The position numbers and the translations under genes were made by a program. Shown piece by piece: positions 1-64,000 of a stretch of DNA of 64,000 nucleotides. The notes beneath the pieces are model-generated. The model ran no database searches and was not told the DNA's origin. It was given only the letters and a program-made list of their open reading frames with translations. Positions within the stretch are counted from its first letter, which is position 1. Each line of letters begins with the position of its first letter. Origin of the DNA: Phycisphaerales bacterium (GTDB lineage: Bacteria > Planctomycetota > Phycisphaerae > Phycisphaerales > UBA1924); contig DASPKU010000001.1 in NCBI GenBank assembly GCA_035627955.1, positions 372,001 to 436,000 on the forward strand, given 5' to 3'.

Positions 1-1
1 G

Positions 2-1753
2 ATCACGCTGACCGGCACCATCAAGGGCGAGGAACTGAGCGGCGACTGGAGCGACGCCCAGGGCGGCGTGTCCGGCAAGTGGACCTGCAAGCGCACGGCC
101 AAGGGCGGCGAGGGCGGCGGCAAGCCCGAGGGCGACAAGGCCGGTGATAAGGCCAAGGACAAGGAGAAGAAGCCGCTCAAGATCGACCTCGAGAACTTCG
201 AGCGGCGCGCGATCCAGGTCCCCGTGCCCGCGGGCGCCTTTGGCAACCTCATGGTCACGCACGATGGCAAGCTGATTTACCTCAAGTCGAGCGGCCGTCG
301 CGGCGGCGAGACCGCCATCAAGATCTTCGACATCAACTCCGACGAGAAGGACGAGAAGAACGTCATCGCCGGCGGCGGCGGGTTCGAGCTTTCCGCCGAC
401 GGCAAGAAGCTGCTGCTGATCCGCGGCAGCAACATCCAGGTCATGGACCCCGTCGCCGGTGGCGGCAAGCCCACCACCGTGCCCACCAGCGGCATGAAGA
501 CCACCATCAACCCGCGCAACGAGTGGAAGCAGATCCTCGCCGACGTGTGGCGCCTCAACCGCGACTACTTCTACGAGCCCACGCTCCACGGCGTGGACTG
601 GCCGAAGATGCGCGAGCACTACGGCAAGATGGTGGACGACGCCACCAGCCGCGAGGACGTCAACTGGATCATCGCCGAGCTCATCAGCGAGCTGAACATC
701 GGGCACGCGTACGTGACCAGCCCAGGCGATGTCGAGCAGCAGCCCTCGCTGTCGGTGGGCATGCTCGGGTGCGACTATGAGCTTGTGAAGGACGGCGACA
801 AGAGCGCATACAAGATCACGAAGATCCACGAGGGCGGCGCGTGGGATGTGGATGGGCGCGGGCCGTGCAGCCAGCCGGGCGTGAACATCAAGGAGGGCGA
901 GTACCTGCTCGCGGTCAACGGCGTGCCCGTGGACACGAGCAAGGACCCGTGGGCGGCGTTCATCGACACCGCCGACCGCGCGACCATCGTCACGATCGGC
1001 AAGAACCCGGTTATCGACGACCAGTCCCGCGACGTGCTGCTCAAGCCCATGGGCGGGGAGCAGGGGCTGCGCACCCGCGCGTGGATCGAGAAGAACCGCA
1101 AGTACGTTGAGGAGAAGTCGGGCGGCAAGATCGGCTACATCTACGTGCCCAACACGGGCGTCGATGGGCAGAACGAGCTGTTCCGCCAGTTCGTGGGCCA
1201 GCGCGGCAAGGCGGCTCTCGTCATCGACGAGCGCTGGAATGGCGGCGGGCAGATTCCCACCCGCTTCATCGAGCTGCTCAACCGCCCGGTGACGAACTAC
1301 TGGGCGATCCGCGACGGCAAGGACTGGGTGTGGCCGCCCGACAGCCACCAGGGCCCCAAGGCGATGCTGATCAATGGCCTCGCGGGCTCGGGCGGCGACG
1401 CGTTCCCGTACTACTTCAAGCAGGCCAAGATCGGCAAGACCATCGGCACCCGCACCTGGGGCGGCCTGGTCGGTATCCAGGGCTACCCGGGCCTCATCGA
1501 CGGCGGCGGGATCAGCGTGCCGTCCTTCGCCTTCTACAAGCTGGACGGCACGTGGGGCGTCGAGGGCCACGGCGTCGACCCCGACATCGAGGTCGTGGAC
1601 GACCCGGCCAAGATGACCGACGGCGGCGACCCGCAGCTGGACGCCGCGATCGCGCACCTGACCGAGGAGCTCAAGACCAAGGCGTTCAACCCGCCCAAGC
1701 GGCCGACGAGCCCGAACCGTGCGGGGATGGGCATTCCGCCCGAGCAGCGGTAA
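2..1753 (+). CDS. Tricorn-type S41 serine protease, C-terminal part (5' end outside window)
   Basis: The frame is open from base 2, so the gene begins upstream of the window. What remains reads as the C-terminal half of a tricorn-core S41 protease. A charged Lys/Gly linker is followed by the end of a beta-propeller-like segment (residues about GGFELSADGKKLLLIRG), then the helical C1 domain with the ISELNIGHAYV motif that carries the catalytic His. Next comes a PDZ-like domain (GVNIKEGEYLLAVNGVPVD), then the S41 catalytic core with LVIDERWNGGG and the nucleophile motif NGLAGSGGDAFPYYF. The C-terminus (GVEGHGVDPDIEV) is the usual end of the family. These enzymes degrade peptides; whether this one is cytosolic or exported cannot be seen because the N-terminus is missing. 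An 11-bp terminator hairpin follows the stop. Family assignment is confident; the substrate is unknown. Confidence 0.88.
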   Translation: MTLTGTIKGEELSGDWSDAQGGVSGKWTCKRTAKGGEGGGKPEGDKAGDKAKDKEKKPLKIDLENFERRAIQVPVPAGAFGNLMVTHDGKLIYLKSSGRRGGETAIKIFDINSDEKDEKNVIAGGGGFELSADGKKLLLIRGSNIQVMDPVAGGGKPTTVPTSGMKTTINPRNEWKQILADVWRLNRDYFYEPTLHGVDWPKMREHYGKMVDDATSREDVNWIIAELISELNIGHAYVTSPGDVEQQPSLSVGMLGCDYELVKDGDKSAYKITKIHEGGAWDVDGRGPCSQPGVNIKEGEYLLAVNGVPVDTSKDPWAAFIDTADRATIVTIGKNPVIDDQSRDVLLKPMGGEQGLRTRAWIEKNRKYVEEKSGGKIGYIYVPNTGVDGQNELFRQFVGQRGKAALVIDERWNGGGQIPTRFIELLNRPVTNYWAIRDGKDWVWPPDSHQGPKAMLINGLAGSGGDAFPYYFKQAKIGKTIGTRTWGGLVGIQGYPGLIDGGGISVPSFAFYKLDGTWGVEGHGVDPDIEVVDDPAKMTDGGDPQLDAAIAHLTEELKTKAFNPPKRPTSPNRAGMGIPPEQR

Positions 1754-1780
1754 GCCGGTAGGACGAGCAACAAGCAACCC

Positions 1781-1815
1781 GGGCCTGCAGGTCACACGTG
1801 GCCTGCAGGCCCTTT
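1781..1815 (+). terminator. Intrinsic terminator after tricorn-type protease
   Basis: Perfect 11-bp stem GGGCCTGCAGG / CCTGCAGGCCC with a 10-nt loop followed by TTT, 28 bases after the protease stop codon. Confidence 0.7.
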
Positions 1816-1929
1816 GCATTACGCGGCCAAGCTTGACCGAACCTTCACGATGCGCGGATAGACGGAGCGGCGGGTTTGTGGGATACTCAAGCGCAGGCAC
1901 TGAGAGCACCGCGTCCCAGGGGGTTCACC

Positions 1930-2700
1930 ATGGACGAGCGTCAGGCCAATCTTTGGGTTCAACTGGAAGCGTTTGAGATCGGCGGGCGCGACGCCGCGCT
2001 CACCTTTGAGCGCCGGCTCGCCCGCGAGAACGGCTGGTCCGAGGCGTTCGCACAGCGAGTCACCGCGGAGTACAAGCGGTTCCTGTTCCTGATTGCGGAG
2101 GCTGGACACCCGGTCACGCCTTCGGAGCAGGTGGACCAGGCGTGGCACCTGCACATGGTCTACACGCGGTCGTACTGGACCGACCTGTGCCAGGGCGTCG
2201 TCGGCCGCCCACTGCACCACACGCCTACGGAGGGCGGGCCCGGCGAGGACCGAAAGTTCGAGCAGTGGTACACCCGCACGCTGGAGAGCTACCGACGCCT
2301 CTTCGGCGAGGAGCCGCCCGCGGACGTCTGGCCGCCGGTCGAGGTGCGGTTCGGCACCCCGCCTGCCCGGTGGGTGAGCACCGGCTATCACTGGATCATC
2401 CCGAAGCCAAAGGTGAAGCGGTGGGGCCTGTTCGGCGCGGGCGCGGTGTGCGCGATCGCCCTTGGCGGGTGCACCCTGCTGGCGGAATCTGAGAACGACG
2501 CACTGGTTGCGTTCGCCGCGATCGGAGTGCTCCTGGTCATCGCGGCGATCGCGCTCTGGGCAAGGCGCGGCCGCTCCGGGAGCGGGTGCGGCGCCGGTGG
2601 GTGCGGGGCCACCGGCTGCGGCGCGAGCACCGGGTGCGGCAGCAGTGGCTGCGCAAGCGGCGGGTGTGGGGGTGGCGGCTGCGGTGGCGGCGGAGACTGA
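1930..2700 (+). CDS. GRDP-like domain membrane protein with Cys/Gly-rich tail
   Basis: Predicted 256-residue protein. The N-terminal half contains VDQAWHLHMVYTRSYW, which resembles the histidine/tryptophan signature of the glycine-rich-domain-protein (GRDP-like) fold. The middle has two hydrophobic segments (around GAGAVCAIALGGCTLL and LVAFAAIGVLLVIAAIALW). The last ~35 residues are almost only Gly, Cys, Ser and Ala, as in the TIGR04222-type membrane proteins. The ATG at 1930 was chosen over an in-frame GTG at 1876 because AGGGGG lies about 7 bases upstream of it. Function is unknown; the Cys-rich tail could bind metal or crosslink. It is convergent with the next gene, with only 16 bases between. 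Confidence 0.75.
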   Translation: MDERQANLWVQLEAFEIGGRDAALTFERRLARENGWSEAFAQRVTAEYKRFLFLIAEAGHPVTPSEQVDQAWHLHMVYTRSYWTDLCQGVVGRPLHHTPTEGGPGEDRKFEQWYTRTLESYRRLFGEEPPADVWPPVEVRFGTPPARWVSTGYHWIIPKPKVKRWGLFGAGAVCAIALGGCTLLAESENDALVAFAAIGVLLVIAAIALWARRGRSGSGCGAGGCGATGCGASTGCGSSGCASGGCGGGGCGGGGD

Positions 2701-2716
2701 CCTAAGTTCCCGCTCG

Positions 2717-3295
2717 TCACCCCCGCATCGTCTTCAGCGCCGCCGCCCACTTGTGCGTTTCCTCGAGCAGCGCGGCCGCGCCCTTCTCGTGGTGCTCGTT
2801 GGCCTTGAACACCTTGGCGCCGCCCTCGTCCGCGAGCAGCCCGTTGACATTGGGGATGGGCACGCCCTCGTACATCGGCATCATCTTGAGGGTGGTGACG
2901 AGGAGCTTGGTCTGCTGAACGCTGCGCAGGCCGCCACTGATGCCGCCGTAGCTCACGAAGCCGCAGGGCTTGTAGCACCACTCCTTGTACAGGTAGTTGA
3001 GGGCGTTGGTCAGGGCGGGCGTGGGTCCGAAGTTGTACTCGGGCATCACGAAGACGTACGCGTCGAACTTCGCGACCGCCGCGGCCCACTTCTTGGTCGG
3101 CTCATGCTGGTACTGCTGCATGACCGGGTGGTTGGGCTCGTTGTAGACCGGGAGGTTGAACTCCGCGAGGTCCACGAGCTGGGCGTCGAACTTGCCGTGC
3201 TTCTGGGCGGCGCCGTGGAACCAGTTGGCGACGGCGGGGCACACGCGCCCGGGGCGGGTGGAGCAGATCAGCGTCATCAGTTTGAGTTTGTCCAT
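2717..3295 (-). CDS. NAD(P)H-dependent FMN reductase (flavodoxin-like fold)
   Basis: 192-residue flavoprotein of the NADPH-dependent FMN reductase (SsuE/ChrR/azoreductase-like) family. The N-terminus KLKLMTLICSTRPGRVCPAV is the phosphate-binding strand-loop of the FMN site. YVFVMPEYNFGPTPALTNALNYL is the conserved P-E-Y-N motif that packs on the isoalloxazine ring, followed by PCGFVSYGGISGG. These enzymes reduce quinones, flavins or metals with NAD(P)H in the cytosol. The start is the ATG at 3295; an upstream in-frame extension to 3448 would overlap the divergent thioesterase and shows no conserved sequence. It shares an 82-bp divergent intergenic region with the thioesterase gene, where both promoters must lie. 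Confidence 0.88.
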   Translation of the reverse strand: MDKLKLMTLICSTRPGRVCPAVANWFHGAAQKHGKFDAQLVDLAEFNLPVYNEPNHPVMQQYQHEPTKKWAAAVAKFDAYVFVMPEYNFGPTPALTNALNYLYKEWCYKPCGFVSYGGISGGLRSVQQTKLLVTTLKMMPMYEGVPIPNVNGLLADEGGAKVFKANEHHEKGAAALLEETHKWAAALKTMRG

Positions 3296-3377
3296 GGGCC
3301 AAGCGTATCGCCCTGGCCCCGGGGAGGTCAGGGCCCAAGGTGTCGCTGGTTGGAAGTGGGGGAGGTACGCTTGCGGC

Positions 3378-3776
3378 ATGCCCGACCAGCCTTCCCCGCC
3401 CGCCCGCACGCTCGCGCTCCGCATTGCCACGCTGCCGCGGGACACCAACCACTACGGCACGATCTTCGGCGGCGTGGTGCTGTCGTACATCGACCAGGCG
3501 GGGTTCGTGGAGGCGAGGCGGCACGGCACGCACCGCTGGGTCACGGCCGCGATCGACCGCGTCGAGTTCAAGGCCCCGATCCACGTGGGCGACGTCGTCA
3601 ACCTCTACGCGACCTGCACGCGCTTCGGCACGAAGTCGGTCACGATCCTGATCGAGGTGCAGGCCGAGCGGTTCACGACCGGCGAGACGGTGCCGGTGAC
3701 GGCGGCGACGATGACGATGGTCTCGGTGGATGCAGCGGGCAAGCCGATCCCGTTCCGCTCGCCGCCGACGGTGTGA
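3378..3776 (+). CDS. Acyl-CoA thioesterase, hotdog fold (YciA/BACH-type)
   Basis: 132-residue single hotdog domain. The segment NHYGTIFGGVVLSYIDQAGFVEARRH carries the N-x-x-G-x-(I/L)-F-G-G...D signature in which the Asp/Asn activates water for acyl-CoA thioester hydrolysis. IDRVEFKAPIHVGDVVNLYA is the conserved second half. Acyl-CoA thioesterases of this type act as hexamers in the cytosol on fatty acyl-CoA. The ATG at 3378 was chosen because the family normally starts shortly before TLPRDTN-like sequence; a weak GGAGG lies about 12 bases upstream. The upstream in-frame extension crosses into the divergent FMN reductase gene and is not credible. Confidence 0.88.
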   Translation: MPDQPSPPARTLALRIATLPRDTNHYGTIFGGVVLSYIDQAGFVEARRHGTHRWVTAAIDRVEFKAPIHVGDVVNLYATCTRFGTKSVTILIEVQAERFTTGETVPVTAATMTMVSVDAAGKPIPFRSPPTV

Positions 3777-3868
3777 TTCAACCCGGTGAGCCCCTGTTTG
3801 CTCCATGTTCGACCCACGTCCACGCGGGCGGGTTCATACTCCACGTGCAACCACACACGGAGCGACGC

Positions 3869-4297
3869 ATGGCACGCGGCACACAGCGATCCACCCCGTC
3901 CACCGACGGCACCAACGTCATCAAGGCGACCGGCGCCAGCAAGGGCAAGGCCCAGAAGATGTCCGACCACGCCCGCCCACGCGGCGTCGCCCGGCCGGCC
4001 CGCATGACCGACACGCGCCAGGGCGGCAGCCCCAAGGGCTATGCCCGCGGCGATATGGGCAACACCGACACTGCCCACCCCAGCCAGCGCGGCGGCGCCA
4101 ACGCCCTGGGCAACACGCTCGCGAACCCCAACATCCGCAAGGGCAAGCAGGCCGGCAAGGGCCGCTCCGACCGCGGGCTCACCAAGGCCTCCAAGGAGAG
4201 CACGAGCCGGCCCGGCACATCGCGCTCGGGCTCACGCTCGCGCCGCGGCGTTCGGAACTCCGACGGCACCCGCCAGCGCCGCTCGCCGGGGCGATAG
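3869..4297 (+). CDS. Hypothetical basic low-complexity protein
   Basis: 142 residues, rich in Arg, Lys, Gly, Ser and Thr, with no hydrophobic core and no signal peptide. It ends in an Arg/Ser-rich tail (RSGSRSRRGVRNSDGTRQRR). I do not recognise a family. Composition suggests an intrinsically disordered nucleic-acid-binding or DNA-compacting protein, but that is inference. The start ATG has GGAGCGACGC immediately upstream. The stop is followed directly by a long intergenic inverted repeat. Coding status is supported by an uninterrupted frame of fitting length between two real genes and by the absence of a better frame. Confidence 0.55.
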   Translation: MARGTQRSTPSTDGTNVIKATGASKGKAQKMSDHARPRGVARPARMTDTRQGGSPKGYARGDMGNTDTAHPSQRGGANALGNTLANPNIRKGKQAGKGRSDRGLTKASKESTSRPGTSRSGSRSRRGVRNSDGTRQRRSPGR

Positions 4298-4307
4298 GAC
4301 AAGGGCA

Positions 4308-4483
4308 TTACCGCGGAGTTTCGCGGAGTCGGCAGAGTTGCGCGGAGTTTGATGCAGGAATGGGCGCGGGCGTCGAGCACTCTCCAGCCACGTGATCGGT
4401 GAATCCGCGTTCCGTTTCCCGCTTCGCCCGTTCCCTGGCCTTTCTCCGCGGAAATCCGCCCGCTCCGCGCAACTCCGCGGTAG
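4308..4483. repeat. Long imperfect inverted repeat (CGCGGAGT-unit arms)
   Basis: The left arm 4308-4351 begins TTACCGCGGAGTTTCGCGGA. The right arm 4441-4483 reads, in reverse complement, CTACCGCGGAGTTGCGCGGA and continues colinearly for about 43 nt. The arms are made of short repeated CGCGGAGT-like units, and about 90 bp of unrelated sequence separates them. The element fills the gap between the basic hypothetical protein and the M42 peptidase. It is one of five elements of this design in the window. Confidence 0.8.
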
Positions 4484-4557
4484 ACGCCTTTCCCGCAAAC
4501 CGCAGGCTCCTACCCTGATCTCCCCGCCCACGCGGGAGCACGACCAAAGGAGCCGGC

Positions 4558-5664
4558 ATGGCCGCGAACACGACGAACGACAATATCGACCTCCTCAAGC
4601 GCCTGTGCGAGACCCCCGGCCTGCCGGGGCGTGAGGAGCGGGTGCGGGCGCTGATCGAGAAGGAAGTGAAGGGGCTCTTCGACTCGGTGGTGACCGACGC
4701 CCTGGGCAACCTCATCTGCCGCCGCAACCCCCGTGGTGGGAGCAGCAACAACGGCAAGCCGAGTAATGCCCCCGGCAAGGACCGGCCCACCCGCGTCATG
4801 CTGCTGTCACACATGGACGAGATCGGCTTCTACGTCACGCACGTGGACAGCAAGGGCTGGCTGTGGATGAACCCCGCGGGCGGCTTCGACCCGCGCACGC
4901 TCTTCGCCCGGCGAGTCACCGTCGTCACCGACAACGGCGACCTCAAGGGCGTCATGAACCCAGGCGGGCGCCCGCTGCACATCTCGCTCCCCAAGGACCG
5001 CGAGAAGATCCCGGAAGTGAAGGAGTTCTACGTCGATATCGGCCTGCCCGCGGACGAGGTCAAGAAGAAGGTCAAGGTCGGCGACTACGTCGTGCCCGAT
5101 GAGCCGCTGGTCGAGGTCGGCAACAAGATCGTGAGCAAGGCCCTGGACAACCGCGTCGCGTGCTGGCTGGGCATCGAGGCCGTGCGCAGGCTCGACGCCG
5201 CCGGCACCGGCCACAGCTGCGAGATCGTCGTCGCCTTCACCACGCAGGAGGAGGTCGGCCTGCGCGGCGCCAAGAACGCCAGCTTCCAGGTGCAGCCCGA
5301 CATCGGCATCGGCCTGGACGTCACGCTCAGCTGCGACACCCCCGGCGTGCCCGAGGAGGAGGCCGTGACGCGCAACGGCGAGGGCTTCGGCCTGCACATC
5401 AAGGACGGCTCCTTCATCAGCGACCACACGCTGGTCCGCGAGTTCGAGGAGCTGGCCAAGAAGAAGGAAATCCCCTACCAGCGCTCGATCCTCGCCGCCG
5501 GCGGCCAGGACGGCGCGGCCGCGCAGCAGTCCGCCGCGGGCGCCCGCGCCATCGGTATCACCGTGGGCACTCGCTACATCCACACGATCACCGAGATGAT
5601 CGACCGCAAGGACCTATTTGCGGCCCGCGACATCCTGGTGGCGTACCTGGGACAGGTGCAGTAA
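4558..5664 (+). CDS. M42 family metallo-aminopeptidase
   Basis: 368-residue M42 peptidase (glutamyl aminopeptidase / tetrahedral TET family, also annotated FrvX or endoglucanase M). The di-metal centre ligands are visible: His in LLSHMDEIGF, Asp in SKALDNRVACW, the Glu pair in AFTTQEEVGLRG, Asp in GIGLDVTLS and the late His in VGTRYIHTITEMI. The family removes N-terminal residues from peptides as large cytosolic dodecamers. An insertion rich in Asn/Gly/Ser (RNPRGGSSNNGKPSNAP) follows the first strand pair, longer than typical. The start is well fixed: AAAGGAG lies 6 bases before the ATG. The gene stands alone between two repeat regions. Confidence 0.93.
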   Translation: MAANTTNDNIDLLKRLCETPGLPGREERVRALIEKEVKGLFDSVVTDALGNLICRRNPRGGSSNNGKPSNAPGKDRPTRVMLLSHMDEIGFYVTHVDSKGWLWMNPAGGFDPRTLFARRVTVVTDNGDLKGVMNPGGRPLHISLPKDREKIPEVKEFYVDIGLPADEVKKKVKVGDYVVPDEPLVEVGNKIVSKALDNRVACWLGIEAVRRLDAAGTGHSCEIVVAFTTQEEVGLRGAKNASFQVQPDIGIGLDVTLSCDTPGVPEEEAVTRNGEGFGLHIKDGSFISDHTLVREFEELAKKKEIPYQRSILAAGGQDGAAAQQSAAGARAIGITVGTRYIHTITEMIDRKDLFAARDILVAYLGQVQ

Positions 5665-5765
5665 GCCGTCCGCTGCGTCCGATCACGGATGCTGGGTGCC
5701 ACATTGGACAGCCCGTTGTCGCCGGTGTTCGAGGAACATTCGGACCGGTAACGTATAAACACGTG

Positions 5766-5996
5766 TGTGCGCGCCCCATGCGCCCGGCGCGCACTCCATG
5801 ACACGAGCGGCCCACCCGGCCACGACGAGGGCACCTGTTCACACGTGTGGCGCACAGGGTTACACCGCGCGCGCACCCGGCGGCTGGTGTGGCGGCCCCT
5901 CTCACACGGCGCGCGCACTCTGTGGCATGAGTGGCCGAGTGCGCGCGGGGCGTCGTGGAGTGCGCGCGGGGAGTGCGAGCCTGCGCTCACCGTCAA
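5766..5996. repeat. 21-nt degenerate tandem array, locus A (11 units)
   Basis: Eleven consecutive 21-nt units start at 5766, 5787, 5808, 5829, 5850, 5871, 5892, 5913, 5934, 5955 and 5976. The recurring pattern is GCGCAC at the unit start and CAC..GTG or GAGTG at the unit end. The unit at 5913-5933 is a dyad CACTC-N8-GAGTG. Read on the minus strand the array gives heptads such as HSCHRVR, APCERGR and HTSRRVR. No gene is supported between 5665 and 6080; the array fills most of that gap and ends 84 bp before the DUF1569 gene. Confidence 0.75.
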
Positions 5997-6080
5997 TAGG
6001 GGTGCGCTCAGGGGCGCGGCGGGGGCGCGCCCGTCGCCCCAGCAAGACCCCCCCGGCCCCCGTGCGGTTACACTGCCCGC

Positions 6081-6575
6081 ATGCCCGTGGACACCTCGAA
6101 GATCGACCGCCGCAAGGTCCGCTACGCCTCGCCCGCCGACCTGCACGCCGACGTCGCGAAGCTCGTGGCCGCCGACCGCGCGGGCACGCTCACAGCCTGC
6201 GGCAACTGGACGCTGGGCCAGGCCCTCGGGCACCTCGCGACGTGGATCAACTTCGCGTATGACGGCTACCCCATCAAGCCGCCGTTCTTCGTCAAGTGGA
6301 TCCTCAAGGGCCGCAAGGACAAGTACCTCCACGGCAGCCTCCCCGCGGGCGTTCGCATCCCGCGGGTGAAGGACGGGACGCTCGGCATCGATGTGCTGCC
6401 AACGGACGAAGGCCTGCGTCGCTTGAACGCCGCGTGGTCGCGCCTCGAGGCCGCCGCGCCCACGATCGAGAACCCCATCTTCGGCCCGCTCAGGCACGAT
6501 GAATGGCAGAAGATGCACCTGCGGCATGCGGAGCTGCACCTGGGGTGCTTCAGTGCGGAAACGCGCGGAATCTAA
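6081..6575 (+). CDS. DUF1569 (DinB-like) protein
   Basis: 164 residues. The sequence matches my memory of the DUF1569 family, a DinB/YfiT-like four-helix bundle. GNWTLGQALGHLATWINFAYDG corresponds to the first metal-ligand helix (His in LGHLA). HDEWQKMHLRHAELHLGCF holds the closing H-x-x-H-x-x-x-H motif. Members are small cytosolic, probably metal-binding proteins of unknown reaction. The TAA stop at 6573-6575 is also the first three bases of the left arm of the next inverted repeat, so the repeat has abutted or replaced the native 3' end. The promoter region upstream is occupied by 21-nt array A. Confidence 0.8.
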   Translation: MPVDTSKIDRRKVRYASPADLHADVAKLVAADRAGTLTACGNWTLGQALGHLATWINFAYDGYPIKPPFFVKWILKGRKDKYLHGSLPAGVRIPRVKDGTLGIDVLPTDEGLRRLNAAWSRLEAAAPTIENPIFGPLRHDEWQKMHLRHAELHLGCFSAETRGI

Positions 6576-6673
6576 CGCGAAGGTCGCGAAGGAAGCGCGA
6601 AGGCGCGAAGTGGGGAAAAGTGACCAATCTCCTCTTCGCGGCTTCGTTCCTCTCTTCGCGATCTTCGCGTTCA
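6573..6673. repeat. Long imperfect inverted repeat (CGCGAAGG-unit arms)
   Basis: The left arm 6573-6610 reads TAACGCGAAGGTCGCGAAGG and continues with two more CGCGAAGG units. The right arm 6633-6673, in reverse complement, begins TTGAACGCGAAGATCGCGAA. Spacer about 22 nt. It lies between the DUF1569 gene and the acetyltransferase gene and provides the stop codon of the former. Confidence 0.8.
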
Positions 6674-6703
6674 ACCTGATAGGCTTCCCGACGAGGACCC
6701 GCC

Positions 6704-7957
6704 ATGAGCACCACACTTGCCCCCGCCCAGCCCCATGACCACGCCGCCGTCTCGCGCCTGATCTCGCTCGCCTTCGGCAGCCCGATGGACGGCGTGTCCA
6801 CGTGGCTGGAGAACGCGGGGCTGCACAACTTCCGCGTGATGCGCGCCAACTCTGAGGCGAGTGGGGGGGCAATGCCGATTGCCTGCGCACTGCGGGTGCC
6901 CATGGGCCACTTCTTCGGCGGGCGCTCCATCAGGAACATGGGCGTCGCCGGCGTAGCCGTGGCGCCCGAGGCCCGCGGCGGGGGGCTTGCCACAACGCTG
7001 ATGGCCGAGTTCCTGCGCGAAGCGCGCAGCGAGGGCTATCCGCTCGCCTCGCTCTACCCCGCGACGCTGCCGCTGTACCGGCGCGTGGGCTTCGAGCAGG
7101 CGGGCTACTGGTGCGAGTACCGCATCAACCTGAAGCTGCTCAAGCTCGACCCGTCGCTCGAGTGCGGCGGCGACCGCGACCTCAAGGTGCGTGCCTTTGA
7201 CCGCGAGCGCGACCTCGACGCCGTGCACGTGTGCTACCGTGCGTTCGCAATGCAGCACGAGGGCATGCTCGACCGCGGCGACTACATCTGGGGCCGCATC
7301 TTCAAGCCCCGCCAGGGCGAGGCGACTGGCCTGGTTGTTGAGCAGCAGGGGGGTGACGGCACGAAGAGCGTGGTCGGCTACATCTTCTTCCGCCAGGAAC
7401 GCACCCCCGCCCTCGACCACGATGTCATTGTGAGCGACATGGCCGCGACCACGCCCGCCGCGGCCCGCCGCTTGCTCGACATGCTCAGCGACTTCCGCAG
7501 CGTCGGCGCCGAGCTCAGCTTCAACGGCGGGCCCAACCACCCTTTCGTTTCGCTGCTCGCCGAGCAGAAGCTCACGATGAAGCTGCGCGAGTACTGGATG
7601 CTGCGCGTGCTGGACGTGGAGGCCGCGCTCACGCAGCGCGGCTACAACCCGCACGTGTCCTGCACGTTCACGCTCGACGTCCGCGACGCGACGTTCCCCG
7701 AGAACGCGGGCCCCTGGCGCGTCGAGGTCCACAACGGCAAGGCCGGCGTGAGCAGGGGGGCTGCGGCTGGTGGGTCACGTGCGAGCAGCGATGACACGCT
7801 CACCCTCGACGCCCGCACCCTCGCCGCGATGTACTCCGGCTTCCACACGCCCCAGCAGCTACGCTCCGTCGGGAAGCTGCGGGGGGGTGACAGGGGCGTG
7901 CTCGCCGCCGCCGCGGCCTTTGCCGGCGCAACACCCTCGCTGCAGGACATGTTCTGA
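6704..7957 (+). CDS. GNAT acetyltransferase of the Eis family
   Basis: 417 residues, the usual length of Eis-type (enhanced intracellular survival) acetyltransferases: two tandem GNAT folds plus an SCP2-like C-terminal domain. The active N-terminal GNAT domain shows MGVAGVAVAPEARGGGLATTLM, the V-x-V..R-x-x-G-x-(A/G) acetyl-CoA pyrophosphate loop. This is followed by ASLYPATLPLYRRVGFEQAG, the conserved Y-R-x-x-G-F-E motif. The family transfers acetyl groups to amines including aminoglycosides; the natural substrate here is unknown. GAGGA lies 6 bases before the ATG. The stop is followed by an inverted pair of the 24-bp GGTACC palindrome. Poly-G runs (GGGGGGG near 6863 and 7758) are unusual inside a gene and could be slippage-prone. 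Confidence 0.87.
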   Translation: MSTTLAPAQPHDHAAVSRLISLAFGSPMDGVSTWLENAGLHNFRVMRANSEASGGAMPIACALRVPMGHFFGGRSIRNMGVAGVAVAPEARGGGLATTLMAEFLREARSEGYPLASLYPATLPLYRRVGFEQAGYWCEYRINLKLLKLDPSLECGGDRDLKVRAFDRERDLDAVHVCYRAFAMQHEGMLDRGDYIWGRIFKPRQGEATGLVVEQQGGDGTKSVVGYIFFRQERTPALDHDVIVSDMAATTPAAARRLLDMLSDFRSVGAELSFNGGPNHPFVSLLAEQKLTMKLREYWMLRVLDVEAALTQRGYNPHVSCTFTLDVRDATFPENAGPWRVEVHNGKAGVSRGAAAGGSRASSDDTLTLDARTLAAMYSGFHTPQQLRSVGKLRGGDRGVLAAAAAFAGATPSLQDMF

Positions 7958-7960
7958 TCC

Positions 7961-8080
7961 CTGGGTACCCCGTCGCTCCGCGGCGGTGCTTTTGCCAGCG
8001 TTCGTGCGATCAGCACCAGTCGCGTCCGTGAATCAGCGAGGTCACACCAAGGCCGCCGCGGAGCGGCGGGGTACCCAGGC
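7961..8080. repeat. Inverted pair of the 24-nt GGGTACCCC...GCGGCGG palindromic repeat
   Basis: The left copy at 7963-7986 (GGGTACCCCG then TCGCTCCGCGGCGG) and the right copy at 8053-8076 in reverse orientation differ by one base and flank 66 bp. Each copy contains its own hairpin CCGCCGC-TCC-GCGGCGG. The pair lies between the convergent Eis-type and secreted-protein genes and may act as a bidirectional transcript end. Identical copies occur at 24255-24278 and 34665-34688. Confidence 0.85.
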
Positions 8081-9306
8081 TACAGCCCGTTCGGCTGCCA
8101 GCTCTCGTACTTCGCGAACGGCGTCAAGCGCGTGGGCACCTCATCGCGCTGCTCGGGTGTCAGCACCGCGTCGATCTGGCGGCGGAAGTCGCGGTCGATC
8201 TCCAGCCGCTCGCGCCGCGTGGCGTTGATTGGGTGCGACTCGGGCAGCCACGAGCCGTTGTACTGGTTGTGGCGGTCGGTCCTGTCCTTGGTGATCGCTT
8301 CCTCCAGCTGCACGCGCCGGTGCTCGGTCTCGAACTCGCGCCATGCCTTCGCGGCCACCTGCCGGTGCTGCCACACGCGCTCCTCGTACCTGCCCGCGAT
8401 CGCCTTGAGCTGCGACTTCTGCTCGCCGGTGAGGCTCTGCAGCTGCTGGGCGTCCTTGAGGTATTCGTCGAGGCGCGTCGGGCGGCACACCATCGGGTAG
8501 CAGCGCTCGAACCACGCCCGCTCGAACGCCTGCTTCTTCTCCGGCGGAACCTGGGCGGCGATCAGGCGTGCATAGCGGTCGTTGAGCGCCTGCACCGCGA
8601 GGCGGGCGTCGTTCACCGCCTTCCACGCCTTGCGGGCCTGCTCCGGGTCCTCCTTGAGGCCCTTGCTGTAGAGCTCGGTGTTCTCGTCCTTCGCCTTCTT
8701 GCGGGCGACAAGGGCGTGGTCGAGCTCGTCGCTGTAGCGGTTGAGCAGCTCGGCCAACTCCCCTGTCGCTCCCGCCTCTCCGACGACATCCTCTGTCAGC
8801 CGCACGAGGTCCACGTTCTCGCCGGTCAGGAGACCCGCGCTCACGTGCCGGATCCGCCGCAGCTCGCGCTCGACGATCGGCCAGCGCGACTCCTCCTCGC
8901 GCGTCAGCAGGCTCTTGAGGTCGTCCAGGAACGTCTTCTTGATCTGCTCGGACCGCTTGTTCCACTGCTCGATCCGCTCGTTGGCGGGCTTGAGCAGGTC
9001 GACGTTCTGCAGGATTTCGGACTTCTCGATCACCTCCGCCACATACTCCCGCACGGCCGCGCCCTCGCTCGCCAGCGTGCCCGCGTAGCCGTCGTACAGG
9101 TTCTGGAGCGCCGTCAGCGACTCCCCTTTCAGGCCCAGGACCCGGATGATCACCTTCAGGTCCCGCTGGGTAAGGTCGGGGCGGAAGCTGTTGGTGCCGC
9201 CCAGGAGCGCCATCGACATCGAGCCGTTCTGTGCGAGCGATGGCGTGCTGATTCCGCCCACCGCCAGGAGCGTCGAGACCGCGAGAGTGAGAAGCGTTGA
9301 TCGCAT
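8080..9306 (-). CDS. Secreted alpha-helical protein of unknown function
   Basis: About 408 residues from the ATG at 9306, which gives a standard signal peptide (RSTLLTLAVSTLLAVGG...PSLAQ, cleavage after AQ). An upstream ATG at 9318 is possible. The mature part is rich in Glu, Arg, Gln, Leu and Lys with long predicted helices (KAKDENTELYSKGLKEDPEQ). It ends with IDAVLTPEQRDEVPTRL, reminiscent of the L-T-x-x-Q motif of Spy/CpxP-like periplasmic proteins, though I cannot assign that family firmly. Exported location is well supported; function unknown. The gene is convergent with the Eis-type gene. Confidence 0.7.
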   Translation of the reverse strand: MRSTLLTLAVSTLLAVGGISTPSLAQNGSMSMALLGGTNSFRPDLTQRDLKVIIRVLGLKGESLTALQNLYDGYAGTLASEGAAVREYVAEVIEKSEILQNVDLLKPANERIEQWNKRSEQIKKTFLDDLKSLLTREEESRWPIVERELRRIRHVSAGLLTGENVDLVRLTEDVVGEAGATGELAELLNRYSDELDHALVARKKAKDENTELYSKGLKEDPEQARKAWKAVNDARLAVQALNDRYARLIAAQVPPEKKQAFERAWFERCYPMVCRPTRLDEYLKDAQQLQSLTGEQKSQLKAIAGRYEERVWQHRQVAAKAWREFETEHRRVQLEEAITKDRTDRHNQYNGSWLPESHPINATRRERLEIDRDFRRQIDAVLTPEQRDEVPTRLTPFAKYESWQPNGL

Positions 9307-9749
9307 GCGAGTCCCCATTGAGATTGCCGCCCGAGCGCCGGGCTCACCACGCATGGATGCAGCACGCGCGACTTTCGGGCAGTGGATCAGACGCCGTGGT
9401 CCCGTCGGGCTGGCGCGTGAACGGCGCGTCGCCCAGAGGTTTGTCAGCAGGCAAAATCTTGTGTGCTCGCTTCCTGGGCGTGGAGGACGTCACACCGCTA
9501 CACCGCTCGCTCAATCGCTCCGCACCTGCCTAGGACCAGTCCGATACCGCAGCTCGGCACCTCGCCCACCACGCCAAGCCTCCCGCGAACACCTTCCCAG
9601 CAGTGCAGTTTTACATAACCTATCTTATAGGACCTTGGATTGATCGGTCAGATTCCACCCTTAAGGCTCAAAAACAAGAGCACGCGGCCATCCATGCCGC
9701 GTGCTCTGACCCTCACGTTCTCTCCGCCAGCATGCGGCGGTGTGGTTGG
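9307..9749. other. 443-bp gap without recognisable gene
   Basis: No credible coding frame. 9601-9676 is markedly AT-richer than the rest of the window and contains the palindrome CCTATCTTATAGG. It should hold the promoter of the minus-strand secreted protein and ends in the terminator of the alpha/beta hydrolase gene. Confidence 0.6.
9661..9707 (-). terminator. Intrinsic terminator of the alpha/beta-hydrolase lipoprotein gene
   Basis: Perfect stem AGAGCACGCGGC / GCCGCGTGCTCT at 9677-9707. Read on the minus strand it is followed by TTGTTTTTGAG, a proper U-tract, 43 bp after the hydrolase stop. Confidence 0.85.
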
Positions 9750-11213
9750 TTAGCGGGTGGCCTTGGGGTTCATCGCGCCCGCAGAGGCCTCCGCGCTCAG
9801 TCGCCGGTTCGCCGCGGTGCGGGTGTCGACATTGGCCATCGAGTTACCGACCCAGCCTGCGATGCGGTCGGACTGCCCGGGCAGGAAGTAGAAGAGCAGG
9901 CAGTGGCCGCCGAGCATGGTGACCTTGTCGGGGTTGTTGAGCCGCTCGCTCAGCACGCGGCCCGACTCGGCCGGGACCCACTTGTCCCACTGACCCCAGT
10001 ACTGGAGCACGGGCTTGTTGGCGAGCACGGTGGCCGTGCGGTAGGGGTCCAGACGCGAGTGCTTGAGGTACGCCCGCTTAAGGCGCTCACGGTCGGCCTT
10101 ACCCCCCCTGCCCGGGCCCCACTTGAACTTGATGCCGCCGTCGGAGAGGTCGCTCTCCATGGCGATCTCCAGCAGGTTGGCCCCGCCGGCAATCAGCACG
10201 GCCGACTCCACGTCATCGCCCAGGCGGGCGGCCGCGGGCGGCACCACCAGCGAGCCGGCGCTGAAGCCGATCACGCAGACCTTGTCGGTGGGCAGGTCGG
10301 GGCGGTGCTTGCGGCAGTACTCCAGGGCCGCCTCGGCCGCGTACGCATGATCCGCGAGCACGTCGTCGATGCGGCGGGCGATGGACTGGGCCGCGGTGTC
10401 CAGGTCGGTGTCGTTGTTGATCTCGTAGGAGCGCCCGCCACCGATGACCCGGGGGTTGGAATCGATGTCGATGATGGCCCAGCCCTCGCTGCGGAGGCGG
10501 TCAACCACCTTGGTCTCGTACTCGTTGCCCATCATGGCGACGAAGTGGATCAGCAGGCCGCGGGGCTCGGTCTTCTGCACGGGCGGGAACCCCATAGGGA
10601 TTCCCTCGCGCATGGCGGTGTCCAGGTCGGTGTTGTTCCACTTGACGCCGGCCGTGGGGTTGCCGGCCTCGTCCGCGGCTCGGCGCATGCGAGAGCGGGC
10701 CATGTAGCCGGGGCGGCGGGGGTCGCTCAGTGACAGCGAGGAGAGGAACCACGCGTTGGGGCGGAACCCCTGCTTCTTGTCGTACTCGCTCTTGAGCACC
10801 GCGGGGTCGTTGCCATCGGGGAAGTCCACGATCCGGAGGAGCCCCTGCCCGACGATGTCGTTGAAGACGACCTTCATCATCGGCTCGGTCACCAGGGCCT
10901 GGTGCCGCTTGCTGAGCTGCTCGAGCGGCTTCTCGCCGGTCATGTCGAGGCGGCGGTACACATTCGGGGTGGCGTCACGGAGACGCTCCATCTGCGCGAG
11001 GTCGCGGGCGGGCCAGTCCCCGGGGGTCATCTCGGCGATCTTGACGTTCTTCTGGGCCGTGCGGTGGCCGGCCTTGTAGGACATGCAGCCGCCCAGGCCG
11101 CTCGTGCCCACGGCCGCGCCAACGATGAGGGCCGCGACGGCCGCCCGGCGCAGAACCCCCCTACCCAAGGCCCCGGTTGTTGCTCCGTCCGCTTTCTGGA
11201 ACACTCCGCTCAT
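9750..11213 (-). CDS. Alpha/beta-hydrolase lipoprotein
   Basis: 487 residues. The N-terminus has a hydrophobic segment (RRAAVAALIVGAAVGTSGLGGC) ending in the lipobox GLGGC, so it is probably lipid-anchored. The hydrolase domain shows VCVIGFSAGSLVVPPAAARLG, the G-x-S-x-G nucleophile elbow (Ser in GFSAG). A late YWGQWDKWVPAE strand supplies the acid, and MLGGHCLLFYFLP supplies the catalytic His. The substrate is unknown; an esterase or peptidase-like activity is plausible. The start ATG at 11213 is preceded by AGGAG at good spacing and shares bases with the start codon of the divergent hutH gene. A strong terminator follows. Confidence 0.82.
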   Translation of the reverse strand: MSGVFQKADGATTGALGRGVLRRAAVAALIVGAAVGTSGLGGCMSYKAGHRTAQKNVKIAEMTPGDWPARDLAQMERLRDATPNVYRRLDMTGEKPLEQLSKRHQALVTEPMMKVVFNDIVGQGLLRIVDFPDGNDPAVLKSEYDKKQGFRPNAWFLSSLSLSDPRRPGYMARSRMRRAADEAGNPTAGVKWNNTDLDTAMREGIPMGFPPVQKTEPRGLLIHFVAMMGNEYETKVVDRLRSEGWAIIDIDSNPRVIGGGRSYEINNDTDLDTAAQSIARRIDDVLADHAYAAEAALEYCRKHRPDLPTDKVCVIGFSAGSLVVPPAAARLGDDVESAVLIAGGANLLEIAMESDLSDGGIKFKWGPGRGGKADRERLKRAYLKHSRLDPYRTATVLANKPVLQYWGQWDKWVPAESGRVLSERLNNPDKVTMLGGHCLLFYFLPGQSDRIAGWVGNSMANVDTRTAANRRLSAEASAGAMNPKATR

Positions 11214-12753
11214 GACCGCTCCTGTCCAGGCCCTCATCCTCGAGCCCAAGCCACTGACCATCGGCGACGTGGTTGCTGTCGCCCGACACGCACGACGTGT
11301 TGAGGTCGGCCGCTCCGCCCTTGCCGCTCTCGCGGCCTCGCGTGCCGTTGTCGAGCACGCGCTGGGCGACGGTCTCCCCCATTACGGCCTTAATACAGGA
11401 TTCGGTTCCCTCTCACGCCAGAGCATTCCTACCCATGCCGTCGCGGAACTGCAGCGGAACCTCGTCCGCTCGCACGCGTGCGGCGTAAGTGAGCCGCTGC
11501 CAACCGATGTCGTGCGGGCGATGATGCTCCTGCTCGCCGCCAGCCTCTGCCGCGGCATGAGCGGCGTTCGTGCTGTGATTCCAGAGCAAATCGTGAGGCT
11601 GCTCAACGCGGGGCTGACGCCGCTGGTCCCCTCGGTAGGGTCCGTCGGCGCGTCGGGCGACCTCGCGCCGCTGGCGCACGTTGCCCTCGCGCTCATCGGC
11701 GAGGGGTTCATTACCCAGCACGGAAAAACCATCCCCGCTTCGGAGGCATTGGCAAACGCCAACATTTCACCCGTGGCGCTCGAAGCCAAGGAAGGGCTCG
11801 CGCTCATCAACGGCACGCACCTCATGGCCGCCCAGGGCGCCCTGCTCTGCCACGACGCGGACCTCACCTTCGACGCGGCCCTGGTCGCTGCCGCCATGTC
11901 GATCGACGCTAGCCGCGGCACCGACGCGTTCCTGGACCCCCGCGTGCACGAGGCCCGCCAGCAGTCGGGCCAGCAACTCGTCGCGTCGCGCCTGCGCTCC
12001 CTGCTCGAGGGGAGCGAGGTGATCCCCAGCCACCGCGAGAACGACCCCCGCGTGCAGGACCCATACTCCCTCCGCTGCACGCCGCAGGTGCTGGGCGGGG
12101 CCTTGGACTGCATGCTCTATGTCGAGCAGTCGATCAGCGACGAGCTGGGGGCCGTCACCGACAACCCGCTGGTTTTCGCCCCCGAACCCGGGCAGGCGCC
12201 CGACCCCCACTCATCGATTGTGTCGGCGGGCAACTTCCACGGCATGCCCCTCGCTATCCCGCTGGACGCCATGACGATCGCACTCGCGCACGTCGCGGGG
12301 ATCTCCGAGCGCCGCACGTTCTGGATGCTCAGCAACTTTGACCCCGAGGCCCACTTAAAACCCTACCTCACGCCCAAGCCGGGGCTCAACAGCGGCCTCA
12401 TGATCGTGCAGTACACGGCCGCCGCGTGCTGCAACGAGATCATCACCCTTTCCACGCCCGCGAGCGTGAGCAACGTGGTCACGAGCGCGGGCATCGAGGA
12501 CTACAACAGCTTCGGCCCCCGCGCGGCCGCCAAGGCCCGCCGCGCCCTGGAACTCACGCAGACGGTGGTCGCGATCGAGCTGCTGTGCGCCGCCCAGGGC
12601 CTCGAGTACCACCGCCCCCTCAAGAGCGGCGCCGCGGTCGAACGGGCCCACGCCGCCATCCGCGCCAAAGTCCCCGCCCTGCAGGACGACCGCGTGCTCG
12701 CGCCCGACATCGATGCGGTGCTGCGACTCGTTCAGGCTGGTGCGTTCTCCTGA
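11212..12753 (+). CDS. hutH: Histidine ammonia-lyase
   Basis: 513 residues, the normal length for histidine ammonia-lyase, which deaminates L-histidine to urocanate in the cytosol. The Ala147-Ser148-Gly149 triad in GSVGASGDLAPLAHVALALIG cyclises into the MIO electrophile. Further family blocks are HYGLNTGFGSLS near the N-terminus, PQDPYSLRC-like VQDPYSLRCTPQVLG, ELGAVTDNPLVF and the SAGNFHGMPLAIPLD block. No other hut genes are in the window, so the rest of the pathway must be elsewhere, or it may be another MIO-lyase. The start ATG lacks a clear Shine-Dalgarno site and overlaps the start of the divergent lipoprotein gene within the tetranucleotide CATG. Confidence 0.92.
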   Translation: MTAPVQALILEPKPLTIGDVVAVARHARRVEVGRSALAALAASRAVVEHALGDGLPHYGLNTGFGSLSRQSIPTHAVAELQRNLVRSHACGVSEPLPTDVVRAMMLLLAASLCRGMSGVRAVIPEQIVRLLNAGLTPLVPSVGSVGASGDLAPLAHVALALIGEGFITQHGKTIPASEALANANISPVALEAKEGLALINGTHLMAAQGALLCHDADLTFDAALVAAAMSIDASRGTDAFLDPRVHEARQQSGQQLVASRLRSLLEGSEVIPSHRENDPRVQDPYSLRCTPQVLGGALDCMLYVEQSISDELGAVTDNPLVFAPEPGQAPDPHSSIVSAGNFHGMPLAIPLDAMTIALAHVAGISERRTFWMLSNFDPEAHLKPYLTPKPGLNSGLMIVQYTAAACCNEIITLSTPASVSNVVTSAGIEDYNSFGPRAAAKARRALELTQTVVAIELLCAAQGLEYHRPLKSGAAVERAHAAIRAKVPALQDDRVLAPDIDAVLRLVQAGAFS

Positions 12754-12765
12754 GAAGGCATTTCT

Positions 12766-12950
12766 TAACGCGAAGGTCGCGAAGGGAAGAGCGAAGACGC
12801 GAAGGGGTAATGGAAGTGAGAGGCAATGGATCGTCGCCTTCTACTCCATCTTCCGATCTTCGCGCCTTCGTGCCCATCTTCGCGCTCTTCGCGTTAAGTA
12901 CTTCCTTCTTCTTCGCGCCTTCGTTCGCCTCTTCGCGACCTTCGCGTTGA
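12766..12950. repeat. Triple-armed CGCGAAGG inverted repeat
   Basis: The left arm starts TTAACGCGAAGGTCGCGAAG at about 12765. Two right arms follow in the opposite orientation, at 12852-12897 and 12911-12950; the second ends ACCTTCGCGTTGAA, the exact complement of the left-arm start. Either right arm could pair with the left one. It occupies the whole gap between hutH and the DUF4337 gene and holds no gene. Confidence 0.8.
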
Positions 12951-12999
12951 AACTCCCCTTCTTCGCGTTGGACCGCAGGGGCGAGTACCCTGAGCACCC

Positions 13000-14049
13000 A
13001 TGACCGCCAAGATCCCCCCCACCAAGCTGCCCAAGAGCGTCAAGCTCAACCCCGACGGCACCGAGCAGAAGACGCTGTGGGACAAGGTGCTCACCTACAC
13101 GCCCGTCGTGATGACCGTCATCGCCACGCTGCTCGCGGGCCTCAGCAACAGCGAGCTCAACGCGGCCCAGTACGAGCGGGCGTGGGCGGCGCAGCTGCAG
13201 TCCAAGGTCGCCGACCAGTGGAACTTCTTCCAGGTGAAGCGCATCCGCGGCTCGGCCCTCGACAACACGCTCGAGCTGCTCCAGAACCTGGCGCACACGG
13301 TGCCGCTGGACGCCGGCGCGTTCAAGGCCTCCATCGCGGCCCTGCCGCCCACGGGGGAGCCTGATGCGTTTGTAAAACTGCGCGAAGCGGTGAGCGCCCC
13401 CGCTGCCGCAGAAGCCCTCGAGACCGCGGCCGCGGGCACCGGGCCCATCGTGCAGATCAAGAAGTACGACAACCCCGCCATCCGCGCCGCCATCGCGGCC
13501 ATTGAGGGCCGCAAGCCGGAGTCCGAGATCGCGCCGCTCGTGCGGGCCGTGCCGCAGGCGGACATCGAGGAGGCGATTACGGTTTCCCAGGACAACGTGG
13601 CCGCGTTCGACGAGGCGATCGGGCCCACCAACCGCGCGCTGGACACGATCCGCGCCGCCTTGGCCGCCGCCACCGCTGGCGCCAACGCGCAGGCCCGCAG
13701 GTCCCCCACCGCCGAGTCCACCGCGCTCCGCGACCAGGTCGAGCAGCTCGCCAGCGACTTCACCGCGGCACGCCTGCGCTATAGCGCCCGCCGCTACGAC
13801 CTCGAGGCCAGCCTCAACAAGGACATCGCGCAGCTCACCGAGATCAGCGTGCGCAAAACAAACCTGCTCGCCGACCACCACAAGGGCCGCAGCCAGCTGT
13901 TCTTCATCGGGATGATCATCGCGCAGGCCGCGGTCATCGCGTCGACCATGGCCCTGGCCGTCAAGAAGAAGAGCCTCCTGTGGGGCCTCGCGACCGCCGC
14001 GGGTCTGATCGCCGTGGGCTTCGGGGCATACGTGCGGTTCTATGTCTAA
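13000..14049 (+). CDS. DUF4337 membrane protein
   Basis: 349 residues. An N-terminal transmembrane segment (VLTYTPVVMTVIATLLAGL) is followed by YERAWAAQLQSKVADQWNFFQ, the D-Q-W-x-F-x-Q-x-K signature I associate with DUF4337. A long helical region follows. At the C-terminus are two more hydrophobic segments (LFFIGMIIAQAAVIASTMAL and LLWGLATAAGLIAVGFGAYV). Topology therefore suggests a helical domain between membrane anchors. Function of the family is unknown. The next gene starts inside its last codons, so they are probably cotranscribed. Confidence 0.8.
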   Translation: MTAKIPPTKLPKSVKLNPDGTEQKTLWDKVLTYTPVVMTVIATLLAGLSNSELNAAQYERAWAAQLQSKVADQWNFFQVKRIRGSALDNTLELLQNLAHTVPLDAGAFKASIAALPPTGEPDAFVKLREAVSAPAAAEALETAAAGTGPIVQIKKYDNPAIRAAIAAIEGRKPESEIAPLVRAVPQADIEEAITVSQDNVAAFDEAIGPTNRALDTIRAALAAATAGANAQARRSPTAESTALRDQVEQLASDFTAARLRYSARRYDLEASLNKDIAQLTEISVRKTNLLADHHKGRSQLFFIGMIIAQAAVIASTMALAVKKKSLLWGLATAAGLIAVGFGAYVRFYV

Positions 14050-14443
14050 GGGACGGGCAATGGCGCAAGTGATCCGCACCCTGCCACCGCACCCGGTAGT
14101 GCTCGTGATGGGTCAAGGCGAGCGTGACATCCCAGGAGATCTGAATGGCCCTGTGGTTGTCACCCCAACTTGTATAGCTATCGGCACCGACGCTGAAGAA
14201 GACATCGAGATATGGCTTGCTGCCTCCAAAGTAGAACTGCCGCCAGCACTGCGGGATGAGCTCTCCCAGGTGCACGATGGAGAACTTCACACCCCGACAC
14301 GCGTGGTTTCCATCTACGACACCGCGCTGACCGCTTTGCTCCGAGCAAGCGTGAACAGTGTGCGTACCCGCGTGCGGGTGCTCACGAGTGGGACCCAACC
14401 GACTCATGTGGCAGTGATTGTCTCCGCACCGCCTCACGCGTGA
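14042..14443 (+). CDS. Hypothetical protein overlapping the DUF4337 gene
   Basis: 133 residues, not recognised. The ATG at 14042 overlaps the stop of the DUF4337 gene by 8 nt, an arrangement typical of translational coupling; an in-frame ATG at 14060 is the alternative. The protein is soluble and mixed alpha/beta in composition (PPHPVVLVMGQGERDIP, then VVVTPTCIAIGTDAEEDIEIW). No signal peptide or membrane segment is visible. Codon use is less GC-extreme than its neighbours, which may mean recent acquisition or weaker selection. It ends before a strong stem-loop. Confidence 0.55.
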   Translation: MSKGRAMAQVIRTLPPHPVVLVMGQGERDIPGDLNGPVVVTPTCIAIGTDAEEDIEIWLAASKVELPPALRDELSQVHDGELHTPTRVVSIYDTALTALLRASVNSVRTRVRVLTSGTQPTHVAVIVSAPPHA

Positions 14444-14465
14444 GTGCGCCAGCGAGTTGAGAAGA

Positions 14466-14498
14466 GCCGGGGAGGTTCCATTTGAACTCCTCCCCGGC
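14466..14498. terminator. Stem-loop between convergent genes
   Basis: GCCGGGGAGG / CCTCCCCGGC, a 10-bp GC stem with inner TTC/GAA pairing and a small loop. It is placed between the convergent hypothetical gene and the glycine-rich lipoprotein gene. A U-tract is weak on both strands, so bidirectional termination is inferred from position. Confidence 0.55.
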
Positions 14499-14519
14499 CC
14501 GCATTGCGATGCTCGCTGC

Positions 14520-14780
14520 TCAGCGGCCGCTGCCTCCACCGCTGCCTCCACCGCTGCCGCCACCGCTCCCGCCGCCGCCCATGCCGCCGCTGGTGGTGCT
14601 GCCGCTCCCGCCCGTGCCGCTGCCGCCCTGGGTGCCGCCGCCCGCGCCCCCACCGCTGCCGCTTCCGGCGCCGCCGCCTGAGCCGCCGCTGCTGTTACGC
14701 CCCTCGCAACCGACGCTCAGCATCATCGTGCTGCACGCCAGGCCCAGGCACACGATCCAACGAAGTGACTTGGTCAACAT
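14520..14780 (-). CDS. Small Gly/Ser-repeat lipoprotein
   Basis: 86 residues. The signal peptide LRWIVCLGLACSTMMLSVGC ends in the lipobox LSVGC with an acidic Glu-Gly after the cysteine. The remaining ~55 residues are a Gly/Ser/Thr repeat (GGGSGGGSGGGSGR at the end) with no globular core. It is likely a lipid-anchored flexible surface or periplasmic tether. The DNA is a CCGCTGCC/CCACCG simple repeat, so length variation by slippage is expected. Function unknown. Confidence 0.65.
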   Translation of the reverse strand: MLTKSLRWIVCLGLACSTMMLSVGCEGRNSSGGSGGGAGSGSGGGAGGGTQGGSGTGGSGSTTSGGMGGGGSGGGSGGGSGGGSGR

Positions 14781-14920
14781 GATCAGAACTCCTTCTGCTG
14801 TGGAGCACCAGTCTTCGCCCGCGCGGATGATCGGCCGGTGAGGGTCAAGGCGCGCCGTGGCTCACCGACAGAAGCGAGCCGGGTGCATCGTGCGTCCCTC
14901 CAGCACCCGCAGGGCGTCGC

Positions 14921-15547
14921 CTACTCGGAGATGACGCACGTCGAAGTTGGTCCGAGCACCGCCTCGATTCGCCGTCGGAGTTCCACGGCGCACGGGGTGG
15001 CGACGAGCCGCTGCTCGAACGCGTCGGGGTCCGCCGGCGTGCCGTGCCCCCAGAGGTACACGGTGAACGAAGCGCGCCCAAAGAACCGGCCGAAGGGCTC
15101 GCCCAGGCATTCGAAGAGGTCGTGCCACCCGGCCCGCAGGCCCAGCGAGTTCGGGATGCAGCCGCCGTGGACGGTTTCGGGGATCAGCCGACGGAACTGC
15201 TCGTCAGCCTCACGCCAGTGCGACCACAACAGATCCACCTGCAGGCACCTTCCGAGCCTGGCCAGTGCTGGAACGTCCGCCAGGGGCAGCGACCAGCCGA
15301 GGTTCTCCCATTCATAGAGCTGGATGCTGTCATCAACCCGGATGACCTTGGAGCTGGTCGTCCACCCAGGATCGGTGGGGCGCGAGATGCGCCGGCAGAA
15401 CTGCTCCCAGCCACGCTCCTCGCGGTCCGTCCTCAGCACCAGGTCGGTGCCGTCGCAACCGATCGCTGCGAGCACTGCGGGCAGCACCCCGGGCCGCAGC
15501 GCCTCCGCAGAGCTTGTAAAGAAGCAGACATTGGTCCGCATCGTCAT
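14921..15547 (-). CDS. Hypothetical protein
   Basis: 208 residues from the ATG at 15547 (MTMRTNVCFF), which has GGAG about 9 bases upstream; an in-frame extension to 15604 lacks any site. The sequence is mixed alpha/beta with many Trp and Cys (WEQFCRRISRPTDPGW, LLWSHWREADEQFRRL) and no signal peptide. It resembles the small cytosolic DUF1877-type proteins found scattered in bacteria, but I cannot see a diagnostic motif, so I leave the function open. It is downstream of the RRM gene on the same strand but separated from it by a terminator. Confidence 0.6.
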   Translation of the reverse strand: MTMRTNVCFFTSSAEALRPGVLPAVLAAIGCDGTDLVLRTDREERGWEQFCRRISRPTDPGWTTSSKVIRVDDSIQLYEWENLGWSLPLADVPALARLGRCLQVDLLWSHWREADEQFRRLIPETVHGGCIPNSLGLRAGWHDLFECLGEPFGRFFGRASFTVYLWGHGTPADPDAFEQRLVATPCAVELRRRIEAVLGPTSTCVISE

Positions 15548-15556
15548 CGGAGACTC

Positions 15557-15597
15557 CACACTGAAACAACAAGGGCCGAGCTCACGCCCGGCCCTTG
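15557..15597 (-). terminator. Intrinsic terminator of the RRM protein gene
   Basis: Stem CAAGGGCCG / CGGCCCTTG at 15570-15597. On the minus strand it is followed by TTGTTTC. It lies 33 bp past the RRM gene stop and just upstream of the next minus-strand gene. Confidence 0.75.
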
Positions 15598-15629
15598 CCT
15601 TCATTGATCACTCTAAGCGAAGACGGTGA

Positions 15630-15995
15630 TTACCAGCCGCCGCGGCCGCCGCCGCCGCCACCGCCGCCCCCGTAGCCGCCGCGGCCACCACCGCCGCCGC
15701 CGCCACGCCCGCCGCCGAAGCCGCCGCGACCGCCACCACCGCCGCCGCCGCCCTCACGCGGACGGGCCTCATTGACGGTCAGGTCGCGACCGCCGATGTT
15801 CTTGCCGTTGAGAGCGTTGATCGCGGCGCGGGCCGCGTTGTCGTCAGCGAACTCGACGAAACCGAAGCCGCGGGGGCGGCCGGTGTCGCGGTCCATGACG
15901 AGGGACGCGGAGGTGACCTCGCCGTACTGCGAGAACAGATCACGCAGTTCCTGCTCGGAGGTCTGGAACGAAAGATTGCCGACGTACAGCTTCAT
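15630..15995 (-). CDS. Glycine-rich RRM RNA-binding protein
   Basis: 121 residues. A single RNA recognition motif fills residues 1-82, with RNP2 LYVGNL (3-8) and RNP1 RGFGFVEF (42-49), both with the aromatic residues that stack on RNA bases. The tail from about residue 83 is a Gly/Arg repeat (GGGRGGFGGGRGG). This architecture is typical of bacterial Rbp proteins in cyanobacteria and planctomycetes, linked to cold adaptation and mRNA handling. The ATG at 15995 starts exactly at the RRM; the frame stays open upstream only because the 21-nt array is open in most frames. The upstream leader holds array B, so expression may depend on it. Confidence 0.93.
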   Translation of the reverse strand: MKLYVGNLSFQTSEQELRDLFSQYGEVTSASLVMDRDTGRPRGFGFVEFADDNAARAAINALNGKNIGGRDLTVNEARPREGGGGGGGGRGGFGGGRGGGGGGGRGGYGGGGGGGGGRGGW

Positions 15996-16232
15996 AGCTC
16001 TGCTTCCAACTTGCCCACTGAACTTTGACCGGCAGCTTGAACCTGGGCAGGAGGAAGCGTCGGGGACCAGACACCCCAGGACTCGAACTCGAGGCGGGGA
16101 CTGAGAGCCGTCCCAATCATACCACCAAGTTACGGGACGGGCCGGGGAAGAACGGGGGTGTGCACAAGCAAGCCCCGGAAAGCGGCCGGGGATGTCGGGA
16201 ATCAAGCCCGCCCCACGGGCCTTCAGGTCCCA

Positions 16233-16463
16233 GGGGCCGACGATCAGCCGTCGGCGCTGGAGGATCAAGGCTTGGCGTCCGGGCGCCAAAGCTTGGCGCT
16301 CCAGGATCAAGGCTCGGCGCGCCCGGTTCAGGGCCCGGATCCGTTGGATCAGGGGGCGGCGCTCTGGAACCAAGCCTTGGCGCTCGAGGATCAAGCGTTG
16401 GCGCGACAGGTTCAAGCCTCGACGCTCGAGCGCCGGAGGTTGGCGCTGGCGTGCCAAAGACCG
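16233..16463. repeat. 21-nt degenerate tandem array, locus B (11 units)
   Basis: Eleven consecutive 21-nt units start at 16233 and repeat without a register slip to 16463. The majority pattern is GCGCTC at the start, then AGGATCAAG and CTTG at the end. The junction of units at 16274 gives the dyad TTGGCG-N6-CGCCAA. All three plus frames and most minus frames are open across it, giving heptads such as RQALILE on the minus strand. The rest of the 684-bp gap 15996-16679 has no supported gene. The array lies between the divergent RRM and KaiC-like genes. Confidence 0.8.
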
Positions 16464-16679
16464 AATCTTGGTTCCTACTACCCTGCGAAGGCTTCAACGG
16501 GAGCGGCTGGCCCGTCGCCGCGGCAGTTCCCGGTCCACAACCCCCCGGACCAACCCGAACTAAATACACTTTCACCCGCTCCTCAGACGACCACTGTGGG
16601 TGTGTGAGTAGCCTTTCAAGCCCAGCCGGGGACGGTGCGCAGGACGCGGCCACACCCGGCGGAGCAGGCCGGACCTTCC

Positions 16680-18197
16680 ATGCCAGAAAATAGAGACCAG
16701 ATCGTCACAACCGGTGTCCAGGGCCTCGACATTGTCCTCAACGGCGGGCTCCCCGCCGGGCACGTGTACCTCGTCGAGGGCACGCCGGGCTCGGGCAAGA
16801 CCACCATCTCCCTCCAGTTCCTCCTCGAGGGCGTCAAGAGGGGCGAGAAGGCCCTCTACATCACCCTGAGCGAGACCAGGATGGAGATCGAGAAGATCGC
16901 CCGCTCCCACGGCTGGGACATCAAGGGCATCGAGATCTTTGACCTCGCCGCCAGCCTCGGCACCATCACCGAGGAGGACCAGTACACCGTCTTCCGCCCC
17001 AGCGAGGTCGAGCTCGGCGAGACGAGCAAAAAGATCGCCGATGAGATCGAGAAGCACAAGCCGACGCGCGTGGTGATCGACTCGCTCAGCGAGATCCGCC
17101 TGCTGGCCCGCGACCCGCTGCGTTACCGCCGCCAGGTTCTGGGGTTTAAGCACTTCTTCATCGGGCGTGGGAGCACCGTGCTCCTGATTGACGACATGAC
17201 GGCCGCGGACGGGGACGACCAGCCGCAGTCGATTGTGCACGGCCTCATCCAGCTCGACCGCGTGGGGTCGGACTACGGCGCCGAGCGCCGCCGCATCCGC
17301 GTCGTCAAGCTCCGCGGCGCCGCCTTCCGCGGCGGGCACCACGACCTCCTCATCAACAGGGGCGGCATCGAGGTCTTCCCGCGCCTGGTCTCCAGTCTCC
17401 ACGAAGTCCAGTTCGAGGACCGCCCCGCCTCCAGCGGCGTCGCCGAGCTCGACCAGCTCCTCGGGGGCGGCGTCGACCGCGGCACCAGCACCCTCATCAC
17501 CGGCCCCGCCGGCACCGGGAAGTCCGCCATCGCGACTCAGTTCGCCTACACGGCCCTCAAGCGCGGCGAGAAGGTCGCCGTATTCGCCTTCGAGGAAAAC
17601 CAGCGGATCGCCTGCCGCCGCTCCAAGGCCTTGGGCATGGACATTGAGCCGTTCATCAAGAACGGCCAGTGCTCCTTCCGTCACACCGACCCAGCCGAGC
17701 TCTCGCCCGGCGAGTTCGCGGCCCTCGTCCGCCGCAGCGTCGAGCAAGACGGTGTCACGGTCGTTGTCATCGACAGCCTCAACGGCTACCTCAACGCCAT
17801 GCCCGAGGAGCGGTTCCTGACCGCGCAGCTGCACGAGCTGCTCGCCTACCTCAACCATCGCGGCGTCGTCACCCTGATGGTCCTGGTGCAGCGGGGCATG
17901 ATGGGTGCGGGGATGGCCCCGCCCGTGGACGTCAGCTACCTGTCGGACACCATCATCCTGCTGCGTCACTTCGAAGCCTTCGGGGCCGTGCGGAAGGCGA
18001 TCTCCGTGGTCAAGAAGCGCTCCGGCAGCCACGAGGACACCATCCGCGAGCTGCGCTTCGAGCCCGGGCGCGTCCGCGTTGGTGAAACGCTCGAGCGATT
18101 CCGCGGCGTGCTCACGGGCGTCCCGATGTACGTGGGGACCGAGGGCGGACTGATGAAGGACGATCGCGTGAACCGCGCCCCGGAGAGCGACGTGTGA
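16680..18197 (+). CDS. KaiC-like tandem RecA-fold ATPase
   Basis: 505 residues with two KaiC/RadA-type RecA domains. The first has Walker A GTPGSGKT (34-41) and the second GPAGTGKS (about 275-282). Each is preceded by the family's G-x-x-x-L-D-x-x-L-x-G-G lead (GVQGLDIVLNGGLPAG and GVAELDQLLGGGVDRG). The positions that carry the paired catalytic glutamates of cyanobacterial KaiC read ITLSETRMEI and AFEENQRIA here. It is therefore a KaiC homolog of the non-clock type often paired with signalling kinases. ATG at 16680 is used; GGAC lies upstream. The stop overlaps the GTG start of the histidine kinase (GTGA), so the two are translationally coupled. Confidence 0.9.
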   Translation: MPENRDQIVTTGVQGLDIVLNGGLPAGHVYLVEGTPGSGKTTISLQFLLEGVKRGEKALYITLSETRMEIEKIARSHGWDIKGIEIFDLAASLGTITEEDQYTVFRPSEVELGETSKKIADEIEKHKPTRVVIDSLSEIRLLARDPLRYRRQVLGFKHFFIGRGSTVLLIDDMTAADGDDQPQSIVHGLIQLDRVGSDYGAERRRIRVVKLRGAAFRGGHHDLLINRGGIEVFPRLVSSLHEVQFEDRPASSGVAELDQLLGGGVDRGTSTLITGPAGTGKSAIATQFAYTALKRGEKVAVFAFEENQRIACRRSKALGMDIEPFIKNGQCSFRHTDPAELSPGEFAALVRRSVEQDGVTVVVIDSLNGYLNAMPEERFLTAQLHELLAYLNHRGVVTLMVLVQRGMMGAGMAPPVDVSYLSDTIILLRHFEAFGAVRKAISVVKKRSGSHEDTIRELRFEPGRVRVGETLERFRGVLTGVPMYVGTEGGLMKDDRVNRAPESDV

Positions 18198-19993
18198 AGC
18201 AGCGGCGTCGCCAAGTAGCCGCCCCTCCGGGCATCCTCGCGGTCTGCGCCCCCAGCGGGAAGGACGCCGAGATGATGCTGCAGGCACTCCTGAAGGAGGG
18301 GCTGCAGTGCCGCGCCTTCGCGGGGATGGCGGGCCTGTGCGCGGCCCTCGAGGCCGGGGCCGAGCTGGCGATCGTGGCCGAGGAAGTACTGAACCAGGAC
18401 TCGGTCACCCTGCTGTCCGCGGTGCTCGAGACGCTGCCCAGCTGGTCCGACCCGCCGGTCATCGTGCTGGGTGCGCCCAACCGGGAACCCTCGCCCAAGC
18501 TCATGGCGTACCTCGGCACGCTGGCCAATATTACGGTGGTCGAGCGTCCCACCCGTCCGCTCACGCTGCTCGCGGTGGTGCGCTCCGCCCTGCGAGCACG
18601 AGCACGTCAGCATGAGACCCGTGAGCTTTTCGAAGAGCTCAAGGCGTCCCGCGAAGAGATCTCCCGCCACCGTGACGAACTGGCCGACGCCGTTCGCCGC
18701 CGCACCGAGGAGCTCCAGTCGGTCAACGCGGCCCTGCGGCTGAGCGAGCGCATGGCCGCGATCGGCACGCTCTCGGCGGGCATCGGCCACGACATCGCCA
18801 ACCTGCTCCTCCCGGTGCGCGTGCACATTGACGCGCTCGAGCAGAACGCCAACGGCAAAAACAATGGGGTCCACACGAGCCCCTCGGACCACATCCCGGC
18901 CATCCGCGCCTGCATCGGCCACCTCCAGCGTCTCAGCGCTGGCCTGCGGCAGATGGCGCTGGACCCCGACGACACCAGCGCCGCCGGCCCCGGCACCGAG
19001 GACACCGACCTGACGGAGTGGTGGCAGACGGCCGAACCAGTCATTCGCAACACGCTGCCCAAGGGCGTCCGCCTGGAGGCCGATATCGCGCCCGGGCTGC
19101 GGGCCTCCATCGCCGCTCACCAGCTCAGCCAGGCCATCGTCAACCTCGTTCAGAACGCCGGCGACGCCATCGCGAGCAGGGGCGGCAAGCCCGGCGGCAT
19201 GGTCCGCGTGTGGGCGCGCCCCGGGCGCGAGGGCGTGCCTCCGCGTAGCGGGCAGCCCACGATGTGGGGCACGTGGCCCGGCGAGGACCGTGTCCGCGTC
19301 GGCGTGACCGACGACGGCCCCGGCATGTCCGAGGAAGTCCGCCGCCGCTGCCTCGAACCACTGTTCACCACCAAGACGCGCCGCCTTTCCACCGGCCTGG
19401 GCCTGGTGCTCGTGAAGGGCATCGTTCAGCGCGCGGGCGGCGAACTCTCGATCCACAGCGACAACAACCCCAACTCCACCACCCACGGCACCACCTTCAC
19501 GCTCACGCTTCCCATCCCAGCCGGTGCCCGCGCCGCTCGCCCCAAAGCCGCGGTGACCGTGCGCGATCCCCGCTTCCGCGGCTTCATATCCTCCACGCTC
19601 AAGTCGCTCGGTTACGAGCCCGACCCTTACAGCCCCGAACTCCTCGCGGCGACCACCGCCGCGGCGCTGTCCACGGCCGCGCGGGTCCGCCAGAGCTCAG
19701 GTACCGCTCTCCTCAACACCCCCACCGCCAGCAGCTCCACAGGTCATGTCAACGCGGCGTCACTGGGAGAGGCTTGCCTCTGGATCACCGATCCGGACGT
19801 CACCACCCCCGGCGATGTGCACGCCTTCGCGGCGTCCGGGCGTGATCGGAAGGTGCTGGTCCTTGGTCCGGGGGGCCTTGCTAAGTCCAGCGCGACCGCC
19901 TTGGATGACGTCATGGACCGCGTCGTTGACTTCCCCAGCCGCCCGGGCCCGACACAGGTGCGCGAGGCGCTCTCGTCTCTGTGCGCGAGATAA
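18194..19993 (+). CDS. Hybrid-like sensor histidine kinase coupled to KaiC-like ATPase
   Basis: 599 residues, GTG start overlapping the upstream stop. Residues ~1-130 look like a receiver fold without a clear phospho-acceptor Asp (ILAVCAPSGKDAEMMLQALL). A coiled-coil linker (ELKASREEISRHRDELADAV) leads to the dimerisation helix with the phospho-accepting His199 in GTLSAGIGHDIANLL. The HATPase domain has the N box VNLVQNAGDAIAS, G1 VTDDGPGMS and G2 STGLGLVLVKGIVQRAGGEL. About 150 C-terminal residues form a second degenerate receiver-like module. No transmembrane helix: a cytosolic kinase. Its partner is probably the KaiC-like ATPase; the output regulator is not adjacent. Confidence 0.88.
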   Translation: MKQRRRQVAAPPGILAVCAPSGKDAEMMLQALLKEGLQCRAFAGMAGLCAALEAGAELAIVAEEVLNQDSVTLLSAVLETLPSWSDPPVIVLGAPNREPSPKLMAYLGTLANITVVERPTRPLTLLAVVRSALRARARQHETRELFEELKASREEISRHRDELADAVRRRTEELQSVNAALRLSERMAAIGTLSAGIGHDIANLLLPVRVHIDALEQNANGKNNGVHTSPSDHIPAIRACIGHLQRLSAGLRQMALDPDDTSAAGPGTEDTDLTEWWQTAEPVIRNTLPKGVRLEADIAPGLRASIAAHQLSQAIVNLVQNAGDAIASRGGKPGGMVRVWARPGREGVPPRSGQPTMWGTWPGEDRVRVGVTDDGPGMSEEVRRRCLEPLFTTKTRRLSTGLGLVLVKGIVQRAGGELSIHSDNNPNSTTHGTTFTLTLPIPAGARAARPKAAVTVRDPRFRGFISSTLKSLGYEPDPYSPELLAATTAAALSTAARVRQSSGTALLNTPTASSSTGHVNAASLGEACLWITDPDVTTPGDVHAFAASGRDRKVLVLGPGGLAKSSATALDDVMDRVVDFPSRPGPTQVREALSSLCAR

Positions 19994-20131
19994 CTCGCGG
20001 AACTGAAGGTGTTTGCGGTTGTGGGCACGTCCGAGAACGCATTCTGCATTCAGATCTTTTCAAGTTTCACTCACCACTCCCCTACTGACGATTGCAAACC
20101 CGCGTAGGGGGGGTACTGTCCCCACGCGTGT

Positions 20132-20156
20132 CCGCGGGCATTCGTTCCGCCCGCGG
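20132..20156 (+). promoter_or_regulatory. Stem-loop in the leader of the VPLP-CTERM gene
   Basis: CCGCGGGC / GCCCGCGG, 8 perfect base pairs around a 9-nt loop, ending 31 bases before the start codon. It is close enough to the ribosome site (GAGAGGGAAGG) to be part of the 5' untranslated leader. A regulatory role is inference. Confidence 0.4.
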
Positions 20157-20187
20157 GAGAGAGTTCGTCAGAGAGGGAAGGTCCGCA

Positions 20188-20913
20188 ATGCTCCGTTCCA
20201 TGATCGTCACCGCCGGCGCGGGCGCGCTTTTCGCGTCCACCGCCGCCGCAACCCCCGTGTTTGTCGGTTTTATCGAGTTCCGCGACAGCTACGGCAGCAC
20301 CGGGGGCGGCGAGTTCCGCGCCACCGGCAAAACCGGCTGGAGCATCGAGGTCAACCGCACCGGCACCGCCTTCCAGGGCGGCATCGCCTCGGCCCCCGGC
20401 ATGTTCGAGACCTTCTGCCTGGAGGACTTTGAGAACCTGCCCTTCGAGGTCACCAACTACAAGGCCGATATCAACACAGAGACCGTCGCCCAGGCTTCGG
20501 CCTACGCCGGCGGCAATCACGGCGGTTTCAACGACGCCCTCGACCCTCGCACGGCCTACCTCTACCACCACTTCCTTGCCGGCACCCTCGCCACCCCGTA
20601 CGACTACGTGAACGAGGCCAACCGCATCGACGACGCCAACGCCATGCAAACGGCGATCTGGTTCATCGAGCAGGAGCGCACCGACGCTCTCTCCGGCAAG
20701 GCCCTCGCCCTCTTCAATGAGGCTGACGCGGCCGTGACCAGCGGCGCCTGGGTTGGCCTGGGCAACGTCCGGGTGCTCAACATCTACACCAACACCGCCC
20801 GCGCCGACTACCAGGACGTGATCGTCGAGCTCGTCACCATCCCGCTGCCCACGGGCGCGGCGATGGCCGGCGTCGGCCTGGCCGGTCTTGGCCTGGTCCG
20901 CCGCCGCAAGTGA
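20188..20913 (+). CDS. Exported protein with VPLP/PEP-CTERM-type sorting signal
   Basis: 241 residues. The N-terminal signal peptide (LRSMIVTAGAGALFASTAAA, cleavage before TPVFVG) is followed by a beta-rich region with FETFCLEDFENLPFEV. Then comes YLYHHFLAG...MQTAIWFIEQERTD, a pattern I have seen in planctomycete exported CTERM proteins. The C-terminus IPLPTGAAMAGVGLAGLGLV followed by RRRK is a tripartite sorting signal (PLP motif, hydrophobic helix, basic end) of the PEP/VPLPA-CTERM class. These are processed by an exosortase-type enzyme and end up in the envelope or extracellular matrix. GGGAAGG precedes the ATG. A perfect terminator follows the stop. Confidence 0.8.
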   Translation: MLRSMIVTAGAGALFASTAAATPVFVGFIEFRDSYGSTGGGEFRATGKTGWSIEVNRTGTAFQGGIASAPGMFETFCLEDFENLPFEVTNYKADINTETVAQASAYAGGNHGGFNDALDPRTAYLYHHFLAGTLATPYDYVNEANRIDDANAMQTAIWFIEQERTDALSGKALALFNEADAAVTSGAWVGLGNVRVLNIYTNTARADYQDVIVELVTIPLPTGAAMAGVGLAGLGLVRRRK

Positions 20914-20934
20914 TCCGCCAACACGATCGATCCA

Positions 20935-20966
20935 CAAGGCCCCGGACCTCAGGGTCCGGGGCCTTG
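20935..20966 (+). terminator. Strong intrinsic terminator of the VPLP-CTERM gene
   Basis: Perfect 14-bp stem CAAGGCCCCGGACC / GGTCCGGGGCCTTG with the 4-nt loop TCAG, then TACATTTG. It begins 21 bases after the stop and ends 13 bases before the next start codon. Confidence 0.85.
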
Positions 20967-20979
20967 TACATTTGCTCCG

Positions 20980-22083
20980 ATGCAAGGCCCCGCCGACCAC
21001 CCCACCACTCTCCCTGACGGGCTGCCAGTGCCCACCGATGACGGCCTTGCGCTTCACCTCGTCCACGCGCGACTGCCGTCCCTCCCGCTCCCTGGGACTG
21101 ACGGTCGCGAGCACATCCTCGCGGAGCTGACCTCCCCCACTGTTCTCTTCTTCTACCCGCGCACGGGCGTGCCGGGGCAGCCGCCCAACCTTGGCTTCGC
21201 GGGCGAGCCGTGGGAGTCGATCCCCGGGGCCCGCGGCTGCACGCCCCAGAGCTGCGGCTTCCGCGACCTGCACTCGCAGTTCCAGCAACTCGGCGTCGCC
21301 GTGCACGGCGTCTCGACTAACACCACCGAGCACCAGCGCGAGTTCAAGCAGCGCAACCACGTGCCCTTTGAGTTCCTCAGCGACTCCTCCCTCGCCCTTA
21401 CGCGCCACATGCGGCTCCCCACCTTTGAGTTCCCCGTCGAGAGCGGCGGGCCAAGCACGCTTATTCGCCGCATGGCGTGGTACTGCGACGGCGGCCGCAT
21501 CCTGAAGGTCTGGTACCCCGTGTTCCCGCCCGACCGCAACGCCGCCACGGTGCTGGAGTGGCTGCGGGCGCGCGACCGCGTCCGGCTCCGGCCGATCAAC
21601 GCCACCGACCACAGCTACCTCGAGCAGGAGATGACCCGCCATTGGGGCGGCACGCAGATCTGGTCCCGGGGCGAGATGTACGAGGGGCTCGAACTCACCG
21701 GCCTGATCGCCGAGGTCGACGGCGAGCGCGCCGGCGCGATCACCTGGAGCGTGCTCTCGGGCGGCTACTTGTTCGAGGTGGTCACCGTCAGCACCACGCT
21801 CGAGAGCGCCGGGGTAGGGGAAAAGCTCCTCGACGCCGCGGTGCTCGAGGCGCAGCGGCTGGGGTGCTCCCGGGCCTTCCTCACCACCACCAACGACAAC
21901 ATGCGGGCCCTGCGCTTCTACCAGAAGAGGGGGTGGCGGATCTGCATGCTCCACCGCGGCATGGTGGACGAGGCCCGCCGCCGCAAGCCGTTCATTCCTC
22001 GAGTGGGGCTGGGCGGCATACCACTACGGGACGAGATCGAGCTGGAGCTGTGGCTGGAAGAACCGCGGGAGGACGTGCCGTGA
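20980..22083 (+). CDS. BCP-type peroxiredoxin fused to a GNAT acetyltransferase
   Basis: 367 residues in two domains. Residues ~1-190 are a bacterioferritin-comigratory-protein/PrxQ peroxiredoxin. VLFFYPRTG and GARGCTPQSCGFRD carry the peroxidatic Cys in GCT and the resolving Cys five residues later, exactly the E. coli Bcp spacing. GVSTNTTEHQREFKQRNHVP and FEFLSDSSLALTRHM complete the fold, with an unusual ~14-residue insertion (PGQPPNLGFAGEPW) before the active site. Residues ~200-330 are GNAT: ITWSVLSGGYLFEVVTV, ESAGVGEKLLDAAV (acetyl-CoA loop) and NDNMRALRFYQKRGWRI. There is no gap or stop between them. The GTG of the next gene overlaps the stop. The physiological link between peroxide reduction and acetylation is unknown. 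Confidence 0.87.
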   Translation: MQGPADHPTTLPDGLPVPTDDGLALHLVHARLPSLPLPGTDGREHILAELTSPTVLFFYPRTGVPGQPPNLGFAGEPWESIPGARGCTPQSCGFRDLHSQFQQLGVAVHGVSTNTTEHQREFKQRNHVPFEFLSDSSLALTRHMRLPTFEFPVESGGPSTLIRRMAWYCDGGRILKVWYPVFPPDRNAATVLEWLRARDRVRLRPINATDHSYLEQEMTRHWGGTQIWSRGEMYEGLELTGLIAEVDGERAGAITWSVLSGGYLFEVVTVSTTLESAGVGEKLLDAAVLEAQRLGCSRAFLTTTNDNMRALRFYQKRGWRICMLHRGMVDEARRRKPFIPRVGLGGIPLRDEIELELWLEEPREDVP

Positions 22084-23000
22084 GCGACGCCAGGCTTGAC
22101 GTGCTGAAGACCTACAAGCTGCACATCGACGGGCAGTTCCCGCGCAGCGAGTCCGGCCGCTCGTGGCCGGTGACCGATGCGAAAGGCAAGGTGCTCGCGC
22201 ACGTCGCCAAGGCCTCCCGCAAGGACCTCCGCGACGCGGTTGAGGCGGCACGGAAGGCCCAGCCCGGCTGGCAGAACGCCACCGCCTACCTCCGCGGCCA
22301 GATCATGTACCGCATGGCGGAGATGATGGAGGGCAAGCGGGCGGAGTTCGCCGGGGCCATCGACGCGGTGAAGGCGGCGAAGCCCGCGGGCGAGACCGGC
22401 AAGGGCAAGCCGAAGGCCGCGCGCACCAAGCCCCTCAGCGGCGACGCCGAAGTGACCGCCGCGATCGACCGCCTCGTGCACTACGCCGGCTGGGCCGACA
22501 AGTACGCGCAGGTGCTCGGCTGCAACAACCCCGTCTCGGGCCCCTACTACAACTTCACGGTAACCGAGCCCACCGGTGTGGTTGCGGTTGTTGCGCCGGA
22601 CGATGCGCCATTGCTGGGCCTGGTTTCGCTGCTCGCTCCCGCGGTGTGCGCCGGCAACACGGTGATCGCGGTCAGCAGCGGGGCCAACCCCGTTCCCGCC
22701 GCCGTGCTGGGCGAGGTCTTCGCCACCAGCGACGTGCCCGCGGGCGTCGTGAACATCCTGACCGGCGACCGTGCCGAACTGATCCCGTTCATCGCCGGCC
22801 ACCGCGACATCGACGCCGTGCACGCGGCCAATCTCTCCGGTGATCAGGCGACCACGCTGCGCGCGGGCGCCGCCGAGAACATCAAGCGTGTGACCGTCCG
22901 CGACGGCATCGAATGGATGGACAACGAGCAGTGCCAGTCACCGTGGTGGATCGAGTCGTTCGTCGAAATGAAGACGGTCTGGCACCCCGCGTCTGTCTGA
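22080..23000 (+). CDS. Half-length aldehyde dehydrogenase-like protein without catalytic domain
   Basis: 306 residues from a GTG overlapping the previous stop (GTGA). It aligns by eye to the NAD-binding half of aldehyde dehydrogenases. KLHIDGQFPRSESGRSWPV is the usual start. GPYYNFTVTEPTGVVAVVAP is followed by LAPAVCAGNTVIAVSSGANP and VPAGVVNILTGDRAELIPF. The ELGGK strand and the G-Q-x-C catalytic segment are absent, and the protein closes with a short segment like the normal ALDH C-terminus (WWIESFVEMKTVWHPASV). It therefore cannot oxidise aldehydes in the usual way. It may be a structural or regulatory partner of a full-length ALDH encoded elsewhere. No frameshift signs are visible; the gene looks maintained. 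Confidence 0.78.
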   Translation: MSDARLDVLKTYKLHIDGQFPRSESGRSWPVTDAKGKVLAHVAKASRKDLRDAVEAARKAQPGWQNATAYLRGQIMYRMAEMMEGKRAEFAGAIDAVKAAKPAGETGKGKPKAARTKPLSGDAEVTAAIDRLVHYAGWADKYAQVLGCNNPVSGPYYNFTVTEPTGVVAVVAPDDAPLLGLVSLLAPAVCAGNTVIAVSSGANPVPAAVLGEVFATSDVPAGVVNILTGDRAELIPFIAGHRDIDAVHAANLSGDQATTLRAGAAENIKRVTVRDGIEWMDNEQCQSPWWIESFVEMKTVWHPASV

Positions 23001-23004
23001 CCAC

Positions 23005-24033
23005 TCACGTTGTGATCAACGACCGGATGAGCGCGGGCCGCTCCGGGCTGCCCGTCCGCGCGCTCAGCATCGCGGCGTGCGCAACCGGCAGGATTGACTG
23101 CACGTTCAGCGGGCCCGGATCGGGCAGCGCGTCGTCGAGCACGCGCCACAGACTCTCGCACAGGACCTCCGCCGCGTGATCCGGCGCGGCACTTCCACGA
23201 ATGCGCGCAGGGTCGCGATGCTCATCACGCTTCATGCCGTCGGGGCCCAGCCACTCGAAACCATCGTCGTAGAACCGCAGCCGCCCCTGCTCCGACAGCA
23301 GGGTCACGCACAGATTCCACCGCGGCGCGGCGTTGCTGACCGCGATCAAGGCCGACCGCCCGTCCACGGTCCGGATCGTCGCGTTCAGGTCCCCGGCGAC
23401 CGACGAAGGCGCTCCCTCCAGCAATCGGCGCGAGCCAACGCCCGTCGGCACGTACGCCGCGTCGATCGACTCCGTCTCCCCCACCAGCCAGTGCACAAGG
23501 TCGATGGCCCCAACCAGCCGCGCTCCCAGCGAGCCCTGGTGCGGCGCGGCCCAGTGCTCCACCAGCACGCTCCGGGCCGCCCCGAACGCCCCCAACGTCT
23601 CCTGCGCCTCCCGGAACACGCGGGACAGGCGTGGCAGCCCCAGAGTCCGGATCGACGCCGCTGGGCTCGGCGTCAGCGTCGTCCAGCCGCCCGCCTCCAG
23701 TTCCAGCGCATTCCCCGGCAGTGGCTCTGCTGACAGCACGCGCACGCCACGCGCGTGCGCCGCTGCCACCGCACCCGCATCCTCCGCCGCCGCACCGGCG
23801 CCAAAGTCCCCCACCGCCAGCAGCAGCACCAGGTCCGTGCGGCTCTCGTGCAGCACGCCGCGCAGATCGTCGGCAGCCTTCGTACCCAGGCCCGCGGCCA
23901 CCGCCCCCGACTGCCCCTTCTGCGGCGACCCCGCGGCCACAAGCTCCAAGCCCGCCCGCTGTACCAGCGCCCGCGCAAGCTCCAGCTGCGCCGGGTTAGC
24001 CCAGATGACCGTGGTATGCAGTGGAGCCGCCAT
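23005..24033 (-). CDS. Gfo/Idh/MocA-like oxidoreductase-type protein
   Basis: 342 residues from the ATG at 24033 (MAAPLHTTVIWANP); an ATG at 24057 would add eight residues. The arrangement is that of a small Gfo/Idh/MocA relative. An N-terminal alpha/beta region (LVLLLAVGDFGAGAAAEDAG) is followed by GVRVLSAEPLPGNALEL, where the E-P motif replaces the canonical E-K-P. A C-terminal beta-sheet domain follows, with SLGARLVGAIDLVHWLVGE and the late LNVQSILPVAHAAMLSARTG helix. The canonical N-terminal G-x-G-x-x-G dinucleotide loop is not evident, so NAD(P) binding is uncertain. The gene is convergent with the ALDH-like gene (4 bp between) and divergent from rnpB. Confidence 0.62.
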   Translation of the reverse strand: MAAPLHTTVIWANPAQLELARALVQRAGLELVAAGSPQKGQSGAVAAGLGTKAADDLRGVLHESRTDLVLLLAVGDFGAGAAAEDAGAVAAAHARGVRVLSAEPLPGNALELEAGGWTTLTPSPAASIRTLGLPRLSRVFREAQETLGAFGAARSVLVEHWAAPHQGSLGARLVGAIDLVHWLVGETESIDAAYVPTGVGSRRLLEGAPSSVAGDLNATIRTVDGRSALIAVSNAAPRWNLCVTLLSEQGRLRFYDDGFEWLGPDGMKRDEHRDPARIRGSAAPDHAAEVLCESLWRVLDDALPDPGPLNVQSILPVAHAAMLSARTGSPERPALIRSLITT

Positions 24034-24110
24034 GCCCGTCCATGCTACCGGCTGTGGTCCGAGAACGGCGAATCCGACAGCCCACGCAGGAGAACCTAGA
24101 ATGACGCTCA

Positions 24111-24548
24111 GTGCGGCAAGGCGGCCGCGGGCTCCGGGCAACCGGGCCTGAGGAAAGTCCGAGCACGGCAGGACACGGTGGTGGGTAACGCCCACCCGCC
24201 CGCGGGCCAGCGGGCGAGAGACAGTGCCACAGAGAACAGACCGCCGATGGCCTTGGGTACCCCGCCGCTCCGCGGCGGAGATCCTGGGCTCAGGCAAGGG
24301 TGAAACGGTGGGGTAAGAGCCCACCGCTCCTCCGGCGACGGAGGGGGCAGGGCAAACCTCACCGCGTGCAAGGTCAAACAGCTCCCGCTTGAGGCCGGTC
24401 CGGCCGATGGGGGCGGGTAGACCGCTTGAGCCCCGCGGCAACGCGTGGCCCAGAGAAATGGTCGCCCACGCCGGAACGTCCGACCCGAGCCCCCGTCAAG
24501 GTGGGTCGGATACGACCGGCGGGACAGAACTCGGCTTATCAGCCGCAC
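24111..24548 (+). ncRNA. rnpB: RNase P RNA, bacterial type A
   Basis: All universal blocks are present in order: GAGGAAAGTCCG (CR-I), CCACAGAGAACAGACCGCC, AGGGTGAAACGGTGGGGTAA followed by GAGCCCACCG, GGGTAGACCGCTTGAG, AGAGAAATGGTCGCC and ACAGAACTCGGCTTAT (CR-V). P1 is closed by GTGCGGC (24111-24117) and GCCGCAC (24542-24548), which sets the ends at about 438 nt. The RNA is the catalytic subunit that removes tRNA 5' leaders. The P12 arm, normally a short variable hairpin, contains an exact copy of a 24-nt palindrome found elsewhere in the window. Confidence 0.97.
24255..24278. repeat. 24-nt palindromic repeat inside the P12 arm of RNase P RNA
   Basis: Identical over 24 nt to the copy at 34665-34688 and to the reverse copy at 8053-8076: GGGTACCCCGCCG followed by CTCCGCGGCGG. 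It sits between GATGGCCTT and GAGATCCTGGGC, extending P12 with its own hairpin CCGCCGC-TCC-GCGGCGG. Confidence 0.9.
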
Positions 24549-24557
24549 GGCCACGAC

Positions 24558-24595
24558 GCGGGCCTCTGGGAACACCGGGGGCTCGCGGCCTTTTT
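24558..24595 (+). terminator. Probable terminator of rnpB
   Basis: Nine pairs GCGGGCCTC / GGGGCTCGC (two G-U) with an 11-nt loop, followed by GGCC and TTTTT at 24591-24595. Placed 10 bases after the P1 helix of rnpB. The rest of the 380-bp gap to the next start shows no gene. Confidence 0.65.
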
Positions 24596-24928
24596 GCATA
24601 TCGGCACGGCCCGTGCATGCGTCGTTCGCCCGCGGTTCGTGAGCACAACCCTCCCCCTGCTCAGAGGGAGGCTTGACACGCCCCCCCAGGTAAGTACTGT
24701 GGGCGCGGAGAGATTCAGCGCCACGCGCCCTTCGGCGCGGCACAAGGAGAGATTCCCGGGGGATTGCAGACGAAGCGCACGCACGCCGATAAACAGCGGC
24801 GCGCGTCGCCGCATGTGCGAAGTTCACCAGTTTACAACCGCCGTGCTCGTGTGGGCACGGCGTGCGGGATCATTGGCCGCATGTCGCGGTCCGGGTTTGT
24901 GGTTCGTGGGTCTGTCGAGGAGAACTCT

Positions 24929-27900
24929 GTGAGTCATACGAAGAACTGGCGGGGGCAGCGGCTGGTAGGGACAACGGCGGCGGCGCTGTGCTTGATGGCC
25001 GGGGTGGCGAGCGCCCAGATCGTCGACACGCAGGTCCCGCTCAACTACAACTGGCACGGCATGGCCACCAGCGGCGAGGTCGTCACCGCGGCCACGCCCA
25101 GCAACGCCGACAACATCCAGTACCGCGCCATCTCCGACCGCGGCCTGTACTTCGAGCCCTTTGACCCCGACTCCATCGCGGGTGCGGCCCTGGTGTCCGC
25201 CACCGGCATCACCTACGGCTTCTACAACTCCCTCGGCTACGCCAACGCCACCGATCCCAACGCTCCCACGTACAACTTCGACATCGTGCACCTGGGCGCC
25301 CGCGGCCCCTGGTACCGCAACTGGGACAGCAGCACCACCACCGATGCCGGCCCTGCGCCCGCGTGGGCTGATCCCTCCGGCCTGATCGACCACACCGGCC
25401 TGCAGACGACCGTGCTCGCAAACCCGATCACGGTGGACGGCGCGACCGAGATCGGCGTGCTCTACACCGTCAGCGACGGCGGCGGCCAGTTCGAGTGCAT
25501 CCTCACGTTCTGGAACGGCTCGACCGAGACCAACGTCCCCGTGCGGCTCAATGCTCCCGACTGGTTCGGCGCCGCGTCCGACCCCGGCATCGTGTCGCCC
25601 TTCGTCACGGTGCAGAAGCGCCTTGCCCACACCAATGGCGCAGCCACGTACGTGACTTTCCGTGGCGTGCAGGGCGCCGACAGCGCCCACCTGCCCGGCT
25701 TTTCCACCACGAATGCCGGGCCCAACCTCAACGTCATCGAGGCCGTGATCAGCGTGCCCCGCATGGTGGCCAACGGCATCAACGTGGCCGGCCAGCAGCT
25801 CACCAAGATCACCTTTGGCAATGCGATGTACCCCGCCGTCGCGGTGACCGGCTCGAGCGGAAACGGCACCACCGCCACGCTCACGACCGGCACCCAGACC
25901 TATGTCGCCGGCCAGCCCATCGTGGTGACGGGCCTCAACCCCAGCACCTACAACTACAGCGGGCCGCTGGGCGGCGTCATCAGCGGCACGCAGTTCAGCT
26001 TCCCCAGCACAGCGACGGGCACCAGCACCGCCCAGATGCAGCTGAACAGCTCGATCCAGATCACCAGCCTCACCGGCAACGGCACGGTCTCCACCGCGAC
26101 CACCGCCGTGCCCCACGGGCTCTCGGTGGGTGACTACGTCACCATCGGCGGCTGCACGCAGGCGGCGCACAACGGCCGCCAGCGGGTCAACAGCGTGCCG
26201 TCCGCCACGCAGTTCACCTTCACCTGCCCCGTCAACGGCAGCAGCGGCACGCAGCGCCAGGTCTACCGCCAGGGCGTCAACCGCGGCTACATGATCTACT
26301 CGGTCACGGCCCGGACCGGCCAGCCCGCCAACTCCACGCCCGCGAACGCGCAGCAGGTCTTCGCCGGCGACACCCTGACCAACAACAGCCACGCCTTCGG
26401 CGCGGCTCCCAGCGGCTGCGGTGTCGATGACACCTCCGCCGTGTGGTACTCCTACACCGCCAACACCACCGGCGGCGTCGAGGTCCGTACGTGCGGCGCC
26501 GGGTTCGACACGACGCTGGCCGTGTACACCTCCGGCCTCTCGCCCATCGACTGCAACGACAACGGGTGCGGCGCGGCCTCTCGCCTTACCTTCAGCGCCA
26601 GCAGCGGCAGCACCTACCTGATCCGCGTCGCCGGCCGCCAGGGCGCCACCGGCAACTTCACCCTGCACATCGACGACCCCGCGCACGTCGACATCACCAT
26701 GCCCCTCCAGTTCAACTGGAACGGCATCTGCCACGGCCCCAGCGAGCAGACCGTGACCACCCCCGTGGCTCACGAGAACCGCTCGGACCTCAACGGCTAC
26801 CGCGCCATCGCCGACCGCGGCCTGCTGTGCGACGGCGTGCAGAGCAACGCCCTCAACTTCGGGGGCACGCTCGGCCACGAGGGCATGATCTACAACGTCT
26901 ACGCGACCGCCCTCCAGTCCGACATGGTGCACCTGGGCGACCGCGCTCTCGCGGCCGGGGGCATCCGCAACTGGTCGGCCCCCGGCACGACCTGGCCGCC
27001 CTCCACCAGCGACAACGGCCTGCGCCCCGCCTGGCTCAACCAGGACAGCCAGCCCACGTCGACCTCCAGCATGTCTTCGCTCAACGCCGTGTTCGGCCCG
27101 TCGACGCAGATCGGCGTGCTCTACCACATGGCCAACGGCGGCTCGAGCTTCGGCTCGATCGACATGACCCTCGCATTCACCGACACCACCTCGGTCACCG
27201 TCACACTTGATGCCACCGACTGGTTCGAGACCAACGTCACGGCCATGCCGGCAGCCCGCACCGGCGTGCTGCTCCAGCGCAAGACCGGCCCCTGGCGCGC
27301 CGTTCAGAACACCGACCGCGCCACCGACGCGGGCGTCGCCTCGGGGCGCCTGTGGGTGAACGAGGCCGTGGTAACCACAGGCTCGCTCCAGGGCCTCGGG
27401 TTTGATGCCACCGGCAAGACGCTCCAGAGCATCACCTTCGGGAACGTGCGCTCGGCCCCCAACGGCGCGGGCGACCCGGTGACCTCCGCGTTCGGCGTGT
27501 TCGCCGCGACGCTGCGTGACCCGGCCAGCTACAACATCGTCGCCGGACCCGGCGGCGTGGGCACCGTCACCCCCAACCAGCTCGTCGTCGGCGCCACGGG
27601 CAAGATGACCGTCTCGGTCTCCCGCGGCACGGGCTCGCCCAACAACATCACCTCGGTGATCGTTGACGGCAGCTCCATCGGTGTGGGCAACATCACCCTC
27701 AACGACAGCGGCACCAACGGCGACACGACCCCCAACGACAACGTGTTCAGCCGCTCGCTCGCCTTCCCCGTGAACACCACGCCGGGCACCGTCACGCTGC
27801 CCTTCACCGTGACCGACGCCCAGAGCCGCACCGCCTCCGGCAACATCATCTTCACGATGACGCTGCCCAGCGGCACCATCACCCCCAACCCCGTCCGCGC

Positions 27901-29746
27901 CGGTGATCCGGCGGTCGCGACCATGACGCTGCCCAACAACGGCAACATCGCGGGCGTGACCCTCGACCTCGCGCAGGTCGGCGGCACCTCCCAGGCCCTC
28001 AACGACAGCGGCGTGAACGGCGACGTCACCGCCGCTGACGGCGTGTGGAGCGTGGCCTTCACGATGCCCACCGCTGCCGCGGGCGGCACCTACAACCTGC
28101 CCCTGACGGTCACTGACGTGAGCAGCAACAGCGCCACGGGCTCCGCCTCCGTGCGTGTGATCGCCGCCCCCGGCAACGCCGCCGACCTCGGCACCCTCGC
28201 CAACGGCGTGACCACCTTCAGCGACTCGCTCACGACCACCGAGGTCAAGTGGGTCAAGTTCACCATCGCCAATGAGGTGGGCGCGAGCACCTTCCTCGAC
28301 ATCGACACCGAAGGCTCGGCGATGGCGCCGAACAACGACACCGAGCTGGGCATCTACGACAGCAACGGCAACCTCGTCGCCACCGACGATGACGACGGCT
28401 CCAACCTGCTCACCGCCCTCTCCTTCGGCGCCGCCAGCCCCGCCCGCCCCGCCTTCGGCAACGGCGTGGCCTACAACGGGCGCGACGGCGCGACCCTGGC
28501 CGCGGGCACCTACTACATGGCCTACGCCGGCTTCAACTCCGTCTTCAACGCCACCGAGTGGAGCGTGACCTCGCCCTCGACCTACGCCGGTCCGGTGCAG
28601 ATCAACCTCCGCCTGGGCGCCGTGCCCACCGGCGGCGTCCCCACCACCTTCACTGACCTCGGCACGATCGGCACCAACCCCGTCGTCGGCAACGGCGCCA
28701 TCAACGCCCCGGGCGGCACGCAGTGGTTCCGCTTCATCGTCCCCACCGATATCAACACCGCCAACCGCACCTACCTCGACATCGACACCGAGGGCTCGGG
28801 GATCACCAACACCGTCATCGGCCTCTTCCGCGATGACGGTACCGGCACCCTGGTCTCCCAGGACGACGAGGACGGCAGCGGCAGCTACAGCCAGCTCACG
28901 TACGGGCGCGGCACGCGCAATGCCGTGTTCGACGGCCTGGCGTACAACGGGCGCGACGGCGCGACCCTGGCCGCGGGCACCTACTACCTCGCGGTGACCG
29001 AGGCGACCGCCGCCTTCGGTAACAACTTCATCGTCTTCTTCAACTCCGGCACCAGCACGGGCCCCGTGACCGTCAACATCGGCCGCGGCGAGATGCCCCC
29101 GCCCAGCCTGCTCCTCATCGCCGGCCCCATCCACAACGACGCCAACAACTCCGACTACTACCTCTACGACCGCGGCCCCGCCGGCCCCATGCTGTGGACC
29201 GACGCGGAGGCCTTTGCCGTCTCGCTCGGCGGCCACCTCGCCAGCATCGCAGACGCCGAGGAGAACGAGTTCGTGCGTTCGCAGGTCGTCAACTTCGGCG
29301 GCGTCGACCGCCGCGCCTGGATCGGCCTCAACGACGCCGCTTCCATCAACAACTACGTTTGGAGCGACGGCACGCCGGTGAACTTCCTCAACTGGGCCGC
29401 GGGCGAGCCCAACCACGCCAACGGCACCGAGTTCTACGCCGAGATGCTCGGCGGCAACGGCCTGTGGAACGATCAGGACAACGACGGTCCCACCGGCCCC
29501 GGCTGCTTCACCATCGTCGAGATCGCCGGCGTGGCCTGCCCCGGCAACGAGTGCGGCCCGCAGGACTACAACGGCGACGGCGACAGCGGAACCGACCAGG
29601 ACATCGAGGCCTTCTTCGCCTGCCTGGGCGGCACCTGCTGCGAGACGTGCTTCTGCCAGGGTTCCGACTTCAACGGTGACGGGGACTTCGGCACCGATCA
29701 GGACATCGAGGCGTTCTTCCGCGTCCTGGGCGGCAACCCCTGCTGA
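24929..29746 (+). CDS. Giant secreted multidomain protein with C-type lectin domain and calcium-loop C-terminus
   Basis: 1605 residues. The GTG at 24929 is preferred over the ATG at 24881 because GAGGAGA lies 7 bases before it and a clean signal peptide follows (RLVGTTAAALCLMAGVASAQ). The N-terminal third contains two related modules beginning VPLNYNWHGM and MPLQFNWNGI. Between them is a pre-peptidase-like beta domain (DDTSAVWYSYTANTTGG). The middle has Ig-like repeats (LNDSGTNGDTTPNDNVFS; LNDSGVNGDVTAADGVWS), then two copies of a domain with FLDIDTEGS and YNGRDGATLAAGTYYMAY. A C-type lectin domain follows (GHLASIADAEENEFV ... WIGLNDAASINNYVWSDG ... WAAGEPNH). The end carries two DxNGDGDxGTDQDIEAFF loops, probably calcium-binding and part of a sorting or anchoring tail. 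A likely surface adhesin; ligand unknown. Confidence 0.85.
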   Translation: MSHTKNWRGQRLVGTTAAALCLMAGVASAQIVDTQVPLNYNWHGMATSGEVVTAATPSNADNIQYRAISDRGLYFEPFDPDSIAGAALVSATGITYGFYNSLGYANATDPNAPTYNFDIVHLGARGPWYRNWDSSTTTDAGPAPAWADPSGLIDHTGLQTTVLANPITVDGATEIGVLYTVSDGGGQFECILTFWNGSTETNVPVRLNAPDWFGAASDPGIVSPFVTVQKRLAHTNGAATYVTFRGVQGADSAHLPGFSTTNAGPNLNVIEAVISVPRMVANGINVAGQQLTKITFGNAMYPAVAVTGSSGNGTTATLTTGTQTYVAGQPIVVTGLNPSTYNYSGPLGGVISGTQFSFPSTATGTSTAQMQLNSSIQITSLTGNGTVSTATTAVPHGLSVGDYVTIGGCTQAAHNGRQRVNSVPSATQFTFTCPVNGSSGTQRQVYRQGVNRGYMIYSVTARTGQPANSTPANAQQVFAGDTLTNNSHAFGAAPSGCGVDDTSAVWYSYTANTTGGVEVRTCGAGFDTTLAVYTSGLSPIDCNDNGCGAASRLTFSASSGSTYLIRVAGRQGATGNFTLHIDDPAHVDITMPLQFNWNGICHGPSEQTVTTPVAHENRSDLNGYRAIADRGLLCDGVQSNALNFGGTLGHEGMIYNVYATALQSDMVHLGDRALAAGGIRNWSAPGTTWPPSTSDNGLRPAWLNQDSQPTSTSSMSSLNAVFGPSTQIGVLYHMANGGSSFGSIDMTLAFTDTTSVTVTLDATDWFETNVTAMPAARTGVLLQRKTGPWRAVQNTDRATDAGVASGRLWVNEAVVTTGSLQGLGFDATGKTLQSITFGNVRSAPNGAGDPVTSAFGVFAATLRDPASYNIVAGPGGVGTVTPNQLVVGATGKMTVSVSRGTGSPNNITSVIVDGSSIGVGNITLNDSGTNGDTTPNDNVFSRSLAFPVNTTPGTVTLPFTVTDAQSRTASGNIIFTMTLPSGTITPNPVRAGDPAVATMTLPNNGNIAGVTLDLAQVGGTSQALNDSGVNGDVTAADGVWSVAFTMPTAAAGGTYNLPLTVTDVSSNSATGSASVRVIAAPGNAADLGTLANGVTTFSDSLTTTEVKWVKFTIANEVGASTFLDIDTEGSAMAPNNDTELGIYDSNGNLVATDDDDGSNLLTALSFGAASPARPAFGNGVAYNGRDGATLAAGTYYMAYAGFNSVFNATEWSVTSPSTYAGPVQINLRLGAVPTGGVPTTFTDLGTIGTNPVVGNGAINAPGGTQWFRFIVPTDINTANRTYLDIDTEGSGITNTVIGLFRDDGTGTLVSQDDEDGSGSYSQLTYGRGTRNAVFDGLAYNGRDGATLAAGTYYLAVTEATAAFGNNFIVFFNSGTSTGPVTVNIGRGEMPPPSLLLIAGPIHNDANNSDYYLYDRGPAGPMLWTDAEAFAVSLGGHLASIADAEENEFVRSQVVNFGGVDRRAWIGLNDAASINNYVWSDGTPVNFLNWAAGEPNHANGTEFYAEMLGGNGLWNDQDNDGPTGPGCFTIVEIAGVACPGNECGPQDYNGDGDSGTDQDIEAFFACLGGTCCETCFCQGSDFNGDGDFGTDQDIEAFFRVLGGNPC

Positions 29747-29770
29747 TCCTGACCCGCAACTGAGCTGACC

Positions 29771-29801
29771 AAGGGCCCGGGGCGCAACCCCGGGCCCTTT
29801 T
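29771..29801 (+). terminator. Intrinsic terminator of the giant secreted protein gene
   Basis: 12-bp stem AAGGGCCCGGGG / CCCCGGGCCCTT with the loop CGCAA and a TTTT tail, 24 bases after the stop. Confidence 0.88.
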
Positions 29802-29866
29802 CATTTGAGAATGTGCGCCTTGATGCAGCCTGCCTGGATGCCTTCTGACGCGACCTCTTCGCGCTG

Positions 29867-30628
29867 TCAGTCGCGCCGGCCGACCACATACACCACGAAG
29901 TCGGCGTCGATCTCGTGCTCCTCTACCGCACGCACGTGCACGCGACCCTCGTGGTCGATCGCCGCGCCCATGCGGTCGTGCACCTCGGTGGAGCGGAACC
30001 CCGCCTCCGACATGGCGTCGCGCAGTTCTGGGATCGACCACAGCCGCCAGTCGTAGGTGAACGCGTCCCTGATGGTCTCGACCGTCTTGCCGTCCACGCT
30101 CACGCGGAAGTGGATCGAGTTGAGCACCCGCATCGTCAGCGGATCGACGCTCCGCTGGTGCCATGTGTAGTGCAGCACTCTGCCCGGCCCCAGCGGGATG
30201 CGTTTGGACCGCCGTCCCGGCACGAGCGCCGTCGGCCCGCCGTACAGGTCGGCCACGAAGACTCCGCCCCTGTTCAGCCGCGAGCGAACGTGCCTCAGGT
30301 ACTTGACGAGCTCGCCGCGCGTGTGCCAGTAGCACACCGGGAAGTTGGTGGCCCCGATGATGTCGGCCTTGTCGCGGACCTTCAGCACATCGCCCTGCAC
30401 CTTGGCCAGCCGTAACGACCGTGGGATCCGCACCAGCGTTGGCCCGTCCAGGTCCACCGCCACCGCCCGGTGCCGCCGGTCCAGCCCCAGCCACCCGCGT
30501 GACAAGGCCGCCGTGCCCGAGAAGTCCTCCCCCAGCACCCGCGCCCCGCGCCCGTGCAGCGCCATCAGGAACCGCGCCAGCGGCTCCGCACTCGTCACCG
30601 CCAGCTCGTAGTAGTCAAACCGGTCCAC
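29867..30628 (-). CDS. Class I SAM-dependent methyltransferase
   Basis: 253 residues. The Rossmann-type methyltransferase order can be followed. GEDFSGTAALSRGWL corresponds to motif I (degenerate D-F-x-G-T-x), HRAVAVDLDGPTL carries the acidic residue that binds the ribose, and KVQGDVLKV is motif II. IGATNFPVCYWHTRGELVKYL and LNRGGVFVADLYGG are post-I and motif III. The C-terminal half (FTYDWRLWSIPELRDAMSEAGF) resembles the substrate-binding lid of the small-molecule methyltransferases. Substrate unknown. The gene is convergent with the giant protein gene and lies downstream of the ABC exporter genes on the same strand, separated by a 14-bp tandem repeat. Confidence 0.85.
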   Translation of the reverse strand: MDRFDYYELAVTSAEPLARFLMALHGRGARVLGEDFSGTAALSRGWLGLDRRHRAVAVDLDGPTLVRIPRSLRLAKVQGDVLKVRDKADIIGATNFPVCYWHTRGELVKYLRHVRSRLNRGGVFVADLYGGPTALVPGRRSKRIPLGPGRVLHYTWHQRSVDPLTMRVLNSIHFRVSVDGKTVETIRDAFTYDWRLWSIPELRDAMSEAGFRSTEVHDRMGAAIDHEGRVHVRAVEEHEIDADFVVYVVGRRD

Positions 30629-30649
30629 GGGGGACTCCCCTTCCTACTC

Positions 30650-30691
30650 CGCTTTCCGGTTTCCGCTTTCCGGTTTCCGCTTTCCGGTTTT
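30650..30691. repeat. Three tandem 14-nt repeats
   Basis: CGCTTTCCGGTTTC occurs three times head to tail (last copy ends TTTT), filling the gap between the methyltransferase start and the ABC permease stop. Confidence 0.9.
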
Positions 30692-30693
30692 CC

Positions 30694-32109
30694 TCACGCC
30701 ATCCGCACCCACTTCACCAGCGTCGCCAGGTTCGGCGGTTTGCCGTACATCAGCACGCCCACGCGGAACACCTTGGCCGCGATCTTGAGGGCGACGTACA
30801 CCGTCACCACGCCGATCCCAAGGGCCACGAACAGCTGCCACTGCGGCGGCGGCTGGCTGCTGCTCATCCGCAGCACCATCACGAAGGGGCTGATGGGCGG
30901 GACAAAGCTCATGACCGTCGCCATCATCCCCGAGGGCGCCGAGATGATCGGCATCATCAGCAGCATCGGGATCATCACCACCAGCATAATGGGCATCATC
31001 AGGGCCTGGGCCTCGTGGATGTCCGTCACCGCCGACCCCACCGCCGCCATCATCGCCGCGATCGTGAAGAACGCGATGAAGAAGAACGCCACCAGGAACC
31101 CGAAGCTCGCCCCCTCCAGCAGGTCGCCGCGGTTGAACAGCAGCAGCGAGGCGATCCCGAAGCCCGAGTACACCGTCATGATCAGCAGCCCCGCCCCCAT
31201 CTGCCCCACGATTTTCCCGGTCATCAGCTGCATGGGCGACACCGCGCTCAGCAGCACCTCCATGATGCGGTTGCTCTTCTCCTCGATGGTCGAGGTCATC
31301 AGGAACTGCCCGCTGGTGAACACCGACACCCACAGCAGCATCATGAAGCCCATCGGCAGCAGGTACTGCTGCAGCTCGCCGCTGGACTTCTCGCCGGTTT
31401 TGGTCACCGCCAACGCCTTGGGCCGCTGGAGGCTGGTCATCGCCAGCACCTGCTCGGGGTCCTCGCCGTTCACCTTGAGGCGCGTCTGCACGATGGCCTT
31501 GCCCACCTGGTCGGTGATCAGCCGCTGCGCCCGCGAGTCCAGCTTGGGCTTCACGTACAGCTGGTAGCCGCCGAAGGCCTTCTCGCCCTCGCCCCGCCGG
31601 ATCGCGTTCTTCTCGATCACCACCAGCGCCAGCCGCGAGCCGTCGAAGGTCGTCCCGCTCATCAGCGGCTGCTTGGCCTGCTCCAGGTCCGTCGTCGCCG
31701 GCAGCTGCTCGGGCTTGATGTCGGGCACCTTCGCGTCGCCCGTGAGCTTCAGGGCCTCGTCCACCTGATCGGCCTGCGCCGAGCCCATCTTGTCCGCGAC
31801 CGTCTCGCGGATCACCTTGGCGTCGTCCGCCTTCTGCCGCTTCTGCTGCGCCGCGATCGCCTCGGGGCTCAGCAGCTCCATCACCGCCTTCGCCGCCTCC
31901 CCGCCCCGCTCAGCGTCCCCCGACAGGTCGATGATCGCCACCGTCCCGTTCACGTCCGGGCTCTTGCTGGACACCAGCAGCCCCGCGATCGGGATCGTCG
32001 CCGTGAGCACGACCGGCAGGATGAACACGCCGATCAGGAACGCCTTGGTCAGGACGGTCGCGACAAACTCACGCTTTGCGACCTGGAGCATCTTCCACAT
32101 ATCAGTCAC
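30694..32109 (-). CDS. NatB-type ABC transporter permease
   Basis: 471 residues. The first ~45 residues are a transmembrane lead (VATVLTKAFLIGVFILPVVLTATIPIAGLL). Then comes a large extracytoplasmic domain of ~200 residues (GTVAIIDLSGDAERGG ...). It ends in a cluster of five or six transmembrane helices (YLLPMGFMMLLWVSVFTSGQ; LVAFFFIAFFTIAAMMAAVG; LMMPIMLVVMIPMLLMMPII). This is the topology of ABC-2 family permeases such as NatB, which export sodium or other small solutes. The start overlaps the end of the ATPase gene by 8 nt, so both are one operon. The TSTIEEKSNRIMEVLLSAVS stretch is the hallmark E-K-x-x-R-x-x-E-V-L-L motif of ABC-2 permeases. Confidence 0.92.
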   Translation of the reverse strand: MTDMWKMLQVAKREFVATVLTKAFLIGVFILPVVLTATIPIAGLLVSSKSPDVNGTVAIIDLSGDAERGGEAAKAVMELLSPEAIAAQQKRQKADDAKVIRETVADKMGSAQADQVDEALKLTGDAKVPDIKPEQLPATTDLEQAKQPLMSGTTFDGSRLALVVIEKNAIRRGEGEKAFGGYQLYVKPKLDSRAQRLITDQVGKAIVQTRLKVNGEDPEQVLAMTSLQRPKALAVTKTGEKSSGELQQYLLPMGFMMLLWVSVFTSGQFLMTSTIEEKSNRIMEVLLSAVSPMQLMTGKIVGQMGAGLLIMTVYSGFGIASLLLFNRGDLLEGASFGFLVAFFFIAFFTIAAMMAAVGSAVTDIHEAQALMMPIMLVVMIPMLLMMPIISAPSGMMATVMSFVPPISPFVMVLRMSSSQPPPQWQLFVALGIGVVTVYVALKIAAKVFRVGVLMYGKPPNLATLVKWVRMA

Positions 32110-33157
32110 CCCCCTGGTCGCCGCTGCTGCCGCTAGCGGTCACCAGCGCCGCCGCGGCCGGCGCCACCGTCTCCTCGCCCGGCGCCCCCGCGCCCTCGGG
32201 GTGCAGGCTCGCCAGCAAGGCCGCGTGCTCGGCCGGGTTGTTGCTCGTCTGCACGATGGAAATGAAGATGTCCTCCAGGCTGGGGCGGATCAGCTCCACC
32301 TTCCGCACCGGCACCAGCCCCGCCAGCACCGGGATCAACGCCGCGACATCCACGCGATCCCGCGCGTGCACCTGCCACTGCCGGCCCACTTGCTTCACGC
32401 TCTCCACCTGCGGCACCGCCTCGATCCGCGCCAGGTCGCTCGCCGACAGCGGCCGCACCGGCTCCAGCGCCACGCTCCGCGGGTCGAACCGCGAGTGGAT
32501 CCGCGACGGCGTGTTGTCCAGCACCTTGTGCCCGTGATGGATCATCACCACGCGGTCGCACAGCGCCTCGGCCTGCGACATCTGGTGCGTCGAAAAGATG
32601 ATCGTCTTGCCCTGCTGGTGCTGCTCGTCGATCAGCGCCCGCAGCATCCGCGAGTTCACGGGATCAAGCCCGCTGAACGGCTCATCAAGAATGATCAGGT
32701 CCGGGTCATGGATGATCGCGGCGATGAACTGCACCTTCTGCTGCATGCCCTTGGACAGCTCTTCGCACCGCTTGCGGTACGTCCCCTCCAGGCCCACCCG
32801 CTCCAGCCACGCCCGCACCTTCTTCTCCATGCCGTCGCTGGGCACGCCCTTCAGGCCAGCCATGTACTTGAGGAACGGCCCCACCTTCATCTTCTTGTAG
32901 ATGCCGCGCTCTTCGGGCAGGTAGCCGATGCGGTCCTTGCTCTCGATCGCCGAGCGCTTGCCCAGCACGGAGATGTCCCCGCGGTCAGGGAACAGGATCG
33001 ACATGATCATGCGGATCGTCGTCGTCTTGCCCGCCCCATTGGGCCCGATGAACCCGTGCAGGCTCCCATCCTCGATCACCAGGTCCAGGTCGTGCACGGC
33101 CACCATGGGCCCGAAAGTCTTCCGCACGCCCTTCAGCTCGATCGCATGTGCTGGCAC
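32102..33157 (-). CDS. NatA-type ABC transporter ATP-binding protein
   Basis: 351 residues. It has a full nucleotide-binding domain: Walker A FIGPNGAGKTTTIRM, Q-loop region DRIGYLPEERGIYK, signature LSKGMQQKV, Walker B LIILDEPFSGLDPVN and H-loop TIIFSTHQM. It ends in a ~120-residue C-terminal extension with LEDIFISIVQ, as in NatA-like exporters. The best start is a GTG at 33157 with GGAG 6 bases upstream; the frame upstream is only a poly-Gly run from C-rich DNA. It pairs with the overlapping permease gene. Substrate is not visible. Confidence 0.9.
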   Translation of the reverse strand: MPAHAIELKGVRKTFGPMVAVHDLDLVIEDGSLHGFIGPNGAGKTTTIRMIMSILFPDRGDISVLGKRSAIESKDRIGYLPEERGIYKKMKVGPFLKYMAGLKGVPSDGMEKKVRAWLERVGLEGTYRKRCEELSKGMQQKVQFIAAIIHDPDLIILDEPFSGLDPVNSRMLRALIDEQHQQGKTIIFSTHQMSQAEALCDRVVMIHHGHKVLDNTPSRIHSRFDPRSVALEPVRPLSASDLARIEAVPQVESVKQVGRQWQVHARDRVDVAALIPVLAGLVPVRKVELIRPSLEDIFISIVQTSNNPAEHAALLASLHPEGAGAPGEETVAPAAAALVTASGSSGDQGGD

Positions 33158-33877
33158 AAACTGCTCCAGAAGCCACCCACCCCCACCTCCACCCCCACCA
33201 CCCCGCCCGGGCCGCCGTGCCCGGGGAATCAACGGAAGCAGACGGCGATGGGCTGGATTATTGCCGCACGCGAACACCCCTGCCGGGGGCCTCACGTGAA
33301 GGGGGGAAGGTGCCTAGGCCGGGTGCACCGGCTTGGGAACGTGAAACCTAAGGGCGCGAAGGGGGAGCGAAGGCGCGACGTGTGCTGGTGTGAGAAGAAA
33401 AGGCAGGAACGCGGAGTGGCACGGAGGTCGGCCGAGTGCGTGGAGAGATCGCCTGCACCGTCGAGCCTTCCGCCTGCGGGATGATCCACGCCCACAGCGT
33501 TGAGCGACGCTCCCACTCTTGGGAGAGCACCGCAAACAGCAGGGAACGCCGCGGAGAGCGCGTTCAATGAGCGGGGAATAGGAGTGAACGCCGCTGAGAC
33601 CGCAGGGAACGCGGCTGGAACAGCTGTGAACGGGGCTGATTCAGCGTTGAGCGGGCCTCATTCAGCAGGGAACGCCGACGAAACAGCAGGCAACGCGGAC
33701 GAAACAGCAGGCAGCGCCGGTCGCTCCGAGGGCACTCGCGATCCTCGCACCGTTGAAATGGGGCCGCGGCCTTGCAGCGGCGTTCTTCCCGGACCCGCAC
33801 CAATCAACGCGGCCATGGGTGCCGATCACCCCCTCCTCCCCTCTCCCACCCACCCCCTCTCCCCTACCCTCCCCCGA
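33158..33877. other. 720-bp intergenic region
   Basis: No supported gene. It contains a C-rich tract (33173-33205), a fragment of the CGCGAAGG repeat type (about 33352-33380), the 21-nt array at 33530-33718 and a CTCCC-rich tract just before the SDR start. It must hold the divergent promoters of the ABC operon and the SDR gene. Confidence 0.6.
33530..33718. repeat. 21-nt degenerate tandem array, locus C (9 units)
   Basis: Nine 21-nt units start at 33530, 33551, 33572, 33593, 33614, 33635, 33656, 33677 and 33698. The two last are nearly identical (GACGAAACAGCAGGCAACGC versus GACGAAACAGCAGGCAGCGC). The majority pattern is GCTGA(A/T)(A/T)CAGC-GGGAACGC. The unit at 33635 has the dyad GCTGA-T-TCAGC and the unit at 33614 has GCTG-GAA-CAGC. 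It ends 159 bp before the SDR gene start. Confidence 0.82.
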
Positions 33878-34657
33878 ATGGACCTTTCTCTCACCGGCAA
33901 ACGGGCCCTCGTCGGCGGCAGCTCCCAGGGCATTGGCAAGGCCGCGGCCATCGAACTGGCGGCGCTGGGCGCCTCGGTCACGCTGCTCGCCCGCGACGAG
34001 GGCCGCCTGCGCGAGGCCCTCGCGACGCTCCCGCGCCCCGACAAGGCCCAGCAGCACGCCATCATGGTCGCCGACTTCAGCGACCCCGCGAGCCTGAAGG
34101 CCGCGCTCGCCGAGGACTCCGCCTTCCACATCCTGATCAACAACACCGGCGGCCCCAAGGGCGGCCCCGCCCACGCCGCGGCCCCCGAGGACTATGAGGC
34201 CGCGTTCCGCATGCACGTGGTGTGCGGGCAGCTGCTGGTGCAGGCCCTGCTGCCGACCATGAAGGCCGCGAGGTTCGGCCGCATCGTCAACATCATCTCG
34301 ACCAGCGTGAAGGCCCCCATCCCGGACCTGGGCGTTTCCAACACCATCCGCGCCGCCGTCGCCAACTGGGCCAAGACCCTCGCGGGCGAGCTCGGCCCCC
34401 ACGGCATCACCGTCAACAACGTGCTCCCCGGCTTCACCGAGACCGCCCGCCTCTCGCAGCTCTTTACCGGCAAGGCCGAGAAGCAGGGCCGCACCCTCGA
34501 CGCCGTGCGCGAGGAGGCGATCGCCACCATCCCCGCCCGCCGCCTGGGCCGCCCCGAGGAGGTCGCCGCCGCCGTCGCGTTCCTCTGCACCCCCGCGGCC
34601 GCGTACATCAACGGCATCAATGTGCCCGTGGATGGCGGGCGCACGCCGAGCCTGTAA
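33878..34657 (+). CDS. Atypical SDR family protein (FabG-like) without Tyr-x-x-x-Lys
   Basis: 259 residues. The N-terminus KRALVGGSSQGIGKAAAIEL is the SDR dinucleotide motif, and FHILINNTGGPKGG is the N-N-x-G strand. The segment that should hold the catalytic Tyr-x-x-x-Lys reads LGVSNTIRAAVANWAKTLAG, with Ser for Tyr and Arg for Lys. I recall a subgroup of FabG-like SDRs with an S-N-x-x-R signature, so it need not be inactive. The end PVDGGRTPSL is standard. The ATG at 33878 starts the fold exactly; the longer frame through the upstream repeat array is not credible. It precedes the aminomuconate-type dehydrogenase and may serve the same catabolic route. Confidence 0.85.
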   Translation: MDLSLTGKRALVGGSSQGIGKAAAIELAALGASVTLLARDEGRLREALATLPRPDKAQQHAIMVADFSDPASLKAALAEDSAFHILINNTGGPKGGPAHAAAPEDYEAAFRMHVVCGQLLVQALLPTMKAARFGRIVNIISTSVKAPIPDLGVSNTIRAAVANWAKTLAGELGPHGITVNNVLPGFTETARLSQLFTGKAEKQGRTLDAVREEAIATIPARRLGRPEEVAAAVAFLCTPAAAYINGINVPVDGGRTPSL

Positions 34658-34664
34658 TCTCCCT

Positions 34665-34688
34665 GGGTACCCCGCCGCTCCGCGGCGG
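34665..34688. repeat. 24-nt GGTACC palindromic repeat
   Basis: Identical to the RNase P RNA copy at 24255-24278. It starts 8 bases after the SDR stop and ends 26 bases before the dehydrogenase start. Confidence 0.9.
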
Positions 34689-34714
34689 TCTTCGTTGGAC
34701 GCCGCCAAACGCTC

Positions 34715-36172
34715 ATGCCCACCACCCTCTCCAACTTCATCAACGGCCAGCACGTCCCCCCGCGCAGCGGCCAGTACCTCGACAACTTCGAGCCCGCCAC
34801 CGGCGAGGTCTACGGCAAGGTCCCCGACTCCGACGGCACCGACGTCGGCGCGGCCGTCGCCGCTGCCAAGGCCGCGTTCCCCGCATGGGCCGCGACGCCC
34901 GCGGAGCACCGCTCCAAGGTGCTGCTCAAGATCGCCGACCTGATCGATGCGAACCTCGAATCGCTCGCCCGTGCGGAGTCCATCGACACCGGCAAGCCGC
35001 TCACGCTCGCCCGCAGCGTGGACATCCCCCGCGCCGCGGCCAACTTCCGCTTCTTCGCCACCGCGATCCTCCACAGTGAGTCCAGCTTCCACGAGACCGG
35101 TGCGAGGGATAGCGAGGCGATTAACTACACGCTCCGCAAACCCCGCGGCGTCGCCGGCCTCATCTCACCCTGGAACCTGCCGCTCTACCTCTTCACGTGG
35201 AAGGTGGCCCCCGCCCTCGCGACCGGCAACACCGCCGTGGGCAAGCCCAGCGAGGTCACGCCCGTGACCGCCGCGATGCTCGGCGACATCTGCAACGAGG
35301 CGGGCCTGCCCCCCGGCGTGCTCAACATCGTGCACGGCGGCGGACGCAAGGCCGGCGGCGCCCTCGTCACGCACCCCGACGTGCCCACGATCTCCTTCAC
35401 CGGCTCCACGGCCGTGGGCCAGTGGATCGCCGAGCACGCGGGCCCGATGTTCAAGCGGCTCTCCCTCGAACTCGGCGGCAAGAACCCCAACCTCATCTTC
35501 GCCGACGCCGACCTTGACCTCGCGGCCAGGACAGCCGCCCGCGCCGCCTTCACCAACCAGGGGCAGATCTGCCTCTGCGGCTCGCGCGTGTTCGTCGAGC
35601 GCAGCGCCTACCAGCAGGTCGTGGACCGCATGGTCGCCGAGGCCAAGGCGCTCCGCATCGGCGACCCGCTCGAAGCCGAGACGCAGTTCGGCGCCCTGAC
35701 CTCCGCCGCGCACCGCGACAAGGTCGCGAGCTACATCGACCTCGCCCGCACCGAGGGCGGCAAGGTGCTCTGCGGCGGCAACGCTATTGCAGGGAGAACC
35801 GATCGCACCAGAGGCGGCTACTTCTTCGAGCCCACCGTCATCGCGGGCCTCGACTGCAAGTGCCGCACACAGCAGGAAGAGATCTTCGGCCCCGTCGTCA
35901 CCGTCACCGCGTTCGACACCGAGGCCGAAGCCCTCGCCATGGCCAACAGCACCCCCTACGGCCTGGCCGCGATGATCTGGACCAGGGACCTCTCCCGCGC
36001 CCACCGCGTGGCCGCGCAGCTGGAGAGCGGCATCATCTGGGTCAACTGCTGGATGCTCCGCGACCTCCGCACCCCCTTCGGCGGCTTCAAGCAGAGCGGC
36101 GTCGGCCGTGAGGGCGGCTGGGACGCGCTGAAGTTCTTTACTGAGCCGAAGAATGTGTGCGTGAAGCTGTGA
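34715..36172 (+). CDS. Aldehyde dehydrogenase, 2-aminomuconate/hydroxymuconate semialdehyde type
   Basis: 485 residues, complete ALDH. N-terminus NFINGQHVPPRSGQYLDNF; cofactor region GLISPWNLPLYLFTWKVAPA, SFTGSTAVGQWIAEH and the general base in LELGGKNPNL. The catalytic Cys286 is in NQGQICLCGSRVF, and the EEIFGPVVTV motif follows. The end WMLRDLRTPFGGFKQSGVGR is characteristic of the ALDH8/DmpC branch that oxidises 2-aminomuconate or 2-hydroxymuconate semialdehyde. With a RidA-type aminomuconate deaminase close downstream, a role in the 3-hydroxyanthranilate (kynurenine) branch is likely. No clear Shine-Dalgarno site is visible; the ATG at 34715 is the normal family start. Confidence 0.88.
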   Translation: MPTTLSNFINGQHVPPRSGQYLDNFEPATGEVYGKVPDSDGTDVGAAVAAAKAAFPAWAATPAEHRSKVLLKIADLIDANLESLARAESIDTGKPLTLARSVDIPRAAANFRFFATAILHSESSFHETGARDSEAINYTLRKPRGVAGLISPWNLPLYLFTWKVAPALATGNTAVGKPSEVTPVTAAMLGDICNEAGLPPGVLNIVHGGGRKAGGALVTHPDVPTISFTGSTAVGQWIAEHAGPMFKRLSLELGGKNPNLIFADADLDLAARTAARAAFTNQGQICLCGSRVFVERSAYQQVVDRMVAEAKALRIGDPLEAETQFGALTSAAHRDKVASYIDLARTEGGKVLCGGNAIAGRTDRTRGGYFFEPTVIAGLDCKCRTQQEEIFGPVVTVTAFDTEAEALAMANSTPYGLAAMIWTRDLSRAHRVAAQLESGIIWVNCWMLRDLRTPFGGFKQSGVGREGGWDALKFFTEPKNVCVKL

Positions 36173-36205
36173 TATCGCGCTAGACACGCCTGATACAATG
36201 GATTC

Positions 36206-36430
36206 ATGAGCCCGGACCCCATCTTCCAGCAGGCACTCTCGCTCAGTCCTGAGGATCGAGTGCGCCTCATTGATCAGCTGATCAAGAGCGTTGTCGCGAC
36301 TCCTCGGTGCGACGAACTCGACCAGAAACAGAAAGCCGAACTACTCCGTCGGCTCGCAGAGGATGATGCCGATCCGGATTCGGCGCTCCCGTGGGACGAG
36401 GTGTTGAAACAGTTGAAGCGTCCGGCATGA
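36206..36430 (+). CDS. Addiction module antitoxin-like protein
   Basis: 74 residues. The N-terminal half (IFQQALSLSPEDRVRLIDQLIKSV) is the S-x-x-(E/D)-R-x-x-L-I-x-x-L-x-x-S helix of the putative addiction-module component family. The C-terminal part (LPWDEVLKQLKRPA) is the short toxin-wrapping tail with the conserved Trp. Such proteins neutralise ParE/RelE-type toxins and probably repress their own operon. The toxin ATG overlaps this stop (ATGA), as expected of a coupled pair. Confidence 0.85.
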   Translation: MSPDPIFQQALSLSPEDRVRLIDQLIKSVVATPRCDELDQKQKAELLRRLAEDDADPDSALPWDEVLKQLKRPA

Positions 36431-36723
36431 AGCGCAGGCTGACAGTTCGCAGGCAAGCCCGTGCGGACATTCAAGCAGCGATGGCTTGGTATGAATCAGA
36501 GCTACCGGGACTGGGGGACCTGTTCCTAAGCCGAGTCGAGGAGCGAATGCGTGTGCTCGCCGAGACGCCGCGCCTGTACCCGCAGGTACTCGAATCGATC
36601 CGCCGCGCGCCCGTCAGTCGGTTCCCCTATGGAATCTACTATCGCGAGCGACCGGACCGGATCACTGTCCTTGCGGTCTTCCACTTCAAACAGTCCCCCG
36701 ATCGCCTGCGAGAGCGGGAATAG
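36427..36723 (+). CDS. RelE/ParE-family toxin
   Basis: 98 residues. LTVRRQARADIQAAMAWYES is the canonical first strand and helix of type II RelE/ParE toxins. VEERMRVLAETPRLYPQV is the second helix with its exit loop. PVSRFPYGIYYRERPDRITVLAVFHFKQSPDR holds the R-x-x-P-Y-x-I-x-Y-x-x strand and the final V-F-H-x-x-R/K-x-P motif. The target could be ribosome-bound mRNA or DNA gyrase; it cannot be told from sequence. It sits with its antitoxin between two genes of an apparent aminomuconate pathway. Confidence 0.9.
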   Translation: MKRRLTVRRQARADIQAAMAWYESELPGLGDLFLSRVEERMRVLAETPRLYPQVLESIRRAPVSRFPYGIYYRERPDRITVLAVFHFKQSPDRLRERE

Positions 36724-36745
36724 TCCACACACAGGGATCGACCTC

Positions 36746-37177
36746 ATGGACCAGAGCATCAACTCCACCCGCGCCCCCGAGCCCGTTGGCGCCTACCCCC
36801 ACGCCCGCCGGGTCGGCAACCTCCTCTTCCTCTCCGGCCAGGGCCCGCGCCGGCGGGGCGACAAGAACATCCCAGGTGTGACGCTCGGCCCCGACGGCCG
36901 GGTGCAGACCTACGACATCGAGGCCCAGGTCCGCGCCTGCTTCGAGAACATCCGCGCGGTCCTGGAGGAGGCGGGCTCGTCCTGGGACAAGATCGTGGAC
37001 ATGCACGTCTTCCTCACCGACATGCAGCGCGACTTCGCCACCTACAACCGCATCTACGCCGAGTACTTCCCCCCCGGCCCCAACCAGCCCACGCGCACGA
37101 CGGTCGAGGTCGGCGCCCTCCCCACCGCCGGCAACGCCCCGATCAACTTCGAGTGCAAGGTGATCGCGACCATCTGA
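36746..37177 (+). CDS. RidA-family protein, probable 2-aminomuconate deaminase
   Basis: 143 residues of the RidA/YjgF/YER057c fold. The family Arg is in PTRTTVEVGALP and the closing Glu in INFECKVIATI. The sequence FLSGQGPRRRGDKNIPGVTL and GRVQTYDIEAQVRACFENI has the long loop and D-I-E-A-Q motif that separates aminomuconate deaminases (AmnD/NbaF type) from housekeeping RidA. These hydrolyse 2-aminomuconate to 4-oxalocrotonate and ammonia. Its position 22 bp after a toxin gene, and close behind an aminomuconate-semialdehyde-type dehydrogenase, fits one catabolic unit split by a toxin-antitoxin insertion. Confidence 0.8.
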   Translation: MDQSINSTRAPEPVGAYPHARRVGNLLFLSGQGPRRRGDKNIPGVTLGPDGRVQTYDIEAQVRACFENIRAVLEEAGSSWDKIVDMHVFLTDMQRDFATYNRIYAEYFPPGPNQPTRTTVEVGALPTAGNAPINFECKVIATI

Positions 37178-37273
37178 CGTGCCACCGAGATGTCTTCGTC
37201 CCGGTGGTCCCACGCGGGCCGTCACCCCCAGACGCTAACCGTAGACGAGACCGGAGCGCAAGATCCGGACGAG

Positions 37274-40200
37274 TCACCCGCGCCCGCCACCCACGGCCAC
37301 ACGCATACTCACGATCTGGTGTGCGCCGACCGAGAACTCCGTCACCCCACCCGCGGTCACCACGCCCGGATGACTCATCGCCCGCTCGAGCAAGTCCACC
37401 GGCTCAACAGCCTCAACCGGGACCGTCCAGTCGACGCGGCAAGTTCCCGCACGCCCGTTCGACTCCACGACTCGCACGATTACCGCGTCCCCATCCTCCG
37501 CCCGCTTCACCGCCACCACCCGCACCGCCGCGCCCCCGCTGCACTCGATCTTGAACGGCGCCCACTTCCGCACCTCCCCCGCCCGCCCAGCGACGAGCGG
37601 CACCGCCCACACCCCCCGCACCATCAACTCCGCCTCGCTGTCCACTCCCGCCGCGCGCCAGTCCCCCTGGTGCGGCATCAGCGAGTACCGGAAGCGGTGC
37701 ACCCCCATGTCGGCCTGAGGGTCCGGCCACTTGCAGCTCCGCAGCAGCGACAGGCCCATCACGCCGGCGTGGCACGAGTGCCCGTACTTGCAGTCGTTGA
37801 GCACCGCCAATCCACGACCCTGCATCGACAGGTCCATCCACCGGTGCGCCGGCACTTCAAACCGCGCCTTCTCCTCGGCGGTCTCCCGCCGGGTCGCCCG
37901 CGTCACATGCCCGAAGGGAATCTCGTACGTCGCCTGATCCGCAGCGATGTTCGTCGGGAACAGCGCCCGTAGCAGCGTCCGCTCCTCGCGCCAATCCACA
38001 TCGGTGTCGATGTCCAGCCGCGCCGAGCCTGGTTCCAGCGAGAATGTCTGCGTGATCCTGCTGTGCGTCCCGAGCGCACGCGTCACCCGCAACGCCGGCC
38101 GCCCCGCGCCCACCGTCACCACCTCCGCAATCCCCTCCGCGTCCACCACCCGCGGCCGCTCCATCGCCTCCGCGTCCAGGTCCCAAGCCTCCCAGTACTT
38201 CGGGTGGTCGTCGTACAGCGCCAGCTGGTTCAGCGGCTCCGCCGCCACACTCTCGCCCTCGCGCAGGTGCAGCTCGACAACTCGGCCGTGCGAATCAATC
38301 CGTGCTGACAGGCGATCGTTTGCGAGTTCAAAGAACTCGCCGCTGACCCCGCGAACAACAGGTGAATGGTTGCGGGCTGAAAGCCCGCCCCCCCGGTCCG
38401 CATCATCGACCACCTTCACGCCGAGCGCGGGCACATCCTCGGCCCACACACCGCGCGTCTCCCCGCCCTCCTGCCACTCTACCCACTGCGACCTTGGCCC
38501 CGACCCGGGGTTGAACACCGCCACCGGGCGCGTCATCCCCCGCGTGTCCAGCCGCGTGCAGATCGCCGCCACCGCCCCCGCCTCCACCTCCGCGCACAAC
38601 CGCCGCACCTCCGCGTGATCCCTCGCCGCGTCCTCGTACACCTCCCCGATCGATGACCCCGGCAGGATGTCATGGAACTGGTTCAGCAGCGTCAGCTCCC
38701 ACGCCCTCCTCATCGAAGCCGAAACTGAGCCGCTCCCCCCCGATGCCGGGACTGAGCCGCTCTGGGCGAAGTCCCGGATTGGCGGCGATCCGGCAATCAC
38801 GCTGAGCCATTCCACCACCCGCAGCGACGCCTCCGCCCACGCATTGTCTCGCTTCACCCGCGCCTGCGTCGTGTACGTCCCCCGGTGCCGCTCCAGGTAC
38901 AACTCCCCCTCGTACACCGGGAAGTCCCGCCCTTCGCGCACCAGCTCACCTCGCCGCGCGTGCAGCGCCTCAATGAACTCCGCGCACCCGCTCACCTCCG
39001 CTTGCGGCAGCCCCTCGCTCCCGCGCGACAGCTGCGCGTTAAGGATGTTCCAGTCCGTCGGCCCACCGCCGCCATCCCCGAACCCGAACGGCTGCATCCA
39101 CACACCCACTCCCAGATCGTCCTTCCGCGCCGCGATCTTCATCCCGCGCCGCAGCTCGAACGGCGTGTTCGTCGCGTTGTACTCCTGCCCCGGCGTCAGG
39201 TGGCTCACGATCTCCGTGCCGTCAATGCCGCGCCAGCGGAAGTACAGGTGCGGGAACTCATTCGTCTCGTTCCACCACAGCTTGTTGGTGATGAACGTGT
39301 CCAGCCCCGCGAGCCTGAAAATCTGCGGCAGGCTCGCGGCGAACCCAAAGGTGTCCGGCAGGTACGCCAGCCGCTGCCGCCCCCGCGCGCCGAACGCCGC
39401 CTCCATCCACCGCGTCCCGTACAGCACCTGCCGCACGAACGACTCGCCGCACGGCAGGTTCCCGTCGGGCTCCACCCACATCGAACCCATCGGCTGCCAC
39501 CGCCCCTCCGCCACCCGCCGCGCGATCTGCGCGAACAGCCCCGGCGCACTCTCCCGCACCCACGCGTACTGCTGCGGCTGGCTGCACAGGAATCGAAACT
39601 CCGGAAACCGCTCCATCAGCCGCAGCGCGTTCGCGAACGTCCGGTGCGCCTTTCGACGCGTCTCCGCAAGAGGCCACATCCACGCCGTGTCCAGGTGCGC
39701 GTGCCCCACGGCGAAGCACCGCTTGCTGCTCCCCGCAACTGCGCCCGCCCCGTCCTTCTCCAGCTCCTCCCGCCGCTGCACCTCGAAGGCCGCCTCCCGC
39801 CACTCCCGCCACGCGGCCTCATCAAACACCGCCAGCTCGCACAGCAAGAGCCGCCCCGGCGTCGGCGTCGACCACCGCGCCTCCACCTCCGGCTTGTCCC
39901 AGAAGAACCACCCCACACCCAGCGGGTGGTTGCACGCGGCCTCCACCAGCACATCCACCTCCGGCCCGAACCCCTCCGGCAGCAACGCCGCGTCGCGGTT
40001 CAGATCAAACCCGTGGTACGGCTCACCGCCAATCCACAGCAGCGCTTCCGTCCCCGAATCAAACCGCAGCGCCCACCGGCATCCCTCCGCCGCCGCGCCA
40101 GGCACCCGCCCGCGGACGCGGAACCACGCCGTGGACCACTTCGGCCCCCACTCCCACCCCGCCCCAGCCTTCACCGGCTGAAACCGCTCGCCGACCACCG

Positions 40201-40327
40201 CCGCCAGCCGCCGCCGGTCCGCGCACTGGAACACGCCGACATCCAGCGGCACCGCCTCCTGCCAGACCCGCGGCGCCAGCACCTCATCACAGTGCTTCTT
40301 CAGTTGCTCGATCGATACGGACGGCAT
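37274..40327 (-). CDS. GH38 alpha-mannosidase
   Basis: 1017 residues, class II alpha-mannosidase of glycoside hydrolase family 38. An N-terminal beta domain (residues ~1-195) precedes the catalytic domain. The zinc-binding motif is GHAHLDTAWMWPL (209-220), and SQPQQYAWVRES follows. The expected nucleophile Asp325 is in AYLPDTFGFAASLPQIF. A helical bundle (LTLLNQFHDILPGSSIGEVY) and C-terminal beta domains complete it. It trims alpha-mannosides, probably in the cytosol since no signal peptide is visible. Two low-complexity insertions are odd. One (QSGSVPASGGSGSVSAS) is before the bundle; the other (GGGLSARNHS) is encoded by an exact copy of an intergenic palindrome. The assigned start ATG at 40327 has no obvious Shine-Dalgarno site. 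Confidence 0.92.
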   Translation of the reverse strand: MPSVSIEQLKKHCDEVLAPRVWQEAVPLDVGVFQCADRRRLAAVVGERFQPVKAGAGWEWGPKWSTAWFRVRGRVPGAAAEGCRWALRFDSGTEALLWIGGEPYHGFDLNRDAALLPEGFGPEVDVLVEAACNHPLGVGWFFWDKPEVEARWSTPTPGRLLLCELAVFDEAAWREWREAAFEVQRREELEKDGAGAVAGSSKRCFAVGHAHLDTAWMWPLAETRRKAHRTFANALRLMERFPEFRFLCSQPQQYAWVRESAPGLFAQIARRVAEGRWQPMGSMWVEPDGNLPCGESFVRQVLYGTRWMEAAFGARGRQRLAYLPDTFGFAASLPQIFRLAGLDTFITNKLWWNETNEFPHLYFRWRGIDGTEIVSHLTPGQEYNATNTPFELRRGMKIAARKDDLGVGVWMQPFGFGDGGGGPTDWNILNAQLSRGSEGLPQAEVSGCAEFIEALHARRGELVREGRDFPVYEGELYLERHRGTYTTQARVKRDNAWAEASLRVVEWLSVIAGSPPIRDFAQSGSVPASGGSGSVSASMRRAWELTLLNQFHDILPGSSIGEVYEDAARDHAEVRRLCAEVEAGAVAAICTRLDTRGMTRPVAVFNPGSGPRSQWVEWQEGGETRGVWAEDVPALGVKVVDDADRGGGLSARNHSPVVRGVSGEFFELANDRLSARIDSHGRVVELHLREGESVAAEPLNQLALYDDHPKYWEAWDLDAEAMERPRVVDAEGIAEVVTVGAGRPALRVTRALGTHSRITQTFSLEPGSARLDIDTDVDWREERTLLRALFPTNIAADQATYEIPFGHVTRATRRETAEEKARFEVPAHRWMDLSMQGRGLAVLNDCKYGHSCHAGVMGLSLLRSCKWPDPQADMGVHRFRYSLMPHQGDWRAAGVDSEAELMVRGVWAVPLVAGRAGEVRKWAPFKIECSGGAAVRVVAVKRAEDGDAVIVRVVESNGRAGTCRVDWTVPVEAVEPVDLLERAMSHPGVVTAGGVTEFSVGAHQIVSMRVAVGGGRG
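38372..38394. repeat. Palindromic repeat inside the GH38 coding region
   Basis: GCGGGCTGAAAGCCCGCC followed by CCCCC, identical over 23 nt to the reverse complement of 42895-42917. Stem GCGGGCT / AGCCCGC. Inserted in frame, encoding Gly-Gly-Leu-Ser-Ala-Arg in the mannosidase. Confidence 0.9.
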
Positions 40328-40350
40328 CGGAACCAGAATAGCCGTTCGTA

Positions 40351-40457
40351 ACGAGCCCCGAACGGAGTGAGCGGGCCGGCCTCACTCAACCCTGGAACAC
40401 GCGGCAGCAAACGACGTCTTCTGCTCCGACATACCCGTCACTGCGTTCCGGGCTCGT
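40351..40457. repeat. Imperfect inverted repeat between GH38 and rpiA genes
   Basis: The left arm ACGAGCCCCGAACGGAGTG (40351-40369) pairs with the right arm ACTGCGTTCCGGGCTCGT (40440-40457) with two mismatches; the spacer is 70 bp. Between the start of the GH38 gene and the end of rpiA, both on the minus strand. Confidence 0.7.
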
Positions 40458-40508
40458 CGGCAACGGCGTCCGCCTTCTCCGCGCCCCCACGTCTCCGCGA
40501 GAACTTTC

Positions 40509-41186
40509 TCACTCCCCCTCCGGCCGCCCCAGCTTCTTCACGGTCCCGCCCTTGCACTCCACCAGCACCTCGTCGGCCTCGTACAGGAACAGCCCGTGGT
40601 CCACGATGCCCGACACATGGTCGAGCTCGAGCGCCAGCTCCTCAAGGTCGCGCTCGGGCAGCCGGATGTCCAGCACCACGCCGCCGCCCTCGGAGATGTA
40701 AAGGTTCCCGTCAAGGTTGTAGCGGGCGACGCCCACCAGCCCCATGTCCCGCAGCCGCCGCCGGATTGACGCGATGCCGAAGGGGATGATCGTCACCGCC
40801 AGCAGCGCCTTGCTGCCCAGCCGCGGCACCAGCTTCTCCTCGCTCGCCAGGTACACGCACCTGCGGCTCGCCTCCGCCACCAGCCGCTGCCGGGTGATGG
40901 CGCCGTGCTGCCCCTTGAGCATCCGCAGCGAGTAGTCCACCTCGTTCGCGCCGTCGAACAGGTAGTCGACGACCTCGATCTCCGCGAAGGGCACCGTCGG
41001 CAGCCCCAGCTCGCGGGCCAGGTCCTCGGTCGCCTTGCTCGTCGACACACAGTCGATATCGAGCTTCTCTTCTTTGACGCGGTGCGCCAGGGCGCGGATC
41101 GCACGGTTGGCCGTCAGCCCCGTGCCCATCCCGACCACCATGCCGCTCTTGATCTCCGCCACCGCTGCCTTCGCGAGACAGTCCAT
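40509..41186 (-). CDS. rpiA: Ribose-5-phosphate isomerase A
   Basis: 225 residues from the ATG at 41186. RpiA interconverts ribose-5-phosphate and ribulose-5-phosphate in the pentose phosphate pathway. Visible family motifs: GMVVGMGTGLTANRAIRAL (phosphate loop; usually G-L-G-T-G-S-T-A), DYLFDGANEVDYSLRMLKG (usual D-G-A-D-E-x-D, here Asn for Asp), KLVPRLGSKALLAVTIIPFG and VSGIVDHGLFL. The D-G-A-N-E substitution affects a residue near the catalytic site and deserves attention. An alternative ATG at 41216 would add ten residues. It lies ~120 bp after the ALDH7-type gene on the same strand and may be cotranscribed. Confidence 0.87.
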   Translation of the reverse strand: MDCLAKAAVAEIKSGMVVGMGTGLTANRAIRALAHRVKEEKLDIDCVSTSKATEDLARELGLPTVPFAEIEVVDYLFDGANEVDYSLRMLKGQHGAITRQRLVAEASRRCVYLASEEKLVPRLGSKALLAVTIIPFGIASIRRRLRDMGLVGVARYNLDGNLYISEGGGVVLDIRLPERDLEELALELDHVSGIVDHGLFLYEADEVLVECKGGTVKKLGRPEGE

Positions 41187-41307
41187 ACCTTGGCACCCCG
41201 GCAGCACGACCTGCATCGACGGGCACGCGGGCACCGCGTGGGCCGGCGCCTTCCCGAAGCTGGGGTTGGCCTCGCCCGCGGTCGTGGGTTGCGATGGGTT
41301 CTGTGGG

Positions 41308-42876
41308 TTAGTCAAACCTGATCCCCTGTGCAAGCTTGAGCTGTGTTCCAAAGTTGATGGTGCACGTCTGGCGGCGCATATACGCCTTCCAGGAATCCGA
41401 CCCTGACTCTCTGCCACCACCCGTCTCCTTCTCGCCGCCGAACGCGCCGCCGATCTCGGCCCCGCTCGTCCCAATGTTCACGTTCGCGATCCCGCAGTCA
41501 CTGCCCCAAGGCGACAAAAACTGCTCCGCCGCGCGCAGGCTGTCGGTGAAGATCGCCGACGAGAGCCCCTGGGCCACCGCGTTGTTCTGCGCGATCGCCC
41601 CCGCGATATCGCTCGTTCCACCCTTGTCCCCGAACGTGCTCACGTACAGGATCGGCGCGAACGTCTCCTCGCAGCTGATCGGCAGCACCTTGCCCGCGGG
41701 CATCCTCACAATGGTCGGCTCGACGTAGTTGCCATTGAGGCCATCCACCTTCGCCCGCCCGCCGCCGACGACCACCGTCCCGCCCTGCTCCTTCGCGCTC
41801 TGCACCGCCGCGAGGAAGCCGTCCACGGCCTTGGCGTTGATCAGCGGCCCCACCAGCGTCCCCTCCTTGAGAGGGTCGCCGATCCGCACCGTCTTGTACG
41901 CCGCCGCGAGCTTCGTCACGACCTCGTCCACGATCGACTCGTGCACGATCAAGCGGCGCGTCGTCGTGCACCGCTGCCCCGCCGTGCCGATCGCCGCGAA
42001 CACCACCGCCGGAATCGTCAGCTTCAGGTCCGCGCTCTTGTCGATGATGACCGCGTTGTTCCCGCCCAGCTCCAGCAGGCAGCGGCCCATCCGCTCCGCC
42101 ACCACCTGCCCCACGGCCTTGCCCATCCGCGTCGAGCCCGTCGCCGAAATCAGGGGGAACCGCGCATCCGCGACCATCCGCTTGCCCACAACGTCATCGG
42201 TCCCGATCACGAGCTTGAACACGCCCGGGTGCCCCATCGCCGTCGCGACGCGGTCCGCGATCGCGTTGCTCGCCATCGCCGTGAGCGGCGCGAGCAGGCT
42301 GGGCTTCCACACCACCGTGTCCCCGCACACCGCCGCGAGCATCGCATTCCACGCCCACACCGCGTTGGGGAAGTTGAACGCCGAGATCACGCCCACCGGC
42401 CCCAGCGGCAGCCACTGCTCGAACATCCGGTGCTGCGGCCGCTCGCTCGGCATCGTGAGCCCGTACAGCTGCCGCGACAGGCCCACCGCGAAGTCCGCGA
42501 TGTCGATCGTCTCCTGGACCTCGCCTAAACCCTCCTGCCGGATCTTCCCGACCTCGAGGCTGACAAGCTCGCCCAGCGCCGCCTTGTGCTTGCGAAACTC
42601 CTCACCGATCGCCCGCACCACCAGCCCGCGCTCCGGCGCCGGCACCTCCCGCCACCGCAGGAACGCCGCGCTCGCCTCCGCCACCACCTTCTCGTAGCTC
42701 TCCGCCGTGTCCAGCCTGATCCCCGCGATTGCCTGGTTCGTCGCGGGGTTCACGACCGTGACGATCCCCTTGTCCTGGCTGCCCGCTTGGAGAGCGTGGG
42801 GGGCAACGAACCGCGGGTCCTTGTCCAGCCCAAGCTGCGTGATCACAGGGTGAAGAGTGGAGGTCGTGGGGGTCAT
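41308..42876 (-). CDS. ALDH7-type aldehyde dehydrogenase (alpha-aminoadipate semialdehyde type)
   Basis: 522 residues, complete ALDH. GVISAFNFPNAVWAWNAMLA is the cofactor-entry strand, SATGSTRMGKAVGQVV the nucleotide loop and CLLELGGNNAVII the general-base Glu. The catalytic Cys303 is in GTAGQRCTTTRRL. The C-terminal SDCGIANVNIGTSGAEIGGA, followed by FGGEKETGGGRESGSDSWK, is characteristic of ALDH7/antiquitin and PcD enzymes. These oxidise alpha-aminoadipate semialdehyde in lysine catabolism, or act as betaine aldehyde dehydrogenases. No other lysine-degradation gene is adjacent, so the pathway assignment is inference. Confidence 0.9.
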   Translation of the reverse strand: MTPTTSTLHPVITQLGLDKDPRFVAPHALQAGSQDKGIVTVVNPATNQAIAGIRLDTAESYEKVVAEASAAFLRWREVPAPERGLVVRAIGEEFRKHKAALGELVSLEVGKIRQEGLGEVQETIDIADFAVGLSRQLYGLTMPSERPQHRMFEQWLPLGPVGVISAFNFPNAVWAWNAMLAAVCGDTVVWKPSLLAPLTAMASNAIADRVATAMGHPGVFKLVIGTDDVVGKRMVADARFPLISATGSTRMGKAVGQVVAERMGRCLLELGGNNAVIIDKSADLKLTIPAVVFAAIGTAGQRCTTTRRLIVHESIVDEVVTKLAAAYKTVRIGDPLKEGTLVGPLINAKAVDGFLAAVQSAKEQGGTVVVGGGRAKVDGLNGNYVEPTIVRMPAGKVLPISCEETFAPILYVSTFGDKGGTSDIAGAIAQNNAVAQGLSSAIFTDSLRAAEQFLSPWGSDCGIANVNIGTSGAEIGGAFGGEKETGGGRESGSDSWKAYMRRQTCTINFGTQLKLAQGIRFD

Positions 42877-42894
42877 CGCATGAGTCTAGGACCC

Positions 42895-42990
42895 GGGGGG
42901 GCGGGCTTTCAGCCCGCAGCTTTGCTCCCCCTTCCCCTCTCCAACCTCCCCCACCAAGGCATTCTGACGCGGGCCCAAAGCCCGCCCCCC
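42895..42990. repeat. Inverted pair of the GCGGGCT palindrome
   Basis: Left copy 42895-42917 (GGGGGGGCGGGC then TTTCAGCCCGC). Right copy 42969-42990 in opposite orientation (GCGGGCCCAAAGCCCGCC, with C-run). About 50 bp lie between. Located in the divergent gap between the ALDH7-type and lipoprotein genes. The left copy is identical to the one inside the GH38 gene. Confidence 0.85.
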
Positions 42991-43052
42991 GCCCCCCCCG
43001 CACCGCGCACGGCCCGCCTGATGAGGTACTCTCCAATGGAAGGAGACGCGCC

Positions 43053-43586
43053 ATGCACGCGAAAGTCCTCTCGGCCCTCGCCCTCACGCTCCTCGCCCTC
43101 CCCGGCTGCTCCGGCAACCGCTGGTCCGAGTCCTTCCAGCCCGACCGCCTGCACGCCGACGCCCTCGCCGCCCCCGGCCTCATCCGCCCCGACGTGCGCG
43201 TGGTGCCGCCCGAGCGCATGCTCGAAGCGATCGACGCGGAGACGAAGTTCCTCGCCGACCACTCGCGCACGCGGGCCAACATCTCGCCGCGCCAGCAGCG
43301 CGACCTCCAGCGCCTCCAGTTCCCCATCCTCGGCCTGCTCAACGACCCCGACACCACCATGCTCCTGGGCACCGCCGAGGTCACCTCCGACAAGCCCCTC
43401 GAACCCACCGACCCCGCCATCGCCGCCGCCGCCCAGGACGCCGGCGCCTCCGTCGCCGTCGTCACCGTCTTCCCCCCCGACACCCCCGGGGGTATCACCA
43501 CCGCCCCCACCGCCGCCCCCACCGAGGGCACCCGTTTAAAACCCCGCTGGCGCGGCCTCGCCTGGTACTACGCCCCCGCGCGCTAA
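43053..43586 (+). CDS. Putative lipoprotein
   Basis: 177 residues. A short signal peptide (KVLSALALTLLALPGC) ends in the lipobox ALPGC, predicting a lipid-anchored protein. The body has a helical segment (PPERMLEAIDAETKFLADHS) and a Pro/Thr/Ala-rich low-complexity region (PGGITTAPTAAPTEGT) near the C-terminus, ending LAWYYAPAR. I do not recognise the family. AAGGAG lies about 7 bases before the ATG. A GC-rich stem-loop follows the stop. Confidence 0.7.
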   Translation: MHAKVLSALALTLLALPGCSGNRWSESFQPDRLHADALAAPGLIRPDVRVVPPERMLEAIDAETKFLADHSRTRANISPRQQRDLQRLQFPILGLLNDPDTTMLLGTAEVTSDKPLEPTDPAIAAAAQDAGASVAVVTVFPPDTPGGITTAPTAAPTEGTRLKPRWRGLAWYYAPAR

Positions 43587-43641
43587 GCAGCGCGCAAGCC
43601 CGCGTTTGCTCCCGCCGCGGACGCGGCGCACGGCCCTCGCC

Positions 43642-43665
43642 GGGGGTGTCGTCCGCGACACCCCC
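43642..43665 (+). terminator. Stem-loop after the lipoprotein gene
   Basis: Perfect stem GGGGGTGTCG / CGACACCCCC with loop TCCG, 55 bases after the stop and 75 bases before the next start. No T-run, so a terminator role is inferred from position. Confidence 0.5.
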
Positions 43666-43739
43666 CACCCCCGGCCCGCCGCCCGCGCAACCACGCCGCC
43701 CCAGCGGGGCGGGTGTCGCCCACCTGTTACCGTGTTCCA

Positions 43740-44132
43740 ATGCCGGCGATCCAGAACAAGGAACTCGTTGAGGCGGCGGTCGGCCGGTGGCACGCCGGGG
43801 ACGTTGCCTGGGTCTCGGCGGTGCACCTGCGTGAGGATGCGACACTCGTTCTCACGGCCCTCATGCAGCGGCGGGATCATGCCCTCAAGGGCTGGCCCGC
43901 GCGGGATCTGCCTGTCCATCAGGTCACAATGGAGTTCGGCGGTGTCCGCGACCTGTCACTCCTGGCCCCCGGCGGGCTGCCGGTGCAGATCGGGGGGTTC
44001 GATATCGAAGATTGCTCAGATGCGCAGATGGAGGGCATCGCGTTCCGCGTGAGCGACTATGAGCACGGGCGCCTCTCTTTCGCGTGCTCGACCATCCGGG
44101 TCGCCTCCGTGGCCGCGGCCACGCACCCCTAG
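43740..44132 (+). CDS. Hypothetical protein
   Basis: 130 residues from ATG 43740 (MPAIQNKELVEAAVGRW). No signal peptide or membrane segment. It is mixed alpha/beta with a final strand series (GIAFRVSDYEHGRLSFACSTI) and could be a small beta-barrel, but no family motif is recognised. The next hypothetical gene starts 25 bp downstream on the same strand, so the two may be cotranscribed. Base composition is lower in GC at third positions than neighbouring metabolic genes. Confidence 0.55.
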   Translation: MPAIQNKELVEAAVGRWHAGDVAWVSAVHLREDATLVLTALMQRRDHALKGWPARDLPVHQVTMEFGGVRDLSLLAPGGLPVQIGGFDIEDCSDAQMEGIAFRVSDYEHGRLSFACSTIRVASVAAATHP

Positions 44133-44156
44133 GGTGGCGTTAGTTACCATGCTCTG

Positions 44157-44645
44157 GTGAACCTCTCGCAGCTCACATCAGGGGAGCAGCAGACGCTGGA
44201 CCACTGGGTCTCGCGTGTACTCGGGCACCGAATCCCGTTCACCGATCCGCCCGCGCTCTTCGTGAAGGACATCAGCGAGCGGTTCGCCGCGCACTCCTGC
44301 CGCATCCTGACCGGGGTTGCACCACTTGCGGCGGTGGTCGCAAACAAGCGGGTTGCCGCCATCGAACACTTAGTGATTCTGAGCGGTCCGGTGGAATCGT
44401 CCATCGTGAACACCCTGCGGAATCGGCACTGGCTTGATTCCCCCGTCGTGTTCGCGGGGGAGCCATCGATCGATCTCTACCGCAACCCTGATTACCCGGA
44501 GCGGATCAGGTCCAACATCGCGCACAACGGCTCCTGCCTGGGCTCAGCCGAAGTAGCGCCCGGGGTCGAGCTCGAGGCCGGCGTGTGGGAAGGGGAAGAG
44601 CAGTGGATGTTGGCCGTCTTCAAGCAGCGGGGGCTCCGCTGGTGA
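44157..44645 (+). CDS. Hypothetical protein
   Basis: 162 residues from a GTG at 44157. It opens with an acidic helix (LSQLTSGEQQTLDHWVSRVL) and continues with a Rossmann-like alternation (SRILTGVAPLAAVVANKRVA-like, AIEHLVILSGPVESSIVNTL). It ends in a beta-rich half. No catalytic motif or signal peptide is visible, and no family is recognised. It is the second gene of a short plus-strand pair and is convergent with the zinc-ribbon paralogs. Confidence 0.5.
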   Translation: MNLSQLTSGEQQTLDHWVSRVLGHRIPFTDPPALFVKDISERFAAHSCRILTGVAPLAAVVANKRVAAIEHLVILSGPVESSIVNTLRNRHWLDSPVVFAGEPSIDLYRNPDYPERIRSNIAHNGSCLGSAEVAPGVELEAGVWEGEEQWMLAVFKQRGLRW

Positions 44646-44675
44646 GTCATCGCGCCCTATGCGAGCGGTGCAACT

Positions 44676-45251
44676 TCACACCCTCCCGCACTCCGGGCAC
44701 GCCGCGCCAACCGCAACCCCCGCGCGGTCGTAGCCGCACCACGGGCACCGGCCCTTGCGCCGCCGCGCCCGCCGCCGCCACGCCCCCGCGCCCTCGGTGA
44801 GCGTCAGGATCACACCGGCCGCGAGCAGGGTGTTGAGGGTGAAGCCGAGGGGGAGGATGCCGACGCCCAGCACAACATCGTCGGGCCGCCTTATCCATTC
44901 TCCGCTCCCGACGATTGCATCATCGAACGCGTACCCCATCGAATCGCTCGAGGTGTAGTAGCTCACCGCACGCGCGGGCCACCCGCTCTCGTATCGGTGC
45001 AGGTAGTGCTGGTACCCAGAGGTCCACGTGCGGCGGGTCGTCGCGTGCCCGGCGTACACGGAGTACCAGGTGGCCTCGGGCCACTCGCGCATAGGGACTC
45101 CCCATTGCGGTACGGTCCCGGAGTCGATGTATTCCTGCTCGTCCATGTCCTCGCCGCCAGGCGCCAACAGCTCACACCCCCACGCCACCGCCCACGTGAC
45201 CACCGCGCCCGCGAGCAGGGCGAGTGTGATCTTGAGCGTCCAGCGCTTCAC
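44676..45251 (-). CDS. Membrane protein with C-terminal zinc ribbon (paralog 1)
   Basis: 191 residues starting at a GTG (45251) that overlaps the stop of the upstream paralog (GTGA). N-terminal transmembrane helix in WTLKITLALLAGAVVTWAVA. A variable extracytoplasmic middle (~100 residues) follows, then a second helix (LGFTLNTLLAAGVILTLTEG) and a basic stretch. A C-terminal C-x-x-C...C-x-x-C zinc ribbon (CPWCGYDRAGVAVGAACPEC) ends it. I have seen this small-membrane-protein design as typical of Phycisphaerae; function unknown. The two ends are almost identical to paralog 2, while the middle is unrelated. Confidence 0.75.
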   Translation of the reverse strand: MKRWTLKITLALLAGAVVTWAVAWGCELLAPGGEDMDEQEYIDSGTVPQWGVPMREWPEATWYSVYAGHATTRRTWTSGYQHYLHRYESGWPARAVSYYTSSDSMGYAFDDAIVGSGEWIRRPDDVVLGVGILPLGFTLNTLLAAGVILTLTEGAGAWRRRARRRKGRCPWCGYDRAGVAVGAACPECGRV

Positions 45252-45886
45252 GCCACCCTCCCGCACTCCGGGCACGCCGCGTCAACCGCAACCCCCGCGC
45301 GGTCGTAGCCGCACCACGGGCACCTCCCCTTGCGCCGCCACGCCCGCCGCCGCCACGCCCCCGCGCCCTCGGTGAGCGTCAGGATGATCGCGGCCGCGAG
45401 CAGGGTGTTGAGGGTGAAGCCGAGGGGGAGAACTTCCAAGGGTAGAGCAGGACCGGCGGACAAGGGCCTTATTACCCAACCACGTTCTGCAACGACCTTG
45501 CCGTGCCTCAGACCAAGCCTGACAGCCAAGCACCGCCAGGGAAGCCCAGCAGCCATAGCGCCAAGCTGAAAGTCCGCATCGGAAACTTCACCCGACCAGG
45601 TCGGTCGCGTGATAGTGGGCGACCCGTCGGGCCAGTTCTCGCGTGACGGTAGCCAAAACTCACGGCCCACGTGGCGACTGAGCCATCCTGGCTCAAGGGA
45701 ACCATCATCAGGGTTTACTGCCAAGACCACCTCTGAACCGCCGGTGGTCGCTTTCGGTACCGGATACGCACACCCCCACGCCACCGCCCACGTGACCACC
45801 GCGCCCGCGAGCAGGGCGAGGGTGAGCTTGAGCGTCCAGCGGCGGAGGGGTGAAGAGTTGCGGGGACGCGTCACGGGCACACCCAC
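45248..45886 (-). CDS. Membrane protein with C-terminal zinc ribbon (paralog 2)
   Basis: 212 residues, likely GTG start at 45886. Same architecture as the downstream paralog: helix WTLKLTLALLAGAVVTWAVA, a variable domain (LEPGWLSRHVGREFWLPSRE ...), helix LGFTLNTLLAAAIILTLTEG, basic segment RRRAWRRKGR and zinc ribbon CPWCGYDRAGVAVDAACPEC. The nucleotide sequence of both conserved ends is nearly identical between the copies (for example 44690-44860 versus 45260-45430), pointing to recent tandem duplication or gene conversion of the ends. The variable middle would face the periplasm. Confidence 0.75.
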   Translation of the reverse strand: MGVPVTRPRNSSPLRRWTLKLTLALLAGAVVTWAVAWGCAYPVPKATTGGSEVVLAVNPDDGSLEPGWLSRHVGREFWLPSRENWPDGSPTITRPTWSGEVSDADFQLGAMAAGLPWRCLAVRLGLRHGKVVAERGWVIRPLSAGPALPLEVLPLGFTLNTLLAAAIILTLTEGAGAWRRRAWRRKGRCPWCGYDRAGVAVDAACPECGRVA

Positions 45887-46450
45887 AGCCTACCGCGCCG
45901 TGGTGGTTTCTCTCCGGGGAGGCTCCGCCCAGGTGTCGGTAGGACGCAACCCGCGCCCCGGTGCAACCTGACCGACACCAGTTGGGCCGAGGGATTCCGT
46001 TCCTGAGCACCGGAGGTGCGGGCAGCCGGTAGCCCGGGGCGCGAGCCCCGGGTCGGCGTGGCGCCCAACCCGTCCTCCTCTTCGCCTTTGAGCCCCGGAC
46101 GGGGCGGCACTCGTTGCATGGCCCGCGTCGATGGTGCCGCCCCTCGGGGGCTCCAAGCCCACCGCCCTCCCCCGCGTACCGCCGCCATTCCCACCGCGCC
46201 CGCCCACCCGGACCGCGGTCCGCCCGCCCGGCGCGCCCCGCTCACCACCGCACACACCGCTCCCGCGCACCCGGACCACGGTCCCACGCCCCCGGACCGC
46301 GGCCCGACTCCGGGGCGCGCCCCGCTCCAACCCTCACACGCCGATGCCGCGCAACCGGACCGCGGTCCGGCGCTCAAGGACCGCGGCCCCCAAGCCGAAG
46401 ACATGAGGCCGCGGCCCCGCCACGCGCCACGCCCGCCCGGAGACACGCCG
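45887..46450. other. 564-bp intergenic region
   Basis: No supported gene. The 3' half is filled by the 21-nt array at 46184-46414. A frame open upstream of the 46451 start only reflects the lack of stops in the GC-rich array. Confidence 0.55.
46184..46414. repeat. 21-nt degenerate tandem array, locus D (11 units)
   Basis: Eleven 21-nt units in constant register, starting at 46184, 46205, 46226 and so on to 46394. Two unit types alternate. One has the palindromic core CGGACCGCGGTCCG (units at 46205, 46268, 46289, 46352, 46373); the other has GGCGCGCCCCGCTC (46226, 46310). The whole resembles a 21-nt array within an approximate four-unit super-repeat. It ends 36 bp before the start of the next gene. 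Confidence 0.78.
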
Positions 46451-47185
46451 ATGCGCACCTCGTTCATCCCCCGCGCCGACGCCGCCTTCGTCAACATGTC
46501 CCGCGCCTTCAGCACGCGCCTCTCCGCCGACCCCGCGGCCTTCCACGTCTCCGAAACCGACGCCGCCGAGGTGGCCGCCGCCGTCGCCGCCTGGCACGCG
46601 GCCTTCGCCGCCACGCGTAACCCCTCCACCCGCACCACCCCCGCCGTGCACACCAAGGACCAGCGCCGCGCCGACGCCGAGCGCGTCATCCGCCGCGTGG
46701 CCGCCCTCATCCGCGTCAACCCGCTGGTGAGCAGCGCCCTCAAGGTCGGCATCGGCATCCGGCCCCCGCCGCGCCGGTTCCCGCTGAACCCCGCGCCGCA
46801 CGAGTGCCCCAGCCTCAAGATCACCAACGACTCGCACGAGCGGCACCTGCTCCGCGTCATCAACCCCACCTCCCCCCGCAGCGCCCGCCCTCACGGCACC
46901 GTCGGCCTGCTGCTAGTTCGTGTCATCAGCGACGGCCCCGCCGCGGGCCGCGAGTCGGCCGAGTTTGTCGCCGTGCTCACCCGCGACCGCGTCACGCTCG
47001 ACGCCCCCCGCGCCGCACCGGGCACCCACGTCACCTACTTCGCCGCCTGGATCGGCACCCGCGGCGACCTTTCTCCCTGGAGCCAGGGGGCGTCGGCCCA
47101 CATCGCGCCGTGGCTGCGGGGCGGTGCGTGCAGCCCGAAGCGTGCCGGCGACGAGGACGCGGGGCCGGCCAAGCTCGCGGCGTGA
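46451..47185 (+). CDS. Hypothetical protein
   Basis: 244 residues from ATG 46451 (MRTSFIPRADAAFVNMSRAF). The N-terminal half is helical and Ala-rich (AAEVAAAVAAWHAAFAATRN). It contains TKDQRRADAERVIRRVAALI and a C-terminal part that looks like a fibronectin-like beta domain (HVTYFAAWIGTRGDLSPWSQ, ending SAHIAPWL). I have the impression of a planctomycete family annotated as hypothetical with a helical plus Fn3-like layout, but cannot name it. No signal peptide. The 21-nt array D forms its upstream region. Confidence 0.65.
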   Translation: MRTSFIPRADAAFVNMSRAFSTRLSADPAAFHVSETDAAEVAAAVAAWHAAFAATRNPSTRTTPAVHTKDQRRADAERVIRRVAALIRVNPLVSSALKVGIGIRPPPRRFPLNPAPHECPSLKITNDSHERHLLRVINPTSPRSARPHGTVGLLLVRVISDGPAAGRESAEFVAVLTRDRVTLDAPRAAPGTHVTYFAAWIGTRGDLSPWSQGASAHIAPWLRGGACSPKRAGDEDAGPAKLAA

Positions 47186-47253
47186 GCCCTTGTACCCGAG
47201 CGTCCTCGCTGGGGACCGCGCCGCCATCCCCGCACCTCCCCGCCGTGCACAAG

Positions 47254-47269
47254 ACCACTGCGTAGTGGT
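47254..47269. promoter_or_regulatory. Perfect 16-nt palindrome upstream of the entericidin-like gene
   Basis: ACCACTGCGTAGTGGT: six-base arms ACCACT/AGTGGT around GCGT, 60 bases before the start codon. It is followed by TAGGATTCT, which could serve as a -10 element. Possible operator; no direct proof. Confidence 0.4.
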
Positions 47270-47329
47270 AGGATTCTGCCCCCCGGAAAGGCGCAACACG
47301 CCCCGGGACAACGCGAAAGGAGTCGCCCG

Positions 47330-47461
47330 ATGAAGGCCCTGCTTGTGATCCTGACCGCCGTCGCCGCCTGCGTCCTGCTCACCGCCTGCAACACCATGGA
47401 GGGCCTGGGCAAGGACACGAAGAAGCTGGGCGAAAAGATCGAAGAGAAGGCCGCGCGGTAA
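47330..47461 (+). CDS. Entericidin-like small lipoprotein
   Basis: 43 residues. The signal peptide KALLVILTAVAACVLLTAC ends in the lipobox LLTAC. The mature peptide NTMEGLGKDTKKLGEKIEE then AAR matches the entericidin A/B pattern (C-N-T-x-x-G-x-G-x-D-x-x-x-x-G-x-x-I-E-x-A), an amphipathic envelope lipopeptide linked to stationary-phase lysis. AAAGGAG lies 7 bases before the ATG, a strong ribosome site. Entericidins can come as toxin/antidote pairs; only one is seen here. Confidence 0.85.
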   Translation: MKALLVILTAVAACVLLTACNTMEGLGKDTKKLGEKIEEKAAR

Positions 47462-47502
47462 GCAGTCCCGCAGCGCTGACGAGGCCTTCGGGACTGGAAG
47501 CC

Positions 47503-47678
47503 TTGAACGCGGAGGATGCGGAGGGAATAACGCGGAGTCGCGCGGAGAAGGGCGTGGAGGACTGACCGCCCGCAAGGTGCGGGTCATGAGATCCAACCCC
47601 GCGATCCCCCACTATTTCCCTTCCGTACCCTGTTCCTAAGGCTCCGACTCTGCATTCTCTGCGTGCTCTGCGGTTCAA
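47503..47678. repeat. Long imperfect inverted repeat (CGCGGAG / CGCAGAG units)
   Basis: The left arm 47503-47550 starts TTGAACGCGGAGGATGCGGA. The right arm 47646-47678, in reverse complement, starts TTGAACCGCAGAGCACGCAG. Both are built of (A/C)GC(G/A)GAG units. The spacer is about 95 bp. Fills the gap between the entericidin-like gene and the SDR gene. Confidence 0.7.
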
Positions 47679-47683
47679 TCCTC

Positions 47684-48520
47684 ATGCCCAAAGACCTGCG
47701 CAACCTCCCCATCGCCATCACCGGCGCCTCCAGCGGCATCGGCATGGCTACCGCCGTGGCGTGCGCCCGCGCGGGGATGCCCGTCGCCCTCGGCGCTCGC
47801 CGCGAGGACAAGTTAGAGAGAGTTGCTGAGCAGATCCGGCGCGAGGGCGGGCGTGCGATCGTCGTGCGCACGAACGTGGACTCGCCCGCCGACTGCGAGG
47901 CCCTCGTGGAGCGGACGATCGCGGAGTTCGGCTCCATCTACAGCGTGTTCGCCAACGCCGGCTACGGGGCCGACACACCCATCGCCCCGCCCAACGCCGC
48001 CAGCGACGCCGACATCCGCGCGATGTTCGAGACCAACTTCTTCGGCACGCTCAACACGATCCGCCCCGCCCTGCCGCACATGCTGAAGGCGGGCCGCGGG
48101 CACGTGCTGATCTGCTCCAGCTGTCTCAGCAAGTTCGCCCTGCCGTGGCACACGGTGTACTCCGCCACCAAGGCCGCCCAGGACCACATCGGCCGCGGGC
48201 TTCTGGTGGAGCTCAAGCCACGCGGTATCGCGGTCTCGACGGTGCACCCCATCGGAACGACCACCGAGTTCTTCGAGCAGTCCGCCGCCCGCTCGCACAA
48301 GGCCGCGGGGGCCGCAGACGGGCCGAAGCCGGCGGAGATCCGCACGCCGCGCTTCATGATGCAGCCCCCCGAGACCGTCGCCAACGCGATCGTCAAGAGC
48401 CTCCGCAAGCCCCGCGGCGAGGTCTGGACCAGCCTCCCCGTCCGCCTCGCCTTCGCCACCCTCACCGCCTTCCCCGGCCTCCGCGACGCGGTCACGGCGA
48501 GGAAGTACGCGCGGCCCTAA
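47684..48520 (+). CDS. Short-chain dehydrogenase/reductase
   Basis: 278 residues. Classical SDR: PIAITGASSGIGMATAVACA (nucleotide motif), RTNVDSPADCEALVERTIAE (acidic strand) and VFANAGYGADTP (N-A-G). The catalytic Ser is in ICSSCLSKFAL, and the Tyr-x-x-x-Lys is in HTVYSATKAAQDHIGRGL, followed by ISTVHP-like AVSTVHPIGTTTEF. It is NAD(P)-dependent; substrate unknown. ATG 47684 is the family start; the preceding sequence belongs to the inverted repeat, so the promoter may lie in or before the repeat. Confidence 0.88.
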   Translation: MPKDLRNLPIAITGASSGIGMATAVACARAGMPVALGARREDKLERVAEQIRREGGRAIVVRTNVDSPADCEALVERTIAEFGSIYSVFANAGYGADTPIAPPNAASDADIRAMFETNFFGTLNTIRPALPHMLKAGRGHVLICSSCLSKFALPWHTVYSATKAAQDHIGRGLLVELKPRGIAVSTVHPIGTTTEFFEQSAARSHKAAGAADGPKPAEIRTPRFMMQPPETVANAIVKSLRKPRGEVWTSLPVRLAFATLTAFPGLRDAVTARKYARP

Positions 48521-48529
48521 ACTTCAGCC

Positions 48530-48769
48530 ATGACGATCAACGTCCCCGACGACATCCTGAAGCAGGCGGGGGTGACCGAGCGGGACCTCCTGATCGAGCT
48601 CGCGTGCCGCCTGTTCGACGCCGAGAAGCTCGTCAAGGCCGATGCCGCCCGCCTCTGCGGCCTCGACCGGCCCGCGTTCGAGAACGAGCTGCACAAGCGG
48701 CGGCTGCCGCTCTACCACACCTCGCTTGAGGACTACGAGCTCGACCGCGCCGGGAAGAAGGCGGGCTGA
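48530..48769 (+). CDS. UPF0175 family antitoxin-like protein
   Basis: 79 residues. VPDDILKQAGVTERDLLIEL, then ACRLFDAEKLVKADAARLCG and LDRPAFENELHKRRLPLYH are the three blocks of UPF0175, a small helix-turn-helix-like family usually encoded directly upstream of DUF3368 PIN-like toxins. It probably binds DNA and neutralises the partner. Its stop overlaps the toxin start (TGATG), which couples translation. Confidence 0.92.
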   Translation: MTINVPDDILKQAGVTERDLLIELACRLFDAEKLVKADAARLCGLDRPAFENELHKRRLPLYHTSLEDYELDRAGKKAG

Positions 48770-49254
48770 TGCTCGTTGTCAGCGACACCTCACCCCTGCG
48801 TTCACTGCAGGCGCTCGGCCTCGTGCACGTTTTGGAAGCGCTCTATCAGTCGGTGGTGATCCCTCCTGCGGTGATGACGGAGCTGCGCGTCGATGTCGCC
48901 GGGCTAGGCCCATTCGATCCGGCAACGTTCCCGTTCATTCGAGTGCAGGCGCCGAGTGCCATCCCAGCGGCCATCGCCTTGGACGCGCAGCTGGGCCCCG
49001 GCGAGGCCGCGGCGATCGCCCTCGCGCTGGAACTCCGTGCCGACAAGCTCCTGATCGATGAACGTCGCGGCCGCGGGGTCGCCAGCAAGCTCGGCGTCCC
49101 GACGACGGGCGTCCTGTCCATGCTCGTGGATGCCAAAGCGGCGGGCTTGATCCCTGCGGTTGCACCCCTCCTCGAGAAGCTGCACGCCACCATCGACTTT
49201 CGCATGTCCCACGCCCTTCGTGACCGCATCCTGAGCGATGCCGGCGAGCGTTGA
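48769..49254 (+). CDS. DUF3368 PIN-like toxin
   Basis: 161 residues. The PIN-domain acidic residues appear in VVSDTSPLRSLQALGLV (first Asp), LGPGEAAAIALALEL (Glu) and ADKLLIDERRGRGVASKLG (Asp-Glu). VPTTGVLSMLVDAKAAGLIP and the C-terminal FRMSHALRDRIL are typical of DUF3368. These are predicted Mg-dependent RNases that act with UPF0175 antitoxins, as in the gene just upstream. Complete and apparently intact. Confidence 0.92.
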   Translation: MLVVSDTSPLRSLQALGLVHVLEALYQSVVIPPAVMTELRVDVAGLGPFDPATFPFIRVQAPSAIPAAIALDAQLGPGEAAAIALALELRADKLLIDERRGRGVASKLGVPTTGVLSMLVDAKAAGLIPAVAPLLEKLHATIDFRMSHALRDRILSDAGER

Positions 49255-49281
49255 CCCACTCCTCCACCGAACTCCCCTTCT

Positions 49282-49309
49282 CATTTGCCCTTTGCTATTT
49301 GCCCTTTGC
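49282..49309. repeat. Two tandem 14-nt repeats
   Basis: ATTTGCCCTTTGCT followed by ATTTGCCCTTTGCA, in the gap between the toxin gene and pgi. Confidence 0.85.
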
Positions 49310-49338
49310 ACTTTCTCCCTCCCCTACCCTTCCGCCCC

Positions 49339-50766
49339 ATGCTCACCCTCGACTTCACCAACTGCCTCGCGACCCATGTCGGCTCCCACGGCCTGGACCC
49401 CGACCTGCTCGCCCCCGGCTCCGAGGTCCACAACGCCATCGCCGCCGCCACCAAGCGCCTCGCGGGCAGCCGCGGCAAGGGCTGGGAACGCTGGCGCGAG
49501 CTGCCGTTTGAGCCCATGCGCTCGCAGCACGTCAGCGCGGTCACGACGATCGCCGAGCAGTGCAGGGGCCGCTTCGACACCATGGTCGTGCTGGGCATCG
49601 GCGGCTCGGCCCTGGGCAACATCGCCCTGCAGTCCGCCCTGAACCCACCGACGTGGAACCTCTCGGACTCCGTCCGCAAGGGCGCCCCCCGCCTCTTCGT
49701 CGTCGACAACGTCGATCCCGCCTACTTCGCCAGCGTGCTCGACTTCTGCCAGCAGAGCACCGGCAACAGCGGCGGGCTCTCGAGAACCCTCTTCAACGTC
49801 ATCAGCAAGTCCGGCGAGACCGCCGAAACCGCCGCCCAGTTCATGGTCATCCGCGACCTCCTCAGCCGCACCCTCGGCAAGGACTACGCCCAGAACATCG
49901 TCGCCGTCACCGACCCCGCCAAGGGCACCATGCGGCAGATCTGCGAGCGCGAGGGTTTCACCACCCTCCCCGTCCCCGACGGCGTCGGTGGCCGCTTCAG
50001 CGTGCTCTCCCCCGTCGGCCTCTTCTCCGCCGCCATGTGCGGCATCGACAGCGACGCCCTCCTCACCGGCGCCGCCGACATGGACAAGGCGTGCGGCAAC
50101 CCCGACCTCCAGCACAACCCCGCGGCCATGCTCGCCGCGCTCCTCGTCGAGCTCGGCACCTCCAAGGGCAAGACCAACCACGTCCTCATGCCCTACAGCA
50201 ACGCCCTCTACCTCCTCGCCGACTGGTACCGCCAGCTCTGGGCCGAGAGCCTTGGTAAGGAGCACGACCTCCAGGGCAACCGCGTCTTCGCCGGCTTCAC
50301 GCCCATCAAGGCCCTGGGCACCACCGACCAGCACTCGCAGGTGCAGCTCTACCGCGAGGGCCCCAACGACAAGGTCATCGGCCTGATGGAAGTCGGGCAG
50401 TTCGACCACGACGTCACCATCCCCACCGGCCTCAACGTCGAGGCGATCGGCTACCTCGAGGGCAAGAAGATGTCCGCCCTCCTCAACGCCGAGAAGCGTG
50501 CCACCGAGTACGCCCTGCTGGAGAGCCAACGCCCCAACTTCACCCTCAAGTTCCCCAGGATCGACGCCTACCACGTCGGCCAGTTCATCAACCTCTGGCA
50601 GATCGCCACCGCCTACGCGGGGCTCCTCCTCAACGTCGACGCCTACGACCAGCCCGCCGTCGAGCTCGGCAAGCAGGCCACCTGCGGTCTCATGGGCCGC
50701 AAGGGCTACGAGAAGCACCTCTCCAGCGTTGACGAGGCCCTCGGCGGCGACCGCCGCGTTATCTGA
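49339..50766 (+). CDS. pgi: Glucose-6-phosphate isomerase
   Basis: 475 residues. Two SIS-type sugar-isomerase folds. VVLGIGGSALGNIALQSALN is the first phosphate-binding loop, TLFNVISKSGETAETAAQFM the second (S-K-[TS]-x-x-T). GVGGRFSVLSPVGLFSAAMC is the PGI signature, and TKGKTNHVLMPYSNALYL-type sequence follows. FTPIKALGTTDQHSQVQLYR carries the catalytic His region. It interconverts glucose-6-phosphate and fructose-6-phosphate in glycolysis. The length is that of the bacterial short form. ATG 49339 chosen; the in-frame upstream extension lies over a repeat. Confidence 0.95.
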   Translation: MLTLDFTNCLATHVGSHGLDPDLLAPGSEVHNAIAAATKRLAGSRGKGWERWRELPFEPMRSQHVSAVTTIAEQCRGRFDTMVVLGIGGSALGNIALQSALNPPTWNLSDSVRKGAPRLFVVDNVDPAYFASVLDFCQQSTGNSGGLSRTLFNVISKSGETAETAAQFMVIRDLLSRTLGKDYAQNIVAVTDPAKGTMRQICEREGFTTLPVPDGVGGRFSVLSPVGLFSAAMCGIDSDALLTGAADMDKACGNPDLQHNPAAMLAALLVELGTSKGKTNHVLMPYSNALYLLADWYRQLWAESLGKEHDLQGNRVFAGFTPIKALGTTDQHSQVQLYREGPNDKVIGLMEVGQFDHDVTIPTGLNVEAIGYLEGKKMSALLNAEKRATEYALLESQRPNFTLKFPRIDAYHVGQFINLWQIATAYAGLLLNVDAYDQPAVELGKQATCGLMGRKGYEKHLSSVDEALGGDRRVI

Positions 50767-50864
50767 CGCTTCCTCCCCCGTGGGGGGAGGGCCGCGGAGT
50801 GGTTGGCGCCTCCACGCTGCAACTTCCGCAACAAACCAACCACCCAAAGCCGTAAACTCCCCCC

Positions 50865-51674
50865 ATGGCCCGCTGGTTCGGCCCATACCGCCTCGTCCGC
50901 GCCCTCGAGCCCACCCGCGTGGGCCCGCGCGAGAGCAACCCGGTCCGCTCGCCCCAGGCGCTGCGCTGGTCCGCCGTGCACGAGCGCGAGACCTCCGGCC
51001 ACCTCGTCTACACCCTCGAGCTCGCCAAGCACCGCCTCAACGCCCGCCGCTTCACCAGCGCTCTCGAGGCGATCTCCGTCCTCCGCCACGCCCACGTCCT
51101 CCCCATCGAGACCTACGCCCTCGACGAGCAATGGGGCGGCGTCGTGGTCTCGCCCTACCTCGGCGACCCCGGCGGCGTTGTCACCCTCGACGAGCTCGTC
51201 GAGGCTAAGGGCGGCCGCATGGACCCCTTCGAGGTCCAGCGCTCCGCCACCCACATGCTCGAGGCCCTCGCCGCGGCCCACAGCTGCGGCCTCGCCGACG
51301 GCAACCTCTGGCTCGACCGCGTCCACGTCGACCCCCGCGGCTCCCTCCACATCGAGCTCCTGGGCCTCTGGCGCGAGATGTGGCGCGGCGGCGACGTCGC
51401 CGAAGTCGTCGCCCGTGACGACGTCCGCTCCGTCGCCGCCATGGCCTTCCGCATGCTCACCGGCGTCGAGCACGGCACCGGCCCCGGCGCCCCACTCGAC
51501 CGCCGCTGGGAGCACTGGCTCCGCCGCGGCCTCGACCCCATCGACGGCTTCACCACCGCCGAAGAAGCCCTCCGCGAGCTCCCCTCCGGCCAGGCCGTCG
51601 CAAAGTCCATGGGCGCTTCTGGCGCACTCCGCACCGCCGCCGGCCGCGTCCGCGCCGCCCTCTTGAGCCTTTAG
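50865..51674 (+). CDS. Protein kinase-like pseudokinase
   Basis: 269 residues with the layout of a Ser/Thr kinase domain. FGPYRLVRALEPTRVGPRES stands where the Gly-rich loop should be, LVYTLELAKHRL the beta-3 strand, ISVLRHAHVLPIETYALDEQ the helix C to beta-4 region and GVVVSPYLGDPGGVVTLDEL the hinge. AAHSCGLADGNLWLDRVHVD is in place of the catalytic loop. Compared with H-[RG]-D-x-K-P-x-N, the His, Asp, Lys and Asn all differ (Asp, Asn, Trp, Arg), and no D-F-G is seen. It is most likely catalytically dead and may be a scaffold or regulator. No signal peptide. Confidence 0.7.
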   Translation: MARWFGPYRLVRALEPTRVGPRESNPVRSPQALRWSAVHERETSGHLVYTLELAKHRLNARRFTSALEAISVLRHAHVLPIETYALDEQWGGVVVSPYLGDPGGVVTLDELVEAKGGRMDPFEVQRSATHMLEALAAAHSCGLADGNLWLDRVHVDPRGSLHIELLGLWREMWRGGDVAEVVARDDVRSVAAMAFRMLTGVEHGTGPGAPLDRRWEHWLRRGLDPIDGFTTAEEALRELPSGQAVAKSMGASGALRTAAGRVRAALLSL

Positions 51675-51696
51675 CAACACACCGCAAACGCCGCGC

Positions 51697-53706
51697 TCAC
51701 CCACCCGGCTTCGGGTTCTCCGCCGCACGTCTCGCTTCGTCCGCCGCGTTGATCTCCGCCCTCAGCAGGTCCAGCGTCGCCCGCTGCTCCATCGTCAGCA
51801 CCGACGCGAACCGCTGCTCGATCTCCGCCAGGATCGCCCCGCCCTGCTCCTTCGAAGCCGCCAGCTGCAACCCCCGGATCCACGCCTCCGCCGGCACCTG
51901 GAATGGCCGCGCCAGCTGCACCTGCCCAAGCCCCAGCAGCGCCGCGCACCGCACCGAGCTCAGCCGCTCCGACTCCACCAGCAGCTCCGCGAACGGCGCG
52001 TTGTCCAGTGCCGCCAGCGCCGCCTCCGGCTGCCGCTCCGACAGCTCCAGGTCCGCCAACTCCACGACCCCCTCGGCGATCGCCCGAAGCATCTCCGGGT
52101 CGGCCTTCTCGAACATCAGCCGCGTTGGCGACGTCAGCAGCGTCAGGAACCCCCGCCGCAGCCCCGCATCATCGATCGACCGCGAGATGTCCAGCAGCTC
52201 CCGCGCCGTCAGCGCATTCGCCGTCCGCAGCAGCGTCGGCATCGCCAACTCCGCCGAAGGTCGCGGCAGCAGCAGCAGCCACCGCACCGCCCCCTCCGTC
52301 GGCTCCGCGGCCAGCACGCTCCGGCAGGCGACATCGAACAGGTCCGCGTCCGAGGCAGCGGCCTCCAGGATCGCCTCGCTGAACTCGGGGTACCACACCA
52401 GCGCCTCGCCCGCTGCCTGCCGCGTGGCCGCACGAAGAGACCGCAGCAGTGGCACGATCCGCGCACGGTCCTCATCGGTTCCCAGCGCCGACAGCAGCGA
52501 AATCGCCGCGGGCGTCAACGCCTCCTCCCCCGCCGCCCGCGCCGCGCTCAACACCGCCGCGGCCGCCTCCCCCTGCAGCAACCCCGCCCGGAACAGCCAC
52601 CGCGCCGCCTCGAAGGCCGACTCCCCCGCCCCGCTCCCCGGTGCAACCCATCGCAACACCGCAGCCACCACCTGCTCGCTCGGCCAACGCGCCGCCGCCA
52701 GCAGCAGGTCCGACGCCGCCGCCGAGTCCGTCTCCCTCGCCAGGGCCCGCGCAATCGGTTCGGCCGCGCCGTCCGGCGCCAGCTGCCGCACCAGCACCGC
52801 GGCGCTCGCCCGCGTCCGCGGGTCCGCGTGCTCGAGCAACTGCAGCGCGGCCACGCCGACAGGTCCGTCCATCCGGCCCGTCACCGACATCTCGCGGCTG
52901 ACCAGTTCAAACCCGAGCGTCCGCACCTCGGATGCGTCATTCAGCAGCAGCGATGCCAGATACGCCGGCCGCTCCTCCGCAGGCGTCGCCAGATGCAGCT
53001 TCCGCAGCGCCTCCACCAGCTGCCCGATCGCCAGCTGTCGCGATGCCTCCGTCCGCCGCTCCTTGGCCGTGAGTGCATCGAGCAGCCGTGCCCGCCACTG
53101 GCTGTCTGTCAGGGCCTCGTGCTCGGCCACGAAAGCGGTCCACCGCCTCGCTTCCGCTGGGATGTCGTCCCGCGCTGAAAGCCGCGTCAGCGCCCCCACG
53201 GCCGCCTGCTGAAGCCGGGGCTCGACACCCTCCGCCAGGTACCGCCCCAATATCCGCACCGAGTCCCGCGTCCGGTACGATCCCATGACCTCGATCAGAA
53301 CGAAGGCTTCATCCGAGGGCGCCGAAGCCAGCCGCTGCGTCACGCAGGGGAACAGCCGCATCGGCGCATCCGCCATCTCCGACAGGGCACTCAGCACGCC
53401 CCGCCACGCCGGCCCAGCGGGCCCAGACACCACCCGCTGAATCTCCGCCCGCACGCCCGCATGCTCTGCGAATGCAATCAGTTCGCGCCCGGCACTCAGC
53501 CGTGCCGCCGGGGTCGCTTCCGGGTCGTCCAGCACCGCCATTGCCGCACGCGCCGCACCCGGCAACTCCGGGGCCGCCTGGATCGGCCGGAACGGCTGCA
53601 CCGCAGGCGCCGGCACAGCGAGCCCCGCGCACGCAATCACCGCGCCCGCGGGCGCGAGCCACAACGTCCCAGCCCTCAGCACCCTTTTGCTGATGCCCAC
53701 GACCAT
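51697..53706 (-). CDS. Secreted or anchored HEAT-like helical-repeat protein
   Basis: 669 residues from ATG 53706. The N-terminal hydrophobic segment (TLWLAPAGAVIACAGLAVPA, possible cleavage after APA) marks export or anchoring. The rest is an alpha-solenoid: repeated helix pairs of ~35 residues such as SVRILGRYLAEGVEPRLQQA, LLEHADPRTRASAAVLVRQL and IVPLLRSLRAATRQAAGEAL, reminiscent of HEAT/PBS-lyase repeats. No catalytic motif. Probably a protein-binding scaffold in the periplasm; family not recognised. Convergent with the pseudokinase gene (22 bp between stops) and downstream of the TrpB-like gene on the same strand. Confidence 0.72.
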   Translation of the reverse strand: MVVGISKRVLRAGTLWLAPAGAVIACAGLAVPAPAVQPFRPIQAAPELPGAARAAMAVLDDPEATPAARLSAGRELIAFAEHAGVRAEIQRVVSGPAGPAWRGVLSALSEMADAPMRLFPCVTQRLASAPSDEAFVLIEVMGSYRTRDSVRILGRYLAEGVEPRLQQAAVGALTRLSARDDIPAEARRWTAFVAEHEALTDSQWRARLLDALTAKERRTEASRQLAIGQLVEALRKLHLATPAEERPAYLASLLLNDASEVRTLGFELVSREMSVTGRMDGPVGVAALQLLEHADPRTRASAAVLVRQLAPDGAAEPIARALARETDSAAASDLLLAAARWPSEQVVAAVLRWVAPGSGAGESAFEAARWLFRAGLLQGEAAAAVLSAARAAGEEALTPAAISLLSALGTDEDRARIVPLLRSLRAATRQAAGEALVWYPEFSEAILEAAASDADLFDVACRSVLAAEPTEGAVRWLLLLPRPSAELAMPTLLRTANALTARELLDISRSIDDAGLRRGFLTLLTSPTRLMFEKADPEMLRAIAEGVVELADLELSERQPEAALAALDNAPFAELLVESERLSSVRCAALLGLGQVQLARPFQVPAEAWIRGLQLAASKEQGGAILAEIEQRFASVLTMEQRATLDLLRAEINAADEARRAAENPKPGG

Positions 53707-53775
53707 GCCGACACTCCGGCCACTCGCACGGGGCGCCCCCCGCACGCAACATCCTACACCTGGTTCAGAAAAACC

Positions 53776-55068
53776 CTACGCGCGATTCGACAACTTTGAC
53801 ACGAGTTCAACGTCTTTGTCGCCGCGCCCTATCAGATTGACCACGATGTTCTGATCCGCCTTCATCTCGCCTGCGAGCCGGAGCGCCTCCGCCAGGCCGT
53901 GCCCCGCCTCGATCGACGCGATGATGCCCTCCGTGCGGGCCAGTAGGGTGAGGGCGTGGATCGCCTCGTCGTCGCCCGCCACCGTGTACTTCACCCGCCC
54001 CAGGTCCTTCCAGTACGCGTGCTCCGGCGGGGCGAAGTGGTACTCCATCGCCTTCGATATCGACGATACCGGCAGCGTCATCCCGCCCTCCATCGAGAGG
54101 GCGTACGTCGTCTGGCCCAGCACCGTCTCACGCCGTCCCATGCTCAGCGGGGCCGCGTGATCGCCCGGCGCGCCCGACTTTCCACCCGCCTCCACCCCCA
54201 CCAGCTTCACGCCCGTGTCATCCACGAACGGGTAGAACAGCCCCGCAGCCTCGGCCCCCACGCCCACGCAGGACACGATCACGTCCGGCAACTTGGTCAG
54301 GTTCCGCAGCGACTGCGCCTTGGTCTCCCGCCCCAGGATTGACTGGAAGTCCCGCACCATCGCCGGGAACGGGTGCGGCCCAACCGCCCCCGACGGCACC
54401 AGCATCGCCCCGCCGGGGTTCCGCAGCCACTCCTCCATCGCCCCCGTCAGCGCCGCCGTGCGGTCGCCGACCTCGCTGACCTTCGCCCCCAGGAACCGCG
54501 CCCGCGCGACGTCACTGATCCGCGCCTCATCGGCCGGACACAGCACCTGCGCCTCGAGCCCGAAGTGCGCCGCCGCCGTCGCCACTGCCACCGCGTGCGG
54601 CCCGCCCCCGCTCACCGCGATCAGCCGCTTCCGCCCGCTGCTCGCCGCGAACAGTGCAAATCCCGCCGCGTGGTTGATCGCGGCAGAGCCCGGGTACGCG
54701 AGGTCCTCTCGCTTCAGCCAGATCCGAGCCCCTTCGCCCTTGGGCAGCCGCGACCGCGCCTGGGCCGTCAATCCCGCGGCCTCATACAAAGGCGTCGCCC
54801 GCCCGGCCAACGTCCGCAGGTGCACCAGCAACTCGTCCCAGAACCCCGCATCCGACGCCGCCCGCGCGTACGCCGCGTCCAGCTGCTGGAGCGGCCCCTT
54901 CGCCGCCTCGGGCACGAACGCCCCGCCATACGACCCGAACATCCCCTCCGGAGAGGGCACATCCGAGACCTTGGGCGGCGGCGCCGGCTTCGGTGGAATC
55001 GAATGGGCAGCCCCGTTGGAGGGGTTCCGGGGGGTCTGGGCGGGGGGCCTCATATCAGTGGTATTCAT
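53776..55068 (-). CDS. Tryptophan synthase beta-chain homolog lacking the PLP lysine (pseudoenzyme)
   Basis: 430 residues, colinear with TrpB over its full length (GSYGGAFVPEA, WLKREDLAYPG, VPSGAVGPHPFPAMVRDFQS, ILGRETKAQ, VVNLIGRGDKDVELV). The key residues are changed. The G-A-H-K-(T/I)-N motif with the PLP Schiff-base lysine reads G-S-A-A-I-N (Ala130 in place of Lys). The A-E-T-G-A-G-Q-H-G motif with the catalytic Glu reads AVSGGGPHA (Val152). The PLP-phosphate loop G-G-G-S-N is GVGAE. The first ~40 residues form a Pro-rich extension. Standard TrpB chemistry is therefore impossible. No trpA or other trp gene is adjacent. It may be a regulatory or scaffold paralog of a real TrpB elsewhere. 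Confidence 0.85.
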   Translation of the reverse strand: MNTTDMRPPAQTPRNPSNGAAHSIPPKPAPPPKVSDVPSPEGMFGSYGGAFVPEAAKGPLQQLDAAYARAASDAGFWDELLVHLRTLAGRATPLYEAAGLTAQARSRLPKGEGARIWLKREDLAYPGSAAINHAAGFALFAASSGRKRLIAVSGGGPHAVAVATAAAHFGLEAQVLCPADEARISDVARARFLGAKVSEVGDRTAALTGAMEEWLRNPGGAMLVPSGAVGPHPFPAMVRDFQSILGRETKAQSLRNLTKLPDVIVSCVGVGAEAAGLFYPFVDDTGVKLVGVEAGGKSGAPGDHAAPLSMGRRETVLGQTTYALSMEGGMTLPVSSISKAMEYHFAPPEHAYWKDLGRVKYTVAGDDEAIHALTLLARTEGIIASIEAGHGLAEALRLAGEMKADQNIVVNLIGRGDKDVELVSKLSNRA

Positions 55069-55143
55069 CGCCGGGCCAGCTGGTTCGGCTTGAGAACCCT
55101 CCAGCTGGTTTTTTCCTCCGGTCAGGCCCGTGCGGGCCGGCAG

Positions 55144-56532
55144 TCACCGGGACCCAGAGTCCGCTGAGCGGCGGGTCGGTGCAAGCTCGGTGTCCCGGGC
55201 CAGATACCGGGCTCCGCGGTACCAGCACACCCCCGCGAGGAAGATCGTGACCCCCACCACGTTGAACGCGAGGTTCATGTTCCCCCGCCCATCGTCCGTT
55301 TTGAACCGATCCGTGATCGCCCCGATGAGCGGCGGTGAGATCGCGTCCCCAAGCGCATGAAGCACCAGGATGGCAACCGCGTACCCGGTCGCTCGCATCC
55401 CCGGCGGCACCACGTTCGCAATCACCGTATTCGTCGGCCCCGTGTTCATAAACGCCAGGAAAAGGCACGCCCCCATCGCCACCCACGCCCACGGGAACGG
55501 CGCGTGGAGCACCAGCAGGAAGAACGGGAACGCCGCCATCATCGCCCAACCCGACAGCTTCAGGTAGGCACCCCCGCCCTTGAGCCGCGGCCTCAGCCAA
55601 TCCCCCAGGTAACCTCCGACGATGGTCCCCGCCAGACCCGTCACCACCGTGATCCCGCCGAAGATCAGGTTGATGTCCGCGAGCTGAGCCTGCCCCGCCG
55701 CGTCCGTCCCTCCCCGCATGCGGAACTCGTGGATATACGTCGGCATCCAGAACGACATCCCACCCACCGCAAACGTCATCAGCGTCATGCCCGCAAGGTT
55801 CCACAGGTACGACGGGATCTTGAACAGCAGCAGCGCATCCTGGAACCGGAACCGGTGCGTGCTTGGCACCTTTTCCGCTGCCCCCCGCGGCGGGTCTTTC
55901 CGGAACAAGGCCCATGCCCCCAGCAGCAGCCCCGGCGGCATCACGATCAGGAACGCCCAGCGCCAGCCCTCACGCGCGTCCAGCCCGATCTGCGGCCCGT
56001 AGCCGTTCATCAGCTTTGCCACCTGCCCGCCGATCACGTACCCCAGGGCGCTCCCCACCGGCAGCGCAACGTTGAACCACGCCAGCACGGTGCCGCGCTT
56101 CTCAACCGGGTACATGTCCGCGATCACCGTCGGCGCGATCGGCCCCCAGGCCGCCTCCCCCACCCCGACCAGGATGCGGAAGAACAGCAGCATGCTGAAC
56201 GACGACGCCAGCCCGCACGCCCCCGTCGCCAGCGACCACAGCACCACCCCGACGCCGATGATCGTCCACCGCTTCATGCGGTCGCCCATCCAACCAAAGA
56301 GCGGCGCCGCCAGCATGTACGTCACCAGGAACGCCGTCGCCAGCAGCCCCATCTGCCCCTTGGCGTTCGGGTCACCCTTCTGAAAGAACGCGTCCCGGAC
56401 CAGCGGCTCCACCGACGACAGCACGTACCGGTCGATGTAGTTGATCAGGTTGATCGCGATCAGGATCGCAACCGACACCCGCGCCACCCGCAGCGGAACA
56501 GACATCCCCGTCGGCGTCCCGATCACACTCAT
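55144..56532 (-). CDS. MFS transporter, Spinster-like
   Basis: 462 residues from ATG 56532, twelve predicted membrane helices. The first helix VAILIAINLINYIDRYVLSS and the loop FGWMGDRMKRWTIIGVGVVL (G-x-x-x-D-R-x-x-R/K motif A) are MFS hallmarks. FRILVGVGEAAWGPIAPTVI is the R-x-x-x-G-x-G-E-A motif of the Spinster (Spns)-like branch. A longer central cytoplasmic loop separates helices 6 and 7 (RKDPPRGAAEKVPSTHRF). Bacterial members are often placed near catabolic hydrolases; substrate unknown. The start could also be ATG 56505. The dienelactone-hydrolase-like gene is 60 bp upstream on the same strand. Confidence 0.9.
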   Translation of the reverse strand: MSVIGTPTGMSVPLRVARVSVAILIAINLINYIDRYVLSSVEPLVRDAFFQKGDPNAKGQMGLLATAFLVTYMLAAPLFGWMGDRMKRWTIIGVGVVLWSLATGACGLASSFSMLLFFRILVGVGEAAWGPIAPTVIADMYPVEKRGTVLAWFNVALPVGSALGYVIGGQVAKLMNGYGPQIGLDAREGWRWAFLIVMPPGLLLGAWALFRKDPPRGAAEKVPSTHRFRFQDALLLFKIPSYLWNLAGMTLMTFAVGGMSFWMPTYIHEFRMRGGTDAAGQAQLADINLIFGGITVVTGLAGTIVGGYLGDWLRPRLKGGGAYLKLSGWAMMAAFPFFLLVLHAPFPWAWVAMGACLFLAFMNTGPTNTVIANVVPPGMRATGYAVAILVLHALGDAISPPLIGAITDRFKTDDGRGNMNLAFNVVGVTIFLAGVCWYRGARYLARDTELAPTRRSADSGSR

Positions 56533-56592
56533 CGGGCGGGAGGGTATGCGGGTGGCACGCCCCGCCCCCGCGATTGTGCTTACCACTGGCCT

Positions 56593-57423
56593 TCACACGT
56601 ACTTCTTCAGAAACTCCACCTGCAGGTTCTTCGCATCATTACTCACCCGCCCGAAGCCGATGTGCTCCTGCGGCGCCCCCGTCTCGGGCCAGGTGTGAAG
56701 TTGCACCAGCCCAGGGTCCGCGTACGCCTGCTTGTACCGCCCCCGCAGCGCATCCACGAACGACCGCATCGAAGCAACCGGCACCACCTGGTCCGCCTCG
56801 CTGTGCAGCGCCAGCAGCGGGATCGGCCGGAACCCGCGCAGGTGCTGCATCGCATCCACCTCGGCGATTTTCGCGGCGTCGTGCCGCGCGTGCCAGCCCT
56901 TCACCGGCGTCTCTACCTCCGGCGAGTGCCCGCCGTACAGGCTCATGAGGTTCCCCGTTGTCCCCTCCACCGCCGCGGCCTTGAACTCGTGCGCCTCGCA
57001 CAGCCGCCGCAGCGTCACCATCCCCCCCAGCGACATCCCCCCGATCGCCATCCGGTCCAGATCGAACGCCCCGCCCCAGTTTGGGTCCGCGAGGTGCTCG
57101 ATCACGCGGTCGACCTCCCCCACCGCCTGCCGCAGCACGTCCAGCGTCGCCTCGGGCTTCTGCATCTCCGGGTCACCCCGCTCGCCGTGCCCCGGCAGGT
57201 CCACCGCGCACGCCGCGATCCCCGCGCGGACCCACCGCAGGTACCGCCCCGGATCCAGCTCCTTGTTCGCCGTGCGACCATGCAGCCAGATCACCGTGGG
57301 CGCGGGCTCCCGCCAATTCGGGTCCGGGTGGCACAGCAGCACCGGCACCTCACCAAACCGCACCGCACGACTCTGCGCGGCCAGCGATGAGGGAAACTGC
57401 TTGAAACGGTTCTCTACCACCAA
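56593..57423 (-). CDS. Alpha/beta hydrolase, dienelactone hydrolase-like
   Basis: 276 residues. Core motifs: PTVIWLHGRTANKELDPG (oxyanion H-G), ACAVDLPGHGERGDPEM and MAIGGMSLGGMVTLRRL (G-x-S-x-G nucleophile). IPLLALHSEADQVVPVASMR is the acid loop, and PQEHIGFGRV is the catalytic His. It is similar to the cytosolic alpha/beta hydrolases and dienelactone hydrolases that act on esters or lactones. No signal peptide. The gene lies between a sugar-ABC ATPase and a Spinster-like transporter on the same strand, so a joint uptake and hydrolysis function is possible. Confidence 0.88.
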   Translation of the reverse strand: MVVENRFKQFPSSLAAQSRAVRFGEVPVLLCHPDPNWREPAPTVIWLHGRTANKELDPGRYLRWVRAGIAACAVDLPGHGERGDPEMQKPEATLDVLRQAVGEVDRVIEHLADPNWGGAFDLDRMAIGGMSLGGMVTLRRLCEAHEFKAAAVEGTTGNLMSLYGGHSPEVETPVKGWHARHDAAKIAEVDAMQHLRGFRPIPLLALHSEADQVVPVASMRSFVDALRGRYKQAYADPGLVQLHTWPETGAPQEHIGFGRVSNDAKNLQVEFLKKYV

Positions 57424-57483
57424 CCACCCTAGCCCCCGCCACCCGCTTCGTCACTCCGTCAATTCGCCACTCCCTCACTTGCC

Positions 57484-58620
57484 TCACAGCATCAGGTTCC
57501 GCCCGAACTCCCCGGGCTCGAACCAGTGCGCCTCCTCCATCGCCGGCGCCAGCACCGCCACGCTCCCGGTTCCCAGCCCCGCGTGCGACGGCACCCGCGC
57601 CACCAGCGCGTGCCGCCCAGTCGAGCAGTACACGTCCATCGCCTCGCCCAGCGGCTCCACCACCCGTACCGGCAGCTTCCATGCGTGCCACGCCCGATCG
57701 CCCTCTACAGGGATCGGCGACGCCTCGCGCAGTGCCTGCGGCCTCAAACCCAGGACAATCGGCTTCCCGACATGCGCCGCCAGCGTGTCCGCATGCCGCG
57801 GGCTCACCTTCAGCCGGTACGCCCGCCCCTCCGCATCCACCGACCCCTCCTCAAACAGCATCCCACCCGCGACAAGCACCAGCCGCCCCTCGATGAAGTT
57901 CATCGGCGGGCTGCCCACGAACCCCGCCACGAACCGGTTCGCCGGCCGCTTGTACACCTCCAGAGGGCCCCCGATCTGCTGCACCCTGCCCTTCGACATG
58001 ACCACGATCCGGTCGGCGAGCGTCATCGCCTCCTCCTGATCGTGCGTCACATAGATGCTCGTCGTCCGCAGCCGCTGGTGCAGCGCCTTGAGCTCCGCCC
58101 GCATCGACACCCGCAGCCGCGCGTCCAGGTTCGACAGCGGCTCATCAAACAGGAACGCCCGCGGCTCCCGCACTATCGCCCGCCCCACCGCCACCCGCTG
58201 CCGCTGCCCGCCCGACAGCTCCCGCGGCTTCCTCTCCAGCAGTTCCTCAATCCCCAGCGTCCGCGCCGTGTCCTTCACCCGCCGATCAATCTCAAGCCGC
58301 CCCACGCCCCGCATCTTGAGCGCAAACGCCATGTTCCTGTACACCGTCATGTGCGGGTACAACGCGTAGTTCTGGAACACCATCGCGATGTCGCGGTCCT
58401 TGGGGGCCACGTCGTTCACGATCCGCCCGCCGATGGCGATCGTCCCTCCGGTCAGCCCCTCCAGCCCCGCCAGCATTCGCAGCACCGTCGACTTCCCGCA
58501 CCCGCTCGGCCCCACCAGCACGATGAACTCACCATCGCGCACCTCCAGCGAGAACCCCTCCACGGCCGCCGTCCGCCCGTCGTACGACTTGCTCACGCTG
58601 TCAAACGTCACGCTCGCCAT
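57484..58620 (-). CDS. ABC transporter ATP-binding protein, UgpC/MalK type
   Basis: 378 residues. Complete nucleotide-binding domain: Walker [21 protein letters not shown]-loop [20 protein letters not shown], signature [20 protein letters not shown], Walker [16 protein letters not shown] and H-loop [21 protein letters not shown]-terminal TOBE/MalK-like regulatory domain follows ([20 protein letters not shown] ... [10 protein letters not shown]). Such ATPases energise sugar or glycerol-phosphate importers and can serve several permeases. No permease or binding protein is adjacent, so it probably works with systems elsewhere. Its start lies at the edge of a long inverted repeat. Confidence 0.93.
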
Positions 58621-58623
58621 GGG

Positions 58624-58753
58624 GATTCAACCACAGAGACACAGAGGCACAGAGTCAAGACCCAGAGAATAACAACTAGACAGCACAGGCCGGCCCTCCC
58701 GCCTCCCTGTCCAGATCTTCTTCTCTGTGTCTCTGTGTCTTCGTGGTTGAATC
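58624..58753. repeat. Long imperfect inverted repeat (CACAGAG units)
   Basis: The left arm begins ATTCAACCACAGAGACACAG then AGGCACAGAG (58625-58654). The right arm ends TCTGTGTCTCTGTGTCTTCG then TGGTTGAAT (58724-58752). About 70 bp lie between. It fills the gap between the UgpC-type gene and fabH, both on the minus strand, and abuts the fabH stop. Confidence 0.85.
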
Positions 58754-59777
58754 ACAGTTGCCAGAGGCTGCTGCCCCACGTCAGCCCGCCGCCGAAGGCC
58801 ACGAACATGACCTTCATCCCCGGCTTCACCCGCCCCTGCTGCACCAGTTCGTCCAGGCACAGCGGCACCGACGCCCCCACTGTGTTCCCCACCCGGTCGA
58901 TGTTCACGTACAGCTTCTCGGGGGGCAGGCCGAACCGCTCCCGCGCCGAGTGCAGAATCCGCGCGTTGCTCTGGTGGCACACGAACATGTCCACCTGCTC
59001 GGGCTTCAGGCTCGCCTTCTCCAGCGTCTCCGCGATCAGGTTCGAGAACGTGCCCACCGCGAACTTGAACACCGCGGCCCCGTTCATCTGCACGTAGCCC
59101 TTGAGCTCCTCATCCGGCGCCATCCCCGCCGGGAAGTCGCGATCCTCGTACGGGATGTAGATGTCCTTCCACCCCTTGCCGTCCGCGTGCATCGCCTGCG
59201 CCAGCACCCCCAGCCCCGCCTCATCCGTCGCCCGCAGGATGACCGCCCCCGCCGCGTCCCCGAAGATAATCGCCGTGCCCCGCCCCGCGGTGCAGTAGTG
59301 CATGTGCTCGCTGAGCGTGTCCGCCCCGATCAGCGCGATGTTCCGGTACGCCCCGCCCTTGATCAGGTCGTGGCACAGATTGAGACCGAACACGAACCCG
59401 CTGCACGCGGCGTTCAGGTCCATCGCCCCCGCTTTGCCCGCGCCAATCCTCTCGCTCACCAGACACGCCGTCGCCGGGCACGGCATCTCCGGCGTCATCG
59501 TCGCGCACATAATCAGATCAAGCTCGCCCGGCTGCATCCGCGCCGCGTCCAGCGCCTTCCGCAGCGCCTGCGTGCTCAGCGCCGCCGTGCTCTCCCCGGC
59601 CGTCTTGTCGATGATGCGACGCTCGCGGATCCCCGTGCGCTGCACGATCCACTCGTCGTTGGTCTCCATCAGCTTCTCGAGGTCCGAGTTGTTCAGCCGC
59701 TTGCTCGGCAGCTGCGAACCCGTCCCCGCGATCCGCACGCCCACGCGCCGTTGCCCGCCTGGCAAGGCCGCCGTCAT
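58752..59777 (-). CDS. fabH: Beta-ketoacyl-ACP synthase III
   Basis: 341 residues. Starts fatty acid synthesis by condensing acetyl-CoA with malonyl-ACP. The catalytic triad is visible: Cys125 in DLNAACSGFVFGL, His268 in VDMFVCHQSNARI and Asn298 in DRVGNTVGASVPL. N-terminal IAGTGSQLPSKRLNNSDLEK and DEWIVQRTGIRERRI are standard. The ATG at 59777 overlaps the plsX stop (ATGA). Together with rpmF and plsX it forms the widely conserved lipid operon. Confidence 0.97.
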   Translation of the reverse strand: MTAALPGGQRRVGVRIAGTGSQLPSKRLNNSDLEKLMETNDEWIVQRTGIRERRIIDKTAGESTAALSTQALRKALDAARMQPGELDLIMCATMTPEMPCPATACLVSERIGAGKAGAMDLNAACSGFVFGLNLCHDLIKGGAYRNIALIGADTLSEHMHYCTAGRGTAIIFGDAAGAVILRATDEAGLGVLAQAMHADGKGWKDIYIPYEDRDFPAGMAPDEELKGYVQMNGAAVFKFAVGTFSNLIAETLEKASLKPEQVDMFVCHQSNARILHSARERFGLPPEKLYVNIDRVGNTVGASVPLCLDELVQQGRVKPGMKVMFVAFGGGLTWGSSLWQL

Positions 59778-60889
59778 ACCTTCACGCCCTCGTCGGCGTT
59801 CTCGCTCTTGACCACTGTGGACCGCGGCATCACCTGCTCGATCTCCGCCAGCCGCTTCACAATCGCCTCGTTCACGTGGTTCCGCACATACGTCCGGCAG
59901 TTGCGGATCGCAGCGCGAATGGTCCGCGCCTCGCTGCTCCCGTGCGCGATGAAGCACGCCCCGTTCACGCCCAGCAGCGGCGCCCCGCCGTGCTCGTGAT
60001 AGTCGTTCTTCGCGTAGATCGCCTTCACCACCGGCTCGAACTTCATCACCAGCGTCGGGTCCTGGTGCATGATCTCCGCCGCGATCGCCTTGAACAGGCT
60101 CTTCGCCATCCCCTCCGCCGCCTTCAGCAGCGTGTTGCCCACCAGCCCATCCGTCACCACCACATCCGCGGCCCCGTCGAAGAAGTCCCGCCCCTCGATG
60201 TACCCGATGTAGTTCAGCCCCGGCGTGGCCTTGAGCAGATCGCGCGTCTGCTTGATCAGCCCCGTCCCCTTCGCCTCTTCGCTGCCGATGTTCATCAGCG
60301 CGACGCGCGGGTTCTCGATCTTGTGCGTCTGCCGGCAGTACACGTCCGCCATGATCCCGTACTGCCACAGGTGCTCGGGCTTGGGCTGCGGGTTGGCCCC
60401 CGCGTCCGTCAGAACCACCGGCCCGTGGAACGCCGGCACCGTCACCGCGATGCCCGGCCGTATCACGCCCCTCAGCCGCCGCATGCACAAACTCGCCGCC
60501 GCCACGCACGCGCCGGTATTGCCCGCCGACAGCACCACGTCGCAGTGCTTCGCGTGCCGCAACGAGCCCATCTCCGACATCCGCACGATCGACGAATCCG
60601 TCTTCGTCTTCACGGCCTCCACGGCCGAGTCACCCATCTCGATCACTTCCGTGCAGTCCACGATCTCCAGGCGCGGATCGGTGTCCTTGATCCCGCGCTC
60701 AATGAGCATCTCGCGGATCAGCACGCCCGGCCCGACCAGTACGATCTGATCGCCCTCGGGCAGCTCATCCAGCGCCATCACGCAACCCTTGAGGATCGCG
60801 TCGGGCGCGTGATCGCCGCCCATGATGTCCACGGCCACCCGGACAGGCTTGGACGAACTCGGCCGCTCCATGGAATGTGTGCGGTGCAT
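59774..60889 (-). CDS. plsX: Phosphate acyltransferase PlsX
   Basis: About 371 residues. PlsX makes acyl-phosphate from acyl-ACP for phospholipid synthesis. Motifs: VRVAVDIMGGDHAPDAILKG at the N-terminus, VLSAGNTGACVAAASLCMRR, GVIRPGIAVTVPAFHGPVVL and VLTDAGANPQPKPEHL. GLVGNTLLKAAEGMAKSLFK and APLLGVNGACFIAHGSSEAR follow. Three possible starts exist (TTG 60910, ATG 60889, ATG 60871) with no clear Shine-Dalgarno site; 60889 is a compromise, as the fold begins about 20 residues later. Upstream by ~100 bp is rpmF; downstream fabH overlaps. Confidence 0.95.
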   Translation of the reverse strand: MHRTHSMERPSSSKPVRVAVDIMGGDHAPDAILKGCVMALDELPEGDQIVLVGPGVLIREMLIERGIKDTDPRLEIVDCTEVIEMGDSAVEAVKTKTDSSIVRMSEMGSLRHAKHCDVVLSAGNTGACVAAASLCMRRLRGVIRPGIAVTVPAFHGPVVLTDAGANPQPKPEHLWQYGIMADVYCRQTHKIENPRVALMNIGSEEAKGTGLIKQTRDLLKATPGLNYIGYIEGRDFFDGAADVVVTDGLVGNTLLKAAEGMAKSLFKAIAAEIMHQDPTLVMKFEPVVKAIYAKNDYHEHGGAPLLGVNGACFIAHGSSEARTIRAAIRNCRTYVRNHVNEAIVKRLAEIEQVMPRSTVVKSENADEGVKV

Positions 60890-60987
60890 GGATTGTTCAG
60901 CTGTGCGCAAGGGGGCGTTGAGGCGCGTCCCTGGCTATGACGCCGCGTCCCCCCGCAGACCGGCCTCATGCCGGAAGAGCCGGGGAC

Positions 60988-61188
60988 TCAGGACTTCGCG
61001 ACGCCGATGCCCAGCTTGGGAACCTTGATCTGCAGCCCGGCCCGGACATACCCGGAGTCCTTCGCCGCGCGGTGGTGCAGCTTCGCCATACCCGTGAGCG
61101 GGTCCACCGAAGGAGTGATGGGCTTCAGCGCGTGGTGGCTGCGGCGACGGCGGGTACGACCAGGGCTGACGCGATGTGTAGGTTGCAT
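60988..61188 (-). CDS. rpmF: 50S ribosomal protein L32
   Basis: 66 residues. The block SPGRTRRRRSHHALKPITPS is the conserved N-terminal signature of L32 (usually K-R-x-S-K-x-R-R-x-x-R-R-S-H-x-A-L). LHHRAAKDSGYVRAGLQIKV is the rest. The cysteine-free form is seen, so it is a zinc-independent L32. Order rpmF-plsX-fabH is conserved in many bacteria. Confidence 0.93.
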   Translation of the reverse strand: MQPTHRVSPGRTRRRRSHHALKPITPSVDPLTGMAKLHHRAAKDSGYVRAGLQIKVPKLGIGVAKS

Positions 61189-61459
61189 CGAACTACTCCC
61201 GCCCTACCCCGCACCAATCGCGGCCAACCGGGCGAACCAGAGAACATCCAGGAACTCAACCGGAAGCCCGCCAAGCCTTCACCTGGCCCGAACTTCCAGC
61301 CATCCCAACAGGGCCGAAACGGTAGGGGGTTGGCTGGTCAGTGTCAATCTGGACACTCCCACCACTGGACCCCCGCATCGACCCCGATACACTACCCCTC
61401 CCCAGCCCACGCGGTTCGCCCTCACCGGCCGCCCGCTTCAGGCACCGGGGCAAATCCAG
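61189..61459. other. 271-bp gap between rpmF and tRNA-Lys
   Basis: No gene seen. It contains the imperfect palindrome GTGTCAATCTGGACAC at 61342-61357. It must hold the divergent promoters of the rpmF operon and of tRNA-Lys; no confident -35/-10 pair can be named. Confidence 0.5.
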
Positions 61460-62971
<1,512 letters not shown>

Positions 62972-62974
62972 GGC

Positions 62975-63190
62975 TCACCGCCCCTTGCGGGCCTCGCCCG
63001 CCTTCTTCTTCGCCGACAGTTCCAGTCCCAGGTAGGCGCACAGCTTGTCCATGTTCTCCGACCTCAGCCCCTGCCCGTTCGCCACGAACCGTGATAGGAC
63101 CGACGCCGGCACGCCTGTCGCCTTGCTGATCTGGTAACGGGTCTCCCCGTACTCTTCGACTGCTCGTCTCAGCTGCTCAGTAACCGTCAT
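62975..63190 (-). CDS. Small XRE-like helix-turn-helix protein
   Basis: 71 residues from ATG 63190. EQLRRAVEEYGETRYQISKA followed by TGVPASVLSRFVANGQGL is a compact Cro/CI-type helix-turn-helix (recognition helix around VPASVLSRFV). A basic tail follows (SAKKKAGEARKGR). Probably a repressor or excision control protein of the element. It is 3 bp upstream of the integrase start. Three GATCACC copies lie between it and the ATPase gene, possible operators. Confidence 0.8.
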   Translation of the reverse strand: MTVTEQLRRAVEEYGETRYQISKATGVPASVLSRFVANGQGLRSENMDKLCAYLGLELSAKKKAGEARKGR

Positions 63191-63287
63191 CGCTCGAATG
63201 ATACAGCAGGCGTTCCTGTAGTGCAACTATTACGGAGCTCTGATCGAGACTTCGGCAGCACTCCCGAGATGCTCACCCGGTGCCCAG

Positions 63288-63370
63288 TGATCACCTTCGG
63301 TGCATTTCAGCCAGATTCCTCGGCATCGCGTCCAAGGTGATCACCCTTTGGAGGACGATCACCTTCGATG
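63288..63370. repeat. Three direct GATCACC(T/C)T repeats upstream of the HTH gene
   Basis: TGATCACCTTCGG at 63288, GGTGATCACCCTTTGG at 63336 (containing the perfect palindrome GGTGATCACC) and CGATCACCTTCGATG at 63356. They lie in the gap before the HTH gene and in the last codons of the ATPase gene. Confidence 0.6.
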
Positions 63371-64000
63371 ATGTCCTTGGGGGACTTCGTAGAGTCCGGT
63401 GGCAAGATCCACTGCCACGCTCCCCCAAATCCCGACTTCTCAGACTTCACCCCGATCCTGCTCTTCGCGCGCCTCACGGTGATGATCGTGAATCCGGCCT
63501 CGCGCGCCTCGTGTTCCAACTCCTTGACCAACCTCGGTCCATCTCGGAGGACTTCCCGTAGCCAATCCGCCGCATCGTCGCGCTCGGTCCGCCCGTCGTC
63601 GTTGTCATCGCCCTGCTCCGTCGCCAGGGCCTCGTCCGCGCTCATCCTTACGGGGTCCGGCTCCCAATCTACCAGCGCCGTCGTCCCGTCACCCACTGGG
63701 GTGAGCCGATAGGCCAGCCCGCCAGCATCAGGGCCGATGTTGTTCTTGATGGCGAGCAACAGCCTCCGCTCCGGGTCGTTCCGGTCTTTGCTCACCGACC
63801 AGGCGGCCCGCGCTGCGGCGGTGAAAGCCAGCGAGCCCATGGCCCGGTAGATGGCTGGACCCGCCCCGGACTTGTTGAGGTGGGTCACTGCCACCATTGC
63901 CACACCGTACTGCTCGGCGATAGCGCTCAGCGGCGCCAGCAGCCCGCGGACCTCAGCGTTGTTATGCGAGTTTGCCTCGCCCAGGTACGCGGTCACTGGG
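63307..64000 (-). CDS. RepA/AAA_25-like ATPase, C-terminal part (5' end outside window)
   Basis: At least 231 residues; the frame stays open to the window edge, and the first visible residues (TAYLGEANSHNNAEVRGLLA) are internal. Compared with RepA-like replicative ATPases of plasmids and phages, one sees the helix before Walker B, then GVAMVAVTHLNKSGAGPAIY (the strand ending in His-Leu-Asn-Lys), RAMGSLAFTAAARAAWSVSK and LLLAIKNNIGPDAGGLAYRL. The C-terminal ~90 residues form a winged-helix-like region (DAADWLREVLRDGPRLVKEL ... RAKSRIGVKSEKSGFGGAWQ). It likely loads or acts as the helicase in replication of the element. Walker A is outside the window. Confidence 0.82.
   Translation of the reverse strand, partial: PVTAYLGEANSHNNAEVRGLLAPLSAIAEQYGVAMVAVTHLNKSGAGPAIYRAMGSLAFTAAARAAWSVSKDRNDPERRLLLAIKNNIGPDAGGLAYRLTPVGDGTTALVDWEPDPVRMSADEALATEQGDDNDDGRTERDDAADWLREVLRDGPRLVKELEHEAREAGFTIITVRRAKSRIGVKSEKSGFGGAWQWILPPDSTKSPKDIIEGDRPPKGDHLGRDAEESG

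Follow-up and report, generated by a model that had tools for sequence, protein, structure and literature searches.

A lysine-less TrpB homologue of a Phycisphaerales bacterium and the apparently convergent loss of catalytic residues from tryptophan enzymes in its family

The window, a stretch of 64,000 nucleotides from the genome of a Phycisphaerales bacterium, encodes on its minus strand a full-length, lysine-less TrpB homologue of 430 amino acids (P0001, 53776..55068; ORF call, profile and structure matches). Related genomes hold TrpB, TrpC and TrpF proteins with comparable losses of catalytic residues. In the explanation that we favour, to which we give a probability of about 0.48, loss of the tryptophan pathway freed the active sites of these enzymes and selection keeps their folds for a non-catalytic role.

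P0001 and its locus

The open reading frame begins with ATG and runs through 430 codons without a stop. A first-pass annotation, made from the letters alone, had described an intact frame with TrpB homology along its whole length. Both descriptions held: TIGR00263, the PALP profile (PF00291, 110 bits) and PDB chains of the TrpB1 type (E 2e-102 to 7e-60) match P0001 from end to end. The TIGR00263 score, 338.9 bits, lies under the model cut-off of 392.45, so that P0001 does not count as an equivalog. The structure prediction proposed in the annotation yielded a TrpB fold (fold type II) with a pLDDT of 80.9 and a pTM of 0.82. The best 50 structural matches of the model are all TrpB or TrpAB (Z 53.1-56.6 over 374-391 residues, rmsd 1.6-2.7), headed by the TrpB of S. 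pneumoniae (Z 56.6, 387 residues, rmsd 1.7). Mean pLDDT is 63 at residues 121-130, the block that holds the lysine site. The Pro-rich N-terminal extension (residues 1-41, 54946..55068, minus strand) has a pLDDT below 50 in residues 1-31 and is not confidently folded. It is present as annotated but not peculiar to P0001, since similar extensions occur in G002, which keeps the lysine (called ORF of 430 aa), and in G033, which has lost it (423 aa).

Residue numbers follow Salmonella TrpB numbering. Twenty-three positions, which we take from TrpB structures to form the active site, were fixed ahead of counting; 22 of them, with columns conserved to 95% or more among 71 lysine-bearing TrpBs, were used. 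The alignment comprised 78 TrpB rows, five lysine-less and 73 lysine-bearing; two of the latter (G001 and G041), from which few residues had been extracted, were dropped. P0001 departs from the consensus at 14 of the 22 columns, each of the 71 lysine-bearing TrpBs at 0 of 22. The alignment confirmed the replacements that had been read from the sequence: His86 and Lys87, the PLP Schiff-base lysine, by Ala-Ala (codons 129-130, 54679..54684, minus strand like all features of this section; coordinates derived from residue numbers), the catalytic Glu109 by Val (codon 152, 54613..54615) and the phosphate loop GGGSN by GVGAE (codons 269-273, 54250..54264). Asp305 is replaced by Glu (codon 342, 54043..54045) and Ser377, presumably the contact to the PLP pyridine, by Ile (codon 413, 53830..53832). 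Further changes are Gln114 to Pro, Gly189 to Ser, Ser190 to Gly and Gly303 to Ala. The COMM/TrpA-contact segment (approximately 54439..54537) carries three short in-frame deletions and has lost the equivalents of Arg141 (replaced by Ile) and Lys167 (deleted); 10 of the 19 conserved columns that we take to contact TrpA are changed. Gly111, Gly113, His115, Gly232, Gly234, Tyr306, Glu350, Gly378 and the GRGDKD motif are retained.

P0001 has the predicted fold of an enzyme without the catalytic residues, which is the general mark of a pseudoenzyme. Judged from its residues, catalysis by the TrpB mechanism would be impossible for a protein that lacks the PLP lysine and the phosphate loop. A sequencing or assembly error was rejected as the cause, because the substitutions are many and concordant, the gene lies in a 539-kb contig, and TrpC and TrpF, encoded on two other contigs, lack catalytic residues too.

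The next gene, 30 nt downstream of P0001 (51697..53745), encodes a 682-aa protein with no Pfam match, whose homologue in G091 has HEAT matches slightly below the Pfam cut-off. Upstream of P0001, at a distance of 75 nt, lies an MFS transporter gene (55144..56586), followed by an alpha/beta hydrolase gene (56593..57423). In live relatives such as G146, G098 and G102 trpB has beside it genes homologous to those for the 682-aa protein and the MFS transporter (50-53% identity for the latter), and a 682-aa homologue adjoins it also in G002, G033 and G091. In G002 and G033 an Atg22-type MFS gene lies by trpB, with no match to the MFS gene of the window. Alpha/beta hydrolase homologues were found near trpB in G033 and near an eroded copy in G020, and the lysine-less trpB of G181 has no called neighbour in common with the other lysine-less loci. 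In our reading P0001 is encoded by the lineage's own trpB, still in its ancestral place. There was no Rfam match at 50000-58000.

Tryptophan genes in the source genome and its family

The assembly of the source genome (G000) measures 4.26 Mb in 23 contigs and is 95.67% complete. Among TrpBs of named genomes the one that scores best comes from a member of the Planctomycetota, and three loci named as Phycisphaerales or Phycisphaerae show 72-73% identity to genomes of that order. P0001 is its sole TrpB match; a PF00291 search returned only two other strong relatives of the fold. A genome search with PF00290 found no TrpA, which 148 of the 163 family genomes have, and a search for TrpD was likewise negative. 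TrpC scores 165 bits, against 218-258 for the 27 live TrpCs that were read, and has lost ExK (to QxM), K110, the second catalytic lysine (to W), and ESG (to EAA). TrpF reaches 70 bits, where the proteins of six live genomes score 126-158, and its general-acid Asp is replaced by Gln. Since TrpA and TrpD were not found and TrpC and TrpF lack catalytic residues, the source bacterium is very probably unable to make tryptophan. The annotation had suggested that P0001 might be a partner or sensor of the true tryptophan synthase. This idea fails: the genuine trpB and trpA were sought in the genome and neither was found, and the TrpA-contact segment of P0001 has itself lost residues.

A search with P0001 gave a TrpB match in 150 of the 163 family genomes. 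A scan of the 163 for the pattern G-[AS]-H-K-x-N was positive in 145, two of which (G108 and G165) have no TrpB match, and motif and match occur together in 143 of the 150. The seven exceptions are full-length lysine-less proteins in G000, G033, G091 and G181, contig-edge fragments in G015 and G152, which end short of the lysine site, and a weak match in G066 (E 8e-5). With an eroded second copy in G020 (G020n) the family has at least five lysine-less TrpBs, with AA, EA, HH, CC and AS at residues 86-87. The G020 copy, which is the native one, is heavily eroded, and the C-terminus of the G181 protein is visibly so. P0001 shares up to 54-55% identity with the TrpBs of live relatives. The annotation had named retention of the lysine in orthologues as an outcome that would speak for an error or a single decayed copy. 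Relatives that hold the pathway genes do retain it, but G033, G091, G181 and G020n have lost it.

TrpD was absent from eight of 14 genomes searched (G000, G033, G091, G181, G014, G028, G085 and G093). TrpA was present in one of these eight (G033), TrpB in four, TrpC in six and TrpF in six; the genomes had been selected for missing TrpA or the lysine, and these counts are biased by that choice. A test of TrpD/TrpA against TrpB/C/F retention in the eight genomes (p=0.0002) was discarded as circular, the genomes being defined by missing genes. The P0001 search of the 163 genomes found no TrpB match in G014, G028, G085 and G093, and the TrpC search found no match in G033 and G181. G031 and G118 gave no TrpB, TrpA or TrpC match in the family searches.

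From the 150 genomes with a TrpC match, 34 native-type TrpCs and one foreign-type TrpC were read. Seven of the 34 are dead, namely those of six TrpD-less genomes and a second copy in G020. Each of the seven has lost at least one of ExK and K110; the 27 live ones keep E, K, K110, Glu and ESG. A ResA/TlpA-like thioredoxin-domain gene (L182:6633-8111) adjoins trpC in live and dead lineages. Downstream of the dead TrpC, on the same strand, a ResA/TlpA-like match was found in six of the seven genomes; in G085 there was none in the stretch examined around the gene. TrpCs without the GFPH insert of the other aligned TrpCs occur in G178, G179 and G180 (L190-L192); they branch apart, which suggests replacement by transfer. 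Among six weak TrpFs the general acid is lost in four, one of which is also without Cys7, and G093 and G028 keep both residues, so that death of TrpF is not universal. The only TrpA among the TrpD-less genomes, that of G033 (C8:79097-79840, L178), has Glu for Asp60, which by our numbering is presumably the catalytic Asp; to judge by this residue it is probably inactive as well.

In G020 a foreign-looking trpD-C-B-A cluster with a TrpB of a different type lies on one contig (C57:27723-31513, L199). That it shares the genome with the eroded TrpB and the dead TrpC suggests a pathway regained by transfer once the old genes had decayed. In G002 trpA, trpB, trpC, trpD and trpF lie on five separate contigs. 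The affected genomes measure 3.1-4.3 Mb. HisA/HisF-level matches were absent, with only weak partial hits, from 13 of 17 family genomes tested, and histidine auxotrophy may be common in the family. The HisA/HisF-less genomes include G002, G178 and G010, which hold the trp genes searched. In the four genomes that have them hisA and hisF are adjacent and a single deletion could remove both, and this control was given little weight.

Placed on a tree built from the RpoB of 28 genomes, the nine affected genomes require six label changes, at least four of them forced by well-supported branches, and unaffected relatives sit between affected ones. G118 was scored as unaffected in this count, which is six also when it is omitted. 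The scatter argues against a single ancestral dead clade, and tryptophan enzymes appear to have died convergently in about six places of the family. The TrpCs of G014 and G085 share K53V and K110R, and their common ancestor was most likely already dead; those of G028 and G093 lack different residues, and their ancestor was probably still live. In the gene trees six of the seven dead TrpCs group (support 95/93), as do four of the five lysine-less TrpBs, where long branches meet; with the dead copies grouped in this way, the true number of origins could be smaller than the RpoB tree indicates. We tentatively read the grouping as long-branch attraction or shared relaxation. The PRAI tree, from which the second copy of G097 was left out, is not resolved. 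On the TrpB tree the P0001 branch measures 3.21 against a median of 0.33, about tenfold; this length is a sign of strong relaxation and also covers time before the pathway loss.

Distribution of changes and codon tests

In the pooled lysine-less TrpBs 60 of 110 active-site positions are changed, against 214 of 720 at other conserved columns (odds ratio 2.8, p=7e-7). In the dead TrpCs the figures are 43 of 84 and 136 of 686 (odds ratio 4.2, p=4e-9); the TrpC tests used 23 of the 27 live rows, with G178, G179, G180 and G035 omitted as divergent. P0001 alone has 14 of 22 active-site changes against 45 of 144 elsewhere (p=0.007). By single sequence the TrpB enrichment is significant for P0001, G181 and G020n and not for G033 and G091; that of TrpC reaches p<0.05 in five of seven (not in G014 and G020n).

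In TrpB, 42 of 144 conserved positions outside the active site never changed in any dead copy, where 21.5 would be expected; TrpC has 48 such positions of 98, against an expectation of 20.3. In both cases 0 of 5000 shuffles gave as many. The excess survives reduction to one row per lineage and, for TrpB, also weighting by mutability; for the TrpBs of G000 and G181 alone p is 0.002-0.003. In P0001 103 of 115 hydrophobic columns remain hydrophobic. Among the 49 that changed 38 are hydrophobic, against a single-step mutation expectation of 0.58-0.59; the p value of 0.0009 was computed with 0.55, so that the true one is larger.

No internal stop was met in the open frames read of the five lysine-less TrpBs, the seven dead TrpCs and the six weak TrpFs. 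The probability of a stop-free frame under neutrality is 0.03-0.16 for P0001 alone, depending on mutation bias. Indel runs number 13 in the dead TrpBs and 12 in the dead TrpCs (25 in total), against live means of 0.5 and 0.2 per gene; they were counted in translated open frames, where compensated frameshifts are invisible.

Near-neutral dN/dS had been named beforehand as the result that would speak against a maintained protein. In codon ML the branch of P0001, which includes time before the pathway loss, has an omega of 0.066 against a background of 0.021, and omega=1 was rejected (2ΔlnL 87.9). The TrpC pair G014/G085 gave 0.039 against 0.020 (2ΔlnL 115.0). Omega=1 was rejected also for the TrpCs of G028/G093 (179.8) and G000 (26.1) and for the TrpBs of G033/G091 (321.6) and G181 (54.2). 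It is rejected by the live control pairs too (282.3 and 196.1); the omega of one such pair, 0.034, lies near that of the dead TrpC pair. Because synonymous sites are saturated and several branch lengths stand at the ceiling of 15, the omega values are rough and only the rejection of 1 was used. There is no second genome of the same genus among the 163 family genomes, nor a close orthologue for P0001. Taken together, the site patterns and the codon tests support a TrpB fold still under selection and favour the maintained pseudoenzyme of the first-pass annotation; saturation, branch time before the loss and survivorship leave doubt.

Explanations for the retained genes and known counterparts

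Biosynthetic genes are usually expected to be deleted or broken soon after loss of their pathway. In the sequence of events that we propose, a lineage, probably planctomycete, lost tryptophan synthesis and kept its native trpB. With trpD and trpA lost, catalysis was no longer needed, and constraint was lifted from the PLP site, from the substrate loops and from the face that contacts TrpA; the substitutions seen there show it. The body of TrpB and TrpC, perhaps also TrpF, would have stayed under purifying selection, for which several statistics speak in TrpB and TrpC only. What keeps the shell in place, we infer, is a role that needs the fold but no catalysis and that the live enzymes already had, probably the binding of a protein or a small molecule. 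The protein is dispensable in G014, G028, G085 and G093, where TrpB has no match. A more far-reaching idea, which seems to us doubtful, is that in live species of the family, too, TrpB, TrpC and TrpF do something else besides catalysis, which repeated pathway loss exposes. If such a hidden function exists, convergent sets of dead enzymes would remain under selection after catalysis goes.

The main rival, which we consider unlikely, is ongoing neutral decay: the pathway is gone, the genes drift, broken copies are quickly deleted and only intact survivors are seen. Decay of this kind would agree with the very long P0001 branch, with catalytic-site substitutions that differ among lineages, with the erosion in G020 and G181, with the TrpD-less genomes that have no TrpB or no TrpC, and with the fact that one stop-free frame is not very improbable by itself. 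It agrees poorly with changes so uneven over the conserved sites and with identical sites unchanged in different lineages, with the lack of stops in all dead or weak copies of the three proteins, and with rejection of omega=1 by the G014/G085 pair, whose lost lysines are common to both. Drift apart, a dead gene might be kept translatable for expression of the next gene, and foldable to avoid aggregation. The scattered trp genes, each among unrelated genes, would suit such an arrangement, as would the conserved co-directional gene so close downstream of P0001 and the ResA/TlpA-like match behind most dead TrpCs. Yet the next called gene is convergent after the lysine-less TrpB in G033, G091 and G181, and that after G020n is on the opposite strand. 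A leader role alone predicts no shared internal residues (a cost of misfolding might), and we hold this explanation to be quite unlikely.

It is very improbable that the remodelled pocket serves a new PLP-free enzyme or ligand-binding function. The pocket is altered within a fold predicted to be intact, and some glycines and Glu350 are retained, but the replacements at residues 86-87 differ from lineage to lineage, and no common new chemistry is visible. Hardly credible is a non-catalytic activator of TrpA, like plant TSB-like acting on TSA. P0001 does lack the catalytic Glu and has Glu for Asp305, the two positions reported for TSB-like, and G033 keeps a TrpA, albeit with the change at Asp60. 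Against this, G000, G091 and G181 have no TrpA that could be found, and P0001 has Arg141 replaced, Lys167 deleted and about half of its conserved TrpA-contact columns changed. For G000 the activator is refuted, save for the case that the small part missing from the assembly encodes a TrpA. In about six places of the family enzymes appear to have lost their active sites and kept open frames and cores. Whether metabolic enzymes have hidden structural jobs can thereby be tested in relatives that have the pathway and in others that lack it, and a trpB or trpC homology match is no proof that an organism makes tryptophan.

P0001 resembles TrpB (TIGR00263, PALP fold type II) in fold, length and ancestral neighbourhood, and differs from it by the missing PLP lysine and Glu109, the broken phosphate loop, the lack of a TrpA partner among the genes found and a score under the cut-off. 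We take D386 and R222 of plant TSB-like to correspond to Asp305 and Arg141 of the Salmonella enzyme. TSB-like is described as a dead TrpB homologue that activates TSA, with the catalytic Glu replaced and an Asp-to-Glu change at D386 (Florean et al. 2025, PMC12727527). P0001 is like it in the replaced catalytic Glu (here Val) and, if the positions are matched rightly, in Asp305 to Glu; whereas TSB-like is described there as a paralogue beside a live TSB, P0001 is the only TrpB found, with no TrpA to activate (PMC12727527). TSB-like shows that a TrpB without catalysis can still be of use, but it needs TrpA.

Chlamydiae offer a second comparison. C. trachomatis is reported to keep a catalytically inactive TrpEa (TrpA), and the trp remnant of C. 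muridarum is said to be without catalytic residues (PMC3937554). Those are host-bound bacteria for which one such protein each is described there (PMC3937554); here two to three enzymes are concerned, in several lineages with genomes of 3.1-4.3 Mb. PriA of the Actinomycetaceae is described as a 'retained enzyme driven by gene loss', on which purifying selection is relaxed since the pathway was lost (PMC5404923). It is like the present case as a trp/his enzyme kept after the pathway had gone, and unlike it in that the PriA homologues are described there as monofunctional, inefficient isomerases, still enzymes (PMC5404923), whereas here the catalytic residues are gone. A full-text literature search, with most subscription papers outside its range, found no publication on convergent dead TrpB, TrpC and TrpF in bacterial auxotrophs. 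The dead tryptophan enzymes of these pathway-less lineages belong with the pseudoenzymes, a known kind, of which the convergent multi-enzyme pattern is apparently a new variant.
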